Below are positions 1-52,000 of a DNA stretch of 52,000 bases, one piece after another (position 1 is the first letter of the stretch; the number at the start of each line of letters is the position of its first letter). Source of the stretch: Desulfoscipio geothermicus DSM 3669 (lineage in GTDB: Bacteria > Bacillota > Desulfotomaculia > Desulfotomaculales > Desulfallaceae); contig NZ_FOYM01000028.1 of assembly GCF_900115975.1 (NCBI RefSeq), positions 1-52,000 of the forward strand, written 5' to 3'. The notes under the pieces were generated by a model. It ran no database searches and was not told the DNA's origin. It saw only the letters and a list, made by a program, of their open reading frames with translations. The translations under genes were made by a program, and so were the position numbers.

Positions 1-110
1 TCAAACCTTGCCCACGATTCTTCCAGCGGGGGAGGGGTAATTGAATCAACTGTCTCGCGTACAGTTTCTTTGACCACCTTATCCAATTCTGATTTAGAAT
101 ATTGTTTCAT
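1..110 (-). CDS. Start of a gene downstream of the ECF sigma factor, probable anti-sigma factor (partial)
   Basis: Only the first 36 codons are present; the gene runs off the left edge. The ATG (complement of 108-110) lies 2 nt after the sigma factor stop, with a GAGG-type ribosome binding site inside the end of the sigma gene, so the two are co-transcribed and probably translationally coupled. The visible N-terminus is hydrophilic (begins MKQYSKSELDKVV) and carries a PPPLEESW stretch. Such a start, directly behind an ECF sigma gene, is typical of membrane-anchored anti-sigma factors of Firmicutes, but no diagnostic domain is visible. Function is inferred from position. Confidence 0.55.
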   Translation of the reverse strand, partial: MKQYSKSELDKVVKETVRETVDSITPPPLEESWARF

Positions 111-112
111 GG

Positions 113-697
113 TTATTTCGCCTCTTCCGGGTTAATCTTCACAGTATTGTGATGTGGGAAATTGCCTTCGGACTCTGTCAATTTTCTGATTTTCTGTCTG
201 GCGTGAAAAAGGCGGGACTTGACGGTTCCCACCGGCAAATCCAGGGCTGTGCTAATCTCTTCGCAGGACATATCTCGGTAATATTTTAGATATAGTATTT
301 GCCGGTACTCCGGTTGAAGGCTATTAATTTTTTGCTTAATCACTTGTTTATCTTCTTCTATGAGTAGGATAGTATCCGGGGATAATAGCTGGTTGTCTGA
401 ATAAATACTCCGGGGCTCCATATAAAGAGTGTTCCTTGAACGATGTCGGATAATGTCCCGAGCAGTGTTCACAGCCATACGGCATAGCCAGGCTTCCAAT
501 TTGGAGGGGTCTTCAAGCTGCTCTATTTTGTGTTTAATCTTAAGAAAGACTTCATGGACAGCATCTTCGGCAAGGCCCGTGTCATTGGTGATATAATAAG
601 CAGCCTGGTAAACAGGCCTGTAAAATAGTTCATAAACGAATCTAAGTGCCTGAACATCACCGCTTTTAATTTTTGAAACAATGGTTTCTGTATTCAA
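113..697 (-). CDS. RNA polymerase sigma factor, ECF (sigma-70) family
   Basis: ECF sigma factor of about 194 residues. Region 2 (roughly residues 10-80 from the TTG start) contains the FYRPVYQAAYYI and DAVHEVFLKI segments used for core binding and -10 recognition. Region 4 near the C-terminus has LQPEYRQILYLKYYRDMSCEEIS followed by the helix-turn-helix VGTVKSRLFHARQKI. The frame is open to an ATG at 748, but a TTG at 695-697 has an AGAAGGG ribosome binding site 8 nt upstream and gives the usual short ECF N-terminus, so I prefer it. The gene lies behind a c-di-GMP-I riboswitch and heads an operon with a probable anti-sigma gene. The regulon is unknown. Confidence 0.9.
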   Translation of the reverse strand: MNTETIVSKIKSGDVQALRFVYELFYRPVYQAAYYITNDTGLAEDAVHEVFLKIKHKIEQLEDPSKLEAWLCRMAVNTARDIIRHRSRNTLYMEPRSIYSDNQLLSPDTILLIEEDKQVIKQKINSLQPEYRQILYLKYYRDMSCEEISTALDLPVGTVKSRLFHARQKIRKLTESEGNFPHHNTVKINPEEAK

Positions 698-747
698 AAT
701 GAAAACCCTTCTTTCAATGGTATTACCAAAATAAACATTGGGTTTCA

Positions 748-784
748 AAATAAAAGATTATCCTACATGTAAACACAGGATAAG
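748..784 (-). terminator. Possible expression-platform hairpin between riboswitch and sigma gene
   Basis: On the minus strand, TTATCCT (complement of 777-783) pairs with AGGATAA (complement of 758-764), with an inner TGT/ACA extension. It is followed by a T-rich stretch (complement of about 748-757). It sits between the c-di-GMP aptamer and the sigma gene, where an intrinsic-terminator expression platform is expected. The stem is AT-rich and therefore weak, so this is tentative. Confidence 0.4.
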
Positions 785-810
785 CTTTTGCTCCGTTATG
801 CATGTGCCTT

Positions 811-899
811 CGGCAACCCGTCATGTCGTTGCAGTAATGCATTAGGCCCGTGGCTTTGCGTCCTCATATTTCAATAAGTTTGCTTTTTCTTAGCTGCCA
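811..899 (-). promoter_or_regulatory. Cyclic-di-GMP-I (GEMM-I) riboswitch aptamer
   Basis: Read on the minus strand this segment shows the conserved core GGACGCAAAGCCACGGGCCTAA, preceded by GCAAAC and a short stem capped by GAAA (CTTAT..ATGAG). It is followed by a second arm beginning TGCATTACTGCAACGACA and ending GGGTTGCC. Outer P1 pairing is visible between GGCAGC (complement of 893-898) and GTTGCC (complement of 812-817). The GAAA tetraloop, the GACGCAAAGCC core and the C-rich receptor arm are diagnostic of the class that binds c-di-GMP. The nearest downstream gene on this strand is the ECF sigma factor, about 115 nt away, implying that c-di-GMP controls the sigma/anti-sigma operon. Confidence 0.9.
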
Positions 900-1061
900 T
901 GTATTAACTTATAAGGTAATTATATATATTATACTGTAAAATATTGTTGAATCAACCAACTTAATTTCGTACAGGCGCTATGCGTAAAATATGGTTTGAA
1001 AGGATTAGGGTTGCAAGTGTAGAAATATACTCATAAAACGACTGCTTAAGTGGTGATGTGA

Positions 1062-1991
1062 TTGAATATAAAACAATTAGAGGCTTTTTTGTTGATAGCC
1101 CAGCTCAGAAACTTTACCAGGGCGGCCGCGCAGCTGGACATGAGCCAACCGGCGGTGAGCCTGCAGATAAAATCACTGGAAGAGGAACTCAATATCACGC
1201 TTTTTGAGCGTACCGAAAAAAAAGTGGTGTTGACCGAGGCGGGCCGGCTGCTCTATCCCATCGCCATGCAGATGATCCGCCAGTATAACAAAATTAAAGC
1301 CGGGATAGACGACTTGCGGGAAGTCAAGGCCGGGCACCTGATGCTGGGCGCTGTTCCGGTGGCGGGGGAATGCCTGCTGCCGCTGGCCATTGGCGGCTTC
1401 AGGGAGCAATACCCGGGGGTTACCGTCAGCCTGCAGATAGGTGGTAGCGTCAAAGTGGCCCGGTGGCTGAAAGAGCGGGAAGTGGAAATGGGCATTGTCG
1501 GGTATCCCGTTAAGGCGGAAGGGGTGGAATGCGAGCCCTGGCTTACGGACCATATGGTGGTGGTCACTCCCCCGTGGCATCCGCTTAAAGGGGAGGAAGT
1601 TCCCCTGGCGGCCCTGACCAATGAATCCATTATCGTGCGGGAAGTGGGCTCCGGCAGCAGGCAAGCCCTGGAGCAGCAATTATTAAAACATAACGTTACC
1701 CTGGATCAGTTTTCCAGCGTTCTGGAACTGGGCAGCGCGCAGGCGGCGATCAACGCCGTGCGCCTCGGGTTGGGTATCAGCGTAGTATCCCGCTGGGCGG
1801 CGGGTGAACTGTTGGAAAAAGGCGGACTGGGTGAGGTCAGCGTTCCCGGTGTAAACTTGAGTTATGACCTGTACCTGGCCTGGAACCGCCCTGACAAGGA
1901 AAGCCTGGCTGCCAAGGCCTTTCGTTCTTTTATTGCCGATGAAGAAATGATGCAGCGGTTTGTAAATGATTTGCCTTTATTTCGAAACTAG
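1062..1991 (+). CDS. LysR-family transcriptional regulator
   Basis: 309 residues, standard LTTR length. The N-terminal winged HTH (residues 1-60) includes FTRAAAQLDMSQPAVSLQI and the LFERTEKKVVLTEAG wing. The C-terminal periplasmic-binding-like effector domain spans about residues 90-300, with the common LGLGISVVSRW segment. The start is TTG with a GGTGAT ribosome binding site; no in-frame ATG fits better. It stands alone, divergent from the sigma operon and upstream of a toxin-antitoxin pair, so its target cannot be read from context. It resembles the CysL/CbbR branch and the LysR proteins linked to selenium metabolism, but I cannot separate these by eye. Confidence 0.85.
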   Translation: MNIKQLEAFLLIAQLRNFTRAAAQLDMSQPAVSLQIKSLEEELNITLFERTEKKVVLTEAGRLLYPIAMQMIRQYNKIKAGIDDLREVKAGHLMLGAVPVAGECLLPLAIGGFREQYPGVTVSLQIGGSVKVARWLKEREVEMGIVGYPVKAEGVECEPWLTDHMVVVTPPWHPLKGEEVPLAALTNESIIVREVGSGSRQALEQQLLKHNVTLDQFSSVLELGSAQAAINAVRLGLGISVVSRWAAGELLEKGGLGEVSVPGVNLSYDLYLAWNRPDKESLAAKAFRSFIADEEMMQRFVNDLPLFRN

Positions 1992-2066
1992 ACTTTCACT
2001 TCATAACGTTGTTTAATGTAAAATTATGGTTTATAATATTGGAAACGGCCTTAGAAGGTGGTATTT

Positions 2067-2504
2067 TTGATTCACAGGCGACCAATAGATTTTACCGATT
2101 TTGCTGCCGGGTTGGATAGGTTTAAGATAAAACTGGAAAAACATGCCTCCGATGTTATAGCCGTCTATTTATTCGGCTCCTGTGCCCGCAATGAATTCAA
2201 GCCGTTAAGTGATGTTGATATAGGCATTCTTTTTGTGCCACCGGTAAAATCAGAACTGGAAACGAGAGTATTAATTAATGCCATGGAAGCTTTGCATACG
2301 GAAGAAGTTGATCTGGTAGTCCTGAATGATGCCCCGCTGCATATCCAGTATGAAGCGATAAAAGAAAGAAAGATTATATTCTGCACAAACCATGAAAGGC
2401 GAGCCGATTTTGAAACCAGGGTGTTAATGGAGTATCTTGATTTTGCTCCCATCAGGAATGAGTTTTTTAAAGAATATATGAAGCGTTTGGGTTTGGGTGG
2501 ATAA
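2067..2504 (+). CDS. mntA: MntA-type minimal nucleotidyltransferase antitoxin
   Basis: About 145 residues. The nucleotidyltransferase signature is clear: LFGSCARNEFKPLSDVDIGIL has the GS motif followed by the DxD metal-binding pair, and a third acidic position follows in EEVDLVVL. In the MntA/HepT (type VII) systems the MNT protein inactivates its HepT partner by AMPylation. The next gene is a HepT-like protein 4 nt away, which supports this role. I choose TTG at 2067 because AGAAGGTGG lies just upstream; a GTG at 2058 is the alternative. Family function is established knowledge; activity of this copy is inferred. Confidence 0.8.
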   Translation: MIHRRPIDFTDFAAGLDRFKIKLEKHASDVIAVYLFGSCARNEFKPLSDVDIGILFVPPVKSELETRVLINAMEALHTEEVDLVVLNDAPLHIQYEAIKERKIIFCTNHERRADFETRVLMEYLDFAPIRNEFFKEYMKRLGLGG

Positions 2505-2508
2505 GACT

Positions 2509-2940
2509 ATGGATACAAGAATACTGGAGCACATTAAACTCTTAGATAAATATTTAAGTTATTTGGAATCATTTACTAAAGTTGCAAAAGAGGATTATTT
2601 GTCTGATATTACTATTCAGGGAGCAACAGAACGGTATTTACAGTTATCTATTGAAAGTTGTTTGAATATAGGGGGACGTGTTTTATCCTTAAACCAGGAT
2701 GCTCCGGAGTTAGCCGCCCCTTGTAATTATGCCGATATTTTCATAAAACTGGGTAAACTGGGAGTAATGCCGGAGTCTTTTGCCGGCAGACTTGTGCATA
2801 TGGCCAAGTTTCGCAATAAACTTGTGCATGGATACTGGGAAATTGATAAAGAAAGAGTATTTCAGATTCTTCATGAAGATCTGAAGGATATTTATAAATT
2901 CAGAGAATACATTATAAAGTACCTGGCAAAGAAGAATTAA
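2509..2940 (+). CDS. hepT: HepT-like toxin, HEPN/DUF86 ribonuclease
   Basis: About 143 residues, mostly helical. The HEPN RNase motif Rx4HxY-type is visible as FRNKLVHGYW (around residues 107-116), preceded by the DUF86 core with YLQLSIESCLNIGGRV. HepT proteins cleave RNA and are neutralised by the adjacent MntA nucleotidyltransferase. The ATG at 2509 has a GGTGGAT binding site and lies 4 nt after the antitoxin stop; a GTG at 2497 would overlap it. All expected catalytic residues appear present, so the pair is probably intact. Confidence 0.82.
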   Translation: MDTRILEHIKLLDKYLSYLESFTKVAKEDYLSDITIQGATERYLQLSIESCLNIGGRVLSLNQDAPELAAPCNYADIFIKLGKLGVMPESFAGRLVHMAKFRNKLVHGYWEIDKERVFQILHEDLKDIYKFREYIIKYLAKKN

Positions 2941-2941
2941 G

Positions 2942-2977
2942 CAGGGTGGATGGAAGTGATAACTTATATCCACCCTG
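2942..2977. terminator. Bidirectional terminator between hepT and hndD
   Basis: Perfect 10-bp inverted repeat CAGGGTGGAT / ATCCACCCTG with a 16-nt loop, between the convergent hepT and hndD genes. The flanks are moderately T-rich (TTCAGTTGTTG on the plus strand). Confidence 0.7.
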
Positions 2978-3003
2978 TTCAGTTGTTGTATATAAGTGAA
3001 ATA

Positions 3004-4725
3004 CTAATATTTTTGGCGTGCCAGGTAGTGGGTGTGCAGCAGCTCATGTGACTTGTGTCCCAGGGGTTCGCCCAGAAATTCCTTGTACAGGGCCTGAACG
3101 GCCGGGTTTTCATGGGATTTGCGCAGGGGCATGGCCCGGTCGGCGTCGTAAATGCCCGCCGCTCTCCTGGCGCGAATTTCCCTGTCGGTGGGAATGGGCT
3201 GGCCGCCGCCGCCGATGCACCCGCCGGGACAACACATTATTTCAATGAAGTGATATTCCTGCCCACCGGATACCCGCTCCAAAATTTCCCTGGCGTTGGC
3301 CAGACCGTGGGCCACGGCCACATTCAAGGTGGTGCCGTTCAGGTTCACGGAGGTTTCCTTGACCCCTTCCAGTCCCCGCACGGCATGGAATTCCAGGTCA
3401 GGTAAGGTTTCCCCGGTGACCAGTTCGTATGCGGTGCGCAGCGCAGCCTCCATAACGCCGCCGGTGGAACCGAAGATTACCCCGGCACCGGTGGAAATGC
3501 CCAGGGGGCTGTCATACTCTTCTTCCGCCAGAGAGTTGAAGTCAATGCCGGCCTCTTTGAGCATCTTACCCAGTTCCCGGGTGGTCAGGGCCACGTCCAC
3601 GTCCCGGTGGCCGCTGCCGTTCATTTCCTCCCGGCCCGCCTCAAATTTTTTGGCCGTGCAGGGCATGATGGAAACCACGAATATATTGGACGGGTCAATA
3701 CCGGCTTTTTGGGCGTAATAGGTCTTGGCCAGGGCTCCGAACATTTGCTGGGGCGACTTGCAGGTGGAAAGGTGCGGCAGCAGGTCCGGGTAAAAGTGTT
3801 CGATAAACTTGATCCAGCCGGGGCTGCAGGAGGTAATGAGCGGCAATGTGCCGCCTTCCTGCAGGCGTTTTATTAATTCACTGCCTTCTTCCATGATAGT
3901 CAGGTCGGCGGTGAAGTCGGTGTCGAAAACCCGGTCAAAGCCCAGCTTACGCAATGCCGCCACCAGTTGGCCGGTGGCCACCCGGCCCGGTTCCGCGCCA
4001 AACATCTCGCCGATGCTTACCCTTACGGCGGGAGCGGTCTGCACCACCACGTGTTTTTCCGGGTCCGCCAGGGCGGCCCACACCTCGCCGGTCTGATCTT
4101 TTTCGTGAATGGCCGCCGTGGGGCAAACCAGGGCGCACTGCCCGCAATTTACACAGGCCGCATTGCCCAGGGGTTCCAGGAACGCCGGAGCCACGACGGT
4201 ATCGAAGCCCCGTTCCTGGGGGGCGATGGCACTGACCTGCTGCACGTTTTCGCAGACGCTTACGCAGCGCCGGCAGAGAATGCACTTGCGGGGGTCGCGG
4301 ACCAGCGAAGGGCTGGAAAAGTCGGGCTCGTAGGGCGACATGGCACCGGTAAAGCGCAATTCGCTGATGCCCAGTTCCGCGGCCAGTTGCTGCAGTTCGC
4401 AGTTGGTGCTGCGGGGGCAGATCAGGCACTCCTGCGGGTGGTTTGACATGATTAACTCCAGGTTTAGTTTACGGGCTTGGCGTACCTCGGGCGTGTTGGT
4501 GCGTACCACCATGCCTTCGGTTACCGGGGTTACGCAAGAAGCCTGTAAAGTCCGGGCGCCCTCCACTTCCACCAGGCAAATGCGGCAGGACCCGATTTCG
4601 TTGATTTCTTTCAGGTAGCAAAGGGTGGGAATTTTAATGCCGGCTTGCCCGGCGGCCTCCAGCACGGAGGTGCCCGGCACCGCCTGTACCTGGACGCCGT
4701 CTATGGTTAAATTTATCAATGACAT
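3004..4725 (-). CDS. hndD: [FeFe] hydrogenase catalytic subunit HndD
   Basis: 573 residues, the usual length for NAD(P)-dependent [FeFe] hydrogenase subunit D. Domains in order: N-terminal 2Fe-2S ferredoxin (cysteines in PTLCYL and GSCRIC), His-Cys 4Fe-4S site (HPQECLICP), two 4Fe-4S clusters (CILCRRCVSVC and CVNCGQCALVC), then the H-cluster domain. The three H-cluster motifs are intact: TSCSPGW, MPCTAKKFE and MCCPGGCIGGGGQP. It ends with the small-subunit-like C-terminal segment. It reduces protons or oxidises H2 and exchanges electrons with HndA/B/C in the cytoplasm. It is last in the hndA-ATPase-hndB-hndC-hndD order, with an ATGGAGGA binding site before the ATG. Confidence 0.97.
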   Translation of the reverse strand: MSLINLTIDGVQVQAVPGTSVLEAAGQAGIKIPTLCYLKEINEIGSCRICLVEVEGARTLQASCVTPVTEGMVVRTNTPEVRQARKLNLELIMSNHPQECLICPRSTNCELQQLAAELGISELRFTGAMSPYEPDFSSPSLVRDPRKCILCRRCVSVCENVQQVSAIAPQERGFDTVVAPAFLEPLGNAACVNCGQCALVCPTAAIHEKDQTGEVWAALADPEKHVVVQTAPAVRVSIGEMFGAEPGRVATGQLVAALRKLGFDRVFDTDFTADLTIMEEGSELIKRLQEGGTLPLITSCSPGWIKFIEHFYPDLLPHLSTCKSPQQMFGALAKTYYAQKAGIDPSNIFVVSIMPCTAKKFEAGREEMNGSGHRDVDVALTTRELGKMLKEAGIDFNSLAEEEYDSPLGISTGAGVIFGSTGGVMEAALRTAYELVTGETLPDLEFHAVRGLEGVKETSVNLNGTTLNVAVAHGLANAREILERVSGGQEYHFIEIMCCPGGCIGGGGQPIPTDREIRARRAAGIYDADRAMPLRKSHENPAVQALYKEFLGEPLGHKSHELLHTHYLARQKY

Positions 4726-4746
4726 ACATATTCCTCCATTTATTAA

Positions 4747-6540
4747 TTAAACGGTTATAATAGCGTCAAATTTACATTTCTGCTTACATGTGCCGCACTT
4801 GATACATTTATCGGTGTCAATCACATGGGGCTTTTTCTTTTCCCCTATAATGGCTTCGGCCGGGCATACTTTGCTGCACAGGCCGCATCCCTGGCAGGAT
4901 TTGGCGTTGATGTAATAAGTCAACAGGGCCTGGCAGGCGCCCGCCGGGCACTTTTTATCTCTGATGTGTGCTTCGTATTCGTCACGGAAATAGCGCAGGG
5001 TGCTCAGCACGGGGTTGGGTGCGGTCTGGCCCAGCCCGCACAGGGCGGAGTTTTTAATGCCCGCACTCAGTTCTTCCAGCAATTCAATATCTCCATTCCG
5101 ACCGTTGCCCGCGGTGATGCGTTCCAAAATCTCCAGCATGCGCTTGGTGCCGATGCGGCAGGGGGCGCACTTGCCGCAGGATTCCTCCTGGACAAATTCC
5201 AGAAAAAACTTGGCCAGGTCCACCATACAAGTTTCTTCATCCACAATGATCATCCCGCCGGAGCCCATGATGGTGCCCAGCTTGGTCAGCGATTCATAAT
5301 CCACCGGGGTATCCAGGTAGTCCTCGGGTATGCACCCGCCGGAAGGCCCCCCGGTTTGAACGGCCTTGAACTTCTTACCTGCGGGGATGCCTCCGCCAAT
5401 GTCGAAAATTATCTCCCGCAAGGTGGTACCCATGGGCACTTCCACCAGGCCGGTGTTGTTTACTTTGCCGGCCAGGGCAAACACCTTGGTACCCTTGCTT
5501 TTCTCGGTGCCAATGCCGGCAAACCACCGGGGACCGTTCAGGATAACGGGGGGGATGTTGGCCAAGGTTTCCACGTTATTGATCACCGTTGGTTTGCCCC
5601 ACAGGCCTGCCTGGGCCGGGAAAGGCGGTTTGGGGCGCGGTTCGCCGCGCTTGCCCTCGATGGAGGCCAGGAGTGCGGTTTCTTCGCCGCATACGAAGGC
5701 CCCGGCGCCCACCCTGATTTCAATATCAAAGCCAAAGTCCGTACCGAAGATATTATCGCCCAATAATCCGTACTCCCGGGCTTTGCCGATGGCGATTTCC
5801 AGCCTGTCCACCGCCAGGGGGTACTCAGCCCGGACATATATGTAGCCCCTGTTGGCTCCAATGGCATACCCGCAGATGGCCATGGCTTCCAGAACCGAGT
5901 GGGGGTCGCCTTCCAAAATGCTGCGGTCCATAAAAGCGCCGGGATCGCCTTCATCGGCGTTGCAGACTACGTACTTGGGATGTCCGGGGGCCCGGGCGGT
6001 GAATTCCCATTTCAATCCGGTGGGGAAACCCGCGCCGCCGCGGCCCCGCAGGCCCGATTCCTTGATGGCTTCAACCACCTCGGCGGGGGTCATTTGCGAC
6101 AGAGCCTTGCCCAGCGCGCGGTAACCGTCTCGGGCGATATATTCCTCCACGGATTCCGGGTTTATCACGCCGGTATTGCGCAGCGCGATGCGGGTTTGCT
6201 TTTTAAAGAAGTCCAACTGGTCAAAACCGGCCACCTGCTTGTCGTTGCCGGCGGGCCGGTGCAGCAGCCGGGTAACCACTTTTCCTTTTAGCAGGTGCTC
6301 GCTGACAATTTCGGCGGCGTCTTCGGGTTTCAACCGGCGGTAAAAAACTCCGTCCGGAAAGACCATTACTACCGGACCCAGGTCGCAGGGGCCCATGCAG
6401 CCGGTTTCCACCACTTTGACCTCGCCGGTCAAACCGTTTTCTTCAATGTGTTCCAGCAGTGCGCTTTGCACCGATTTGCAGGCCGAGGATATGCAGCCCG
6501 CCCCGGCGCAAACCAGCACGTGGGACCTGTACATTTCCAT
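4747..6540 (-). CDS. hndC: NAD(P)H-binding flavoprotein subunit HndC (NuoF-like)
   Basis: 597 residues. An N-terminal thioredoxin-like 2Fe-2S domain (CAGAGC...ETGCMGPCD) is fused to a NuoF core with the glycine-rich NADH site GLRGRGGAGFPTGLKW, the FMN-site segment NADEGDPGAF and the N3 4Fe-4S motif ESCGKCAPC. The C-terminus adds two 4Fe-4S clusters (CQGCGLCSKVC and CIKCGTCKQKC). This is the architecture of HydB/HndC subunits of multimeric, sometimes electron-bifurcating, [FeFe] hydrogenases, where the subunit transfers electrons to or from NAD(P). AAGGAGG precedes the ATG, and hndD follows after 21 nt. Confidence 0.96.
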   Translation of the reverse strand: MEMYRSHVLVCAGAGCISSACKSVQSALLEHIEENGLTGEVKVVETGCMGPCDLGPVVMVFPDGVFYRRLKPEDAAEIVSEHLLKGKVVTRLLHRPAGNDKQVAGFDQLDFFKKQTRIALRNTGVINPESVEEYIARDGYRALGKALSQMTPAEVVEAIKESGLRGRGGAGFPTGLKWEFTARAPGHPKYVVCNADEGDPGAFMDRSILEGDPHSVLEAMAICGYAIGANRGYIYVRAEYPLAVDRLEIAIGKAREYGLLGDNIFGTDFGFDIEIRVGAGAFVCGEETALLASIEGKRGEPRPKPPFPAQAGLWGKPTVINNVETLANIPPVILNGPRWFAGIGTEKSKGTKVFALAGKVNNTGLVEVPMGTTLREIIFDIGGGIPAGKKFKAVQTGGPSGGCIPEDYLDTPVDYESLTKLGTIMGSGGMIIVDEETCMVDLAKFFLEFVQEESCGKCAPCRIGTKRMLEILERITAGNGRNGDIELLEELSAGIKNSALCGLGQTAPNPVLSTLRYFRDEYEAHIRDKKCPAGACQALLTYYINAKSCQGCGLCSKVCPAEAIIGEKKKPHVIDTDKCIKCGTCKQKCKFDAIITV

Positions 6541-6579
6541 TACCTTAGCCTCCTTGCTTTTTGCTGTTAGTTGAATTTT

Positions 6580-6942
6580 CTAACTTCTTTCCGGCGTGGT
6601 CCATTCCTTGATCACTTGACCGGCCACCAGGTGCTTTTTGACTATTTCCCGGGCTTTATCCCGGTCCACATTGATATAGGTAATCTTTTCGTTGCCCCGG
6701 TTTACTTCCACCAGCGGCTCGTGCTGGCAGAGGCCGGCGCAGCTGGTTTGGGTCAGGGCCACCCTGCTCAAGCCCTGTTCTTTCATTTCTTCCAGCAGGG
6801 CTTTGACGATTTCCCGGGCGCCGGCCGCAATACCGCAGGTGCCCATGCTCACCGTTACGGTGACGTCGTGATCTTTTTCCCGGACATTCATTTCCTGCCG
6901 TAGTTTCTCCCGCAGTTTATCCAGTTCGGCCAAGCTCTTCAT
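6580..6942 (-). CDS. hndB: HndB, (2Fe-2S) ferredoxin-domain subunit
   Basis: 120 residues. Thioredoxin-like 2Fe-2S domain with cysteines in VSMGTCGIAAGA and TSCAGLCQHEP. It corresponds to HndB of the four-subunit Desulfovibrio hydrogenase and to the N-terminal 2Fe-2S module of NuoF-like proteins. It likely relays electrons between NAD(P)H and the hydrogenase subunit. The start overlaps the end of the upstream ATPase gene by 26 nt, so the two are probably translationally coupled; hndC follows after 39 nt. Confidence 0.92.
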   Translation of the reverse strand: MKSLAELDKLREKLRQEMNVREKDHDVTVTVSMGTCGIAAGAREIVKALLEEMKEQGLSRVALTQTSCAGLCQHEPLVEVNRGNEKITYINVDRDKAREIVKKHLVAGQVIKEWTTPERS

Positions 6943-7498
6943 TGGTTTCCCTCCTTAAATTTGCAATGTTTTCATCCAGGTAGTTTTGCAACCATACCAG
7001 CACTTCCGGTGTCTGCAGGGGGATAGCCCCCAGGTGGATACACAACTTCCTGGTATTGAAAAGAAAATTTCTGTTGTTGTACTTGTGGCGATAGGTGAGG
7101 TTTACGGGCTGCCGGCCTGTTATAAGGGCGATCAAAGTGCCGGTAATGTCTCCGAGCGGGGCGCGGTCCAGGTGGTCATGCGGAAAAACAGCCGTGACGG
7201 AAGTTCCTTTGCGGGGCAGCGCCTTGATCTCCAGGTTGCCTCCGCATCTTTGCACGGCTTCCTGAAGCAGGGGGACGCCCAGACCTACGCGTTTGTGTTT
7301 CTTGGTAGTAAAAAAGGGGTCCGTGATTTTGGGGATATCATTTTGGGTAATACCGCGGCCGTTATCCAGCACCCCGAATGCCAGGATATTGGCGACAGTG
7401 TCTTCCCTGACAGTGATGGTTAAATCGGTGGCGCCGGCTTCCAGGGAATTAAAGGCAATATCCAGGATATGCTGGGATAGGTCCTCCACGCGGATCAC
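6917..7498 (-). CDS. Histidine-kinase-like ATPase (GHKL) inside the hnd operon
   Basis: 193 residues. The GHKL ATP-binding fold is clear: N-box LDIAFNSLEAGA, G1 box LDNGRGI, and a lid/G2 segment FFTTKKHKRVGLGVPLLQEAV. There is no dimerisation/phospho-acceptor domain, so it is not a complete histidine kinase; the C-terminal 80 residues match nothing I recognise. The GTG start overlaps the hndA stop by 4 nt and its own end overlaps hndB, so it is embedded in the operon. Such ATPases occur between hndA and hndB in related clostridia. A role in regulating or assembling the hydrogenase is an inference. Confidence 0.85.
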   Translation of the reverse strand: MIRVEDLSQHILDIAFNSLEAGATDLTITVREDTVANILAFGVLDNGRGITQNDIPKITDPFFTTKKHKRVGLGVPLLQEAVQRCGGNLEIKALPRKGTSVTAVFPHDHLDRAPLGDITGTLIALITGRQPVNLTYRHKYNNRNFLFNTRKLCIHLGAIPLQTPEVLVWLQNYLDENIANLRRETNEELGRTG

Positions 7499-7992
7499 TC
7501 CTTGGCATATTTTTCTAAAATACTGGATAATTTATCGGTATGTACCCGCCCGTAAACATCATCGTCCACTGTCATCACCGGGCCCAGGCCGCAGGCTCCC
7601 ACACACCGGACCACGTCCAGGGAGAACTGCCCGTCATCGCTGGTGTCCCCGGGCCCGATGTGATAATCCTTTTCCAGTTGATTGAGCAGTTGGTTGGCTC
7701 CGCGAACGTAACAAGCCGTACCGGCACAGACGCAGATTTTGTGTTTGCCCTTGGGCTTGGTGGTAAAAAAGGAATAGAAGGATACCACACCGTAGACCCT
7801 GGTGAGCGGCACGTTAAGCCCTTCGGACACCATTACCTGCACTTCCCGGGGCAAGTATCCCACCGCGTTTTGCGCCTTGTGCAGCACCTGGATTAAACTG
7901 CCGGGCTGCCCCCGGTAGGGTTCCATTATTCTTCCTACCTCGTTTAGTTGTTCCGGTTCCAACTGGGTATGGCATGCACAGCCATTTGACAT
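7495..7992 (-). CDS. hndA: HndA, NuoE-like 2Fe-2S subunit
   Basis: 165 residues. The N-terminal helical part is followed by the thioredoxin-like 2Fe-2S domain with cysteines in CVCAGTACYVRG and VRCVGACGLGPV, the NuoE pattern. It is the first gene of the hnd operon with AAGGAGG 7 nt before the ATG. It pairs with the NuoF-like HndC for electron transfer to NAD(P). Intact and of normal length. Confidence 0.95.
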   Translation of the reverse strand: MSNGCACHTQLEPEQLNEVGRIMEPYRGQPGSLIQVLHKAQNAVGYLPREVQVMVSEGLNVPLTRVYGVVSFYSFFTTKPKGKHKICVCAGTACYVRGANQLLNQLEKDYHIGPGDTSDDGQFSLDVVRCVGACGLGPVMTVDDDVYGRVHTDKLSSILEKYAKE

Positions 7993-8136
7993 GTCGTCAA
8001 CCTCCTTTTGTAGTTTTTGTAGTATGTTTGATATGAAACCGCCGGTTACTAAGATACTTGCAGATTATTGTTTTGCGGCTATTATTGGCGAATGCCGGCG
8101 CAATCTGTATACGTGTCATAATTTTTGAGGCAAGTT

Positions 8137-8487
8137 TTACATTATTGAATAATCAGATAATAAAGCATAAATGCGTCCACAGGCCTGAAAATTGTTCAGC
8201 GGTGTAAAAAAAAGCGCCAGCCCCTCTTTTTCAGCGGTTTCCAGGGTATCGGTTTCGGGTGTGCGGCCGCCTGTGATCACAATGCCGGAAAGATTTACGA
8301 GGGAGGCCACCGCCACAATGTTGCGGTGGCGGTGGATGGTAATCCAAAGATCACCGGGGGAGGCATGGGCCAGGACATCGCTTAACAGATCCCCGCAATA
8401 AGCGCCCCGGATGTCCCGCTGTAGGGTTTGGGGATCGGTCAGCAAAGTTAATTGCAACGACTGGATAATTTTACTCCAAAGGTTCAT
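8137..8487 (-). CDS. DRTGG-type domain protein (distal gene of H2-sensor operon)
   Basis: 116 residues. It resembles the DRTGG fold: GDLLSDVLAHASPGDLWIT, followed by VNLSGIVITGGRTPE, which fits the GGR/T region. The ATG overlaps the stop of the hydrogenase-like gene by 4 nt (ATGA), showing coupling. DRTGG domains are thought to be regulatory or ligand-sensing. A second, more divergent member heads the same operon (10265-10612). No catalytic role can be inferred. Confidence 0.7.
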   Translation of the reverse strand: MNLWSKIIQSLQLTLLTDPQTLQRDIRGAYCGDLLSDVLAHASPGDLWITIHRHRNIVAVASLVNLSGIVITGGRTPETDTLETAEKEGLALFFTPLNNFQACGRIYALLSDYSIM

Positions 8488-9827
8488 TTTTGTCCCTCCT
8501 CGGTGCCATTTACCGTTTCCCGGCCCATGGCCGGCGGCCGCATATGGGCCAGGTCGACAATTTCCCTGGCCAGAAGCTGTAGTTTTTCCCGTAGTTTAAA
8601 AACGCAAAAAGAGGTCTCCGCATAACCTCGCACAATATCCTCCGCCAGAGCCCGGCAACTGGGTGAGCCGCAGGAGCCGCAATCCAAACCAGGCAGTTCG
8701 GCGGTGATCCTTTCCACCTCTTCCAGCATACTGATGGCCTTTTGGATGTCATTGCTGAGCTTTAAGGTAGGGCGCGGTGCTATGGGGCTTTTCAGCCGGT
8801 AGTAGCCGGGATCGGTAGGGATTTCCGGTAATTGCTGCTCCCGACCGGCCAGCTTTTTTAACAGACTTTCCATGCGTACCCGGGAAACAAACGGGTTCTG
8901 GGGCACCAGAGGGCCGCCGATACACCCGCCGGTGCAAGCCTGCGCCTCCACGTAGTCGATGTCCCGCAGCCCGCCCCGTTCGATTTCCTCCAGCACATTG
9001 ATCACATTATGGATGCCGTCTACCGCCAGCAGGGAATGCTCCTTGATGGCGTGGTTTTCACCCCCGGTTTTACCCCAGCCCACGCCCCGGGCCGGCGAAA
9101 TGCTGGATAAAAGCCTGGTGGTGGGGGACTCCAGCCGGCCCAGTATTTCACCGTATATCGCGGACATGGATATGGCCCCGTCAACATATGAGCGCTCGCC
9201 GAAGGGCTGCTTTACGGCAGTGACCTTGGCCGGGCAGGGGGTAATAAAGAAAATGCCTATTTCTTCGTCTTTGAGGCCGTGGTCGCGGGCGGCCCTTTCC
9301 CGGGCCATGCGGGCGGCCACTTCCATGGGGGTTTCCATGGGTACGATATGTTCCAAAAGCCCGGGGAATTTAACCTGCATCAACCTGATTACCGCGGGGC
9401 AGGCCGAGGAAATCGCGGGCCTGGGGCACTGCCGGCCCAAATACTCGCGCAGGTGCATGGATACGGCTTCGGCCCCCACGGCCACTTCAAAGTAAGTATC
9501 AAACCCCAGGTCCAGGAGCGCCCCGAGGATATGGTGGGGCATTACCCCGGGCCCGAACTGAGCGTACAGGGAAGGTGCGGGCAGGGCAATGGTATATTTG
9601 AAATTGGCCAGGGTTGCCAGGGGATCGGTGATGGCCAGCTTGGCGCGGTTGGGACAGATGCGGATGCACTCGCCGCAGTCAATGCAGCGTTCTTCAATAA
9701 TCCTGGCCTGACCCTCGCGCACCCGGATGGCCTCCGTGGGGCAATGTTTGATGCAATTGGTGCAGCCTTTGCATTTTTCTCCGTCCAACGTCACCGAATG
9801 GAAGTATTTTTGCACTTTATTCACCAC
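8484..9827 (-). CDS. Sensory-type [FeFe] hydrogenase-like iron-sulfur protein
   Basis: 447 residues. Two N-terminal 4Fe-4S clusters (CKGCTNCIKHC and CIDCGECIRIC) precede an H-cluster-type domain with variant motifs: SSACPAV instead of TSCCP, TPCPAK, and QACTGGCIGGPL lacking the usual GGGQP tail. The C-terminal part carries a CGSCGSPSC Fe-S domain (about residues 395-405) and a helical end. There is no N-terminal 2Fe-2S or PAS domain. Such divergent proteins (groups C/D) are regarded as H2 or redox sensors rather than bulk catalysts. It starts with GTG, overlapping the RsbT-like ATPase gene, and is followed by a DRTGG protein. Confidence 0.85.
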   Translation of the reverse strand: MVNKVQKYFHSVTLDGEKCKGCTNCIKHCPTEAIRVREGQARIIEERCIDCGECIRICPNRAKLAITDPLATLANFKYTIALPAPSLYAQFGPGVMPHHILGALLDLGFDTYFEVAVGAEAVSMHLREYLGRQCPRPAISSACPAVIRLMQVKFPGLLEHIVPMETPMEVAARMARERAARDHGLKDEEIGIFFITPCPAKVTAVKQPFGERSYVDGAISMSAIYGEILGRLESPTTRLLSSISPARGVGWGKTGGENHAIKEHSLLAVDGIHNVINVLEEIERGGLRDIDYVEAQACTGGCIGGPLVPQNPFVSRVRMESLLKKLAGREQQLPEIPTDPGYYRLKSPIAPRPTLKLSNDIQKAISMLEEVERITAELPGLDCGSCGSPSCRALAEDIVRGYAETSFCVFKLREKLQLLAREIVDLAHMRPPAMGRETVNGTEEGQK

Positions 9828-10242
9828 TTGCTTGATTGAATATTATCGATTTCACATGGGTGCCTTTGTTTACCGCTGAATCAATTTGCAATTTATCGGA
9901 ACAACGGTTTATGTTGGGCAGGCCCATTCCCGCCCCAAAACCCATTTCCCGGATATGGGGGGGCGCGGTGGAATACCCTTCCTGCATGGCCAGGGTAATA
10001 TCGGGTATGCCCGGGCCTTCGTCCAGGGCCTCTATTTCCACCCGATCCGGGTATACATGTGCGGTCAGGGTGCCCCGCCGGGCATGAATAACAATGTTTA
10101 ATTCCGCTTCGTAAGCCACGATAACCGCCCTTCTGACGGTATGCACTTCCATACCCACCATTTGCAGCGCTTTTTTGATTTTAGCAGCGGCTTCCCCGGC
10201 CCGGTTGAAGTCCATGCCCTGTACCTCGAACTGCATTTGCAA
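9817..10242 (-). CDS. RsbT/SpoIIAB-like serine-protein-kinase/anti-sigma-type ATPase
   Basis: 141 residues. GHKL ATPase of the small RsbW/RsbT/SpoIIAB class: N-box YEAELNIVIHA, G1 box DEGPGIPD, and a G2 region MGFGAGMGLPNI. No sensor or transmembrane part is present. In relatives these proteins phosphorylate antagonist proteins or bind sigma factors. Here it is translationally coupled to the sensory hydrogenase-like gene (11-nt overlap), suggesting it relays the H2/redox signal. The target is not visible in the window, although an ECF sigma factor gene lies about 9 kb away. Confidence 0.8.
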   Translation of the reverse strand: MQMQFEVQGMDFNRAGEAAAKIKKALQMVGMEVHTVRRAVIVAYEAELNIVIHARRGTLTAHVYPDRVEIEALDEGPGIPDITLAMQEGYSTAPPHIREMGFGAGMGLPNINRCSDKLQIDSAVNKGTHVKSIIFNQASGE

Positions 10243-10264
10243 AATTAATCACGCTCCATTGGTG

Positions 10265-10612
10265 TCATGAACTTTGTAAACCGTGCTGGTACAACAGGCC
10301 GCAGCTTTCAAAGAGAAAACGTTTGGTTACCAAAAGTGGTATTTTTTTTCCTTCAGCTAACTGGATAATTTCCTTGCCGGGCTTTTTTCCCCGCACGAAC
10401 AGTATCGCTCTGGCCTCGATCATGTCCGCCACGCGAACGATTTGTATATTGGTAAGCCCGGTGATCAACAGGCATTCCGGCCTGGAAAAACACAGTGAAT
10501 CGCTGATCAGGTCGCACCCGAAGCCGGAACTGACTTCAATGTCCAACATATCCGCGCCGGTAATTATTTCGGCGTCCAATATGCGTTTAACATCCTGTAA
10601 CTTGATAAGCAA
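10265..10612 (-). CDS. DRTGG-like domain protein (first gene of H2-sensor operon)
   Basis: 115 residues. It is a divergent DRTGG-type fold: GCDLISDSLCFSRPECLLITG, then VADMIEARAILFVRGKKP, matching the layout of the other DRTGG protein at 8137-8487. It lies 22 nt upstream of the RsbT-like ATPase and starts the operon after an AT-rich promoter region. Probably a small regulatory or ligand-binding protein; function not established. Confidence 0.65.
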   Translation of the reverse strand: MLIKLQDVKRILDAEIITGADMLDIEVSSGFGCDLISDSLCFSRPECLLITGLTNIQIVRVADMIEARAILFVRGKKPGKEIIQLAEGKKIPLLVTKRFLFESCGLLYQHGLQSS

Positions 10613-10701
10613 TCACCTGCCCATAAACAATTCTTATTGAAAACCACCATAACTAATAAGTTAATATTATAAATATTGATAAAATATTATTATTACTACC
10701 T

Positions 10702-10730
10702 ATCATAATTAAAGTATTGTAAAAAATCAA
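10702..10730 (-). promoter_or_regulatory. Sigma-A-type promoter of the H2-sensor operon
   Basis: On the minus strand: TTGATT (complement of 10725-10730), 17-nt spacer, TATGAT (complement of 10702-10707), within a very AT-rich 150-bp region. It would start transcription about 80 nt before the DRTGG-like gene. Confidence 0.45.
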
Positions 10731-10768
10731 TAAGTTTTCATGCAATTTTGACATGTGAAAAAAATTTT

Positions 10769-11254
10769 TTAGAGGTTATAACTATTACTTTCTGTAGTAT
10801 TGGGGCCGGTCAGAACGGGGCAGGGTATTTTTTTGGTCAAACGGTGCAGGTTGAACTTCAACCCGCAGGCGGCGGCAGGGCCGGTGGCGTGGGGGTTGGG
10901 TAGGACGAGCAAGGCGGGTTGGGTTTGACTTACAATAGTTAAAACCACTTTTTCAAAGCGGCCGGTTTTTATGGCAGTTTCTACTATAACCCCTTGCTGC
11001 CGGGCCCGGTTGGCAAATTCAATTAATATTTCATCTGCGTATTTTTGCACACTTGTTTCGAACCAGCGGTAGAACTGCATTCTGGTCAAAGAGTTGCTCA
11101 TCCATTCATCGCCGAGGATGTCGCGCCAGCTTTCGTCAATGATAAATAAGGCCTGTAGAGCGGTTTGCCGGGATAAGGCTATTTGGATGGCTTGCAGCCC
11201 GGCCATGCGAGCGGAATATGAGCCGTCGGTGATGTATAGAATATGCCCGGTCAT
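10769..11254 (-). CDS. Universal stress protein family (UspA-like)
   Basis: 161 residues. The Usp alpha/beta fold is suggested by ILYITDGSYSARMAGLQAIQIAL at the N-terminus and VVLTIVSQTQPALLVLPNP, then RLTKKIPCPVLTGPN, at the C-terminal end, as in Usp proteins. The usual GxxGxxxx(S/T) ATP loop is poorly conserved (ATGPAAACGLKF). It starts with ATG after GAAAGGAGT, is transcribed alone, and lies upstream of the H2-sensor operon on the same strand. Stress role inferred from family. Confidence 0.7.
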   Translation of the reverse strand: MTGHILYITDGSYSARMAGLQAIQIALSRQTALQALFIIDESWRDILGDEWMSNSLTRMQFYRWFETSVQKYADEILIEFANRARQQGVIVETAIKTGRFEKVVLTIVSQTQPALLVLPNPHATGPAAACGLKFNLHRLTKKIPCPVLTGPNTTESNSYNL

Positions 11255-11409
11255 TGGTGACTCCTTTCAGAGTAACAGTTATGCTAATGATTATTATGCC
11301 ACAAAAAATAGCTAAAGTTTTTAAAGATCCATTGCTTCTCAGTCCAACCGGTTTTACAAATGCCTCCTGGTAAGTATATAATTAAACAAAGCAATAAATG
11401 GTGGTAATT

Positions 11410-11958
11410 ATGCTCAACCGCTGGAAATTAATGTTTTTGATGGTTTTAACAATAATCACGCTTGTTTCATGCACGGGACAAGCCAAGATGGACCCTTTGA
11501 TTAAAGCAGCTATGGAAGGAAACTCCGGTGAAGTTGAAAAATTGCTCAGGGACGGAGCGGAAGTGAACGCCAGGAATAAAGACGGTAACACAGCTTTGAT
11601 GTGGGCGGCGTATAAAGGACATGCCGGGATAGTGCAGGTTCTCCTGGAACATGGCGCGGCTTTGGATATACAGGGCAACCAGGGTTGGACAGCTTTAATG
11701 TTTGCGGCGGCCACGGGGAGAACTGAGATTGTGCGCACAATGATAAAACATGGCGCTGATATCAACCAAAAGAACGCAAACGGTTTTACAGCTCTAATGT
11801 ACGCGGCCATGGGGGACAATAAGGAAACTGTGCGGTTATTGATTGACCACGGCGCTATCGTCAATGCAAAAAATAACGATGGCGAAACCGCATCTACTTT
11901 GGCGGAAAAGGAAGGTTGCTTTGACATTGTCGGACTGCTGGAAAAGGATAATACCTAA
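11410..11958 (+). CDS. Ankyrin-repeat lipoprotein
   Basis: About 182 residues. The N-terminus is a lipoprotein signal peptide: positively charged start, hydrophobic core (FLMVLTIITL) and lipobox LVSC, predicting lipidation of Cys. The rest is four to five ankyrin repeats with the usual GxTALMxAA pattern (NTALMWAAYKGH, WTALMFAAATGR, FTALMYAAMGDN) and a final ETASTLAEKEG. The ATG at 11410 has GGTGG upstream; an ATG at 11398 is the alternative. Exported to the outer face of the membrane; likely protein-binding, partner unknown. Confidence 0.88.
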   Translation: MLNRWKLMFLMVLTIITLVSCTGQAKMDPLIKAAMEGNSGEVEKLLRDGAEVNARNKDGNTALMWAAYKGHAGIVQVLLEHGAALDIQGNQGWTALMFAAATGRTEIVRTMIKHGADINQKNANGFTALMYAAMGDNKETVRLLIDHGAIVNAKNNDGETASTLAEKEGCFDIVGLLEKDNT

Positions 11959-12043
11959 CAATACTTACATCTTAATTTTAAAGAATTAATGAGCTAACAT
12001 GCCAGCCATACCAGGTATAAAAATCAAAGAAAAGGTGAGTGTG

Positions 12044-12409
12044 ATGGATCCCAACAATCTAGCCTGCATTCAAAAGGTAAAGTTTATTTTTGATTTTTTT
12101 GAAAAAAGGGAGTGGCAACCCGGGGAAGAACCTCCTTTGAACAGTGTAATTAAATCCACCGTTAAACCCGGGGACATAAAAAAGTTGGGTGAGTTTTTAT
12201 CCTGGCGTATGGATAGGATATCTCAAATGATGGATATACTATTGTCCGCGCATGACAAATGGGCAGTCACCGGTAAAAGGGATAAAGTCTTAATGGAAAC
12301 TGCTTCTTGGGACTTTAATGATGCTATTAAGCTGCTCAAGGAACATGGTTTCAACGATGATGAATTTATTTTAAAAGTGGAATATGAACGTAAGTGGGGT
12401 GTGTTATAA
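12044..12409 (+). CDS. Uncharacterised 121-residue cytoplasmic protein
   Basis: I do not recognise a family. The protein is hydrophilic and predicted helical, with no cysteine cluster, signal peptide or membrane segment; it contains a FDFFEKREWQPGEEPPLNS segment and an amphipathic C-terminal half. The ATG at 12044 is preceded by AAGGTGAG at good spacing, so it is preferred over the upstream ATG at 11999. It may share a transcript with the ankyrin lipoprotein upstream and is followed by a hairpin. Confidence 0.6.
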   Translation: MDPNNLACIQKVKFIFDFFEKREWQPGEEPPLNSVIKSTVKPGDIKKLGEFLSWRMDRISQMMDILLSAHDKWAVTGKRDKVLMETASWDFNDAIKLLKEHGFNDDEFILKVEYERKWGVL

Positions 12410-12417
12410 AAAAGGGT

Positions 12418-12445
12418 CCCTGTGCGGTTAAAAGTACGCACGGGG
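12418..12445 (+). terminator. Hairpin after the uncharacterised gene
   Basis: CCCTGTGCG pairs with CGCACGGGG (one G-T pair) around a 10-nt loop, 8 nt after the stop codon. No strong T-tract follows. Confidence 0.55.
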
Positions 12446-12474
12446 AAACTTATTAATTGTTAAGGAAAGTATAC

Positions 12475-12540
12475 CAAAAAGGGGACAGGCTGCTTTTTTC
12501 GTTTTTTGAAAAAAGATGCCTGTCCCCTTTTTGGCTTTTT
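12475..12540. repeat. GGGGACAGGC-type inverted repeat (copy 1), probably also a terminator
   Basis: AAAAAGGGGACAGGC (from about 12475) is inverted as GCCTGTCCCCTTTTT (to about 12533), with an inner TTTTTTC/GAAAAAA pairing. It lies between convergent genes. A related element occurs at 48767-48872, so it is a dispersed family rather than a one-off terminator. Confidence 0.7.
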
Positions 12541-12555
12541 TGTGAGATTAACCGG

Positions 12556-13896
12556 TTACTTGGCTGCAACAGCCATCCAGTAACCGCCCAGAATTATGAT
12601 GGAGAAGATATACCCCAGCGGAACATTGACCAGCACACCGGTTGTAAAGGCAGCGAACGGTTTCCAACCTACCGATGTCAACTCTCTGAAACGAGTGGTC
12701 AAACCGATGGCCAGGAAACAGAAGATAAAGGCCCAGGTCCTTAGAGTTTTAACCGGCTTGATTACATCCGAGGTTATGGCCTTGGATGTTTCCGGGTCAG
12801 CGCCGGCTATAATTAAAGTAACAATTGCGGAAGCTACGAAAAAACCAATAACGAACTTCGGGAACCTGTACCAAATTTCAGCCGCGTCGGGTTTGGTTCC
12901 GTCTTCCCGCTTTTCCCATTTGGTAATGGAAATTAAGGCGAGCAAGAAGCACCAAATGCCGACAAACATATCACGGCCCACAACCTTCATCAGGGTGAAG
13001 GTGGTAATAGCCTGATCGCCGATGGCAGCGGCTGCAGCCATTCCGGCGGCATCGGCAAATTCGGAAGTTCCGATCCAGGCGCCGGCAGGGCCGGCCGGGA
13101 TGCCGAAGACGCTAATAAAAATGGGTAAGGCATAAATCATGATAATGGCCCAAACAATAACCATTGTAATGGCAACTGAAACATGTTGCTTTTCAGCTTT
13201 TACCGCGCCACCGATGGCGATGGATGCAGACACGCCGCAGATTGAACCACCGGCGCCCAGGGTCGCTGCGAACCTTCTATCCAGGCCGAATAACTTGGTA
13301 CCGGCCCAGTATATGGACATGAATGTAGTGACGGCGATGACAGTCGCCTGGGTAAAGGCTACCGGACCTGCTTCAATAATCTTGGTAAAAGGCAGCGTGG
13401 CGCCCAGTAAAACAATACCAACCTTAACGTAAAATTCAGTTCTTAGAGCTGCTTCGAACCACTTGGGAATCGGCATCAGGTTGCCGATGATTAAGCCCAA
13501 GCCAAGTGCTACCAGCGGGGCTTCCAGATTGTATTTTTTGGCCCATTCCCAGGAACCGAAAATAGAGACCAGGACAGCCATGATAAAGATAATCAAAAAA
13601 CCGGGTAAAAACTCGCTAAGCTTGTGACCAAGAATTTTTACAGCCAGAGAAAATATTGCTGTAAAGACTATAAATAATAAAACCAGCGAACCCAGGTTAT
13701 CCCCCAGGTAAGATGAAACTGTGCTAAATTCCGCCCATTGCGGAATTTTTACGGCTAAAAGTGAAATAGAACTACCAGAGAGCCACAATAATATGGCCGC
13801 AATTACTATACCCACACCAAGCCAGACCGCCCACCAGTCTTCCTTTTTATACAGGTCTGACCAGCCACCGCTGACAGCAGCAGGTTTGTTGGACAT
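12556..13896 (-). CDS. YeiH/UPF0324 family transporter (putative sulfate exporter family), copy 1
   Basis: About 446 residues with ten or more hydrophobic segments. It carries the conserved glycine-rich LGAGGSICGVSASIAIGGAV segment and the AIGDQAITTFTLMKVVGRDMFVGIW region typical of the UPF0324 family. These proteins are annotated as putative sulfate exporters, but the substrate is unproven. The ATG at 13896 has AAGGAGGAA upstream; the longer frame to 13968 lacks such a site. It is divergent from the two-component system at 14234, with a second YeiH-family gene on the far side of that system. Confidence 0.85.
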   Translation of the reverse strand: MSNKPAAVSGGWSDLYKKEDWWAVWLGVGIVIAAILLWLSGSSISLLAVKIPQWAEFSTVSSYLGDNLGSLVLLFIVFTAIFSLAVKILGHKLSEFLPGFLIIFIMAVLVSIFGSWEWAKKYNLEAPLVALGLGLIIGNLMPIPKWFEAALRTEFYVKVGIVLLGATLPFTKIIEAGPVAFTQATVIAVTTFMSIYWAGTKLFGLDRRFAATLGAGGSICGVSASIAIGGAVKAEKQHVSVAITMVIVWAIIMIYALPIFISVFGIPAGPAGAWIGTSEFADAAGMAAAAAIGDQAITTFTLMKVVGRDMFVGIWCFLLALISITKWEKREDGTKPDAAEIWYRFPKFVIGFFVASAIVTLIIAGADPETSKAITSDVIKPVKTLRTWAFIFCFLAIGLTTRFRELTSVGWKPFAAFTTGVLVNVPLGYIFSIIILGGYWMAVAAK

Positions 13897-14233
13897 CAGT
13901 ATTCCTCCTTGCTTTTTTTTCGAGGTGCTTATTGGTAGCCGGCATAATAAGCACCTGGTAAAAAACACATGCCCGGGCTATTAGTTGACTGTGGATATTA
14001 CTTCATCTTATGGATTGAATAATAGTACCTAATAGTTTGTATAATGAAAATATACATCATTTATTTGTTTAATCAATCTAAAACGGGCAAGGTGAATCTT
14101 TTGGATGCTGTTTATGAAGCCGGTTGATCAGGGATGTGAACACTTTGGTTCATTTTTTTGAGTTTTTTCTTGCACGGAGGGAAATATATCGAAAAAATAG
14201 AACTGTTTAATGTAATGGAAAAGGGTGAGGAAA
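13897..14233. other. Divergent intergenic region
   Basis: It separates the YeiH transporter (leftward) from the histidine kinase (rightward) and should hold both promoters. It is AT-rich. A small hairpin TGAAC/GTTCA at about 14137-14152, followed by seven T, is seen on the plus strand. No gene or known riboswitch was recognised. Confidence 0.4.
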
Positions 14234-15820
14234 ATGTCCAGGTCAAATGTACTTAATTGGATACTTGCCTTGATTATTCTTTTGTTGCTGGTTCCTTTGT
14301 TGCTGTTATACAATACACAAATATCCCCGCAAAAAGTCCAGGACATTTCCACTAACTTTGATTTATTGAAGGAGCACCAGCAATTATCCCTGAACCTGGG
14401 GCATCTAGTATTTAATGCCAGGGGATATGTAATATACAAAGATGACCGGTATCTGGATAAATTTAACGAATACGGACTCCGGGTAATTAAACAAGAGTTG
14501 GACTTGTATAACCGGGCCGGTTCAGACCGGCAAAAAAAAGAATTAAAAGAGTTAATTGATTTAACCCGGGAATACACCTCTCTTATGCGTCAAGATAACA
14601 TTGATGGATTATACCGTGAACAATATGAGCCCTTGGCCATCGATCTGCAACAAATCGCAAGCAGGTTATTAATGGAACGACAAGCAGACATAAAACGCAA
14701 TACTTTAAATGCCATGGCTTTGGAAAACAGCACCGGAGCCGCGGCAGCTTTTCTAATTTTACTTTCGCTGGCGCTGGTTATCACCGGTTTTCTTAAAATA
14801 GTCTTTCCTATGCTGGTTAATCACGACCGGATGGCAGGCCTTTTTGACCATATTCATGATGCGGTGCTCGTTATAGATCACCGGGGCGTAATTACCAAAG
14901 CCGGCAAGGCGTCCGCTAAACTTTTGGACATACCTGCTTCAGGGGTTACCGGGCGGTTGCTTAACGAGGTAACAGTGCAATACCCGCCTTTGCAAAATAT
15001 AACCAAACCCCTGTTTAGCGTCTTACTAAAAGGGAAGGCCTTGTCAAATAAACAGGCAGTTATTACCGGTCGCGGGAAGAGGACCTTTGTGAATGTTGAT
15101 TACTATCCTTTATATTACGGAGAAAAATTAACAGGAGCAGCAATGGTCGCGCACCCGGTGGAGATGCAAAAAAACAAGCGTCACTTATTTGAAACCATTG
15201 AGGCTGAACGTAAAAAAATTTCCATAGAAATACATGACTGGATCGGCAGAAGTATGTCCCCGATAATACACTCGCTGGATTTTATATTAAGGGCCCATGC
15301 TGAAAAGATACCAGCAGATGTCCATGACGACCTGGTTAAGCTACGTAACCATTGCCAAACTGCTGCTATGGATATGCGCGGAATTATGAATGATATCCAC
15401 CCGTATTTAATAGATAAGGTGGGGTTGATACCGGCATTGGAGTCTTATGTGGCAAATTTTGAACAGCTGCATGGTATTAATGTTTATATGTTTTACCAAA
15501 GCAGGGACCTTAACATTAGAAAAGTGGCACAAATTATTATTTATAGAATTATTCAGGAAGCACTGAGCAACGTGGTTAAACACAGCGATGCCAGTGAAGT
15601 GGATATTTATTTTAAAAGTGACACAGACGCTTTAAGGGTAGAAATAATGGATAACGGTCATGCGCCGGGAGAAGTTGCTGCGGGAAAAGGTTTATGGGGG
15701 ATGAAGGAACGAGCCAACTTAATTGGGGGCGACCTGGTTTTTAGCAATACGGAATCCGGTTTTTCCCTGACCTTGACCGTACCGCTGGTGTTGGAGGGAA
15801 AGCAAAATGGCGAAAATTAA
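14234..15820 (+). CDS. Sensor histidine kinase, NarL/DegS-type (HisKA_3)
   Basis: About 528 residues. Transmembrane helix near residues 6-25, an extracytoplasmic helical domain to about residue 165, a second membrane helix (AAAAFLILLSLALVITGFL), a PAS domain (AGLFDHIHDAVLVIDHRGVI), then HisKA_3 with the phospho-acceptor His334 in IEIHDWIGRSMSPI. The C-terminal ATPase has the N-box IIQEALSNVVKHS and G-box GKGLWGMKERANL. The ATG at 14234 has GGTGAGG upstream. It overlaps the response regulator by 14 nt. It sits between two YeiH transporters, which may be its targets. Confidence 0.92.
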   Translation: MSRSNVLNWILALIILLLLVPLLLLYNTQISPQKVQDISTNFDLLKEHQQLSLNLGHLVFNARGYVIYKDDRYLDKFNEYGLRVIKQELDLYNRAGSDRQKKELKELIDLTREYTSLMRQDNIDGLYREQYEPLAIDLQQIASRLLMERQADIKRNTLNAMALENSTGAAAAFLILLSLALVITGFLKIVFPMLVNHDRMAGLFDHIHDAVLVIDHRGVITKAGKASAKLLDIPASGVTGRLLNEVTVQYPPLQNITKPLFSVLLKGKALSNKQAVITGRGKRTFVNVDYYPLYYGEKLTGAAMVAHPVEMQKNKRHLFETIEAERKKISIEIHDWIGRSMSPIIHSLDFILRAHAEKIPADVHDDLVKLRNHCQTAAMDMRGIMNDIHPYLIDKVGLIPALESYVANFEQLHGINVYMFYQSRDLNIRKVAQIIIYRIIQEALSNVVKHSDASEVDIYFKSDTDALRVEIMDNGHAPGEVAAGKGLWGMKERANLIGGDLVFSNTESGFSLTLTVPLVLEGKQNGEN

Positions 15821-16421
15821 TATTATGCTGGTGGAAGATCACAATATTGTACGGGAAGGTCTTAAAAGGTTGATTGATATGGAAGAAGGTATGACGGTGG
15901 TGGCCGAGGCGGGATCTTGCCGGGAAGCGCTGGCTAACCTGCGCGAAGACGTGAATATAGTGCTGTTGGATATAAAACTGCCCGACGGAGACGGCTTGGA
16001 ACTATGCGACATTGTAAAGAAGAAAGTTCCCGGCATAAAATTTATTGCGCTTACCACCTATGACGATGCTTTATTTATCAGGAAGGCCCTGGAATCAGGT
16101 GTGCAGGGATTTATCCCCAAATACGCTTCCTTTGATGAAATTAAGTCGGCTATTACTATCACCCTCAGGGACGGCAAATACCTGTATCCGGGATTGGGTT
16201 TGGAAGTGCTTATGAATCTTTCGGAACCGGGGCTTTCGGAATCGGAAATTAATATTCTGCAAATGATTGCCAACGGTGAAACGCAAAAAAAAATTGCGGC
16301 TGAATTATTTATCAGTATTTCTACTTTAAGACGAAGGATTAAAGGAATATGTACCAAGTTGGGTGTGGATACAATTGAAGAGGCCCTGGCCTCCGCTGTA
16401 AAAAAGGGATTAATTGAATAA
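15807..16421 (+). CDS. Response regulator, NarL/FixJ-type with LuxR HTH
   Basis: 204 residues. Receiver domain with the acidic pair VEDH near residue 10, phospho-acceptor Asp55 in VLLDIKLPDGDG, and Thr/Lys switch residues (LTTYDD, IPKYAS). The C-terminal LuxR-type HTH has LSESEINILQMIANGETQKKI, then FISISTLRRRIKGICTKLGV. The start overlaps the kinase gene, so the pair is translated together. It probably regulates its own locus and the flanking transporters (inference). Confidence 0.93.
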   Translation: MAKINIMLVEDHNIVREGLKRLIDMEEGMTVVAEAGSCREALANLREDVNIVLLDIKLPDGDGLELCDIVKKKVPGIKFIALTTYDDALFIRKALESGVQGFIPKYASFDEIKSAITITLRDGKYLYPGLGLEVLMNLSEPGLSESEINILQMIANGETQKKIAAELFISISTLRRRIKGICTKLGVDTIEEALASAVKKGLIE

Positions 16422-16450
16422 AAGGATGGTAGGCCAAGGGAGGCTTTATA

Positions 16451-17896
16451 ATGGACGGATTGCCAGGTAAGAAAAAAATACTGGGTTATTTCGCTATATT
16501 ATTTTTTTTAACGCTGATAACTCTTTTTTTTGCCCTGGAATTTCGCTACTTAAAAAGAATCATGGATGAAAATGAGGCCAATATTCAACAAATTGTGCAG
16601 GGAGAGGTAAATTCTTACCTGGAAGAACTACAGTTCCAAACGGAAAGTGCAGCCGGACACATAATAAAGCAACAAGCATTGTCAAGCCCGGATATATTAA
16701 CAAATATTGCGCAACAAGACCCCAGGATTACGGCCATATATTTGTTGGACGGTCGTGGTAATGTTTTAAAATCCACAGGCGGTAAAAAAGATTTGGTGCT
16801 GCATCAGGCGGCGCTGCGGAACGTGCGTGAAGCTTACCCGTATATTTACGGTATTCATGATAACGAACAGGTTGACGAGCTCGGTGTGGCGGTACCGTTG
16901 ACAGGTTATGAAGGCCCTTTAACTTTTATGGTAGTAACCTATGATATTAATGATTATAAAAATAAAATAATCCTAAATTATAACACTGATAAATTTAAAG
17001 TTGCCTTAATTGATTCCGGTGGCCACCCGGCGGTCTGGCCTTTTGCACAAGAAAGCTTTGAACGTTTTGTTTCGGACCGGAAGAGTTTTAAGGCTCAGAA
17101 TGCGCAATATGCGGTAAGTAGGATTGACCTGGAGAACACCAACCTGCAGGCTTATTTTTTTAGTAAATACAATTATTTTGATGCCTACCGCATAATTACT
17201 ATCATGTTACTTCTGTTTGCGCTTTATTTTTTAATATACCAGTTTATATTAGAGTTGCTAAATATTAATAATATCAATGCTTACTTCGAAAATATAGATT
17301 TTAATATTTTTAACAATTTAAAGGAAGGCATTATCATTGCTAATAAATTTAACAAAATAGTTTATACCAACCACGTGGTGCATGAAATTTTCCACGAAAA
17401 AGAAATTGTTTTTAAGAAGACGGAACTGAAGGATCTAATTGGCCCGCTGGACGACCCGGACACCAGGGTGACACTTAAAAAAGCCAACCAACTGCTGGAA
17501 ATTATAAGTTCACCAATTTTTAAAAACGGCAAACTGCTGGGGTCGCTGGTGGTTATAGGATTCAGTCACGAAAAGGAAAAATTATGTGGCAATGCGCTGG
17601 GCAAGATTGTTGAGATGTTGCCGGACGGGGTAGTTTTTGTCGATAAGGACAATAAAATAGTTACCTTTAATATGATGGCCAGGTATTATCTCGGCAATAT
17701 ACAAACCGAAAAAAATATCGATGAAGTGAACGCTGAACTGGCCACCCTGATAGAAAACAATATCGGTTCCTCTTCACCGTCCAGGGCCGCGTTGTCTTAC
17801 GGCGGCATATTGTGCGAACTAATACCGGTTTATGATACCAGCGGCTTTTATAGCGGTATGGTTCTTTTCTTGAAAGACAGGGCCGGGTCAGAATAG
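16451..17896 (+). CDS. Membrane PAS sensor protein without output domain
   Basis: 481 residues. Transmembrane helix near residues 10-28, a Cache-like extracytoplasmic domain to about residue 250 (ITAIYLLDGRGNVLKS and VAVPLTGYEGPLTFMVV), a second membrane helix (IITIMLLLFALYFLIYQF), then two cytoplasmic PAS-like domains (NNLKEGIIIANKFNKIVYTN and VEMLPDGVVFVDKDNKIV). No kinase, methyl-accepting, GGDEF or HTH region follows. It is 29 nt downstream of the response regulator with GGGAGG before the ATG, so it likely feeds the adjacent kinase as an accessory sensor. Confidence 0.8.
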   Translation: MDGLPGKKKILGYFAILFFLTLITLFFALEFRYLKRIMDENEANIQQIVQGEVNSYLEELQFQTESAAGHIIKQQALSSPDILTNIAQQDPRITAIYLLDGRGNVLKSTGGKKDLVLHQAALRNVREAYPYIYGIHDNEQVDELGVAVPLTGYEGPLTFMVVTYDINDYKNKIILNYNTDKFKVALIDSGGHPAVWPFAQESFERFVSDRKSFKAQNAQYAVSRIDLENTNLQAYFFSKYNYFDAYRIITIMLLLFALYFLIYQFILELLNINNINAYFENIDFNIFNNLKEGIIIANKFNKIVYTNHVVHEIFHEKEIVFKKTELKDLIGPLDDPDTRVTLKKANQLLEIISSPIFKNGKLLGSLVVIGFSHEKEKLCGNALGKIVEMLPDGVVFVDKDNKIVTFNMMARYYLGNIQTEKNIDEVNAELATLIENNIGSSSPSRAALSYGGILCELIPVYDTSGFYSGMVLFLKDRAGSE

Positions 17897-18007
17897 CAAC
17901 AACACCAGAATCAGTATAAGGGCTGATATGGCCAGGGCGGCATAATCTTCCAGCAACTCCGAAGTAAAGAAAATATTAAGCTTGTCATGATCGTTCTGGT
18001 CGGTCAT
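17888..18007 (-). CDS. 39-residue single-span membrane protein downstream of YeiH copy 2
   Basis: This small gene was found by reading the gap. The ATG (complement of 18005-18007) has a consensus AGGAGGT site 7 nt upstream. The peptide has a charged N-terminus (MTDQNDHDKLN) and a hydrophobic C-terminal span (ISALILILVLLLF). It lies 39 nt after the YeiH transporter stop on the same strand, and its end overlaps the convergent PAS sensor gene by 9 nt. It is probably co-transcribed with the transporter and could be a small accessory subunit. No family recognised. Confidence 0.7.
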   Translation of the reverse strand: MTDQNDHDKLNIFFTSELLEDYAALAISALILILVLLLF

Positions 18008-18046
18008 GTTATAATACCTCCTGCTTCACAAAATTGTTATTTGTTA

Positions 18047-19165
18047 TTAAGGTTTTTCTGAAATAAACAGCAGCACAACGATAAGGGCGCCGAGGGCCTT
18101 GACTGTCGCGGCCAGGGTACCCACCAAAAGCGGTTTGCCGCCGGCCTTGCGTAATTCATCAAATGATATTTGCATGCCCAGGCCGGCCAGTCCAATGGCA
18201 AAAAACCAGTTGTACAGGTTGCGGATAAATCTCAGTTCGGGCGATGGGGGTGAGGTATCGCCTAGCAGGCCGAAGGACGTCATAATCACTACTACGATAA
18301 AACCAATAATAAAAAAGGGAAATTTACTCCAAAAGCCGGTGTGGATGCTATAGTCATCATCTTCAGTAAGCCGGCTGTTATAAACTGCCAGTGCCAGCAC
18401 CACAAACGGCAGAAACAAGATTCGGGTCAAATTAAAAATTTCGCCGGTTTTTAAGCTGACCGAGGCTTGCTCGGCGGTACCGTGGTCAAAGGCCAGTGCA
18501 GCCGCCAGAACCTGTCCGGAATTCAAAATGCCGGTGCCGGCCCACACTCCGAACTGGTGAGGGCTCAAGCCCAACAGGGAACCAATACCGGGAAAGGCGA
18601 ACAAAAAAATCAAGCCTACGGAAAGGATAGTGGCTATGGAGTAAGCCACGTCGGAAATTCTGGCCCGCACCGCCGGCGCGGTGGCAATGATGGCTGAAAC
18701 TCCGCATACGGCCGTGCCGGCGGCCAGTACCGATGTCGAAGCCGGCGAAAGACCGACCCTTTGGCCCATGTAAAGGGTTAAAATCAGTGTCAGGGTCATA
18801 AAAACGGAAATAATCAAAAATGCTTTAATGCCCAGGTTGGCCAGATCCATGATACTGTAGAGGGAACCAAGCAGAATGACTCCTATTTTAATAAAAAGCC
18901 GGGATGTCCTGATACCGCTCATGAGTATGCCGGGGATGCCGATTACGTTTCTGAGCAGCATCCCCGTTAAAATAGAGATAAGCACATAATTGAGGTGTAG
19001 CGCATCTATTAAAATTTTATTGGTTACGGGGTGGGCAGCAAACAGCGCTTCCAGTCCCGGCCATTGTGGAAAACCCAGGTCCGCGCCGCCCCTGGCCAGG
19101 ACGGCAACAGCCACCATGGCAATAATGCCCGGAATAATTTGCAAAACCAATAAACACATCCCCAA
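18047..19165 (-). CDS. YeiH/UPF0324 family transporter, copy 2
   Basis: 372 residues with about ten hydrophobic segments. Family signature: LAAGTAVCGVSAIIATAPAVRA, and a later FAIGLAGLGMQISFDELRKAGGKPLLVG, which is typical of YeiH C-termini. Shorter than copy 1 and clearly divergent from it. The start is TTG at 19165 or ATG at 19159, with only a weak ribosome binding site. Together with copy 1 it brackets the two-component system and PAS sensor. Substrate is unknown; the family is annotated as putative sulfate exporter. Confidence 0.85.
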   Translation of the reverse strand: MGMCLLVLQIIPGIIAMVAVAVLARGGADLGFPQWPGLEALFAAHPVTNKILIDALHLNYVLISILTGMLLRNVIGIPGILMSGIRTSRLFIKIGVILLGSLYSIMDLANLGIKAFLIISVFMTLTLILTLYMGQRVGLSPASTSVLAAGTAVCGVSAIIATAPAVRARISDVAYSIATILSVGLIFLFAFPGIGSLLGLSPHQFGVWAGTGILNSGQVLAAALAFDHGTAEQASVSLKTGEIFNLTRILFLPFVVLALAVYNSRLTEDDDYSIHTGFWSKFPFFIIGFIVVVIMTSFGLLGDTSPPSPELRFIRNLYNWFFAIGLAGLGMQISFDELRKAGGKPLLVGTLAATVKALGALIVVLLFISEKP

Positions 19166-19300
19166 TCCGCTTTCATGGTACTGTTATTTTACCTTATATA
19201 ACAGGTATGTACACAAGTACTTTTAGTATAAAATTAAAAGAAACAGGGAGATAATTCATTGTTAAAGGAAATATTGACAACTTTTGCATGATAAACACTC

Positions 19301-19330
19301 TTGCTCCGCACAGGGTGAATTATGTACTAT
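19301..19330 (+). promoter_or_regulatory. Probable htpG promoter
   Basis: TTGCTC (19301-19306), an 18-nt spacer and TACTAT (19325-19330) would place the transcription start next to the CIRCE operator, the usual arrangement for HrcA-controlled promoters. The match to consensus is moderate. Confidence 0.45.
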
Positions 19331-19339
19331 CTGTTTAGA

Positions 19340-19366
19340 TTAGCACTCATCGAAAGGGAGTGCTAA
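19340..19366 (+). promoter_or_regulatory. CIRCE operator (HrcA binding site)
   Basis: Perfect TTAGCACTC-N9-GAGTGCTAA, the canonical CIRCE inverted repeat, upstream of htpG. It predicts repression by HrcA and induction on heat shock. Confidence 0.97.
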
Positions 19367-19471
19367 CAGCATAAATGATTTTTATCAATTATCATTACGG
19401 GGAACGCCGGTTCACCCTGTGTTATTACTCATGCTTGAACTATAAATAATAAAATGGGAGGTTATGCTAAC

Positions 19472-21343
19472 ATGGTAGCTGAAGCGGTGGCCAAACAGCG
19501 GGAGACGCGGGAATTTCAGGCCGAGGTAAGACAAATGCTGGATATAGTCATCAATTCCTTATATACCGACCGGGAAATTTTCCTGCGGGAATTGGTATCC
19601 AATTCCGCCGATGCCCTGGAGAAATTTAGATATAGGAGCATAACAGATAAGGATATAATCGACGCGGACCTACCGCTGGAAATAACCATTGAGGTAAATG
19701 ATAAGGAAAAGATGCTGACTATCAGTGATACCGGTATCGGCATGACCCGTGAAGAATTGGTGGAAAACCTCGGAACCATCGCCCATTCCGGCTCACGGGC
19801 TTTTTTAAGACACCTGGGGGAAGCGGGCAAGCATGATGTCAACCTGATCGGCCAGTTCGGGGTGGGCTTTTATTCCGCTTTTATGGTGGCCAAACGGGTG
19901 CGGGTGCTGACGCGCTCTTATAAACCCGGAGCTGAAGGTTGTGAGTGGGTGTCGGACGGGGTGGGCAGTTACTCCATCGGCCCGGCGGAAGGGTTGCAGC
20001 GGGGCACCAAAATTGTTTTGGAGCTAAAGGACAACGCCGGGGAATTTGCTTCTACAGATAATGTCAAGCGGATTATCAAGCGTTATTCAAACTTTGTGCC
20101 CTTTCCCATCATACTGAACGGGGAAAAGGTGAATACCATCCAGGCTATCTGGACGCGTAACAAAAATGAAATCAAGGACGAGGAATACACTGAATTTTAT
20201 AAGTTTATCGCCAATGCATACGACGAGCCGCTGTACCGTTTACATTTCTCCGCCGATGCGCCCCTGGCCATCAACGCCCTACTCTTCGTGCCGCAGGAAA
20301 ACTTTGAACGCTTCGGATTCGGCAAAATGGAACCCGGCGTATCACTGTACTGCCGCAAGGTGATGCTGCAGCAAAACGCCGAGGGGCTGTTGCCCGAATG
20401 GCTGCGGTTTGTCAAGGGCGTGGTGGACAGTGAAGACCTGCCCATTAACATTTCACGCGAAACCATGCAGGACAGCGCTTTGGTGGCTAAATTACGTAAA
20501 GTTATAACCGGTAGATTCATTAAATTCCTGGGTGAGCAGGCCAAGTCCGACCCCGATAAGTACGCTCAATTTTGGAAGAAGTTTGGCATTTTCTTAAAGG
20601 AAGGGGCGGCAGCGGATTACACTTACAACAAGGATATTGCGCCTCTTTTGCGCTTTGAGTCGTCCAAATCCGAGCCGGGTAAACTTGTTTCCCTGGACGA
20701 TTATACCGGTCGCATGCAAGACGGGCAAAAAAATATCTATTATATCAACGGCCCAAACCGCGAATTTATTGAGGCGGGGCCTTACCTGGAGGCTTTTAAA
20801 TTACGAGACATTGAAGTGTTGTACACCCATGAGCCGGTAGATGATTTTGTGTTGAGTAACCTGGCTGAATACCAGGGAAAAAAACTGGTTTCCGCCGACC
20901 AGGCCGAGTTGGACCTGCCGGAACCGTCCGAAGATGAGAAACAACGGGAAGAAGGCATGGATTCCCTGGAACTGCGCAACCTGACGGCCTGGATGAAACA
21001 AACCCTGGGCGACCGGGTGAACGAAGTGCGGGAGTCCAAACGCCTGGTGGAAAGCCCGGCGCTGTTGATAAACCTGGACGGCGCCATGACCAGCAGCATG
21101 CAGCGGGTCATGCAGATGCTAAATAAAGATGTGGGTAATATTGGAGGTAAGGCGCTGGAAATAAACCCACGGCACAAAGTGATTAAGGGGTTGGCTGCCT
21201 TGCGCGAAAAAGATGAGGAGTTTGCCAAACTGGCCTTGGAACAGGTTTATGACAACGCAGTTATCGCCGCCGGACTGGTAGTTGATTCCCGAAATATGGT
21301 GGACCGCATGTATCGTATTCTGGAACGCGCCCTAACGGAGTAG
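19472..21343 (+). CDS. htpG: Chaperone protein HtpG (Hsp90)
   Basis: About 623 residues, full length. The N-terminal ATPase has LRELVSNSADALEKFR, the DTGIGMTREELVENLGTIA box and GQFGVGFYSAFMVA. The middle domain contains NFVPFPIILNGE and SEDLPINISRET, and the C-terminal dimerisation domain is present to the end. The ATG at 19472 has GGGAGGTT upstream and removes a spurious 6-residue extension. The CIRCE site upstream means heat-shock control by HrcA. In many bacteria htpG is HrcA-independent, so this placement is informative. Confidence 0.97.
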   Translation: MVAEAVAKQRETREFQAEVRQMLDIVINSLYTDREIFLRELVSNSADALEKFRYRSITDKDIIDADLPLEITIEVNDKEKMLTISDTGIGMTREELVENLGTIAHSGSRAFLRHLGEAGKHDVNLIGQFGVGFYSAFMVAKRVRVLTRSYKPGAEGCEWVSDGVGSYSIGPAEGLQRGTKIVLELKDNAGEFASTDNVKRIIKRYSNFVPFPIILNGEKVNTIQAIWTRNKNEIKDEEYTEFYKFIANAYDEPLYRLHFSADAPLAINALLFVPQENFERFGFGKMEPGVSLYCRKVMLQQNAEGLLPEWLRFVKGVVDSEDLPINISRETMQDSALVAKLRKVITGRFIKFLGEQAKSDPDKYAQFWKKFGIFLKEGAAADYTYNKDIAPLLRFESSKSEPGKLVSLDDYTGRMQDGQKNIYYINGPNREFIEAGPYLEAFKLRDIEVLYTHEPVDDFVLSNLAEYQGKKLVSADQAELDLPEPSEDEKQREEGMDSLELRNLTAWMKQTLGDRVNEVRESKRLVESPALLINLDGAMTSSMQRVMQMLNKDVGNIGGKALEINPRHKVIKGLAALREKDEEFAKLALEQVYDNAVIAAGLVVDSRNMVDRMYRILERALTE

Positions 21344-21492
21344 CAGGGAAGCCAAAAAATAATTTTGCCGTTCGGCGGGCGAGTTTTTATACAATAAGTT
21401 CAAATTGTTTTATTTTTATGAACCATGCTATAAACCCGGTTGAAATTGGGTATTTTAGAATTGTATATACCTGACGGCAATGGGGGATTTAT

Positions 21493-22167
21493 ATGACTCA
21501 CCCAAAGTTTAAAAGGTTGCCCAAACATATCGGGGTCATACCGGACGGCAATAGGAGGTGGGCGGTGGGGCAAGGACTGCCCAAGCAGGACGGATACCGG
21601 CGGGGGCTGGAGCCCGGCATGATGCTGTATGAGTTATGTCTTGAACTGGGGATTCCGGAACTTACTTTTTACGGGTTCACCCAGGACAATACAAAGCGCC
21701 CGGCGGTGCAGACCAGGGCTTTTCAAAAGGCCTGCGTGGATGCCGTGCGTATGCTGGCCAACCGTGACGCCGCCCTGCTGGTGATCGGCGATTATGACTC
21801 GCCCCTTTTTCCCCGCGAATTATTAGAGTTTAAAGAAAGAAAGACCTTCGGCCGGGGGTTGATCAAAATTAATTTTTTGGTTAACTACGGGTGGAAATGG
21901 GATTTGAACCATTTAATGCGGGATAGTTTGATGGCCGGCAAAGGCGGTAGTCGCAACGTTATCCAATACATTGCTTCACGTGATATATCTCGTGTGGATT
22001 TGATTATCCGCTGGGGTGGCCGCCGGAGGTTAAGCGGTTTTTTGCCGGTACAGTCAATTTATTCAGACTTTTACGTGTTGGATGACCTGTGGCCCGATTT
22101 TAAAAAGGAACATTTTTACGAGGCTATGCAATGGTATGAAAACCAGGACGTTACTCTGGGAGGATAA
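21493..22167 (+). CDS. Isoprenyl transferase (UppS/cis-prenyltransferase family) paralogue
   Basis: 224 residues, slightly shorter than typical UppS. Signature motifs: HIGVIPDGNRRWA (diphosphate-binding loop with catalytic Asp), FTQDNTKRP in place of the usual FSTENWKRP, and RWGGRRRLSGFLPVQSIYSD in place of RTSGExRLSNFLxWQ. These substitutions at substrate-binding positions suggest a specialised paralogue rather than the housekeeping undecaprenyl diphosphate synthase, which normally sits with cdsA/dxr. It stands alone, followed by a terminator. Confidence 0.85.
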   Translation: MTHPKFKRLPKHIGVIPDGNRRWAVGQGLPKQDGYRRGLEPGMMLYELCLELGIPELTFYGFTQDNTKRPAVQTRAFQKACVDAVRMLANRDAALLVIGDYDSPLFPRELLEFKERKTFGRGLIKINFLVNYGWKWDLNHLMRDSLMAGKGGSRNVIQYIASRDISRVDLIIRWGGRRRLSGFLPVQSIYSDFYVLDDLWPDFKKEHFYEAMQWYENQDVTLGG

Positions 22168-22171
22168 CCGG

Positions 22172-22214
22172 GGCGTCTGCAGCCAAAAAAATGGTACTGC
22201 AGCGCCTTTTTTAT
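22172..22214 (+). terminator. Rho-independent terminator after the UppS paralogue
   Basis: GGCGTCTGCAG (22172-22182) pairs with CTGCAGCGCC (22197-22206) and is followed by a T-tract. Confidence 0.85.
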
Positions 22215-22304
22215 TTTACAATTGTTTTACCCGACGCCGCGTTAATTTTTAACCGGGAGTTTGGCTGATAATAGGTTATAAATTCAATTTGCGGGGGTTT
22301 TCTT

Positions 22305-23549
22305 ATGAAGTACGACCTTATTGTGGTGGGTGGCGGCCCGGCGGGTATGCTGGGCGCCGCAACGGCAGGGGTTAATGGCCTTAAAGTTATTTTGCTGGAG
22401 AAAAATAACAAGTTGGGTAGAAAACTGCTCATAACCGGCGGGGGAAGGTGCAATGTCACCAATTACTGTGGTTTCGACGATTTTCAAAGCAACATTGTTA
22501 CCAACGGCAAGTTTTTATACAGTTCCCTGAGCGCGTTTAACAATTACCGGTTGATTGAACTGCTGCATGCCCTGGGAGTGCAAACCAGGGTTGAGGAAGG
22601 AAATCGGGTGTTTCCCGTTTCAGGTAAATCCGGTGATGTTGTGCAGGCGCTGTCAAAATACCTGCAAGCAAACAAGGTGGAGATAAAGTTGAACACCGAG
22701 GTGAAACAGATACTGGTCCGGGATGGCCGGGTTTGCGGGGTGCTGTTACGGGACAACAGCCGGGTACCGGGCCGCGGGGTGCTTATCGCCACCGGGGGGA
22801 TGTCCTACCGGCAGACTGGCTCCACCGGAGACGGCTACCGGATGGCCCGGGCGCTGGGGCACTCCATAGTTGAGCCCCGCCCGGCCCTGGTGCCCCTGGA
22901 AATAGCTGAGCAATGGGTTAAGGAATTGCAAGGGGTGGCGCTGAAGAACGTTAAAGTGCAGGTGCTGGTAAAAAACCGGGTGTGGGTTGAACGGCTCGGG
23001 GAACTACTGTTTACGCATTTCGGGGTATCGGGGCCGGTTATCCTATCCATCAGTAGTTTCCTTAATATTAAAGGAGCCGCTAATGAAGTTACACTAAATA
23101 TAGATTTAGAACCCGCTTTGTCCAAAGAACAGATCAACCATCGCCTGCTGGAGGACTTTAAATTACGTTCCGGTAAACACCTAAAAAACGTCCTGGATGA
23201 CTGGTTGCCCAGGAAAATGCTTCCGGTAATTTTACGCCTGTCAGGAGTGGACATGCACAAACAGGTGGATCAGGTTACCAGGGCGGAGCGGGAGCGGCTG
23301 GCGCAAACGCTGAAAAATGTCGGGTTGACCGTCAAGGGGACCCGCCCGCTAAACGAAGCCATAGTCACCGGTGGTGGCGTCAATACCAGGGAAATCAACC
23401 CTTCCACGCTGGAATCCAAAATTGTCAAGGGGCTTTATTTTGCCGGGGAAGTGCTGGACGTGGATGCCCTGACCGGGGGCTATAACTTGCAAATAGCCTT
23501 TTCCACCGGGTACCTGAGCGGTTTGAGCGCCGCCCGTGAGCCAAGTTGA
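22305..23549 (+). CDS. NAD(P)/FAD-dependent oxidoreductase, HI0933/BaiN family
   Basis: 414 residues. N-terminal dinucleotide-binding motif VVGGGPAGMLGAATAG, then LLEKNNKLGRKLLITGGGRCNVTN, which is diagnostic of the HI0933 family. The C-terminal FAD-binding end has TGGGVNTREINPSTLESK, GLYFAGEVLDVDALTGGYNLQIAFSTG. These proteins are flavoproteins of unclear substrate; BaiN acts on bile-acid intermediates in some gut clostridia, but that activity is not implied here. Monocistronic, GGGGG site before the ATG, intact. Confidence 0.9.
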   Translation: MKYDLIVVGGGPAGMLGAATAGVNGLKVILLEKNNKLGRKLLITGGGRCNVTNYCGFDDFQSNIVTNGKFLYSSLSAFNNYRLIELLHALGVQTRVEEGNRVFPVSGKSGDVVQALSKYLQANKVEIKLNTEVKQILVRDGRVCGVLLRDNSRVPGRGVLIATGGMSYRQTGSTGDGYRMARALGHSIVEPRPALVPLEIAEQWVKELQGVALKNVKVQVLVKNRVWVERLGELLFTHFGVSGPVILSISSFLNIKGAANEVTLNIDLEPALSKEQINHRLLEDFKLRSGKHLKNVLDDWLPRKMLPVILRLSGVDMHKQVDQVTRAERERLAQTLKNVGLTVKGTRPLNEAIVTGGGVNTREINPSTLESKIVKGLYFAGEVLDVDALTGGYNLQIAFSTGYLSGLSAAREPS

Positions 23550-23823
23550 ATTTGCATTATTTTTACTGACCATATATATGACAAGGTATAACTTTCCTAA
23601 AGTATAAAAAATTCCCCGGCCTCTGCCGGGGATAACTCTATATGTTCAGAGTCAGAAGGAAGTGGTTTGAAGCCAATTGTAACATAACACTGTGATGTTA
23701 AAACAAAAGGAAGTTGTGATTAATTTATAATTAAATCTACGGTTTATATTTAAACCGGTTGCTCAACCGGTCTTGCCGTCGGCATTATTACTGAGGCAAA
23801 TGTTGTTAAAGCTATGTGTGATT
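23550..23823. other. Long intergenic region before pstS, with a GC-rich hairpin
   Basis: The stretch from 23550 to the pstS start is AT-rich. It contains a perfect hairpin CCCCGGC-CTCT-GCCGGGG at 23614-23631, a likely terminator for the oxidoreductase although its T-tract is weak. The 3' part holds the Pho box. No gene was seen. Confidence 0.5.
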
Positions 23824-23866
23824 TTACGTTATTTTTACTAACACGTAACAAATACATAATTTATAT
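23802..23866 (+). promoter_or_regulatory. Putative Pho box and promoter of pstS
   Basis: TTACGT (23824), TTACTA (23835) and TAACAA (23846) recur with an exact 11-nt period, preceded by weaker GTTGTT (23802) and TATGTG (23813). A TTATAT -10-like hexamer begins 15 nt after the last repeat (23861). This spacing equals that of the clearer phoA and phoB boxes. It predicts PhoB/PhoP activation on phosphate limitation. Confidence 0.5.
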
Positions 23867-23995
23867 TTAAACTTGGGGTGTTACAGTTACCATATCCAAA
23901 AAAATAAAAGGGGGAGGCAAGGGCTACGGGAGACTTTTTTAAAGTTGGTTTTATCGCGGGTAAGTAATTTTAAAACAAAGGAAGGGAGAAAAAGT

Positions 23996-24910
23996 ATGAA
24001 ATCCAAGCTGTTTTTGGTATTGCTGCTTATCGGCGTCCTAATGGGGGCGGTTGTCGGTTGCGGCGGTCAATCCGACCAGAAGGAAGAAGGCCATGAACAA
24101 ACTCAACAGGAACAAACCGGCGGTTCCAAGGGTTCCATTACCGCGGTAGGTTCTTCGGCCCTCCAGCCCCTGGTGGAAGAAGCGGCCAACCAGTTTATGG
24201 CTAAGAACCCCGAAGCGCAAATCGTAGTGCAGGGCGGCGGCAGCGGCACCGGCTTGAGCCAGGTTGCCCAGGGCGCCAGCGATATCGGTAACTCCGACGT
24301 GTTTGCCGAAGAAAAACTGACCCCCGAAGAAGCCAAGGGGCTCGTTGACCATCAAGTATGTGTTGTGGGCATGGCTGCGGTTGTACACCCCGACATTACT
24401 GTGGATAACGTTACCAAGCAACAGCTGATTGACATTTTTACCGGTAAGATCACCAACTGGAAAGAAATTGGCGGTCCCGATGTTAAAGTTACCCTGGTCA
24501 ACCGTCCCAAGAGTTCCGGCACCCGCGCCACCTTTAAGGCTTTTGCCCTGGACGGCGCTGAAGAAGCCAGCGGTATTGAACAGGATTCCTCCGGCACCGT
24601 GCGCAAGATTATCAACGAGACTCCCGGCGCCATCGGCTACCTGGCCTTTTCTTACCTTGACGGCAGCGTAAAAGCGCTGAAACTGGACGGCGTGGAGCCT
24701 GCAGCAGAAAATATCTACACCGGCGATTACCCGATATGGGCTTACGAACACATGTACACCAGGGGTGAACCCACCGGCCTGGCCAAGGATTTCCTGGATT
24801 ACATGATGTCAGACGAAGTGCAAAAGACTCTGGTTCCGGAGCTGGGTTATCTGCCCGCCACTGAAATGAAAGTTAAACGGGACGCTGAGGGCAATGTTTC
24901 CCAGAAGTAA
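23996..24910 (+). CDS. pstS: Phosphate ABC transporter substrate-binding lipoprotein PstS
   Basis: About 304 residues. Lipoprotein signal peptide (VLLLIGVLMGAVVGC) with the lipid-modified Cys in VVGCGG. The PstS fold is shown by GSSALQPLVEEAANQFM, VVQGGGSGTGLSQVAQGASDIGNSD, VNRPKSSGTR and GAIGYLAF. It binds phosphate outside the membrane for PstC/PstA. The ATG at 23996 has AAGGAAGGGAG upstream; the frame extends further 5' but that part is not a signal peptide. Confidence 0.95.
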   Translation: MKSKLFLVLLLIGVLMGAVVGCGGQSDQKEEGHEQTQQEQTGGSKGSITAVGSSALQPLVEEAANQFMAKNPEAQIVVQGGGSGTGLSQVAQGASDIGNSDVFAEEKLTPEEAKGLVDHQVCVVGMAAVVHPDITVDNVTKQQLIDIFTGKITNWKEIGGPDVKVTLVNRPKSSGTRATFKAFALDGAEEASGIEQDSSGTVRKIINETPGAIGYLAFSYLDGSVKALKLDGVEPAAENIYTGDYPIWAYEHMYTRGEPTGLAKDFLDYMMSDEVQKTLVPELGYLPATEMKVKRDAEGNVSQK

Positions 24911-24937
24911 TCAAGCTGCAATCATGTTTTAAAGCAT

Positions 24938-24974
24938 GGCGTGGGGTTTGCCGGCAAAAGGGTATCCCCTCGCC
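24938..24974 (+). terminator. Intercistronic hairpin between pstS and pstC
   Basis: GGCG-T-GGGG (24938-24946) pairs with CCCC-T-CGCC (24966-24974), interrupted by one T-T mismatch and without a T-tract. Such hairpins commonly give partial termination or mRNA stabilisation, so that pstS is expressed above the permease genes. Confidence 0.5.
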
Positions 24975-25063
24975 TGCTGTTATGTTACAAATAATTTTAA
25001 AACAGATAGAGAATTTGCTTTCAGGAAGATGGGGAGAAGTCTTTTTAAAGGAGCAATGGTTGA

Positions 25064-25957
25064 ATGTTAAAAAAAAGATACTTCTATGACCGGCTGGGTT
25101 CGGCTTTGACCCTCTTTTGCGCCAGCCTGGTGATTGTTCTTACGGTATCAATTATTTATTTCATCAGTTCCAAAGGCATAGCAACTTTTATATCTGACGG
25201 AGTTAGCCTGCGGGAATTCCTGTTCAGTACCCAATGGTGGCCCGACCGTCCCCGGGCAGAAGGTGGGCCGCAGTTGGGTGCACTGTCAATGATTATAGGT
25301 TCGGTGCTTGTTTCCTTATTTGCGGTGGGGATTAGCGCCCCCCTTGGTATAGTAGTGGCGGTTTTCCTGGTGGAAATCGCGCCCGGTTGGGGGCAGCGAG
25401 TGCTGCAGCCGGCAGTTGAACTCCTGGCCGGCATTCCTTCTGTTGTATACGGTTATATCGGCCTTAGTTTGCTGGTACCTTTTATTAGGGATAATATCGG
25501 CGGCGGGGGTTTTAGCCTGTTGGCCGGATTTTTGGTTTTATCGGTAATGATTCTGCCTACTATTATCAGCGTTTCGGCGGACAGCATAAAAGCACTGCAT
25601 ATTGAGTGGAAGCATGCATCCTTGGCCCTGGGGGCCACTCGTTGGCAGACTATTCGCATGGTTTTAGTTCCCGCGGCGCGTTCCGGCCTGATTACCGCGG
25701 TAGTGTTGGGATTGGCCCGGGCCTTTGGGGAGGCTTTGGCCGTGCAAATGGTAATCGGTAACACGCGTCAGATTCCAACATCAATTCTTGACCCCATGAT
25801 GACACTAACCAGCGCCATCACCATGGACATGGGAGCCACAATCGCGGGTACTCCCTGGAACAACGCCCTGTGGTCCATGGGTCTGATCTTGTTGCTGATG
25901 TCTTTGTTCTTTATCATGCTGATCAGGGTGGTTGTTAGGAGGGGGGTCGCTCAGTGA
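25064..25957 (+). CDS. pstC: Phosphate ABC transporter permease PstC
   Basis: 297 residues, six predicted membrane helices. The binding-protein-dependent permease (EAA) loop is visible as HASLALGATRWQTIRMVLVPAARSG. The N-terminal region after helix 1 contains the PstC-type long loop (STQWWPDRPRAEGGPQLGAL). It forms the membrane channel with PstA. AAAGGAG precedes the ATG; its stop overlaps the pstA GTG by 4 nt. Confidence 0.95.
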   Translation: MLKKRYFYDRLGSALTLFCASLVIVLTVSIIYFISSKGIATFISDGVSLREFLFSTQWWPDRPRAEGGPQLGALSMIIGSVLVSLFAVGISAPLGIVVAVFLVEIAPGWGQRVLQPAVELLAGIPSVVYGYIGLSLLVPFIRDNIGGGGFSLLAGFLVLSVMILPTIISVSADSIKALHIEWKHASLALGATRWQTIRMVLVPAARSGLITAVVLGLARAFGEALAVQMVIGNTRQIPTSILDPMMTLTSAITMDMGATIAGTPWNNALWSMGLILLLMSLFFIMLIRVVVRRGVAQ

Positions 25958-26838
25958 ACAATATAACCAAAGACCGCTTGGCTACAGCGATGTTCTGGTT
26001 GGGGGCCGGGTTGGTGTTGTTGATTTTGGGTACACTGATCGCTTATATTTTTTATCACGGCATAAAGTCCATTGACTGGAAATTCATTACTTCACCGCCG
26101 CAATCAATCAGGGCCGGCGGCGGAATAGGCCCGCAAATATTCAATTCCTTCTACATTCTTATTTTAACCATGAGTATATCTATTCCCATCGGCCTGCTGG
26201 GCGGAATATACCTGGCTGAATATGCCGGGCGTAGCAAAATGGCGGAGGGTATCCGCGTGGCTATTGAAACGCTAACATCGCTACCATCCATTGTAGTGGG
26301 ATTGTTCGGTCTGCTGGTGTTCGTCAATATAACGGGTTGGGGTTATTCACTGATGTCTGGCGCATTGGCCCTGACGGTATTCAACCTGCCATTCCTGGTG
26401 CGGGTTTCCGAGGAATCCATCAACGGTGTTTCCCGGGAATTGGCCGCGGGAAGCCTGGCCCTGGGGGCCACCAAGTGGCAGACCATTTGGGCTGTTATTA
26501 TACCCAGCGCTTTCCCCAGCTTGGTTACAGGAATCATCATTACATCGGGGCGCGTGTTCGGTGAAGCGGCGGCACTGTTGTATACCGCCGGTATGAGCAG
26601 CCCGGCGCTTGATTTCACCAACTGGAATATATTCAGCCCCAGTTCCCCGCTGAACCCATTCCGCCCGGCCGAAACGTTGGCCGTGCATATATGGAAGGTG
26701 AACTCAGAAGGGATAATTCCGGACGTGCGCAGGGTGGCAGACGGCTCAGCAGCAGTGCTGGTGATGGTGGTATTGGCTTTCAACTTCTGTGCCCGCTGGC
26801 TGGGCAGGCTCATATACCGTAGGCTGACGGCGGAATAA
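25954..26838 (+). CDS. pstA: Phosphate ABC transporter permease PstA
   Basis: 294 residues, six predicted membrane helices. EAA loop: ELAAGSLALGATKWQTIWAVIIPSAFPS. The segment PIGLLGGIYLAEYAGRS and the C-terminal SPSSPLNPFRPAETLAVHIWKV are typical of PstA. It starts with GTG overlapping the pstC stop. Normally pstB and phoU follow, but here a truncated sensor gene comes next and no ATPase gene is in the window. Confidence 0.95.
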   Translation: MNNITKDRLATAMFWLGAGLVLLILGTLIAYIFYHGIKSIDWKFITSPPQSIRAGGGIGPQIFNSFYILILTMSISIPIGLLGGIYLAEYAGRSKMAEGIRVAIETLTSLPSIVVGLFGLLVFVNITGWGYSLMSGALALTVFNLPFLVRVSEESINGVSRELAAGSLALGATKWQTIWAVIIPSAFPSLVTGIIITSGRVFGEAAALLYTAGMSSPALDFTNWNIFSPSSPLNPFRPAETLAVHIWKVNSEGIIPDVRRVADGSAAVLVMVVLAFNFCARWLGRLIYRRLTAE

Positions 26839-26881
26839 TCTTTATATAACACCTCTGATCAGGATAGGGGAGTTGTTGCGC

Positions 26882-27388
26882 ATGGAGGCTACTCCGACAG
26901 AAAACAAGCAAACAGAGCCGCTACTGGGGGTGAAGCACAAAAAACACAAGTGGAGCGATAGCCTTAGCTTTCAATCCAGGTTAATGATCGTTTTTGGTTT
27001 ACTACTTGTTTTAGTGCTGACAATCCAGGGAACGGCCACCTATATAATATCCAGAAACCTGCTTTTAAATTATATCGATGAAATGATGCTCAACTCGGCG
27101 GAAGGTGTGGCCAAAGAAATCGACCTATACACTTCCGCGGTAAATAGCCGGGAGATAATGAGGAAAACAGTTTATTTAGTGCAAAACGAGCGGGCCGCTT
27201 TTGTTGCCAGGGGCACGCCGGTACAAATCGACATACTTGACAACCGGGGCGGGAAGGTATACACGACCGAGGAAGTCAATGGGACAAGCCATTTGCCCGA
27301 CGCAGCGCGGAAAAAGATCCTGGGTACCCGGGAAGGCATTAACGAAGTAAAGAACCGTTTCAATTCGGGTGAATTAATCCAATCATAA
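26882..27388 (+). pseudogene. Truncated membrane sensor (possible phoR remnant)
   Basis: 168 residues: a hydrophilic N-terminus, one transmembrane helix (LMIVFGLLLVLVLTIQGTATYII) and the first part of an extracytoplasmic sensor domain. The frame stops at TAA (27386-27388) before any second membrane helix, HAMP or kinase domain. Codons after the stop still read protein-like (KASVATEKLAGTAE) until a second TAA about 45 nt on, suggesting decay of a longer gene. It follows pstA where pstB or phoR would be expected. It could alternatively be a genuine short sensor. Start chosen at ATG 26882; TTG at 26873/26876 possible. Confidence 0.55.
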
Positions 27389-27435
27389 AAAGCTTCCGTG
27401 GCCACGGAAAAACTGGCCGGGACGGCTGAATAAAG

Positions 27436-27471
27436 GGCGGGCGGTGATGGCGATGGAATTAACTGCCCGCC
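27436..27471 (+). terminator. Hairpin at the end of the pst operon
   Basis: GGCGGGC (27436-27442) pairs with GCCCGCC (27465-27471), followed by TGGTTTTAT. It lies downstream of the truncated sensor on the plus strand. Confidence 0.55.
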
Positions 27472-27508
27472 TGGTTTTATACATGATAACATTTGTAAAG
27501 AATAAAAA

Positions 27509-27533
27509 TCCCCGGAATGAACAATCCGGGGAT
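27509..27533 (-). terminator. Rho-independent terminator of phoB
   Basis: Perfect 9-bp stem ATCCCCGGA / TCCGGGGAT with a 7-nt loop. On the minus strand it is followed by TTTTATTCTTT, 35 nt after the phoB stop. Confidence 0.8.
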
Positions 27534-27567
27534 GAGCCAAGCCGGAATTATTTTTTTTAAGATATAA

Positions 27568-28287
27568 CTACTTATCGCTGAACCGGTAACCAACCCCCCT
27601 GACGGTCTCTATATACTTGGGATTGGCGGGGTCCTTTTCAATTTTCTGCCTGAGATATCGGATATGTACGTCTACAGTTCTGGTCTCACGCACGCTGTCA
27701 AAGCCCCAAATTTTTTCAAGCAAGTTATCCCTGGTAAAAACCCGACCGGGGTTTCCGGCCAGTAATACTAAGATCTCAAATTCCTTGGGCGAGAGTTCTA
27801 CTTTGTTATCTTCAAGATATACCTCGTATGACTCGGGCCTGATTCTCAAACTGCCGAACATGAGGTCCTTGCTATTGCTCTTTTCCTGTTCGCGCGGTGC
27901 CCGGGAACTTCTTTGCGCCATTCGTCTCAAGTGGGCCTTGATCCGGGCCAAAAGTTCTCTCGGGCTAAATGGTTTGGTAACATAATCATCCGCTCCTACT
28001 TCAAGCCCGACCACTTTATCGATCTCTTCGTCCTTGGCGCTTAAAATGATAATGGGAATGTTATAGGTTTCCGGGTTAAATCTTAACTGCCGGCAAACCT
28101 CAAGCCCGTCCTTGCCCGGCAGCATAATGTCCAGAATTATCAGATCGGGTTTTACATCCTGGGCCGTTTGCAGCGCGTCCAGACCGTTATCTGCAGTAAC
28201 AACCGTATAACCCTCACGCTTCAGGTTGTATGAAATTAATTCAAGGATATTTTTTTCATCGTCAACCACAAGTATTTTATAACTCAT
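27568..28287 (-). CDS. phoB: Phosphate response regulator PhoB/PhoP (OmpR family)
   Basis: 239 residues. Receiver domain with Asp9/Asp10, phospho-acceptor Asp53 in LIILDIMLPGKDG and the switch Lys in DDYVTKPFSP. The C-terminal winged helix has VELSPKEFEILVLLAGNPGRVFTRDNLLEKIWG and TVDVHIRYLRQKIE, closest to PhoB/PhoP. It is convergent to the pst genes and divergent from phoA. It lies behind its own Pho box, so it is likely autoregulated. No complete PhoR kinase gene is in the window. AAGGTG precedes the ATG. Confidence 0.9.
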   Translation of the reverse strand: MSYKILVVDDEKNILELISYNLKREGYTVVTADNGLDALQTAQDVKPDLIILDIMLPGKDGLEVCRQLRFNPETYNIPIIILSAKDEEIDKVVGLEVGADDYVTKPFSPRELLARIKAHLRRMAQRSSRAPREQEKSNSKDLMFGSLRIRPESYEVYLEDNKVELSPKEFEILVLLAGNPGRVFTRDNLLEKIWGFDSVRETRTVDVHIRYLRQKIEKDPANPKYIETVRGVGYRFSDK

Positions 28288-28319
28288 GCCTGCACCTTCC
28301 GAATATAACTCTATGGTTA

Positions 28320-28384
28320 ACTATAAAACAAAGTTGTTATGGTTTGATTTTGAACAATTTAAAACTATGTTAAGTTATTGTAAA
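28320..28384 (-). promoter_or_regulatory. Pho box and promoter of phoB
   Basis: On the minus strand, TTTACA (starting at 28384), TTAACA (28373), TTAAAT (28362) and ATAACA (28340) occupy positions 0, 11, 22 and 44. A TATAGT -10 hexamer starts at position 59 (complement of 28320-28325). The layout is identical to that of phoA. The leader to the ATG is about 25 nt. Confidence 0.7.
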
Positions 28385-28390
28385 CAAAAC

Positions 28391-28413
28391 AGCTGCCTTT
28401 TAGACCGGCAGCT
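28391..28413. terminator. Orphan hairpin between divergent phoB and phoA
   Basis: AGCTGCC (28391-28397) pairs with GGCAGCT (28407-28413) and is followed by TTTTT on the plus strand. No gene precedes it on that strand. It sits just upstream of the phoB Pho box. Its role is unclear. Confidence 0.45.
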
Positions 28414-28581
28414 TTTTGCTATACGGAGAAAGGAATTTCGTAATTTTTTTTAGATACGATCTCATCATATTTATTATAAATGTAATAAATGTAATCGGCA
28501 GCGTGAAAAACGAATCGGTGCCAATTCCTTTAAAATATATCACCGGGTGCGGCTATTGAATCAAGCGGTTAAATTTGTAGG

Positions 28582-28646
28582 TTAACTGATTTGTTACCGA
28601 AATTTAACAGCGGTATGGACCTGTTTTAACAACGCCCGGCTATAAT
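28582..28646 (+). promoter_or_regulatory. Pho box and promoter of the alkaline phosphatase gene
   Basis: TTAACT (28582), GTTACC (28593), TTAACA (28604) and TTAACA (28626) lie at 0, 11, 22 and 44 nt, with a consensus TATAAT -10 at 59 (28641-28646). There is no -35 hexamer, as in activator-dependent Pho promoters of Bacillus. The start codon is about 30 nt after the predicted transcription start. Confidence 0.75.
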
Positions 28647-28681
28647 AAAGGCACGTTGTAAATTAAAGAGGAGGTATGCAA

Positions 28682-30142
28682 GTGCTCAAACGGAATTTAC
28701 TGTGTAAGATTGTAGGTATTGTTGTTTTATTGGCTTTCCTGGCATTCAACATTATGCCGGGGTTCGTGGCCGATAGCCCTTTGCAGCCACAAATTGCTGA
28801 AGCCGCAGCAGCACCCAAGTATGTATTCTATTTTATCGGTGACGGCCTGGGGGCTTCCCAAAGACAGGCCGCCGAATATTATCTGCAAATGAAAAAGGGC
28901 GATAAAAATGCCAAGCTGCTTATGAACAAATTGCCGGTGGCCGGTATCAACACAACGCACTCGGCGGACAGTCTGGTAACCGACTCGGCGGCGGCGGGCA
29001 CTGCTTTGGCCGCCGGTCATAAAACAAACAACGGTGTAATCTCCATGCTGCCCGACGGAACAATTGTCAAAACCCTGATTGAAGCCGCTGAAGAAAAGGG
29101 GATGGCCACCGGCATAGCTACCACTACAAGGTTGACTCACGCCACTCCGGCGGTGTTTGCGGCTCATAATGAAAACAGAAATAATGAAAATGAAATCGCT
29201 GCGGACTTCCTGGACAGCGGTGTGGAGTTTTTTGCCGGTGGCGGGTACAGACATTTTGTTCCGCAAAACTGGCAATGGGGAAAATCTAAAAGGAAAGATG
29301 ATCGGAACATATTTAATGAGTTTGGCAAGCAAGGTTATAAGGTATTCGTAGGTGAACGTAACGGGGCAAAACAGTTTAAGAATTATCATCCAAACAGCAA
29401 AGAGAAAGTAATAGCGTCTTTTACTTCCTCGCACATGCCTTATGAAATAGACAGAATCAACGCTAACAGTGCAATCCCCAGTTTGGCGGAGATAACTGCC
29501 AAGGGCATTGAAGTTTTATCCAAGTATCCAAACGGTTTCTTCATGATGGTTGAGGGCGGCAGGATCGACCACGCCTGCCACGCCAACGACGCGCCGGCCA
29601 CCATCCACGATGTGCTGGCCTTTGACGCCGCCATCGCCAGGGCTTACGAATTTTACAAGCAGCATCCCAATGAAACATTGATTGTGGTTGTCGGCGACCA
29701 TGAAACCGGCGGCATGGGTTTGGGTTTTGCTAAAAACTATTTCCTGAAACTCGATGAACTGGCGGACGTGAAAGTATCCGTGGATGACACCCTGGAAGGC
29801 AAATATACCGGGGACAGAAACGCTTATTACCGGTATCTTGAACAAAACCTCGGTTTGGATAATTTAACGGCTGAAGAAAAGGCGGAAATTGAAATGGCCA
29901 TGGATATAGTGGACAGTAAAGTGGAAACCAAAGCATACGGCGGATACGATCCGGCGGCCATTGCCGCTACGCATGTGGTGTCCGAAAGGGCCAACCTGTA
30001 CTGGACCACTTACGCGCACTCCGGTACGGCCATACCGATGTCCGCCATAGGGGTTGGAGCCGCCAACTTTGCCGGGTATAAAGATAATACGGAAATAGCC
30101 GGGGCTATGGCGCAGGTAATGGGTTTTGATTTAAGGGAGTAA
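28682..30142 (+). CDS. phoA: Secreted alkaline phosphatase (PhoA family)
   Basis: About 486 residues. N-terminal signal peptide (IVGIVVLLAFLAFNIMPGF, cleavage probably near AEAAAA). The active-site serine is in VTDSAAAGTALAAG, and metal ligands are in FIGDGLG, GRIDHACHAND, VVGDHETGG and the late AHSGTAIP motif. It releases phosphate from phosphomonoesters outside the cell. GTG at 28682 is preferred because AGGAGG lies 7 nt upstream; the ATG at 28676 is only 1 nt from it. A strong Pho box precedes it. Confidence 0.94.
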   Translation: MLKRNLLCKIVGIVVLLAFLAFNIMPGFVADSPLQPQIAEAAAAPKYVFYFIGDGLGASQRQAAEYYLQMKKGDKNAKLLMNKLPVAGINTTHSADSLVTDSAAAGTALAAGHKTNNGVISMLPDGTIVKTLIEAAEEKGMATGIATTTRLTHATPAVFAAHNENRNNENEIAADFLDSGVEFFAGGGYRHFVPQNWQWGKSKRKDDRNIFNEFGKQGYKVFVGERNGAKQFKNYHPNSKEKVIASFTSSHMPYEIDRINANSAIPSLAEITAKGIEVLSKYPNGFFMMVEGGRIDHACHANDAPATIHDVLAFDAAIARAYEFYKQHPNETLIVVVGDHETGGMGLGFAKNYFLKLDELADVKVSVDDTLEGKYTGDRNAYYRYLEQNLGLDNLTAEEKAEIEMAMDIVDSKVETKAYGGYDPAAIAATHVVSERANLYWTTYAHSGTAIPMSAIGVGAANFAGYKDNTEIAGAMAQVMGFDLRE

Positions 30143-30158
30143 TAATTGGTTTAACACT

Positions 30159-30186
30159 GAATAGCCGGGAGCAATCCCGGCTATTC
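30159..30186 (+). terminator. Terminator after phoA
   Basis: Perfect 12-bp stem GAATAGCCGGGA / TCCCGGCTATTC with a GCAA tetraloop. Little T-tract. Confidence 0.7.
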
Positions 30187-30211
30187 AATTAATAATTGAA
30201 GGTGATTGGTT

Positions 30212-30478
30212 ATGTTTAATAATGTATGTCAAAGTTGCGGTATGCCGCTTACCGACGATAAGCTACTTGGTACGGAAAAGGGCGGCGCTGCAAGCAAGGA
30301 CTATTGCGTTTATTGTTATGAGGACGGCCGGTTTAAACAGCCCGACCTGACCATGGAGGCCATGATTGAGATCTGCGTGCCCCACATGAAGGAGAGCGGG
30401 ATGAAGGAAGAAGAGGCCAGAGCTATACTGAATGCTCACCTTCCCAAACTGAAGCGGTGGCAGTTTAGTAAAAAATAA
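30212..30478 (+). CDS. Putative zinc-ribbon domain protein
   Basis: 88 residues. Two cysteine pairs, CQSCGMPL near the N-terminus and YCVYCYEDG about 25 residues later, form a zinc ribbon of the type seen in small PF12674-like proteins. A helical C-terminal half follows (EAMIEICVPHMKESG). The ATG at 30212 is preceded by AAGGTGAT. It is 35 nt upstream of the CMD-family gene, so the two may be co-transcribed. Function unknown. Confidence 0.8.
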   Translation: MFNNVCQSCGMPLTDDKLLGTEKGGAASKDYCVYCYEDGRFKQPDLTMEAMIEICVPHMKESGMKEEEARAILNAHLPKLKRWQFSKK

Positions 30479-30504
30479 ACAGATATTAAGATGAGGTGAT
30501 GGTC

Positions 30505-30819
30505 ATGGAAATCAAGCATGTAAGTAATGCATTTCAAACCTTTTTAACTGAGGCTCCCGCTCATGCGCAAGCCTGGATGGAAGCGGTGAAAAAGCTGGAC
30601 GCCGCCGGCGCCCTTGATAATAAAACCGGGGAAATAGCTTATATCGCGGTGCTGGCCGCCGTTGGGCTGGAAAGCGGCATCCCTTTTCACGTAAAGCACG
30701 CCAGGGAACTGGGAGCTACCCGGGAAGAAATCATCAGTGCTGTCCTGCTTGGGATGCCCGCGGTGGGCAACCGGGTTGTGCAGGTGCTGCCCGTTGCGTT
30801 AAAGGCTTTTGACGAATAA
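30505..30819 (+). CDS. Carboxymuconolactone decarboxylase-family (AhpD-like fold) protein, cysteine-less
   Basis: About 104 residues with the CMD fold: ALDNKTGEIAYIAVLAAVGLESGIPFHVKHARELGATREEIISAVLLG. In AhpD-type enzymes the helix before HxxxARxxGAT carries a CxxC pair. Here that place reads IPFHVKH, so the redox cysteines are absent and peroxidase activity is unlikely. Start at ATG 30505 with GAGGTGATG upstream. It follows a zinc-ribbon gene and is closed by a terminator. Confidence 0.8.
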   Translation: MEIKHVSNAFQTFLTEAPAHAQAWMEAVKKLDAAGALDNKTGEIAYIAVLAAVGLESGIPFHVKHARELGATREEIISAVLLGMPAVGNRVVQVLPVALKAFDE

Positions 30820-30836
30820 GTTAGGTATGTGTGACT

Positions 30837-30874
30837 AAAAGAGCGGGTGGCCTATCAAAGCTGCCCGCTCTTTT
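30837..30874 (+). terminator. Rho-independent terminator after the CMD gene
   Basis: AAAAGAGCGGG (30837-30847) pairs with CCCGCTCTTTT (30864-30874), ending in a T-tract. Confidence 0.85.
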
Positions 30875-30899
30875 CTGTAGGTGAAACACCTTAATTTGA

Positions 30900-31080
30900 T
30901 TATTGGTTTAGCATACCCTTGGCCCGAGATTTCGATACCCGCTTGGGGGTTCGGGTACTGGTATAGTGACCAATAGTATTACTGATAGGCCGGCATGATC
31001 AAGTCATTACAAGGTGGTTATGGGTAATCAACATAACCACCTTGGGCTTGCGGCGCTCCGGTTAAAAGGGAGTACCAGTT
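30900..31080. repeat. Non-coding stretch with two strong hairpins
   Basis: No gene seen. A perfect 13-bp inverted repeat CAAGGTGGTTATG / CATAACCACCTTG with a 9-nt loop lies at 31010-31044. A smaller hairpin TACCCG/CGGGTA lies near 30936-30958. Neither has a T-tract nor matches a riboswitch class known to me. Confidence 0.5.
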
Positions 31081-31305
31081 CCTGTATAGCTTGACGGGCA
31101 AGTTTTTCAAGAAATACTGGAAAGCAACCCCCGAATTACGTTGAAAATATTGGAATGGACTAATTTGCGGTTGAAAGAAACTGAAGAACTTCTGGAGAGA
31201 ATAGCCTATGGGGATGCTAAGACCAGAATTTTATACCAGCTTTTAAAGTTATGTGATAATTTTGGCATTTACGAGCTGTTGCAATGCACTGTGCGTTCTT
31301 TTTAA
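31080..31305 (+). pseudogene. Remnant of a Crp/Fnr-family regulator
   Basis: In the frame ending at TAA 31303-31305 the sequence reads FQEILESNPRITLKILEW, then LRLKETEELLERIAYGD and KTRILYQLLKLC. This matches the long dimerisation helix region of Crp/Fnr regulators, just before the DNA-binding domain. The HTH is missing after the stop, and an in-frame TAG (31087-31089) interrupts the 5' side. No ribosome binding site or start is visible. I read it as a decayed fragment. Confidence 0.55.
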
Positions 31306-31439
31306 CACCGAATTTTAATATAGAGATAATTAATTTATTATTTTAATGGTAATTTACACCTGCATAAATATCGTAAAACAGAGAATACTATAATCAAATA
31401 TTGGGCAACATAATTTTTTTATATTCCATGGGGGTGGAG

Positions 31440-31772
31440 ATGGTGGAAGAAAAAAGTTTGGCGTTGTGGCACGACTCGTTTCCGGAACTCATGAAAACAA
31501 CGGCGGCCACGGGTTTGGTGCCACGGGAATTGCAACAATATGTCGCTCCCGCCCTGGAGGAATTTAGAAATGAAACGGCGGCGGAATTGGGGATGCCGGA
31601 CTATGCTTATATAGATAAGGGCGAATTGCCCAGCAGGCTGAACGGCAAGGTCGGCGGTGGAATGACGAAAAAAATGGTGGCCTTTGCCGAGGCCGTTTTA
31701 GCCTGGAATTATAAAAACAGGGTGCTATTAAATGATACTGAAATGAATCGGCCTGAGATGTTGACGGAGTGA
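31440..31772 (+). CDS. Divergent alpha/beta-type small acid-soluble spore protein
   Basis: About 110 residues. The middle part resembles alpha/beta SASP: LEEFRNETAAELGMP corresponds to the first conserved helix, and NGKVGGGMTKKMVAFAEAVL to the second (usually NGSVGGEITKRLV). The segment LVPRELQQYVAPA before it is also SASP-like. It is longer than classical SASPs (60-75 residues), with N- and C-terminal extensions. Alpha/beta SASPs coat DNA in spores and are cleaved by Gpr. ATG 31440 or 31428 are possible starts. Confidence 0.7.
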   Translation: MVEEKSLALWHDSFPELMKTTAATGLVPRELQQYVAPALEEFRNETAAELGMPDYAYIDKGELPSRLNGKVGGGMTKKMVAFAEAVLAWNYKNRVLLNDTEMNRPEMLTE

Positions 31773-31788
31773 ATTATTCAAGCTTGTT

Positions 31789-31828
31789 AAAAAGGCATGG
31801 CCCGGTGGAAAACCGGCCATGTCTTTTT
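31789..31828 (+). terminator. Rho-independent terminator after the SASP gene
   Basis: AAAAAGGCATGGCC pairs with GGCCATGTCTTTTT, with a further CGGT/ACCG inner stem. Confidence 0.85.
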
Positions 31829-32078
31829 GCCGTTAATCCTTGTTTTTTTCAATTTGAGGTCAAAATACTATTAACTAATAAGTTGTCATGATATAATTTA
31901 CCATTAAATCCGGTCTATGTATGAATGTAGGCAGCAAGATTAATTTTTTTTGTCACTCGGTATAGGTATAAAATAAAAAAATTTAAAAGGGAGGTGTGGG
32001 GATAATTTGGAGAATTTTCAAAATATATAATTAACTGCAACTGTTCTTTTGGGCGGAGCTTAAAAAGGAGGTGCTGTT
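31829..32078 (+). other. Leader region of the hdrA-mvh-hyp cluster
   Basis: AT-rich, with a TATAAT hexamer near 31895 lacking a clear -35. A second, orphan ribosome binding site AAGGGAGGTG (about 31986-31996) precedes only a 12-codon frame starting GTG and ending TAA near 32033. This could be a leader peptide or a remnant. hdrA has its own AAGGAGGTG site. Confidence 0.4.
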
Positions 32079-35000
32079 GTGGATCACCGGAAGGTTGGGG
32101 CGGTGATGGTTGTTGGCGGCGGTGTGGCCGGCATTCAAGCGGCGCTGGATTTGGCGGAATCCGGTTATTATGTGTACCTGGTGGAATATTCCCCTGCCAT
32201 AGGCGGGGTGATGGCTCAACTGGACAAGACGTTTCCCACCAATGATTGTTCTATGTGTATACTTTCGCCAAAGCTGGTAGAGAGCGGGCGGCACGGAAAC
32301 ATTGAACTGATTACTAACGCCGGGGTTGAGGATTTGCAGGGGAAGGCCGGAAGTTATACGGTTAAACTGCGCATTAAGCCCCGGTACGTGGATGTGGAGA
32401 AATGTGTAGGCTGCGGGGTGTGTGCCGAAAAATGCCCGGTAAAAGTGCCGGACGAATTCAACCGGGGACTGAGCGAGCGCAAGGCCATCTACACCAAATA
32501 CGCCCAGGCCGTGCCTTCGGCTTACGTAATTGACGCCGAACATTGTTTGTACCTGACCAGGGGTAAAGAAAAGGGTAAAGAGGTATGTAAATTATGCGTA
32601 AAGCACTGTAATAGTGAGGCCATAAATTTCGACCAGATGGAAGAGGTAAGGGAAATAAACGTTGGGTCCTTAATTCTGGCCTCGGGCCTGGAGCCTTTTA
32701 ATCCAAAGGATTTTCAAAATTATCGCTACGGTGTATCACTCAATGTTTTAACCAGCCTGGAATTTGAACGGGTATTGAGTGCCTCGGGTCCCATGGCGGG
32801 ACACTTGCAAAGGCCGTCGGACGGGCAACCGCCCCGCAAAATAGCCTGGATACAGTGCGTGGGGTCGCGGGATGTGGCCAAAAGCGGCAATGTCTATTGC
32901 TCTTCGGTATGCTGTACCTATGCCCTGAAGGAAGCCATTGTGGCTCTGGAACATGCCCGCGGCGAGTTGGAAACCACTATATTTTATATGGATATGCGCA
33001 CTTTCGGCAAGGATTTTGAGCGTTACCTGGAACGGGCCAAGTATGAATTCGGCGTACGCCTGGTATGTTCCCGGATCTTCGAGTTAACCGAAGGCCAAAA
33101 CGATAACCTGGTGATCAGGTATGCAACCCCGGACGGGGTGGTGCAAACCGAGGAATTCGACCTGGTTGTTTTATCGGTGGGTTTAAAGCCCGGGACCCAC
33201 AATGCTGAACTGGCCGGAAAACTGGGCGTCAAACTGAATAAATACGGTTTTTGCCAGTATCCCAATTTCAACCCCGTGGTTACTTCCCGGGAAGGGATAT
33301 ACGCCTGCGGGACTTTCCAGGGGCCCATGAGCATACCCCGCTCCGTGGTCCAGGCCAGCGCCGCGGCCGGGAGCGCGGCGGCATTGCTTAACGAGGCCAG
33401 GAATACAATGGTTCAAAGACAGGAAAGGACACCCGAGCGGGATGTGGCCGGCAAGGAGCCCCGCATAGGGGTTTTTGTGTGCCGCTGCGGTATCAACATC
33501 GGTTCGGTGGTGGATGTTCCGGCGGTGGTTGATTATACCGGTAAACTGCCGGGGGTGGTGCATGCCGAGGAATGCCTTTTCGCCTGTTCACAGGATAACC
33601 AGCAAAATATCAAGGAACTGATTGACCGGAAAGATTTGAACCGCATAGTGGTGGCTTCATGCACGCCGCGCACCCACGAGCCCATGTTCCGGCAGACCCT
33701 GCGGGAGGCCGGCCTGAACCCCTATCTTTTTGAAATGGCCAATATTCGCGAACACTGCTCCTGGGTGCATGCCGCCGAGGGTGCGCTGGCCACCGAAAAG
33801 GCGAAGAGCCTGGTTAAAAGGGCGATTCTGCGGGTGGCGCTGCAGGAACCCCTGTACGAAATGGAACTGGGCGTCAATCGATCTGCACTGGTGGTGGGCG
33901 GCGGCGTGGCCGGTATGAATTGCGCTCTGAACCTGGCGCAGCAGGGTATCAAGGTGCACCTGCTGGAAAAGGATACCGAACTGGGCGGCCTCACCAGGCG
34001 CATACACTATACCATGGACCGGCGCAATGTCAGGGATTACTTGAAAACACTGATCAAAGAAGTCTACAGCGAACCGCTGATCCAGGTATACCGGGGGGCG
34101 CGCATTGCGGATGTCCGCGGCTACGTGGGTAATTATGTGACCACGGTTGCTTCCAAAATGGGGCTGTATGAAATAAATCACGGCGTGGCCGTTATCGCCA
34201 TAGGCGGCCGGGAGTACAAGCCGGTGGAATATCTTTACGGGCAGGACCCCCGGGTGATGACCTGCCTGGAGCTGGAGGAGGCCATCGCCTCTGACCATGC
34301 GCCGGTAAAAGAGGCCCGCAACGTGGTGATGATTCAGTGCGTGGGCTCCCGCGAGCCCGAACGGCCATATTGCAGCAGGGTGTGTTGCTCGGAAAGCGTC
34401 AAGAACGCCATCAAGCTCAAGGAAATGAATCCCGCGCTGAACGTGTTCGTCATCTACAGGGATATGCGCACCTTTGGTTTCTTTGAAGGCCTGTATCTGA
34501 AGGCGCGTCAACTGGGGGTCGTGTTCATTAAATACACGCAGGATGAAAGGCCGGAAGTCAAGCGGGTTGCGGAAGGTGACAGAACATTGTTGCAGGTTAC
34601 GGTAAAAGACCATATTCTGGGTCGCCCCCTGGTGATAAATGCGGATATTGTCGCCCTGGCAGCGGCCATTCTGGCTCCCGAAGACGGCGCCGATATCGCC
34701 AAGCTGTTTAAGGTGCCCCGCAACGACGAGGGGTTCTTCCTGGAGGCGCACGTCAAACTCCGCCCCGTGGACTTCACCACCGACGGCGTATTCATGTGCG
34801 GCTTGGCCCACGCTCCCAAGTTAATTGACGAAAGTATCGCCCAGGGCAAAGCGGCGGCGGCCAGGGCCATGACAGTGCTTTCCAGCCAAAGCCTGGTGGC
34901 CGGCGGGGTGGTATCGGCCATTGATCAGGAAAAATGTTCGGGGTGCCGGATATGCGTGGGGCTCTGTCCTTACGGGGCCATATCCTTTAATGAGCAGCTG

Positions 35001-35135
35001 CGGGCGGCCGAAATAAACCGGGTCCTCTGCAAGGGCTGCGGCGTCTGCGCGTCGGCCTGTCCCACCAGGGCATGTTCCACCGGCAATTTCAGTGATGAGA
35101 TAATCCTGGCGGAAATTGAGGCGCTTTGTACTTGA
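32079..35135 (+). CDS. hdrA: HdrA-like iron-sulfur flavoprotein, tandem (double-module) form
   Basis: 1018 residues against about 650 for simple HdrA. Module 1 has the FAD-binding start VVGGGVAGIQAALDLAESG, HdrA cysteines NDCSMCILSPK and a 4Fe-4S site CVGCGVCAEKCPV. The centre has an HdrA N-terminal-like segment (VFVCRCGINIG, VASCTPRTHEPMFRQ). Module 2 repeats the Rossmann motif VVGGGVAGMNCALNLAQQG. The C-terminus has two 4Fe-4S clusters (CSGCRICVGLCPYG and CKGCGVCASACPT). HdrA carries the bifurcating FAD passing electrons from MvhADG to ferredoxin and HdrBC. GTG start with AAGGAGGTG; mvhD follows. Confidence 0.92.
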   Translation: MDHRKVGAVMVVGGGVAGIQAALDLAESGYYVYLVEYSPAIGGVMAQLDKTFPTNDCSMCILSPKLVESGRHGNIELITNAGVEDLQGKAGSYTVKLRIKPRYVDVEKCVGCGVCAEKCPVKVPDEFNRGLSERKAIYTKYAQAVPSAYVIDAEHCLYLTRGKEKGKEVCKLCVKHCNSEAINFDQMEEVREINVGSLILASGLEPFNPKDFQNYRYGVSLNVLTSLEFERVLSASGPMAGHLQRPSDGQPPRKIAWIQCVGSRDVAKSGNVYCSSVCCTYALKEAIVALEHARGELETTIFYMDMRTFGKDFERYLERAKYEFGVRLVCSRIFELTEGQNDNLVIRYATPDGVVQTEEFDLVVLSVGLKPGTHNAELAGKLGVKLNKYGFCQYPNFNPVVTSREGIYACGTFQGPMSIPRSVVQASAAAGSAAALLNEARNTMVQRQERTPERDVAGKEPRIGVFVCRCGINIGSVVDVPAVVDYTGKLPGVVHAEECLFACSQDNQQNIKELIDRKDLNRIVVASCTPRTHEPMFRQTLREAGLNPYLFEMANIREHCSWVHAAEGALATEKAKSLVKRAILRVALQEPLYEMELGVNRSALVVGGGVAGMNCALNLAQQGIKVHLLEKDTELGGLTRRIHYTMDRRNVRDYLKTLIKEVYSEPLIQVYRGARIADVRGYVGNYVTTVASKMGLYEINHGVAVIAIGGREYKPVEYLYGQDPRVMTCLELEEAIASDHAPVKEARNVVMIQCVGSREPERPYCSRVCCSESVKNAIKLKEMNPALNVFVIYRDMRTFGFFEGLYLKARQLGVVFIKYTQDERPEVKRVAEGDRTLLQVTVKDHILGRPLVINADIVALAAAILAPEDGADIAKLFKVPRNDEGFFLEAHVKLRPVDFTTDGVFMCGLAHAPKLIDESIAQGKAAAARAMTVLSSQSLVAGGVVSAIDQEKCSGCRICVGLCPYGAISFNEQLRAAEINRVLCKGCGVCASACPTRACSTGNFSDEIILAEIEALCT

Positions 35136-35177
35136 TCAATTGCGGGCGCTGCAATGAACATGAAAGGAGGCTCGGTG

Positions 35178-35612
35178 ATGGAAAACTTTGAACCGACAAT
35201 CATCGGTTTTTTATGTAACTGGTGCAGTTATGCCGGCGCCGACCTGGCCGGGGTAAGCAGGTTGCAGTACCCGCCCAATTTGCGGGTGGTGCGGGTGATG
35301 TGTTCCGGCCGGGTTGACCCGACCTTTGTTTTCAAAGCCTTCCGGGAAGGGGCGGACGGGGTGTTGATTGCCGGCTGTCACCCCGGCGACTGCCATTATA
35401 CGGACGGCAATTACAATACCTTTAAGCGTTTTCCTTTGCTGCTCAAAGTGCTGGAACAATTCGGCGTGGAAAGGGAACGGGTGCGGCTGGAGTGGATATC
35501 CGCGGCCGAGGGTACGGTATTCGCCGGCGTGGTGAAAGAGTTTACCGAAACAATTCGCCGGCTGGGGCCGTACAGGAAAGAACTCCCGAAAGGGGGGGCG
35601 AAAATTGGTTAA
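35178..35612 (+). CDS. mvhD: MvhD, 2Fe-2S electron-transfer subunit linking hydrogenase to HdrA
   Basis: 144 residues from the ATG at 35178 (AAAGGAGG upstream). MvhD family motifs: IIGFLCNWCSYAGADLAG, MCSGRVDPTFVFKAF and GCHPGDCHYTDGNYN. Cysteines in these motifs ligate the 2Fe-2S cluster that hands electrons from MvhG to HdrA. The stop overlaps the mvhG TTG start, and it sits between hdrA and mvhG, which fits the HdrA-MvhDGA complex. Confidence 0.94.
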   Translation: MENFEPTIIGFLCNWCSYAGADLAGVSRLQYPPNLRVVRVMCSGRVDPTFVFKAFREGADGVLIAGCHPGDCHYTDGNYNTFKRFPLLLKVLEQFGVERERVRLEWISAAEGTVFAGVVKEFTETIRRLGPYRKELPKGGAKIG

Positions 35613-36561
35613 ACTGAAGTTGGCCGTTTACTGGGCGGCGTCCTGCGGCGGCTGTGACGTGGCGGTGCTGGATGTCCATGAAAAAATATTGGACATTGCC
35701 GCCGTCGCGGATATTGTATTATGGCCGGTGGCTACGGATCACAAATACAGCGATGTCGAAAAAATGGCGCCTGGAAGTATAGACGTTTGTCTGTTTAACG
35801 GCGCGGTGCGCAATTCCGAAAATGAGCATATGGCCCGCATGCTGCGGGAAAAATCCCGGGTACTGGTGGCCTTCGGCAGCTGCGCCGTTTCCGGCGGCAT
35901 TCCCGCCCTGGCCAATTTTAAGGAACGGGAGGATATTTTAAACCGGGTTTACCAGGAAACTCCGTCCACCGTCAACCCGGAAGGGGTAAAGCCCGTTCCG
36001 GAAAGCGCAGTGCCCGAGGGCACATTGCACCTGCCGGAGTTCTTTGGTTTTGTGCACAGCCTGGACCAGGTGGTGGAAGTGGATTATTACATGCCGGGGT
36101 GCCCGCCCACAGCAGAGCGCATCTGGGAAGTGGTGCAGGCCATTGTCTCGGGCAACCTGCCCCCGCGCGGAGCCACCGTGGGAGCGCTGGAAAAGTCCCT
36201 GTGCGACCAGTGTCCCCGGGAAAAGCATGACAAAAAAATCAAGCGTTTTTACCGGACCCACGAAATAATCCCGGACCCTGACCGGTGCTTACTGGAACAG
36301 GGCCTGCTATGCCTGGGGCCGGTGACCAGAGGCGGGTGCGGCGCGCAGTGCATAAGCGCCAACATGCCCTGCCGCGGCTGTTACGGGCCGCTGCCCGGTG
36401 TAATTGAGCAGGGAGCCAAGTATATCAGCAGCATCGGTGCCATTATCGACGCGCGTACCCAGGAAGAAGTGGAAGAAATACTGGCGGGAATTGTTGACCC
36501 GGCCGGCACGTTTTACCGTTTCGGGATGGCAACTGCATTGTTAAAGGGGGCGAACAGGTAG
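35605..36561 (+). CDS. mvhG: [NiFe] hydrogenase small subunit MvhG
   Basis: 318 residues. Proximal-cluster ligands in AASCGGCDVAVLD and FGSCAVSGGIPA, and YMPGCPPTAERI near residue 165, are characteristic of group 3 small subunits. Further cysteines in CDQCPREK and CGAQCISANMPCRGCYGP ligate the other clusters. It has no Tat signal, so the enzyme is cytoplasmic. The TTG start overlaps mvhD by 8 nt (AAAGGGGGGG binding site), and the stop overlaps the mvhA GTG by 1 nt. Confidence 0.95.
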   Translation: MVKLKLAVYWAASCGGCDVAVLDVHEKILDIAAVADIVLWPVATDHKYSDVEKMAPGSIDVCLFNGAVRNSENEHMARMLREKSRVLVAFGSCAVSGGIPALANFKEREDILNRVYQETPSTVNPEGVKPVPESAVPEGTLHLPEFFGFVHSLDQVVEVDYYMPGCPPTAERIWEVVQAIVSGNLPPRGATVGALEKSLCDQCPREKHDKKIKRFYRTHEIIPDPDRCLLEQGLLCLGPVTRGGCGAQCISANMPCRGCYGPLPGVIEQGAKYISSIGAIIDARTQEEVEEILAGIVDPAGTFYRFGMATALLKGANR

Positions 36562-38018
36562 TGAGCAGACGAATTACCATTGATCCTGTTACCAGGCTTG
36601 AAGGGCACGGCAAAATTGAAATATTCCTGGATGAGAACGGGGCTGTGGCCAACGTATATTTCCAGATTCCCGAGCTGCGGGGGTTCGAGAAGTTCTGCGA
36701 GGGGCGCCCGGTGGAGGAACTGCCCCGCATTGTCAGCCGAATCTGTGGCGTCTGACCCGCGGCGCACCATTTGGCCTCGGGTAAGGCCAACGATGCGGTT
36801 TTTAATGTCCGGATTCCCCCGGCAGCCAAAAAGCTGCGGGAGTTGTTTTACAGCGCGCACTTTGTGCACAGTCACATAGCCCACTTTTACGCCCTGGCCG
36901 CCCCCGATTTTGTTCTGGGGCCCGATGCCGACCCGGCGGAGCGCAACATTCTCGGCGTGGTGAGCAAAGTGGGATTGGATATCGGGGGCGAAGTAATCAA
37001 ACACCGGGCCTACGCCCAGGAAATTCAGGCTTTGCTGGCGGGTAAGGCCACGCACCCGGTCTGGGTGGTCCCGGGCGGCGTGAGCAAGGGGCTGACGGAA
37101 GAAGAACGCCGCAAAGTGGAGGAAATGGCACAGTCCTGTGTTAAGTTTGCTGAATTTTCTTTGCAATTATTTGAGGATGTGGTGCTCAAAAACAAAGGGT
37201 ATGTCGATCTCATCCTCAGTGAAGGCTACCGGTTGGTGACCAATTACATGGGACTGGTGGACGACAATAACAAAGTGAACTTCTACGACGGGAAGGTCAG
37301 AATTGTTGACCCGGACGGCGTGGAAATCGGCAAGTACAGCCCGCCGGAATACCTGAACTACGTAAGCGAGCACGTGGAGCCCTGGAGTTATCTTAAATTC
37401 CCCTACCTCAAACAAAACGGTTGGACGGGATTTTCGGAGGGCAAGGGTACCGGTATTTACCAGGCGGCTCCCCTGGCGAGGCTGAACGCCGCGGAGGGCA
37501 TGGCTACGCCCCTGGCCCAGGAGGCCTATGAAAAAATGTACGATACGCTGGGTGGCAAGCCGGCGCACGCCATCCTGGCGGCCCATTGGGCCCGGCTGGT
37601 GGAACTGCTTTACGCGGCGGAGCGCTTATTGGAATTAAGCAAAGATCCCCAAATCACCGGCACAGATATCCGGGTCATCCCCACCGGGACTCCGGATGAA
37701 GGAGTGGGCATTATCGAGGCGCCGCGGGGCACCCTGACGCACCATTATAAAACTGACGCCAACGGGATGGTCACCGCTGTTAATTTGATTGTGGGCACCA
37801 CCAACAACCACGCGCCCATTTACATGGCCGTCAAAAAGGCGGCCCGGGCGGTCATCAAGCCCGGCGTGGAAATCACCCACGGCCTTTTGAACATGGTGGA
37901 GATGGCGTTCAGGTCCTATGACCCGTGTTTCAGCTGCGCCACCCATGCCCTTTTCGGCGAAATGCCGCTGAAGGTGGTTGTCTACGGTGCAGATGGGTCT
38001 GTTTTGTCGGGGAGGTAA
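36561..38018 (+). CDS. mvhA: [NiFe(Se)] hydrogenase large subunit MvhA with predicted selenocysteine at residue 65
   Basis: 485 residues if the in-frame TGA at 36753-36755 is read as selenocysteine; without readthrough only a 64-residue peptide results. The L1 motif reads R-I-C62-G-V-U65-P-A-A-H-H, where every other large subunit known to me has Cys at U65, a ligand bridging Ni and Fe. The frame continues unbroken through VNLIVGTTNNHAP to the L2 motif DPC456xxC459xxH462 with both cysteines kept. A 23-residue tail after His462 is the expected protease-removed extension. A hairpin lies just after the TGA. GTG start, coupled to mvhG. A TGC-to-TGA mutation or sequencing error is the alternative. 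Confidence 0.85.
36763..36797 (+). promoter_or_regulatory. Predicted bacterial SECIS element in mvhA mRNA
   Basis: TTGGCC (36771-36776) pairs perfectly with GGCCAA (36785-36790) around the loop TCGGGTAA. An outer stem CGCA (36763-36766) / TGCG (36794-36797) extends it. The apical loop starts 22 nt after the TGA, inside the coding frame, as required for SelB-dependent selenocysteine insertion in bacteria. Confidence 0.65.
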
Positions 38019-38251
38019 TTTGCCTGGATGAGGTTGGTAGTTCCCGCTGCCACCCACCCTTGATTCGGGCCGGCCAGTGCCGTGTTGTTATTACCTGCAA
38101 GCTTAACCAGCAAAGGATGCTTGATTTCAGGCTCCTTTTACCCGTTCTGTTTGTGGCACTGGCTTTAGGCTCGATTCGGACCGCCAATCCGGAATTTTTG
38201 CCGGGTTAAAAATTAAAACATCACATAAAATTAGTTGAGGGTGGCAAATAA
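38019..38251 (+). other. Gap between mvhA and the maturation protease gene
   Basis: 233 nt in an otherwise tightly packed operon. A short hydrophobic frame (30 codons, 38118-38209) has no proper ribosome binding site. No terminator hairpin was recognised, so transcription probably continues into the protease and hyp genes. Confidence 0.4.
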
Positions 38252-38740
38252 ATGAAGGAGAGTAAGAAAATTTATGTTATCGGCCTGGGCAATGATTTGG
38301 CCGGAGATGACGGCGTCGGTACGGCGGTGGTCAGAAAATTGATGGCGGAAAAACGCCTGCCCGGCGGCGTGGAAATAATCGAAGCGGGCATACCCGGGCT
38401 TTCCCTGGTGGAAATGATGCTGGGCGCCGATAAAGTGGTGCTGGTGGACTCTTTCCTGGGGGGCACTGCGCCGGGCACGGTGCGGCGATTTGCGGAAAAG
38501 GAACTGCCACCCGTGGGGTATAACGCCGGGCAATCACACGGCATCGGCCTGCGGGAAGCACTGTCCTTTGCCCGCGGGGTGATGCCCGGCCGGTTTCCCG
38601 CCGAAGTTGTGGTGGTGGGAGTGGAAATTGAGCGTACCCGGCGCTGGGCGGCGGGGCTTTCTTCCGCTGTGCAGGCGGCGGTGGACCGTGCGGCGGACAT
38701 GGTTGAGGCGGAGGTTTTATCATGCATGAGCTGTCGTTAA
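38252..38740 (+). CDS. Hydrogenase maturation protease (HyaD/HycI family)
   Basis: 162 residues. Family motifs: GLGNDLAGDDGVG with the first metal-binding Asp, EAGIPGLSLVEMM, VLVDSF with the second acidic ligand, and SHGIGLREAL for the His. It removes the C-terminal tail of MvhA after Ni insertion; the expected cleavage site follows His462 of MvhA. It overlaps hypA by 19 nt. The nickel-dependent check on the large subunit would have to tolerate a selenolate in this case. Confidence 0.92.
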   Translation: MKESKKIYVIGLGNDLAGDDGVGTAVVRKLMAEKRLPGGVEIIEAGIPGLSLVEMMLGADKVVLVDSFLGGTAPGTVRRFAEKELPPVGYNAGQSHGIGLREALSFARGVMPGRFPAEVVVVGVEIERTRRWAAGLSSAVQAAVDRAADMVEAEVLSCMSCR

Positions 38741-39063
38741 TCCAGGAGCTTCTGGATATGGTAAAGCAAAGCGCGATTGAAAACGGCATAACCCGGGTGG
38801 ACAGGGTCAGGTTGGTGGTGGGGGAAAGCTACGGTGCGCTGCCCGAGGCCCTGGCATTTGCTTTCGAGGTATTAGCGGAGGGCACCGTCTGTCACGGGGC
38901 GGCGCTGGATATCGTAGACAGTCCTTTGCTGTTCAAGTGCCGGGAGTGTGGTACGGAGTTCAAGCCGGGGGAATACTCCTACCGGTGTCCTGATTGTTCT
39001 GCTTCAAATGCGGAACCGGTGGGCGGCAGGGAGTTGTACGTGGACTACTATGAGGGTGATTAA
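38722..39063 (+). CDS. hypA: Hydrogenase nickel incorporation protein HypA
   Basis: 113 residues. The N-terminal MHEL nickel-binding motif is present. The zinc site has CRECG and CPDCS pairs. HypA delivers nickel together with HypB. The ATG lies within the protease gene end (19-nt overlap), showing translational coupling. Confidence 0.95.
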   Translation: MHELSLIQELLDMVKQSAIENGITRVDRVRLVVGESYGALPEALAFAFEVLAEGTVCHGAALDIVDSPLLFKCRECGTEFKPGEYSYRCPDCSASNAEPVGGRELYVDYYEGD

Positions 39064-39118
39064 AATGCATACCGGGCATCACAATGCAGTGCCCGCCGCC
39101 GGGAAGGGGTAGGATGAC

Positions 39119-39778
39119 ATGAAGGTAATCGTGGGTAAGGATTTGTTAACCGCCAACGCCAATCAGGCCGGGGAAAACCGCGCGCGGTTTAATGCCGGGC
39201 GGGTAGTCGCGGTCAACCTGATCAGTTCCCCGGGATCCGGCAAAACTACGCTGCTGGAAAAGACGGCGGCGTTGTTGGGCGCCGATTTGAAAATGGGGGT
39301 TATTGTGGGCGACTTGTATACTGCGCGCGATGCCGAACGGGTGGCGCAGGCCGGCTTGACTGCCGTGCAGATCAATACAGAGGGCCTGTGTCACCTTACC
39401 GCGAATATGGTGGCCCGGGCGCTGGCGGAGATGCCGCTGGCTGAACTGGATCTTTTATTCATAGAAAATGTAGGCAACCTGGTTTGCCCGGCGGCCTTTG
39501 ACCTGGGTGAACATGCTAAGGTGGCGGTTTTGAGCGTGGCGGAAGGGATCGACAAGCCCGCCAAATACCCCGGCGTATTCAGGGAAGCCGGGGCGGCGGT
39601 GATCACCAAGGCCGATTTGCTGCCATACACTGATTTTGATCTGCCGGCCTGCTTGCATGACCTGAAAGAAATCAACGGCCGGCTGCCGGTTTTTGTTACG
39701 TCGGCCAAGTCCGGCCGGGGCCTGAAGGAATGGTGTGGCTGGTTGAAGGCGCTGGCGGGGGAAGTATACGGTTGTTGA
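39119..39778 (+). CDS. hypB: Hydrogenase nickel incorporation GTPase HypB
   Basis: 219 residues. Walker A SSPGSGKTTLLEK, metal-site GLCHLTANMV, FIENVGNLVCP and guanine-specificity TKAD. There is no N-terminal histidine-rich nickel-storage stretch. GTP hydrolysis drives nickel transfer to MvhA with HypA. GGAAGGGG precedes the ATG; hypC follows. Confidence 0.95.
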   Translation: MKVIVGKDLLTANANQAGENRARFNAGRVVAVNLISSPGSGKTTLLEKTAALLGADLKMGVIVGDLYTARDAERVAQAGLTAVQINTEGLCHLTANMVARALAEMPLAELDLLFIENVGNLVCPAAFDLGEHAKVAVLSVAEGIDKPAKYPGVFREAGAAVITKADLLPYTDFDLPACLHDLKEINGRLPVFVTSAKSGRGLKEWCGWLKALAGEVYGC

Positions 39779-39797
39779 ATGGGAGGTGGCAGCAGGG

Positions 39798-40037
39798 ATG
39801 TGCCTGGGAATACCGTGCCCGGTGGTGGAAGTGCCGGAAAAACAATGGGCTGTCATAGATGTCGGAGGGGTCAGGCGCAAGGTGGGTTTGCACCTGGTGG
39901 GGGAGGTTCGACCCGGCGATTACATTATGGTGCACGCCGGTTTTGCCGTGGAGAAACTGGACCTGGCTGAAGCTGAAGCCAGAATAAAAATATGGGAGGA
40001 GCTTTTGGCTTTTGAACGTGCTGAACAAACTTCATGA
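39798..40037 (+). CDS. hypC: Hydrogenase assembly chaperone HypC
   Basis: 79 residues beginning MCLGIPCPV. The second residue Cys is the functional cysteine that must follow the start, so ATG 39798 is chosen over GTG 39786; GGGAGGTGG lies upstream. GDYIMVHAGFAVEKLD is also typical. It carries the Fe(CN)2CO precursor between HypD and the large subunit. Its 3' end overlaps hypD by 26 nt. Confidence 0.95.
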   Translation: MCLGIPCPVVEVPEKQWAVIDVGGVRRKVGLHLVGEVRPGDYIMVHAGFAVEKLDLAEAEARIKIWEELLAFERAEQTS

Positions 40038-41121
40038 CCCGGCACTGGGCCGGAAAATGGTGGGGCGGGTGCGGGAACTGGCGGCCCGCGCCGCCGAGCG
40101 GCTGGGGCGGCCCGTATTGTTGATGGAGGTTTGCGGTACGCACACCATGGCGGTTTCACGCACGGGGCTGCGTGGAGTGCTGGCGGGCTTACTGGAACTG
40201 CGCAGCGGTCCGGGGTGTCCGGTGTGCGTCACCGCCGCCCGGGATATTGAGTACATGATTGCCCTGGCGCGGATTCCGGGTGTGACTGTGGCCACCTTTG
40301 GCGATATGGTCAGGGTGCCCGGCGGGCAATCTTCCCTGGAAAGGGAGCGGGCCCGGGGCGCCGGGGTAAGTATTATTTATTCACCCGCCGACGCTGTGGA
40401 ACTGGCCCGGCAAAACCCGGACCGGGAGGTGGTTTTCCTGGGGGTGGGGTTTGAAACCACGGCACCCCTGGCGGCGCTCAGTATTAGTCATGCGGCTGAA
40501 TTGGGCCTCGGGAATTTCAGTGTGTATTCGGTACATAAATCAGTGCCTCCGGTGCTGCGCGCTTTACTTGAGCTGGGAGATGTCCGGGTGGACGGTTTTT
40601 TGTTGCCGGGGCATGTCAGTGCCGTTACAGGCAGCCGGGCGTTTGCTTTTATCGGCGAAGAATTCGGTATTCCGGCGGTGGTGGCGGGGTTTACCCCGGT
40701 GGATATTTTGGATGCTATACATATGTTGCTGGAACAGGTATTGGCCCAAAATGCACGCACTTATAACGCCTATCGCTGGGTGGTCAGGGATGAGGGGAAC
40801 CCGGAAGCCCAACAGGTCATGGAAAAATATTTCTATCCCGGCGATGCCTACTGGCGGGGGTTCGGCTTGATTCCCGGCAGCGGGCTGTTTTTGAGTGATA
40901 CATTCGCCCGGTTCGACGCCGGGCGCAAGTTTGCGCTGAAGGTCCCGGCGGTGGCCGACCCGGCCGGCTGCCGGTGCGGGGACTTGCTGCGGGGAATCAT
41001 AACCCCGGCGGATTGCGCCATGTTCGGTCGCCGGTGCACTCCGGCCGGCCCCGTGGGTCCGTGCATGGTTTCTTCCGAGGGGGCCTGCGCCGCTTACTAC
41101 CACTACGGCGCCACCTGTTGA
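40012..41121 (+). CDS. hypD: Hydrogenase formation protein HypD
   Basis: 369 residues. Conserved LMEVCGTHTMAVSRTGLR, LRSGPGCPVCVT, GFETTAP and the C-terminal 4Fe-4S cysteines in GCRCGDLL and CTPAGPVGPCMVSSEGACAAYY. It forms the Fe(CN)2CO unit with HypC and HypE. TTG start overlapping the end of hypC, with GGGAGGAG 9-10 nt upstream. Intact. Confidence 0.95.
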   Translation: MNVLNKLHDPALGRKMVGRVRELAARAAERLGRPVLLMEVCGTHTMAVSRTGLRGVLAGLLELRSGPGCPVCVTAARDIEYMIALARIPGVTVATFGDMVRVPGGQSSLERERARGAGVSIIYSPADAVELARQNPDREVVFLGVGFETTAPLAALSISHAAELGLGNFSVYSVHKSVPPVLRALLELGDVRVDGFLLPGHVSAVTGSRAFAFIGEEFGIPAVVAGFTPVDILDAIHMLLEQVLAQNARTYNAYRWVVRDEGNPEAQQVMEKYFYPGDAYWRGFGLIPGSGLFLSDTFARFDAGRKFALKVPAVADPAGCRCGDLLRGIITPADCAMFGRRCTPAGPVGPCMVSSEGACAAYYHYGATC

Positions 41122-41125
41122 AAAT

Positions 41126-41138
41126 GGTGCCAGGCACC
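41126..41138. repeat. Short palindrome GGTGCCAGGCACC between hypD and hypE
   Basis: GGTGC-CAG-GCACC within AAAATGGTGCCAGGCACCGTTTG. It resembles the short REP-like palindromes common in Peptococcaceae genomes. No protein-coding content. The role is unknown. Confidence 0.5.
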
Positions 41139-41179
41139 GTTTGTTGAAAGTTGGTTACTGTGTTTTGAGGTGATTTTTG

Positions 41180-42196
41180 ATGAACAAGGATAAAGAAGAG
41201 ATTATTTTGCTGGCCCACGGTGACGGGGGCCTTTTAACCCGGGAATTGGTAAATAATATTTTTTTGCGGCACTTTGACAATCCCTTGCTGCGCCCCCTTG
41301 CCGACGCCGCTGTACTGCCGGCGCAAACAGGTCGTATGGCATTTACCGCTGACGCTTTTGTGGTGGACCCTGTTTTTTTCCCGGGCGGGGATATCGGTAA
41401 GCTGGCGGTTTGCGGCACGGTTAACGATCTGGCGGTGAGCGGCGCCAGGCCGCGGCATATTACCGCTTCTTTTATCATTGAAGAAGGGTTTGCCCTGGCT
41501 GCCTTGGAAAAAATAGCGGCGTCCATGGCTGCGGCCTGCGCCGAGGCCGGAGTAACCGTGGTGGCCGGTGATACCAAGGTGGTGCCCCGGGGGCATGTGG
41601 ATAAAATATTTATCAGCACGGCGGGTGTGGGTATGATTCCCGACAACCTTGGCCTGGGCTGCCACCGCCTGCGACCGGGGGATGCGGTGCTGGTCAACGG
41701 CAGCCTGGGCAATCACGGGTTGACCATATTATCCGCCCGGGAGAACCTGGGGCTGGAAGGGGGCCTGCAAAGCGACTGTGCCCCCCTAAATGGTATTATA
41801 AGGCAGTTGCTGGATAAATGTTCCGGCATAAAGATAATGCGCGATTTGACCAGGGGCGGGCTGGCCACCGCTGCAAAGGAAATAGCCGAAGCCGGCGGGA
41901 TTGATATATACTTGCAAGAAGCGCTGCTGCCGGTGGATGCGGCGGCGCGTGGAGGGGCGGAAATGCTGGGCCTGGACCCGCTTTACCTGGCCAACGAAGG
42001 AAAATTTTTGGCTATAGTTGACCCCACAGAAGCTGCCCTGGTAGTGGAAATTTTGCAGCGGCATCCTTTTGGCCGTGATGCCCGGGTAATCGGAGAAGTG
42101 CGTGCGGGCAAGGGGAACGTATACATGGAAACTGCCCTGGGCGGCACCAGGATTATTGATTATCTGGCAGGTAACCCGTTACCCCGGATTTGTTAG
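41180..42196 (+). CDS. hypE: Hydrogenase expression/formation protein HypE
   Basis: 338 residues. AIR-synthase fold with LLAHGDGG at the N-terminus and VVAGDTKVVP, RDLTRGGLA, and the C-terminal PRIC ending whose Cys becomes the thiocyanate carrier. It dehydrates the carbamoyl group delivered by HypF to cyanide. ATG 41180 has GAGGTGAT upstream. Confidence 0.95.
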   Translation: MNKDKEEIILLAHGDGGLLTRELVNNIFLRHFDNPLLRPLADAAVLPAQTGRMAFTADAFVVDPVFFPGGDIGKLAVCGTVNDLAVSGARPRHITASFIIEEGFALAALEKIAASMAAACAEAGVTVVAGDTKVVPRGHVDKIFISTAGVGMIPDNLGLGCHRLRPGDAVLVNGSLGNHGLTILSARENLGLEGGLQSDCAPLNGIIRQLLDKCSGIKIMRDLTRGGLATAAKEIAEAGGIDIYLQEALLPVDAAARGGAEMLGLDPLYLANEGKFLAIVDPTEAALVVEILQRHPFGRDARVIGEVRAGKGNVYMETALGGTRIIDYLAGNPLPRIC

Positions 42197-42272
42197 GCTG
42201 TATAGTATCCGCATATAGCGAAAAGGCAGTTATTACAGTTAGTACGGGTCTGACCCGAGGGAGGTGTTTGAG

Positions 42273-44567
42273 GTGGGTGAAACGGTGAGCAAACGGATCG
42301 TAATAACGGGCACTGTCCAGGGAGTTGGTTTCAGGCCGCATGTATACAAGCTGGCCCGGTCCATGGGGCTGGCCGGGACGGTGCGTAACTCGGGGCGCGG
42401 GGTGCTGGTAGAGGTGGAAGGGCCCGGGGAAATTGTCAGGCGCTTTATTGCGGCGGTGCAAGAGAACCTGCCCTGCTTGGCTGCTATAAATGCATGTGAA
42501 GTTTATGTCCAGCCGCTGCGGGGTTACCGTGACTTTACCATCGTACCCACCCGGGGCGAAACCACGGGGGAATCGGTGGTGCCCCCGGACACAGCCGCCT
42601 GCCCGGATTGCCGCCGGGAAATTATGGACCCCGCGGACCGGCATTACTGGTATCCCTTTACCAACTGCACTTGCTGCGGGCCCCGGTTTACCATTATCCA
42701 AAGCCTGCCCTACGACCGTGCCCGCACTGCCATGGCCGGTTTCGCCATGTGTGAGCGCTGCTCAGCTGAATATAAAGACCCCGTCGATCGCCGTTTTCAC
42801 GCCCAACCCGTGGCCTGCCCCGAATGCGGCCCCCGGGTGTCCCTGGTGGACCGGTGCGGCAAGGCCGTGCCGGGGGACTGGGTTGCACAGGCCCGGCGGT
42901 TGCTGGCCGGGGGGAAGATTATAGCCGTCAAAGGGCTGGGCGGCTTTCACCTGGCCTGCAACGGGGAAGATCCGGTTGCTGTCATGAATTTACGCCGCCG
43001 TAAGGGGCGTCCGGCCCGGCCGCTGGCGGTAATGTGCCGGGACATCGCAATGGTGCGGCGGCATTGCCGGGTTTCGCCCGCGGAAGAGGCGCTGCTGCGC
43101 TCTTCCGCGGCCCCCATAGTGGTTCTGGAACGTAAGCCGTCTTCCACTCTGCCGCGGGAACTGGCCCCGGGCATAAACAGCATCGGGGTGATGCTGCCGT
43201 ACACCCCCCTGCATATTTTGCTGCAGGAAAAGGGCCCCGGGGTGCTGGTGATGACCAGCGGGAACCGCAGCGGGTTGCCGCTGGCCAGGGATAACCGGGA
43301 AGCGCTGCAACAGCTGGGGGAGGTGGCGGATTATTTCCTGCTGCATAACCGGGATATTTTGCACCGGTGCGATGATTCGGTGGTCCGGGCAGCCGGCGGT
43401 GGCACCCAGTTTATACGGCGGTCCCGGGGTTACGTGCCGCAATCCATTGCGTTGCCGGGCGTTAACGGGGCTGCGGGTGAAATGGTTTGCTTCGGAGCCG
43501 GCGGGGATATGAAAAACACCTTTTGTCTTGTAAAAGCCGGCCGGGCTTATCTGAGCCAGCACGTGGGGGAAGTTGACACCCTGGAAGGGGCCGATAACTA
43601 CAGGGAGTGCGTGGAAAATTTCCGCCGCCTGTTGCGTATGGAACCCGTGGTGGTGGGTTATGACCTGCACCCGGGGTACCACAGCGCCAAACTGGCGCGT
43701 TCCCTGATCGCCGGGCGGCATGTCGGGGTGCAGCACCACCATGCGCATATGGCCGCTTGCATGGCCGAGAACGGGCTGGAAGAGCGGGTTATCGGTGCCG
43801 TTTTGGATGGCACGGGGTATGGATCGGACGGCAATATTTGGGGTTTTGAGATTTTACTGGGAGATTACCTGGGGTTTACCAGGGAATGGCACCTGGAATA
43901 CGTGCCTTTGCCCGGCGGGGAGCGGGCCGTGCGCAACCCGTGGGTTACTGCAGTCGCCTACCTGGTCAAAGCCTTGGGTGAAGAAGGCCTGGCGATAGCG
44001 AAAAAGATATTTCCGGATAAACAAAAGGAAATTTCGATCATCCAAAAAATAATGCAAAAAGGGATTAATGCGCCCCCGGCCTCGAGCTGCGGGAGGTTTT
44101 TTGATGCCGTGGCGGCCTTGCTGGGCGTATGCCTGGTTAATACATACGACGGGCAGGCGGCCATTGAACTGGGCGAAATGGCACCGGCGCGTTTTCGGGG
44201 GACCCTTGAGCCGTATCCCTTTAATCTGCGGAATGGTGTTATTGAGGTTGGTTTGGTAATCAAGGCCATAGTAAGCGATCTTGACAATAAAATTAATGCG
44301 GAAAAAATAGCCGGGCGTTTTCACGATACCGTGGCCGCAATGGTGGTTAAAGCGGTGGATGAGGCCGGTGCCGGGAGCGGGCTGGATCAAGTGGTTTTGA
44401 GCGGTGGTTGCTGGTATAACCGGTACATGTTGGAGGCTGTAAGCAATATACTTGTTGAAAAAGGATTTCGGGTTTACCGCCACAGGCAAATTCCCACCGG
44501 CGACGGCGGTATTTGCCTGGGGCAGGCCATGGTGGCTGGCAGACAGTATTGCCTGCAACCGGGGTAA
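42273..44567 (+). CDS. hypF: Carbamoyltransferase HypF
   Basis: About 764 residues, full length. N-terminal acylphosphatase (TGTVQGVGFRPHVYKLA), two zinc-finger-like sites (CPDCRREI, CTCCGPRF and CERCSAEY, CPECGPRV), YrdC-like domain (IAVKGLGGFHLACN), and the C-terminal carbamoyltransferase with HHHAHMAACMAE and DGTGYGSDGNIWG. It makes the carbamoyl group for the cyanide ligands. GTG 42273 has GGGAGGTG upstream. Last gene of the hyp cluster. Confidence 0.95.
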   Translation: MGETVSKRIVITGTVQGVGFRPHVYKLARSMGLAGTVRNSGRGVLVEVEGPGEIVRRFIAAVQENLPCLAAINACEVYVQPLRGYRDFTIVPTRGETTGESVVPPDTAACPDCRREIMDPADRHYWYPFTNCTCCGPRFTIIQSLPYDRARTAMAGFAMCERCSAEYKDPVDRRFHAQPVACPECGPRVSLVDRCGKAVPGDWVAQARRLLAGGKIIAVKGLGGFHLACNGEDPVAVMNLRRRKGRPARPLAVMCRDIAMVRRHCRVSPAEEALLRSSAAPIVVLERKPSSTLPRELAPGINSIGVMLPYTPLHILLQEKGPGVLVMTSGNRSGLPLARDNREALQQLGEVADYFLLHNRDILHRCDDSVVRAAGGGTQFIRRSRGYVPQSIALPGVNGAAGEMVCFGAGGDMKNTFCLVKAGRAYLSQHVGEVDTLEGADNYRECVENFRRLLRMEPVVVGYDLHPGYHSAKLARSLIAGRHVGVQHHHAHMAACMAENGLEERVIGAVLDGTGYGSDGNIWGFEILLGDYLGFTREWHLEYVPLPGGERAVRNPWVTAVAYLVKALGEEGLAIAKKIFPDKQKEISIIQKIMQKGINAPPASSCGRFFDAVAALLGVCLVNTYDGQAAIELGEMAPARFRGTLEPYPFNLRNGVIEVGLVIKAIVSDLDNKINAEKIAGRFHDTVAAMVVKAVDEAGAGSGLDQVVLSGGCWYNRYMLEAVSNILVEKGFRVYRHRQIPTGDGGICLGQAMVAGRQYCLQPG

Positions 44568-44620
44568 TCCTCTATACCACGAGTGTTTTGGGCCGGTAAA
44601 GACCCGAAATATCCGCTCAA

Positions 44621-44667
44621 ACAAAACCGTCCCGCAGCCGGGCGGTGTGGAACAGCACCGGTTTTGT
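44621..44667 (-). terminator. Possible terminator between convergent hypF and the HTH gene
   Basis: Perfect 9-bp arms ACAAAACCG (44621-44629) and CGGTTTTGT (44659-44667), with a GC-rich inner part. Weak T-tract on the minus strand. Confidence 0.45.
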
Positions 44668-44703
44668 GCCGGGGTTCAGCATGTTATTTATAGCGCTGCT
44701 GCA

Positions 44704-45579
44704 TTAGTAGGTATCAATCAAAGGCTTAACATTAAATGTTGCCAGAAAGTGTTGCAGCTCTTTGATTACTTCCATCAATTCCACGGCCCGGGCTTCGGAA
44801 TCATAAATGGCCCTGCCGAAAGCATAAGCCCCTTCCCGCAGGGGGGTGTGTTTTTTGCGGGGCAGGTGGCTTTTATCAAACCATTTTTGGGCAGTGTGGT
44901 AAGGGGTGTGAAAACAAAACCGGTAATCTTCGCAGCTTACAATAAATTCATACAGGCTGTAGTATTTATATTCTCTGGTGCATTTGGGGCAGCCGCCGGT
45001 TCTGTCCAGGTATTCCAGGTAGCTTAAACGCTGTTTTTGCGCCCGGGATTTGCAATCCGGGCACAGGTTTATCTTGTTATGCCCTTCGATAAAGCTTACT
45101 TGTAACAAGTCATCATTGCCGTAATAGTTCTGCACCAAAGTATGCAGCACCAGTTCCTTGAGGTCGTAAAGGTAGGTGCTGCCCGCCTTGGCGTAGTGGT
45201 TCAGGTGAAAAAGGTAGTAAGCAGCTTTAAGCATTTTTTCCTGGTCTTCCGGCAAAAGTGCCAGGTTATTAAAAAATTGTTCCTTGCGTTTCACTTTATC
45301 CTGATAAGATTTTTGCCTGTACATCCTGGCCCGGGCCAGCCTGCTGGCGCCGTGGCAGTAATTGTCGTACCGCTCCCAGGCTTGCTTGATCCGGGGCAGT
45401 GACGGAGCCAACGCCTGTACCTGTTCTTTGTGAAACAGGTGCATCACCCCGTTTTTAAAGTTAACTTTTTGTTTTACCTCCAGGTAACCTTCCCTGGTAA
45501 GCCGGTTTACGCCATTCGGTGTTATGCCCAGAGTTTCACAAATCTGGGCCGGATTCAAGAGTTCGGGTGATTTGTTCAT
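44704..45579 (-). CDS. HTH and zinc-ribbon protein of unknown function
   Basis: 291 residues from the ATG at 45579 (GGGGGAG upstream). The N-terminus has a MerR-like HTH (LNPAQICETLGITPNGVNRLTREGYLEV). The central and C-terminal part is Lys/Arg-rich and helical, with a zinc ribbon CPDCKSRAQ...CPKCTRE. Probably DNA- or RNA-binding. I recognise no described family. It is monocistronic and convergent to hypF, and the next gene is divergent. A role in regulating the hydrogenase cluster cannot be shown. Confidence 0.7.
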   Translation of the reverse strand: MNKSPELLNPAQICETLGITPNGVNRLTREGYLEVKQKVNFKNGVMHLFHKEQVQALAPSLPRIKQAWERYDNYCHGASRLARARMYRQKSYQDKVKRKEQFFNNLALLPEDQEKMLKAAYYLFHLNHYAKAGSTYLYDLKELVLHTLVQNYYGNDDLLQVSFIEGHNKINLCPDCKSRAQKQRLSYLEYLDRTGGCPKCTREYKYYSLYEFIVSCEDYRFCFHTPYHTAQKWFDKSHLPRKKHTPLREGAYAFGRAIYDSEARAVELMEVIKELQHFLATFNVKPLIDTY

Positions 45580-45764
45580 GCAATCTCCCCCTTGATGCCG
45601 TGTTAACTTTAATTTATCATATTTAAACGCCGGAAAGTACATGAAAGTATTGATCGAAAACGACAATTTAAAATATACTTTATTTTAAAGGACACAACAA
45701 AACTGTTGTTGAATAGTGTATACTGGCAGTATTTATATCAAACTTTTATAAGGATGGTGTGTCT

Positions 45765-46007
45765 ATGACATTTAAAATAGGTGAGCCGTATTTTGTGGAT
45801 GATCTGGTGGTATATTTCATCAACGAAAATGAAGCGCTGGTCACCGATTATGACTGCCGCTGGGAATTAAGGGCCAGTGAACATACCTGTGAGTGCTGCA
45901 CATTCAGGTTCCGGTCGCGGGTCAATCCAAATTTTATTTGCCGGCATATTGACGCAGTCCGGCGTATGAAGGGGACGGAGCATAGCAATGAAGTAAAAGG
46001 GGCTTAA
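45765..46007 (+). CDS. Small SWIM zinc-finger protein
   Basis: 80 residues. The SWIM pattern CxCx(n)CxH is visible as C-E-C at HTCECCTF and C-R-H at FICRHIDAV. The N-terminal part (VDDLVVYFINENEALVTDYDC) is beta-rich. SWIM domains bind DNA or proteins, usually inside larger enzymes; here the domain stands alone. ATG at 45765 preceded by AAGGATGG. Its stop lies in a GGGGC/GCCTC terminator. Confidence 0.75.
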   Translation: MTFKIGEPYFVDDLVVYFINENEALVTDYDCRWELRASEHTCECCTFRFRSRVNPNFICRHIDAVRRMKGTEHSNEVKGA

Positions 46008-46022
46008 ACAGCCTCTTTTTTT
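45995..46022 (+). terminator. Terminator overlapping the end of the SWIM gene
   Basis: AAAAGGGGC (45995-46003) pairs with GCCTCTTTT (46011-46019) and is followed by T residues. Confidence 0.7.
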
Positions 46023-46122
46023 AGGCCTTTGATTCTGTGAGTTTATGGAAACAGGTAAAGGTTTTTGGGGGTAATTGCACGAATTAAATAAATGTTCTAT
46101 TATTTTCTGGCAGGTGTTATTA

Positions 46123-46920
46123 TTGCGAGGTTTACGAGTAGAAAAGTATAACGGTGTGGTTTGCGCCGGCTGCACAGTTAAATTACTCGGCTCCCGTTTG
46201 GATACCTTTATATTTATAGACGACGGGCTGCTGATTGACACAGGTCCCAGCAGGTTTGCCCGGGAATATATACAGTTTTTCCGGTCCCAGTCGATAAAAC
46301 TGGCGGTGTTGACTCATTTTCACGAGGACCACAGCGGCAATGCCCCCTGGCTGGCCCTGCAGGGTATTCCGGTCTATATACACCCTTCTTCCGTGCCGGT
46401 TTGCCGGAGAAGAGCCGAGCTGCCGCTATACCGTCGTTTTTTCTGGGGCGGGCGGGATAGATTTTCGCCCCGGCCGCTGAATGGCGACCTGGAAACGGAA
46501 AACAAAAATTTGTCGGTTATAGAGGCTCCCGGTCATTCTTTCGACCATATCGCGCTGTATGACCGGGAAAAAGGGGCGGTTTTTACCGGGGATTTATTTG
46601 TTACCCCCAAAACCAAAATAACCATGCGGCCGGAGAATGTCCCGCAAATTATGGGTTCTTTACGTCTCCTTTTGCGCTATGATTTCCAAACCGTATACTG
46701 CGGGCATGCGGGGGTGGTGAAAAACGGTAAAGAAATGCTGGCCCGGAAACTGGCGCACCTGGAAAATATGTCGGGCGAGGTGTTGGAACTGCACCGCAGG
46801 GGGTGGAGTATTTCGGCCATCAACAAAAAGATTTTTCCCAAAACGGCGCCCCTTACTTACATATCCGGCGGGGAGTGGGCTTCGCAGCATATCATTAGGT
46901 CAATAATCGAGGATAGGTAA
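46123..46920 (+). CDS. MBL-fold metallo-hydrolase
   Basis: About 265 residues. The metal-binding motif THFHEDHSGN (HxHxDH) and later ligands APGHSFDH, FTGDLF and YCGHAG are intact. It resembles the glyoxalase II/RNase-like group of MBL proteins, but the substrate is unknown. TTG 46123 with AGGTG upstream is preferred to TTG 46075. It ends at a hairpin CGGGGGTA-T-TACCCCCG (46935-46951). Confidence 0.82.
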   Translation: MRGLRVEKYNGVVCAGCTVKLLGSRLDTFIFIDDGLLIDTGPSRFAREYIQFFRSQSIKLAVLTHFHEDHSGNAPWLALQGIPVYIHPSSVPVCRRRAELPLYRRFFWGGRDRFSPRPLNGDLETENKNLSVIEAPGHSFDHIALYDREKGAVFTGDLFVTPKTKITMRPENVPQIMGSLRLLLRYDFQTVYCGHAGVVKNGKEMLARKLAHLENMSGEVLELHRRGWSISAINKKIFPKTAPLTYISGGEWASQHIIRSIIEDR

Positions 46921-46934
46921 ATATTAAGACAAAA

Positions 46935-46951
46935 CGGGGGTATTACCCCCG
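46935..46951 (+). terminator. Hairpin after the MBL gene
   Basis: CGGGGGTA pairs with TACCCCCG over a 1-nt centre, effectively a palindrome with a small loop. It is followed by an AT-rich stretch with TTTT. Confidence 0.55.
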
Positions 46952-47041
46952 ATATCATTTTAAAGACGAAAATTATTAGCCTTTTCAATTAGTAGTTTAT
47001 GTAATGTTTTTTATTAAAAAAGATAATCTTTGTCCTTGATT

Positions 47042-47302
47042 TTAAAAAGGAGTAAATCCCAGCAATTTGGCGGCCATAACCAGCACGGTGATTACTAAAA
47101 TCACCCTGATCCATTTGTCGCCCCGGGCAACGGCAAAATTGCTGCCCAGATAAGCCCCGATACCGTTGCCCACGGCCAGGGTGAGGCCCGGCACCCAGTG
47201 CACTTTACCGCTGACTATAAATACAATGAGTGATGATAGCATATAAACGGCCACGACCCCGGTGACCATAATCAATATAACGTGTAATTCGGAAATGGTC
47301 AT
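47042..47302 (-). pseudogene. Truncated TauE/SafE (sulfite exporter-type) membrane protein
   Basis: 86 residues, only the C-terminal third of a TauE/SafE transporter (normally about 250). It contains three hydrophobic segments and the family end VGNGIGAYLGSNFAVARGDKWIRVILVIT. It has its own ATG and a GAGGA site, so it could still be translated. An AAGACCG/CGGTCTT terminator of the upstream small gene ends just before it. I read it as a deletion remnant, not a functional full transporter. Confidence 0.65.
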
Positions 47303-47345
47303 TGCAGTCCTCGCTGAGATATATTTTATTCCAACCCAAGAAAAT

Positions 47346-47365
47346 AAGACCGTCCTGGCGGTCTT
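47346..47365 (-). terminator. Terminator after the 45-residue membrane protein
   Basis: AAGACCG / CGGTCTT stem with a 6-nt loop. On the minus strand it is followed by ATTTTCTT. Confidence 0.7.
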
Positions 47366-47376
47366 ATCAACATGCC

Positions 47377-47514
47377 TTATACAAATATGGAAATGGCGCC
47401 GATAATGAAGCCGCTGAAAATCAGCAGCGGGATAATATTTTTATAATTCCACTCGGAATAATCCATTTTAAAGTCTTCCTGGATATGCTCTGCATGGACT
47501 GCATGCGGATCCAT
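47377..47514 (-). CDS. 45-residue single-span membrane protein
   Basis: This small gene was found by reading the gap. The ATG (complement of 47512-47514) has GGGAGGGG 5-6 nt upstream. The peptide starts MDPHAVHAEHIQEDF, then a hydrophobic C-terminal span (IIPLLIFSGFIIGAISIFV). It is followed at once by a terminator. Its layout resembles the 39-residue protein behind YeiH copy 2, a polar N-terminus and a C-terminal membrane span, but sequence similarity is not obvious. Function unknown. Confidence 0.65.
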   Translation of the reverse strand: MDPHAVHAEHIQEDFKMDYSEWNYKNIIPLLIFSGFIIGAISIFV

Positions 47515-47732
47515 AGTTTCCCCTCCCCCGGGTAATATTTTTATTATATATATTTTACACTTAAAGCGTTATCCCTTTCAATTTTTTGCAGAAATTTATT
47601 TGTTTATTTAGCTAAATATTTGCCTGAAAATAAAGTCATTGGCTTTTTTACCCGGCCCGGGGAGGGATAAATAGTTGTTTTATATAATTTTATAAATAAA
47701 ACTAAAAGTAAACGCAGCTTTGGAGGATAAAC

Positions 47733-48758
47733 ATGAAAATAGTGGATTTGCGCAGTGATACGGTGACCAGGCCGACCCAGGAAATGCGCGAGGCCATGTA
47801 CCGGGCCGAGGTGGGGGATGATGTGCTGGGGGAAGACCCCACGGTAAGGCGTCTGGAGGAAACAGCCGCGGATATGGTCGGTAAGGAGGCGGCCCTTTTC
47901 GTGACCTCGGGTACCATGGGCAACCAGGTGGCCATTTTGACACACACCGCCAGGGGTAATGAGGTAATAGTGGACGACGAATCGCATATTTTTTACTACG
48001 AAGTGGGAGCGGCGGCCATGCTGTCGTCGGTGCAATTGCGCCCGATGGCGGGGCTGCATGGCCGGGATGCCCTGGCGCTGGCCGGCGCCGCCATTCGTGA
48101 CGAAAATATTCATTACCCCAAAACCACCCTTTTATGCCTGGAAAACACCCATAACCGCCGGAGCGGCACGGTGATGCGCCCGGAAACAATGGGGGAATTG
48201 TACCGCCTGGCCAAAGGGCGGGGGGTGGCGGTGCATGTGGACGGAGCCCGCATATTTAACGCCGCCGCGGCCCTGGGTTCCGATGTGCGTGCCTTTACGC
48301 AATATTGTGATTCCATTATGTTCTGCCTTTCCAAGGGACTGGGGGCACCGGTGGGCTCCATGCTGGCCGGCAACCGGGAGTTTATTGAAAGGGCCCGCAA
48401 GTACCGCAAAGCCCTGGGAGGCGGCATGCGCCAAGCCGGCATCCTGGCCGCCGCCGGGCTGGTTGCCCTGCAATCAGTGGACAGGCTGGCCGAGGATCAC
48501 GGGCACGCCCGCCTACTTGCGGAGTGCCTGGCCGAAGTGTCCGGCATCAAAGTGGACCTAAACAGGGTGCAAACCAACATTGTGGTGGCCGATGTGACGG
48601 GGACCGGTATGACTGCCGGGGACTACGTCGCCGCCCTCAAACACCGGGGCGTGCTGGCCGGCACCTTCGGCCCGAACCTGGTGCGGTTTGTCACCCACCG
48701 CGACGTTTCCCGGCAGGATATTGATTACGCAATCGGTGTGGTGCAAAATTTAAATTAA
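47733..48758 (+). CDS. ltaE: Low-specificity threonine aldolase
   Basis: 341 residues, the normal length. Fold type I PLP enzyme. N-terminal DLRSDTVTRPTQEMREAM, GDDVLGEDPTVRRLE, FVTSGTMGNQVAI and the PLP lysine region FCLSKGLGAPVGS are all diagnostic. It cleaves threonine to glycine and acetaldehyde. GGAGG precedes the ATG, and the gene ends in a large inverted-repeat element. Confidence 0.95.
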   Translation: MKIVDLRSDTVTRPTQEMREAMYRAEVGDDVLGEDPTVRRLEETAADMVGKEAALFVTSGTMGNQVAILTHTARGNEVIVDDESHIFYYEVGAAAMLSSVQLRPMAGLHGRDALALAGAAIRDENIHYPKTTLLCLENTHNRRSGTVMRPETMGELYRLAKGRGVAVHVDGARIFNAAAALGSDVRAFTQYCDSIMFCLSKGLGAPVGSMLAGNREFIERARKYRKALGGGMRQAGILAAAGLVALQSVDRLAEDHGHARLLAECLAEVSGIKVDLNRVQTNIVVADVTGTGMTAGDYVAALKHRGVLAGTFGPNLVRFVTHRDVSRQDIDYAIGVVQNLN

Positions 48759-48766
48759 AAACAAAG

Positions 48767-48872
48767 AACCCCAAAGGGGACTGGCTCCGTATAAGGCAAA
48801 AAAGGGGACAGGCACTTTTTTCAAACAGCGAAAAAAGAGCCAGTCCCCTTTTTGCCAGTCCCCTTTGGGGTT
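48767..48872. repeat. Nested GGGGACAGGC-type inverted repeats (copy 2), probable bidirectional terminator
   Basis: Outer arms AACCCCAAAGGGGACTGGC and GCCAGTCCCCTTTGGGGTT enclose an inner pair GGCAAAAAAGGGGACAGGC and GCCAGTCCCCTTTTTGCC, with a TTTTTTC/GAAAAAA core. It lies between convergent ltaE and the CGGC gene. It shares the GGGGACAGGC core with 12475-12540. Confidence 0.75.
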
Positions 48873-48878
48873 TTTAAA

Positions 48879-49232
48879 TTAATAATTATGCGTACCGATG
48901 ACCACGGGGACGCCGTACTTGCTGGAGAGCATCTCCTTAATCTTGTCAAATTCAATGGGGCATGCGGCTGTTTTGTTGGCCTTGACCATACAGGTACCCA
49001 GGTGAATAGCATCGACGTCGCGTTCCAGGTAGTCGGCCATTTCCATAACCAGGCCGACCTTGGGCATTACCAGGCCCGGGCAGTCGCCGCAAGAGCTCAT
49101 AGCCACAATTTTAACCTCGTCGTAGTTGGCAAATTCGCCCTCTTTTAGGTCGGCGGCCTTGAAACATTTCAGGCAGGCCATGCAATGAATGTCCCTGATT
49201 TTGGCACAGGTAACGATCATAATGTTAGCCAT
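48879..49232 (-). CDS. CGGC domain-containing protein
   Basis: 117 residues. Multiple cysteines: CAKIRDIHCMACLKCF at the N-terminus, SSCGDCPGLVMPK corresponding to the CGGC-type motif, and GTCMVKANKTAACP. Such proteins (PF08821-like) are proposed to bind metals or selenium/sulfur compounds and are common in anaerobes, but no activity is established. GGGAGAG precedes the ATG. It is downstream of the HdrD/TmcB-like gene on the same strand with about 145 nt between. Confidence 0.85.
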   Translation of the reverse strand: MANIMIVTCAKIRDIHCMACLKCFKAADLKEGEFANYDEVKIVAMSSCGDCPGLVMPKVGLVMEMADYLERDVDAIHLGTCMVKANKTAACPIEFDKIKEMLSSKYGVPVVIGTHNY

Positions 49233-49376
49233 GATATCACTCTCCCGTTTTTAACATTTTAACATTTTTAAAACCTTCTATAAGACATGGTTAAAATCCT
49301 GTAGGAAAATAAATTTTTGTATTGATAATCATGGGTTTCAATGCTGAAATGCCTTATGCCTTAAAAAGGGAGATGA

Positions 49377-50612
49377 TCATGGCTTTTCATCCATGATTAA
49401 AGCGTGACTGATAAGGTGGTGCAGGTGGATCACCCGGCATCCTTCCAGTTCGTAATACTTAATGATATCAGTCAACTGGTCAAAACAGTTATGACAGGGA
49501 CAGGCAACCAGTTTGCATCCGGTTTCCTTGATCTGATCCGCTTTCAGCTTGCCTTTGGCCATCCGGTAGGGGTATATCTCTTTACCCATGGCCAAAAGTC
49601 CCCCACCGCCGCCGCAGCAGTAATTAGAAACGCCGTGAGGGTGCATTTCCCGAAAGTCAGATACAGTTCTTTTCAATACATAGCGTATGGCATCGCCCAG
49701 ACCCTGTTTGCGGACGGTATTGCACGGGTCGTGCAGGGTGATTGGTTCGGTGTTAACAGAGGGGTCCACTTTTAGTAAACCGGCTTCAAACCACTCAACG
49801 TATTTTTCGATAATACTTTTAACGGGGTATGTATTATCTTTTTCGAGCCAAACTTTGGGGCCCCATTTGTTGGCGTGGGTGGCATGGCCGCATTCGGTAA
49901 CCACCAGTTCCTTGACTTTTAACCGTTTTACTTCGTCGGCGTATCTTTGGGTGAGGATGCGAGCTTCTTCATCGTTACCGTTGAACAATGCATAATGCGT
50001 GGCATCCCACCATTTGCTGCTGCAAGTCCAGTTGGCACCCACATACCACATAATTTTGGCAATACTCTGGACATCGTTGGGGTAATATTTGATTTCCCGG
50101 GGGTCCCACAGAAACAGAAAGTCTGCGCCTTCTTTGTCAATGGGGATTTTGGCGTTGGGGTCGCCCACTTCTTCCTGCAGCTCTTCCTCCATCCACTCCA
50201 GGGTATCCAGGTAATCTTCGGTGGAAACTTCCATCTGGTTACCGGTTTTAATTTGCGCATCTACAACGTCCTGTAAAAATCCCGGCGCTTTCAGACCAAA
50301 ATTGCCCCGGACGGTGCGCACCAAAGTTAACACTTCCACTCCCATGGGGCATTCCATGGTGCAGCGCCCGCACTGGGTGCAGGCCCAGATAAAGTCAGAG
50401 TTTAAAACTTCCTCCCGCATACCTAAAGTCAGCATGCGGATAAATTTTCTGGGGTCGGCATTTTCGTGAACCCCGTTATAAGGGCATCCCGCGCTGCACA
50501 TACCGCAGGCCAGGCAATTGTAAAAATCCTCTCGATTGCTGGTGGTGCAAGCTTTGGATACTACTTCGTTAAAAAAGTTGGAATCCAGCTTGTCTGCTGA
50601 AATTACACTCAC
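49377..50612 (-). CDS. HdrD/TmcB-like (HdrC-HdrB fusion) iron-sulfur protein
   Basis: 411 residues. The N-terminal HdrC part has two 4Fe-4S motifs (CLACGMCSAGCP and CTQCGRCTMECP). The C-terminal HdrB part has one complete cysteine-rich CCG domain (HDPCN...YCCGGGGG...CPCHNC). The first CCG region is degenerate (CSSKWWDATH, ECGHAT). This pattern matches TmcB/DsrK-type subunits that exchange electrons with membrane partners, but dsrMJOP or tmcACD are not in the window. GTG start with GGGGGAG. It could be a thiol-disulfide partner for the HdrA module (inference). Confidence 0.82.
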   Translation of the reverse strand: MSVISADKLDSNFFNEVVSKACTTSNREDFYNCLACGMCSAGCPYNGVHENADPRKFIRMLTLGMREEVLNSDFIWACTQCGRCTMECPMGVEVLTLVRTVRGNFGLKAPGFLQDVVDAQIKTGNQMEVSTEDYLDTLEWMEEELQEEVGDPNAKIPIDKEGADFLFLWDPREIKYYPNDVQSIAKIMWYVGANWTCSSKWWDATHYALFNGNDEEARILTQRYADEVKRLKVKELVVTECGHATHANKWGPKVWLEKDNTYPVKSIIEKYVEWFEAGLLKVDPSVNTEPITLHDPCNTVRKQGLGDAIRYVLKRTVSDFREMHPHGVSNYCCGGGGGLLAMGKEIYPYRMAKGKLKADQIKETGCKLVACPCHNCFDQLTDIIKYYELEGCRVIHLHHLISHALIMDEKP

Positions 50613-50724
50613 TTTTTCTCCCCCTCGTTAAAAGATTAGTTAACAATAGTTTAAAACCATATTGAAACAATGTCAATTAACATAACTGGATTTTTTTTCT
50701 GACTTTTCAGTACAGTACTTGTTT

Positions 50725-50756
50725 AAACCCGGTAACCATCGGCCGTTACCGGGTTT
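50725..50756. terminator. Terminator overlapping the end of the small membrane gene
   Basis: AAACCCGGTAAC (50725-50736) pairs perfectly with GTTACCGGGTTT (50745-50756). On the minus strand it contains the stop codon of the membrane protein gene and is followed by AAACAAG. It may act in both directions. Confidence 0.7.
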
Positions 50757-51153
50757 CTTCCGCACGGCTGTCTTTAACTGCTTGTTCACACGCGTAGCCG
50801 GCAACAATACCGTAAACCAGAAACGCAGCCAGGGTGGTCAGGGTAGCATTAGCACCCACCTTTAAAGGGGATGTTATTAGATTTAAAGCCGGCGCTATCA
50901 TCAAGGCCACAATAACCCATAGAAACAACCCGTAAATTATCCCGTAGCTTATACCAGGTATTCTGGCCCGGCCATTGAAAAAGTTGAACAACAGGTAGCC
51001 GGCCACCTGCCCGAATACTAAGTGTACGAGCAGCCTGGAAAGTGTAAAGCCCGGGTTGAATACGGTCAACCCGTAACGCAGGGCCACCCACACAGTGGCA
51101 GCTTGCAGTGTTGAAGCGGCGACAAACCAGAGTGAAGTGGTCAGGTAATTCAT
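50746..51153 (-). CDS. Small integral membrane protein (YqhR-like), uncharacterised
   Basis: 135 residues with four predicted membrane helices (LWFVAASTLQAATVWVAL, LLVHLVFGQVAGYLLF, ISYGIIYGLFLWVIVALMI and LTTLAAFLVYGIVAGYA). It resembles YqhR-type membrane proteins of spore formers, but this is a weak match. GAGGTGAT precedes the ATG. It lies between acsB and the HdrD-like gene on the same strand, although terminators on both sides suggest a separate transcript. Function unknown. Confidence 0.7.
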   Translation of the reverse strand: MNYLTTSLWFVAASTLQAATVWVALRYGLTVFNPGFTLSRLLVHLVFGQVAGYLLFNFFNGRARIPGISYGIIYGLFLWVIVALMIAPALNLITSPLKVGANATLTTLAAFLVYGIVAGYACEQAVKDSRAEETR

Positions 51154-51222
51154 AATATCACCTCAATCGTAGTTTCCCCGCTGCCGCCGGCTTTTATTAC
51201 ACTGCGAATGGAACCGTCCCTG

Positions 51223-51262
51223 AAAAAAAGCCCTGATCGTAGAGGGGAGTAATCGATCAGGG
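51223..51262 (-). terminator. Rho-independent terminator downstream of acsB
   Basis: CCCTGATCG (51231-51239) pairs with CGATCAGGG (51254-51262). On the minus strand the stem is followed by CTTTTTTT. Confidence 0.9.
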
Positions 51263-51316
51263 GAGGCTAAAGTATGCCAAGATTAAAATCTATATAAACC
51301 TGAAATTACTATAGTA

Positions 51317-52000
51317 TTACATCAACGGATCCATGGTCAGCGCCGGGTGTCCCTTCTCCTCGAGGAAGGACATGATTTCCTCGCCGCTGGTGCCCACGGT
51401 TTCGTCGGCGATCTTATCTACAAACTCCTTGCCCAGGCCGGCATTCTCGGCCGCCTCCTCCAGGGCGGGGCGCAGCTCTTCCTTCAGGGCCTTGGGCATC
51501 CAAACCAGCCGGCCCAATCCGCCGTCGGCGGGCACAAATTTGGGCGAAGCCAAGTAGGATTTACCGATGCCCATGAAGCCGGGCATCTGGGCACCGCCGC
51601 CGATGGTGCCGGCCAGCGTGCTGAAAGTCATCCCGGACGGGGTCATGCCGCCGTGTTCGCGGTTGACCACCATGAAGCCGTTGCACTCGGGCACCATGGC
51701 CAGGATGCACTCGAAGCAGCCGCAGGAGGTCATCGGGTATTCCATGATGGTGTAGAAGTTGACGGCCTCGATGTTGCGCTGCGAGTTGTTGAAACAGAAC
51801 TCGTTGAAGGACTGCCACTGGCCCTTGACTTCGTCGATGACGCCTTCCTTCGGGATGGGCTGGTTGGCGCCGTGCGGGTTGATTTCGTAGGCCGCTTTGG
51901 CGTCGAGCCAGCTCACTGCGCCGCACAGGCCGACCCGCTCGGGGGCGATCACGCACACGTGGGTGGGCGCAAAGCTCTGGCACAGGGTGCAGGAGTAGAA
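51317..52000 (-). CDS. acsB: Acetyl-CoA synthase (CODH/ACS beta subunit), C-terminal part (partial)
   Basis: 228 codons of the 3' end; the gene continues past the right edge. A-cluster residues are visible: YSCTLCQSFAPTHVC (CxxC Ni/Fe site) and MTSCGCFECI (CGC motif at the A-cluster). Further family signatures are REHGGMTPSGMTFSTLAG, GIGKSYLASPKF and EKGHPALTMDPLM at the end. It makes acetyl-CoA from CO, a methyl group and CoA in the cytoplasm. This implies a Wood-Ljungdahl pathway gene cluster just beyond the window. Confidence 0.96.
   Translation of the reverse strand, partial: FYSCTLCQSFAPTHVCVIAPERVGLCGAVSWLDAKAAYEINPHGANQPIPKEGVIDEVKGQWQSFNEFCFNNSQRNIEAVNFYTIMEYPMTSCGCFECILAMVPECNGFMVVNREHGGMTPSGMTFSTLAGTIGGGAQMPGFMGIGKSYLASPKFVPADGGLGRLVWMPKALKEELRPALEEAAENAGLGKEFVDKIADETVGTSGEEIMSFLEEKGHPALTMDPLM

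Follow-up and report, generated by a model that had tools for sequence, protein, structure and literature searches.

Among group D [FeFe] hydrogenases, TamHydS of Thermoanaerobacter mathranii is, in the words of a 2026 paper, the only characterised enzyme (accessible text of PMC13104023). According to the portions of the sources available, it evolves little H2 and has a Km for H2 below those of groups A and C (PMC10407848); H2 is reported to alter its secondary structure, and its C-terminal cluster is reported to be unresponsive to H2 (PMC13104023). The same paper calls the finding of its interaction partner or partners critical for clarifying the signalling mechanism. Group D hydrogenases and an adjoining "histidine kinase" are already published; no mention of DRTGG, PHP or CBS parts in a group D setting was found in the accessible text of the open-access literature searched.

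We analysed a window of 52,000 nucleotides from Desulfoscipio geothermicus DSM 3669 (contig NZ_FOYM01000028.1, positions 1 to 52,000), in which a hydrogenase gene, here named hydS, lies in a row of minus-strand genes. The domain layout, the four H-cluster cysteines, the C299-to-Ala exchange, the C-terminal Cx2Cx4Cx16C, the absence of a PAS domain and the position upstream of a group A operon are common to TamHydS and the HydS of the window (accessible text of PMC8163306 and PMC3608648). The M353 and M497 positions are T and Q in the window protein and S and L in TamHydS, as far as the printed text available goes. At the TamHydS landmarks C20, K126, A137, S249, E252, D265, E289 and C379, six of the eight aligned columns are alike, the K126 and S249 positions being G and T in the window; this mapping ran through a proxy, L110, which carries seven of the eight at the published numbers, and not through a named TamHydS sequence. 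The group C (PAS-type) proteins TmHydS, R. albus HydS and HfsB likewise combine a sensory-type H-domain with a C-terminal Fe-S domain; the HydS of the window differs from them in having no PAS domain, in standing apart from the C-like rows of our tree and in its linkage to DRTGG and GHKL genes (accessible text of PMC5707799 and PMC11837493).

The gene row upstream of the hnd genes

The row begins with DRTGG-1 (10265..10612, minus strand, 115 aa, TTG start; PF07085, 28.3 bits), followed by ATP1, a SpoIIAB/RsbW-like GHKL ATPase or Ser kinase (9817..10242, minus strand, 141 aa, TTG start; PF13581/PF02518), HydS (8484..9827, minus strand, 447 aa) and a downstream DRTGG protein, DRTGG-2 (8137..8487, minus strand, 116 aa; PF07085, 29.3 bits), at intergenic distances of 22, -11 and -4 bp. 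After a gap of 144 bp come five more minus-strand genes: hndA, a thioredoxin-like [2Fe-2S] NuoE-type subunit (7495..7992; PF01257, 169.6 bits); ATP2, a second GHKL ATPase (6917..7498; PF02518, 57.8 bits); hndB, a small thioredoxin-like [2Fe-2S] protein (6580..6942; PF01257, 28.9 bits); hndC, a NuoF-like NADH-binding subunit with a Fer4 tail (4747..6540; PF01512, PF10589 and Fer4); and hndD, the group A [FeFe] hydrogenase catalytic subunit (3004..4725; NF040763, group A6, 928.1 bits against a cut-off of 765).

A first-pass annotation, made from the letters alone, had described four overlapping or closely spaced genes directly upstream of hnd, including two DRTGG proteins and a small anti-sigma/serine-kinase-type ATPase. 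These are present where it placed them. Both DRTGG scores exceed the Pfam cut-off of 25.2 bits, the ATPase matches HATPase_c_2/HATPase_c with SpoIIAB as its nearest NCBIfam model (TIGR01925, 48.7 bits, under the cut-off of 135), and hndA is the next gene on the same strand. The proposed extent, 8137-10730, does cover the four ORFs, but its upper limit overshoots the start of DRTGG-1 by 118 bp, and the row continues below 8137. On the 5' side of the row lies an AT-rich stretch (10613..10768, minus strand), a possible promoter region with one sigma-70-like match (10730-10702, 9/12); this match is weak, because 13 such sites occur in 2000-11400 against 8.6 +/- 3.1 in shuffles.

By Pfam, HydS contains Fer4 in two stretches, Fe_hyd_lg_C (PF02906) and a C-terminal FeS domain (PF04060), and no PAS domain was found in it. 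The variant motifs pointed out earlier (SSACPAV, TPCPAK and CTGGCIGGPL) are all in its ORF. The H-cluster cysteines C143, C198, C298 and C302 are kept, and residue mapping places A142, T196 and Q296 at the C299, M353 and M497 positions. A C-terminal cluster Cx2Cx4Cx16C is formed by C383, C386, C391 and C408, and the cysteines of both clusters are invariant in all 67 HydS loci examined. This is the layout by which group D (M2e) is defined in the accessible text of PMC8163306: two N-terminal [4Fe-4S] sites, an H-domain, the C-terminal Cx2Cx4Cx16C and no PAS. The kept H-cluster Cys, the non-Cys residue at C299 and the replaced M353 and M497 likewise agree with group D. In a hydrogenase tree of 40 rows chosen for spread, with no named group D reference and no out-group root, 23 module HydS rows lie on one side of a single branch (100/100), the other side holding nine group A, one tentative group B, five C-like and two sigma-54 rows. 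Judged from these sequence features, HydS is a probable group D-type (M2e) [FeFe] hydrogenase and a probable hydrogen sensor. The earlier proposal, a sensory-type hydrogenase placed among signalling genes and linked to hnd, is supported by its architecture, by the exchange of the proton-relay Cys for Ala, by the retained H-cluster cysteines and by the linkage to ATPase and DRTGG genes.

ATP1 has the N, G1 and G2 boxes of GHKL proteins, and its ATP-site residues are kept in all 65 sequences, with E45, N49, D74, G76, G78, G101, G103, G105 and G107 identical throughout. The folds of ATP1 and DRTGG were assessed on a model of a relative, the DRTGG~ATP1 fusion of L101 (pLDDT 92.5, pTM 0.80), and not on the window proteins. 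The ATP1 part matches SpoIIAB (1til) with a Z of 18.9, its best fold matches being anti-sigma kinases, and the DRTGG part matches the DRTGG structure 2ioj with a Z of 17.5; no contact between the two is claimed, because the inter-domain error is absent from this model. In the window ATP2, Pfam found HATPase_c and HATPase_c_3 only and no HisKA/DHp phospho-acceptor domain of the kind expected in a two-component histidine kinase. In 60 of the 67 loci ATP2 is encoded downstream of HydS in the same orientation, and hndB lies within 400 bp after the ATP2-profile ORF in 60 of 79 cases.

For both DRTGG profiles the top PDB sequence match is the regulatory region of CBS-pyrophosphatase (CBS plus DRTGG; 3l2b/3l31). 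The cassette differs from this enzyme in that its DRTGG and CBS domains go with a GHKL ATPase and its DRTGG domains are mostly free-standing. The two DRTGG profiles are nearly identical, so the proteins were told apart by position and not by score. A DRTGG tree of 36 of 90 loci, whose two out-group rows are very long and of no use for rooting, separates DRTGG-1 from DRTGG-2 by one branch (86/78), five HydS-less loci included, and all 200 bootstrap trees show the split as a single change. The Ser of a DLxSD motif is conserved in 98% of DRTGG-1 and 100% of DRTGG-2 sequences. It was considered as a phospho-acceptor and left out of the mechanism, because at this Ser another DRTGG protein from the same genome aligns ambiguously.

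Conservation, fusions and cassettes without HydS

HydS was identified by phmmer with the HydS of the window as query, because the first profiles mixed HydS with HndD; profiles A1-A3 drew on 29 of 65, 29 of 62 and 28 of 64 rows. A contig search with a single window protein gave one relative, a MAG contig. We compared 67 HydS loci from 65 genomes, chosen by HydS similarity, spread and contig room, with neighbours playing no part; Pfam was run on chosen representatives among the neighbours. ATP1 is present in 65 of these loci, the upstream DRTGG in 61 and the downstream DRTGG in 64. All three occur together in 57, and together with ATP2, hndA and hndC in 47; hndA lies downstream of HydS in the same orientation in 55 and hndC in 54, these counts being of loci and not of independent events. 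Chance clustering is unlikely, since the full trio is this frequent and two of the four DRTGG matches in the 3.65 Mb genome lie within this row. The four genes of the first-pass module are linked, but the unit is larger than that, as it includes ATP2, hndB and, in 44 of the 67 loci, a PHP-family gene that is absent from the window; it also exists without HydS.

Phylum-wide, HydS (E <= 1e-60) and ATP1 (E <= 1e-25) were both detected in 157 genomes, HydS only in 2, ATP1 only in 11 and neither in 226 (phi 0.93, not corrected for kinship). From these hits, 40 phylum loci were selected. Within the order to which the window belongs, just 26 of 113 genomes have HydS at this threshold.

Natural fusions suggest how the parts are wired. 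DRTGG-1~ATP1 fusions were found in 5 of 88 ATP1 ORFs, HydS~DRTGG-2 fusions in two of the 67 HydS loci, namely L097 and L098, and PHP~ATP2 fusions in two ORFs, one example of each type being verified by Pfam; the fusion events are few, because the types come from three, one and one families, respectively. Such sequences point to DRTGG-1 as the probable partner of ATP1 and to DRTGG-2 as the probable partner of HydS. In a model of the L097 fusion (mean pLDDT 82.3), the Foldseek matches, among those listed, are [FeFe] hydrogenases and hydrogenase-containing complexes. Because its DRTGG part is of low confidence, with blocks of 43 to 85, the model was not used to infer an interface; an early alignment (A5) for this model was set aside, as its DRTGG-only rows were misplaced (7-17% identity). 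DRTGG-2 seems dispensable in some loci, since L044-L046 keep DRTGG-1, ATP1 and HydS without DRTGG-2, PHP or hndA/hndC. At L124, HydS and DRTGG-2 accompany hnd genes, and ATP1 does not adjoin them.

HydS is absent from 13 of the 88 ATP1 loci examined, which is no frequency, as 23 of the 88 ORFs were picked as discordant, extra or weak. Here, HydS-less means that none was found at E <= 1e-60, and a weaker HydS elsewhere in those genomes is possible; of the 11 genomes with ATP1 only, nine were followed up (G341 and G429 were left out). CBS domains are found on ATP1 in 8 of the 13 HydS-less loci versus 3 of the 75 with HydS (L107, L120 and L121), so that the CBS and DRTGG pairing of CBS-pyrophosphatase recurs in these cassettes; the five HydS-less loci without CBS are L153, L154 and L175-L177. 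In a cassette tree of 74 of the 90 loci (13 near copies and the loci without ATP1 or with a single part being excluded), the exchange of CBS for HydS is not significant once corrected for kinship, with 3 independent pairs on starred branches. The cassette adjoins rnf genes by Pfam in L119 (with HydS) and L149 (without HydS), and by similarity in L120, L121 and L151. The best reading of HydS is that of one plug-in sensor for a cassette of GHKL and DRTGG proteins that is associated with ferredoxin-linked redox complexes. Since the unit also occurs without HydS, often with CBS on the ATPase, H2 would be one input among two or more.

Alternative readings

HydS might instead be catalytic, a subunit supplying electrons to Hnd or drawing them off, the small ATPases and DRTGG proteins regulating or assembling a super-complex without H2 signalling as such. 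We consider this rather unlikely. The retention of all H-cluster cysteines and the same-strand hndA and hndC in most loci would fit, but HydS lacks adjoining hndA/hndC in L044-L046 (an hndD-like gene lies 4-8 kb off on the other strand), in L126 and L135 (hndA about 9 kb off, other strand) and in L119-L121 (beside rnf). The altered C299, M353 and M497 positions and the low TamHydS activity given in the accessible text of PMC10407848 also argue against it.

The first-pass annotation had read the row as a partner-switching circuit, and in its known form this finds no support. Across the 45 module genomes searched for STAS proteins, a STAS antagonist encoded with the kinase, as in a canonical module, was not found: none has a STAS match closer than 60 kb to HydS on a contig that they share (positions were compared by eye, and many assemblies are fragmented). 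Canonical partner switching was dropped as the leading reading after this search. A classical circuit, with ATP1 as the anti-sigma factor/serine kinase, its STAS antagonist and sigma factor at other places in the genome and HydS acting on the antagonist, is unlikely. Some STAS protein does occur in 44 of the 45 genomes, and ATP1 is nearest SpoIIAB by sequence as well as by fold, the latter judged on the L101 fusion model, with the GHKL fold and ATP-site boxes of SpoIIAB/RsbW kinases. Against this, ATP1 scores well under the SpoIIAB cut-off, 18 genomes have a single STAS match and one has none, and the fusion partners found are DRTGG and CBS, not STAS. The strongest HATPase_c_2 match of the organism's own genome is another protein, C37:3026 (198 aa); a STAS match, C37:2502, lies some 230 bp away, and the two are probably spoIIAB/spoIIAA. 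The fold matches of the ATP1 domain in the L101 model include one chain of the SiaB-SiaC complex (6kko, Z 12.3), which offers a lead toward switching with a non-STAS partner.

It is quite improbable that the cassette serves in assembly or repair, with the GHKL ATPases as foldases for Fe-S-rich complexes and HydS as a quality or H2 check. Chaperones occur among GHKL folds, which we counted in favour of this reading, as we did the linkage to two large Fe-S complexes, Hnd and Rnf; the anti-sigma kinases at the top of the ATP1 fold matches and the CBS input domains, which point toward regulation, speak against it.

Some cassettes have regulators as neighbours. By Pfam, PAS-HisKA-HATPase kinases lie upstream and LysR genes adjoin HydS in L044 and L045, and a Rex-type gene lies upstream of the L101 DRTGG~ATP1; another Rex occurs in L153, and by similarity Rex-type and LysR-type families are found in 9 and 16 of the 67 loci. 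In a scan of 60 loci with a Rex operator consensus, the best site upstream of DRTGG-1 in the window carries 4 mismatches, a fit equalled in 30 of 100 shuffles. A few good sites occur elsewhere, in L114 (1 mismatch), L044 and L134 (2 each) and L109 (3), and no more than 2 of 100 shuffles equal them. As none of these neighbours is general, it is very unlikely that they are the true effectors of a transcriptional output that the cassette merely modulates.

A proposed regulatory unit with exchangeable inputs

We lean toward the reading that HydS, ATP1, both DRTGG proteins and ATP2, with hndB and often PHP, form one regulatory unit in which HydS is an exchangeable input. H2, or the redox poise it sets, would alter the state of the H-cluster and the shape of HydS. 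The reported lack of response of the TamHydS C-terminal cluster to H2 was counted against this reading (accessible text of PMC13104023). DRTGG-2 would dock on HydS and DRTGG-1 on ATP1, as the natural fusions support, and a contact between the two DRTGG proteins may relay the state of HydS to ATP1, a putative ATP-dependent kinase or switch. ATP2 and hndB would couple ATP1 to the adjoining ferredoxin-linked complex, Hnd here and Rnf elsewhere, and thereby adjust its activity or expression; PHP, where present, may reset the state. In the HydS-less cassettes that carry them, the CBS domains on ATP1 would read adenine nucleotides. No general output protein (sigma factor, receiver or DNA-binding partner) is common to the neighbourhoods examined.

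More tentatively, and with less than even confidence, this may be a new signalling system whose sensor can be exchanged, either an [FeFe] hydrogenase for H2 or a CBS pair for adenine nucleotides, in which DRTGG proteins take the role of STAS and which sets the activity or expression of the energy-conserving complexes Hnd or Rnf. Candidate partners are named by the fusions and the close co-occurrence: DRTGG-2 for HydS directly, and DRTGG-1 for the kinase. If the proposal is correct, the way in which H2-sensing [FeFe] hydrogenases signal could be tested directly, and in this phylum hydrogenase and Rnf-type energy metabolism may prove to be under shared, modular control.

Gene row and hydrogenase type

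The four-gene module proposed in the first-pass annotation was confirmed, as its ORFs were located and their DRTGG, HATPase, and hydrogenase domains recognized by Pfam. On the minus strand, the row starts with DRTGG-1 (10265-10612; Pfam DRTGG above the cut-off), followed by ATP1, a SpoIIAB/RsbW-like GHKL ATPase (9817-10242; HATPase_c_2), the group D-type [FeFe] hydrogenase HydS (8484-9827), and DRTGG-2 (8137-8487; also above the cut-off). Pfam matches in HydS are to Fer4 (two stretches), Fe_hyd_lg_C, and an FeS domain at the C terminus; none is to PAS. The same strand continues to position 3004 with hndA, ATP2, hndB, hndC, and hndD; ATP2, a second GHKL ATPase between hndA and hndB, matches HATPase_c, with no HisKA domain found by Pfam. 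HndD is above the cut-off of the group A6 model (928.1 vs 765). The spacings from DRTGG-1 to hndD are, in order, 22, -11, -4, 144, -4, -26, 39, and 21 bp, so that the sole wide gap lies between DRTGG-2 and hndA.

A universal stress protein family gene is found immediately upstream of the row (10769-11254, minus strand). Two adjacent plus-strand ORFs of 148 and 147 aa (2058-2940), resembling by eye a nucleotidyltransferase/HEPN-type pair, sit between hndD and a LysR-type gene. At the far end, a 211-aa ORF on the minus strand (113-748), ECF-type sigma factor-like by eye, has no tie to the cassette.

The hydrogenase itself is of a known kind. The H-cluster cysteines (C143, C198, C298, and C302) and those of the C-terminal cluster (C383, C386, C391, and C408) are kept in 67/67 HydS loci; the ATP-site residues of ATP1 are intact as well. 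In a wider set of 86 HydS, in which some genomes are possibly counted twice, each H-cluster cysteine is kept in 84 or 85, and the proton-relay position is Ala in 51, as in the window HydS, or Ser in 24. The methionine positions framing the H-cluster are Thr and Gln in the window HydS. Judged by sequence, these features fit the group D/M2e architecture as described in PMC8163306. Of 8 published landmark residues of TamHydS, the group D enzyme of Thermoanaerobacter mathranii, mapped with L110 as a proxy, 6 are alike and 2 differ. In a tree of 40 rows (23 module HydS, 9 group A, 1 tentative group B, 5 C-like, and 2 sigma-54-fused), the module HydS fall on one side of a branch with support 100/100, apart from all other rows. 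The sigma-54-fused rows fall among the C-like rows; of the three C-like rows analysed with Pfam, one had a PAS match. The sensory-type assignment made earlier is supported by the architecture, the conserved cysteines, the Ala at the proton-relay position, and the linkage to the ATPase and DRTGG genes. None of the best 60 solved structures listed was labelled a group D enzyme.

Conservation, fusions, and cassettes without HydS

HydS relatives (E <= 1e-60) were found in 159/398 genomes of the phylum and 26/113 of the order, and ATP1, sought separately with a profile (E <= 1e-25), in 168/396 of the phylum. Kinship ignored, 157 of the 396 genomes encode both, 2 only HydS, 11 only ATP1, and 226 neither. 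Among 67 HydS loci in 65 genomes, counting the same strand only, ATP1 is present in 65, the downstream DRTGG in 64, the upstream DRTGG in 61, ATP2 in 60, hndA in 55, hndC in 54, and the extra gene PHP in 44; the two DRTGG genes and ATP1 occur together in 57. When present, PHP is placed after DRTGG-2; it is absent from the window locus and from 21/26 other loci of its order. In 60/79 cases, hndB lies no more than 400 bp after an ORF matching the ATP2 profile; these include L120 and L121, in which hndA was not detected. At these two loci (by similarity) and at L119 (by Pfam), the HydS-bearing module adjoins rnf, another ferredoxin-linked complex.

Three types of natural fusion were found, each verified with Pfam in a single example: DRTGG with ATP1 (L101, L102, L105, L106, and L133; families f55, f106, and f84), HydS with DRTGG (L097 and L098; f51), and PHP with ATP2 (L115 and L122; f29). 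The model of the L101 fusion (pLDDT 92.5, pTM 0.80) matches SpoIIAB in one half (Z 18.9) and, in the other, the DRTGG protein AF1212 (Z 17.5) and a CBS-pyrophosphatase DRTGG domain (Z 14.3). The upstream and downstream DRTGG are separate types, with one change in 200/200 bootstrap trees and support of 86/78 for the parting branch (116 columns). A Rex-type repressor gene (L101:11005-11646, minus) overlaps the start of the L101 fusion gene by 4 bp; its family also occurs, by similarity, in the neighbourhood of 9/67 loci.

We also examined 23 further loci: those of 9 of the 11 ATP1-only genomes, additional copies of ATP1, and loci where the HydS match was weak. DRTGG and ATP1 without HydS nearby were found in 13 of these, that is, 13/88 ATP1 ORFs examined. 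The order is DRTGG, ATP1, DRTGG, PHP, ATP2 in six (L150, L152, L156, L157, L173, and L174), the L173 row running on into hnd genes, and DRTGG, ATP1, hndB, rnfC in L149 (Pfam) and L151 (similarity). Two genomes (G406 and G485) carry a HydS-less cassette plus a separate HydS locus with its own ATP1. A CBS pair was found on 6/6 ATP1 proteins from HydS-less loci run through Pfam; by similarity, CBS is on 8/13 HydS-less vs 3/75 HydS-bearing ATP1 ORFs. The presence of HydS requires 5 changes on the cassette tree (no fewer than 3 on starred branches), and that of CBS requires 3. An exchange placing CBS where HydS would otherwise be is suggestive but not significant, because the tree gives just three independent pairs.

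One further row (L153:1589-10116, minus) is headed by DRTGG and ATP1 and includes an unknown 183-aa protein, a Rex-type repressor, a multihaem cytochrome, an NAD-dependent reductase, Nfn-like genes, formate-tetrahydrofolate ligase, and rnfC.

Partner switching and other regulators

The interpretation in the first-pass annotation is partly supported, but a partner-switching circuit acting via STAS proteins is not. Among the 45 module genomes searched, no contig carrying both HydS and a STAS match has the two closer than 60 kb (positions compared by eye); the nearest pair is about 61 kb apart (G470), 18 genomes have a single STAS match, and one has none.

Two loci lack hndA/hndC but retain DRTGG-1, ATP1, and HydS. 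In these, DRTGG-1 is preceded by a gene for a PAS-HisKA-HATPase histidine kinase, at about 0.6 kb (L044:12042-13769, minus) and 0.1 kb (L045:6713-8371, plus), and a LysR gene immediately follows HydS in the opposite orientation. Elsewhere, proteins of 732 aa (L067:8380-10578, minus) and 734 aa (L068:9439-11643, plus) combine an [FeFe] hydrogenase domain of the sensory type with a sigma-54 activator domain and a Fis-type HTH, and could possibly be one-protein H2-responsive transcription activators. Two longer frames, of 755 aa at a match in G016 and 757 aa at one in G112, may be of the same type. No paper on such a fusion was found among the open-access papers searched.

Proposed function

According to a 2026 study (PMC13104023), the C-terminal cluster of TamHydS does not respond to H2, and interaction partners should be sought. 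Deletion of HfsB alters fermentation products in several species, as stated in PMC5707799 (see also PMC11837493); HfsB is a PAS-type relative, whereas the window HydS has no PAS domain. No mention of DRTGG, PHP, or CBS proteins in a sensory-hydrogenase setting was found among the open-access papers searched. Within that literature, the cassette around HydS, the fusions within it, and the CBS-bearing form lacking HydS appear undescribed.

Gene order, co-occurrence, fusions, the intact residues of the ATP site and of the Fe-S clusters, and the existence of cassettes with and without HydS are direct observations. Our best reading is that HydS, the DRTGG proteins, and ATP1 form a sensor-kinase unit acting on the neighbouring ferredoxin-linked complex. 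HydS would be an exchangeable input responding to H2, the DRTGG proteins would serve as adaptors contacting one another, and ATP1, as a putative kinase, would be the switch, with the adjoining ferredoxin-linked complex as the putative target.
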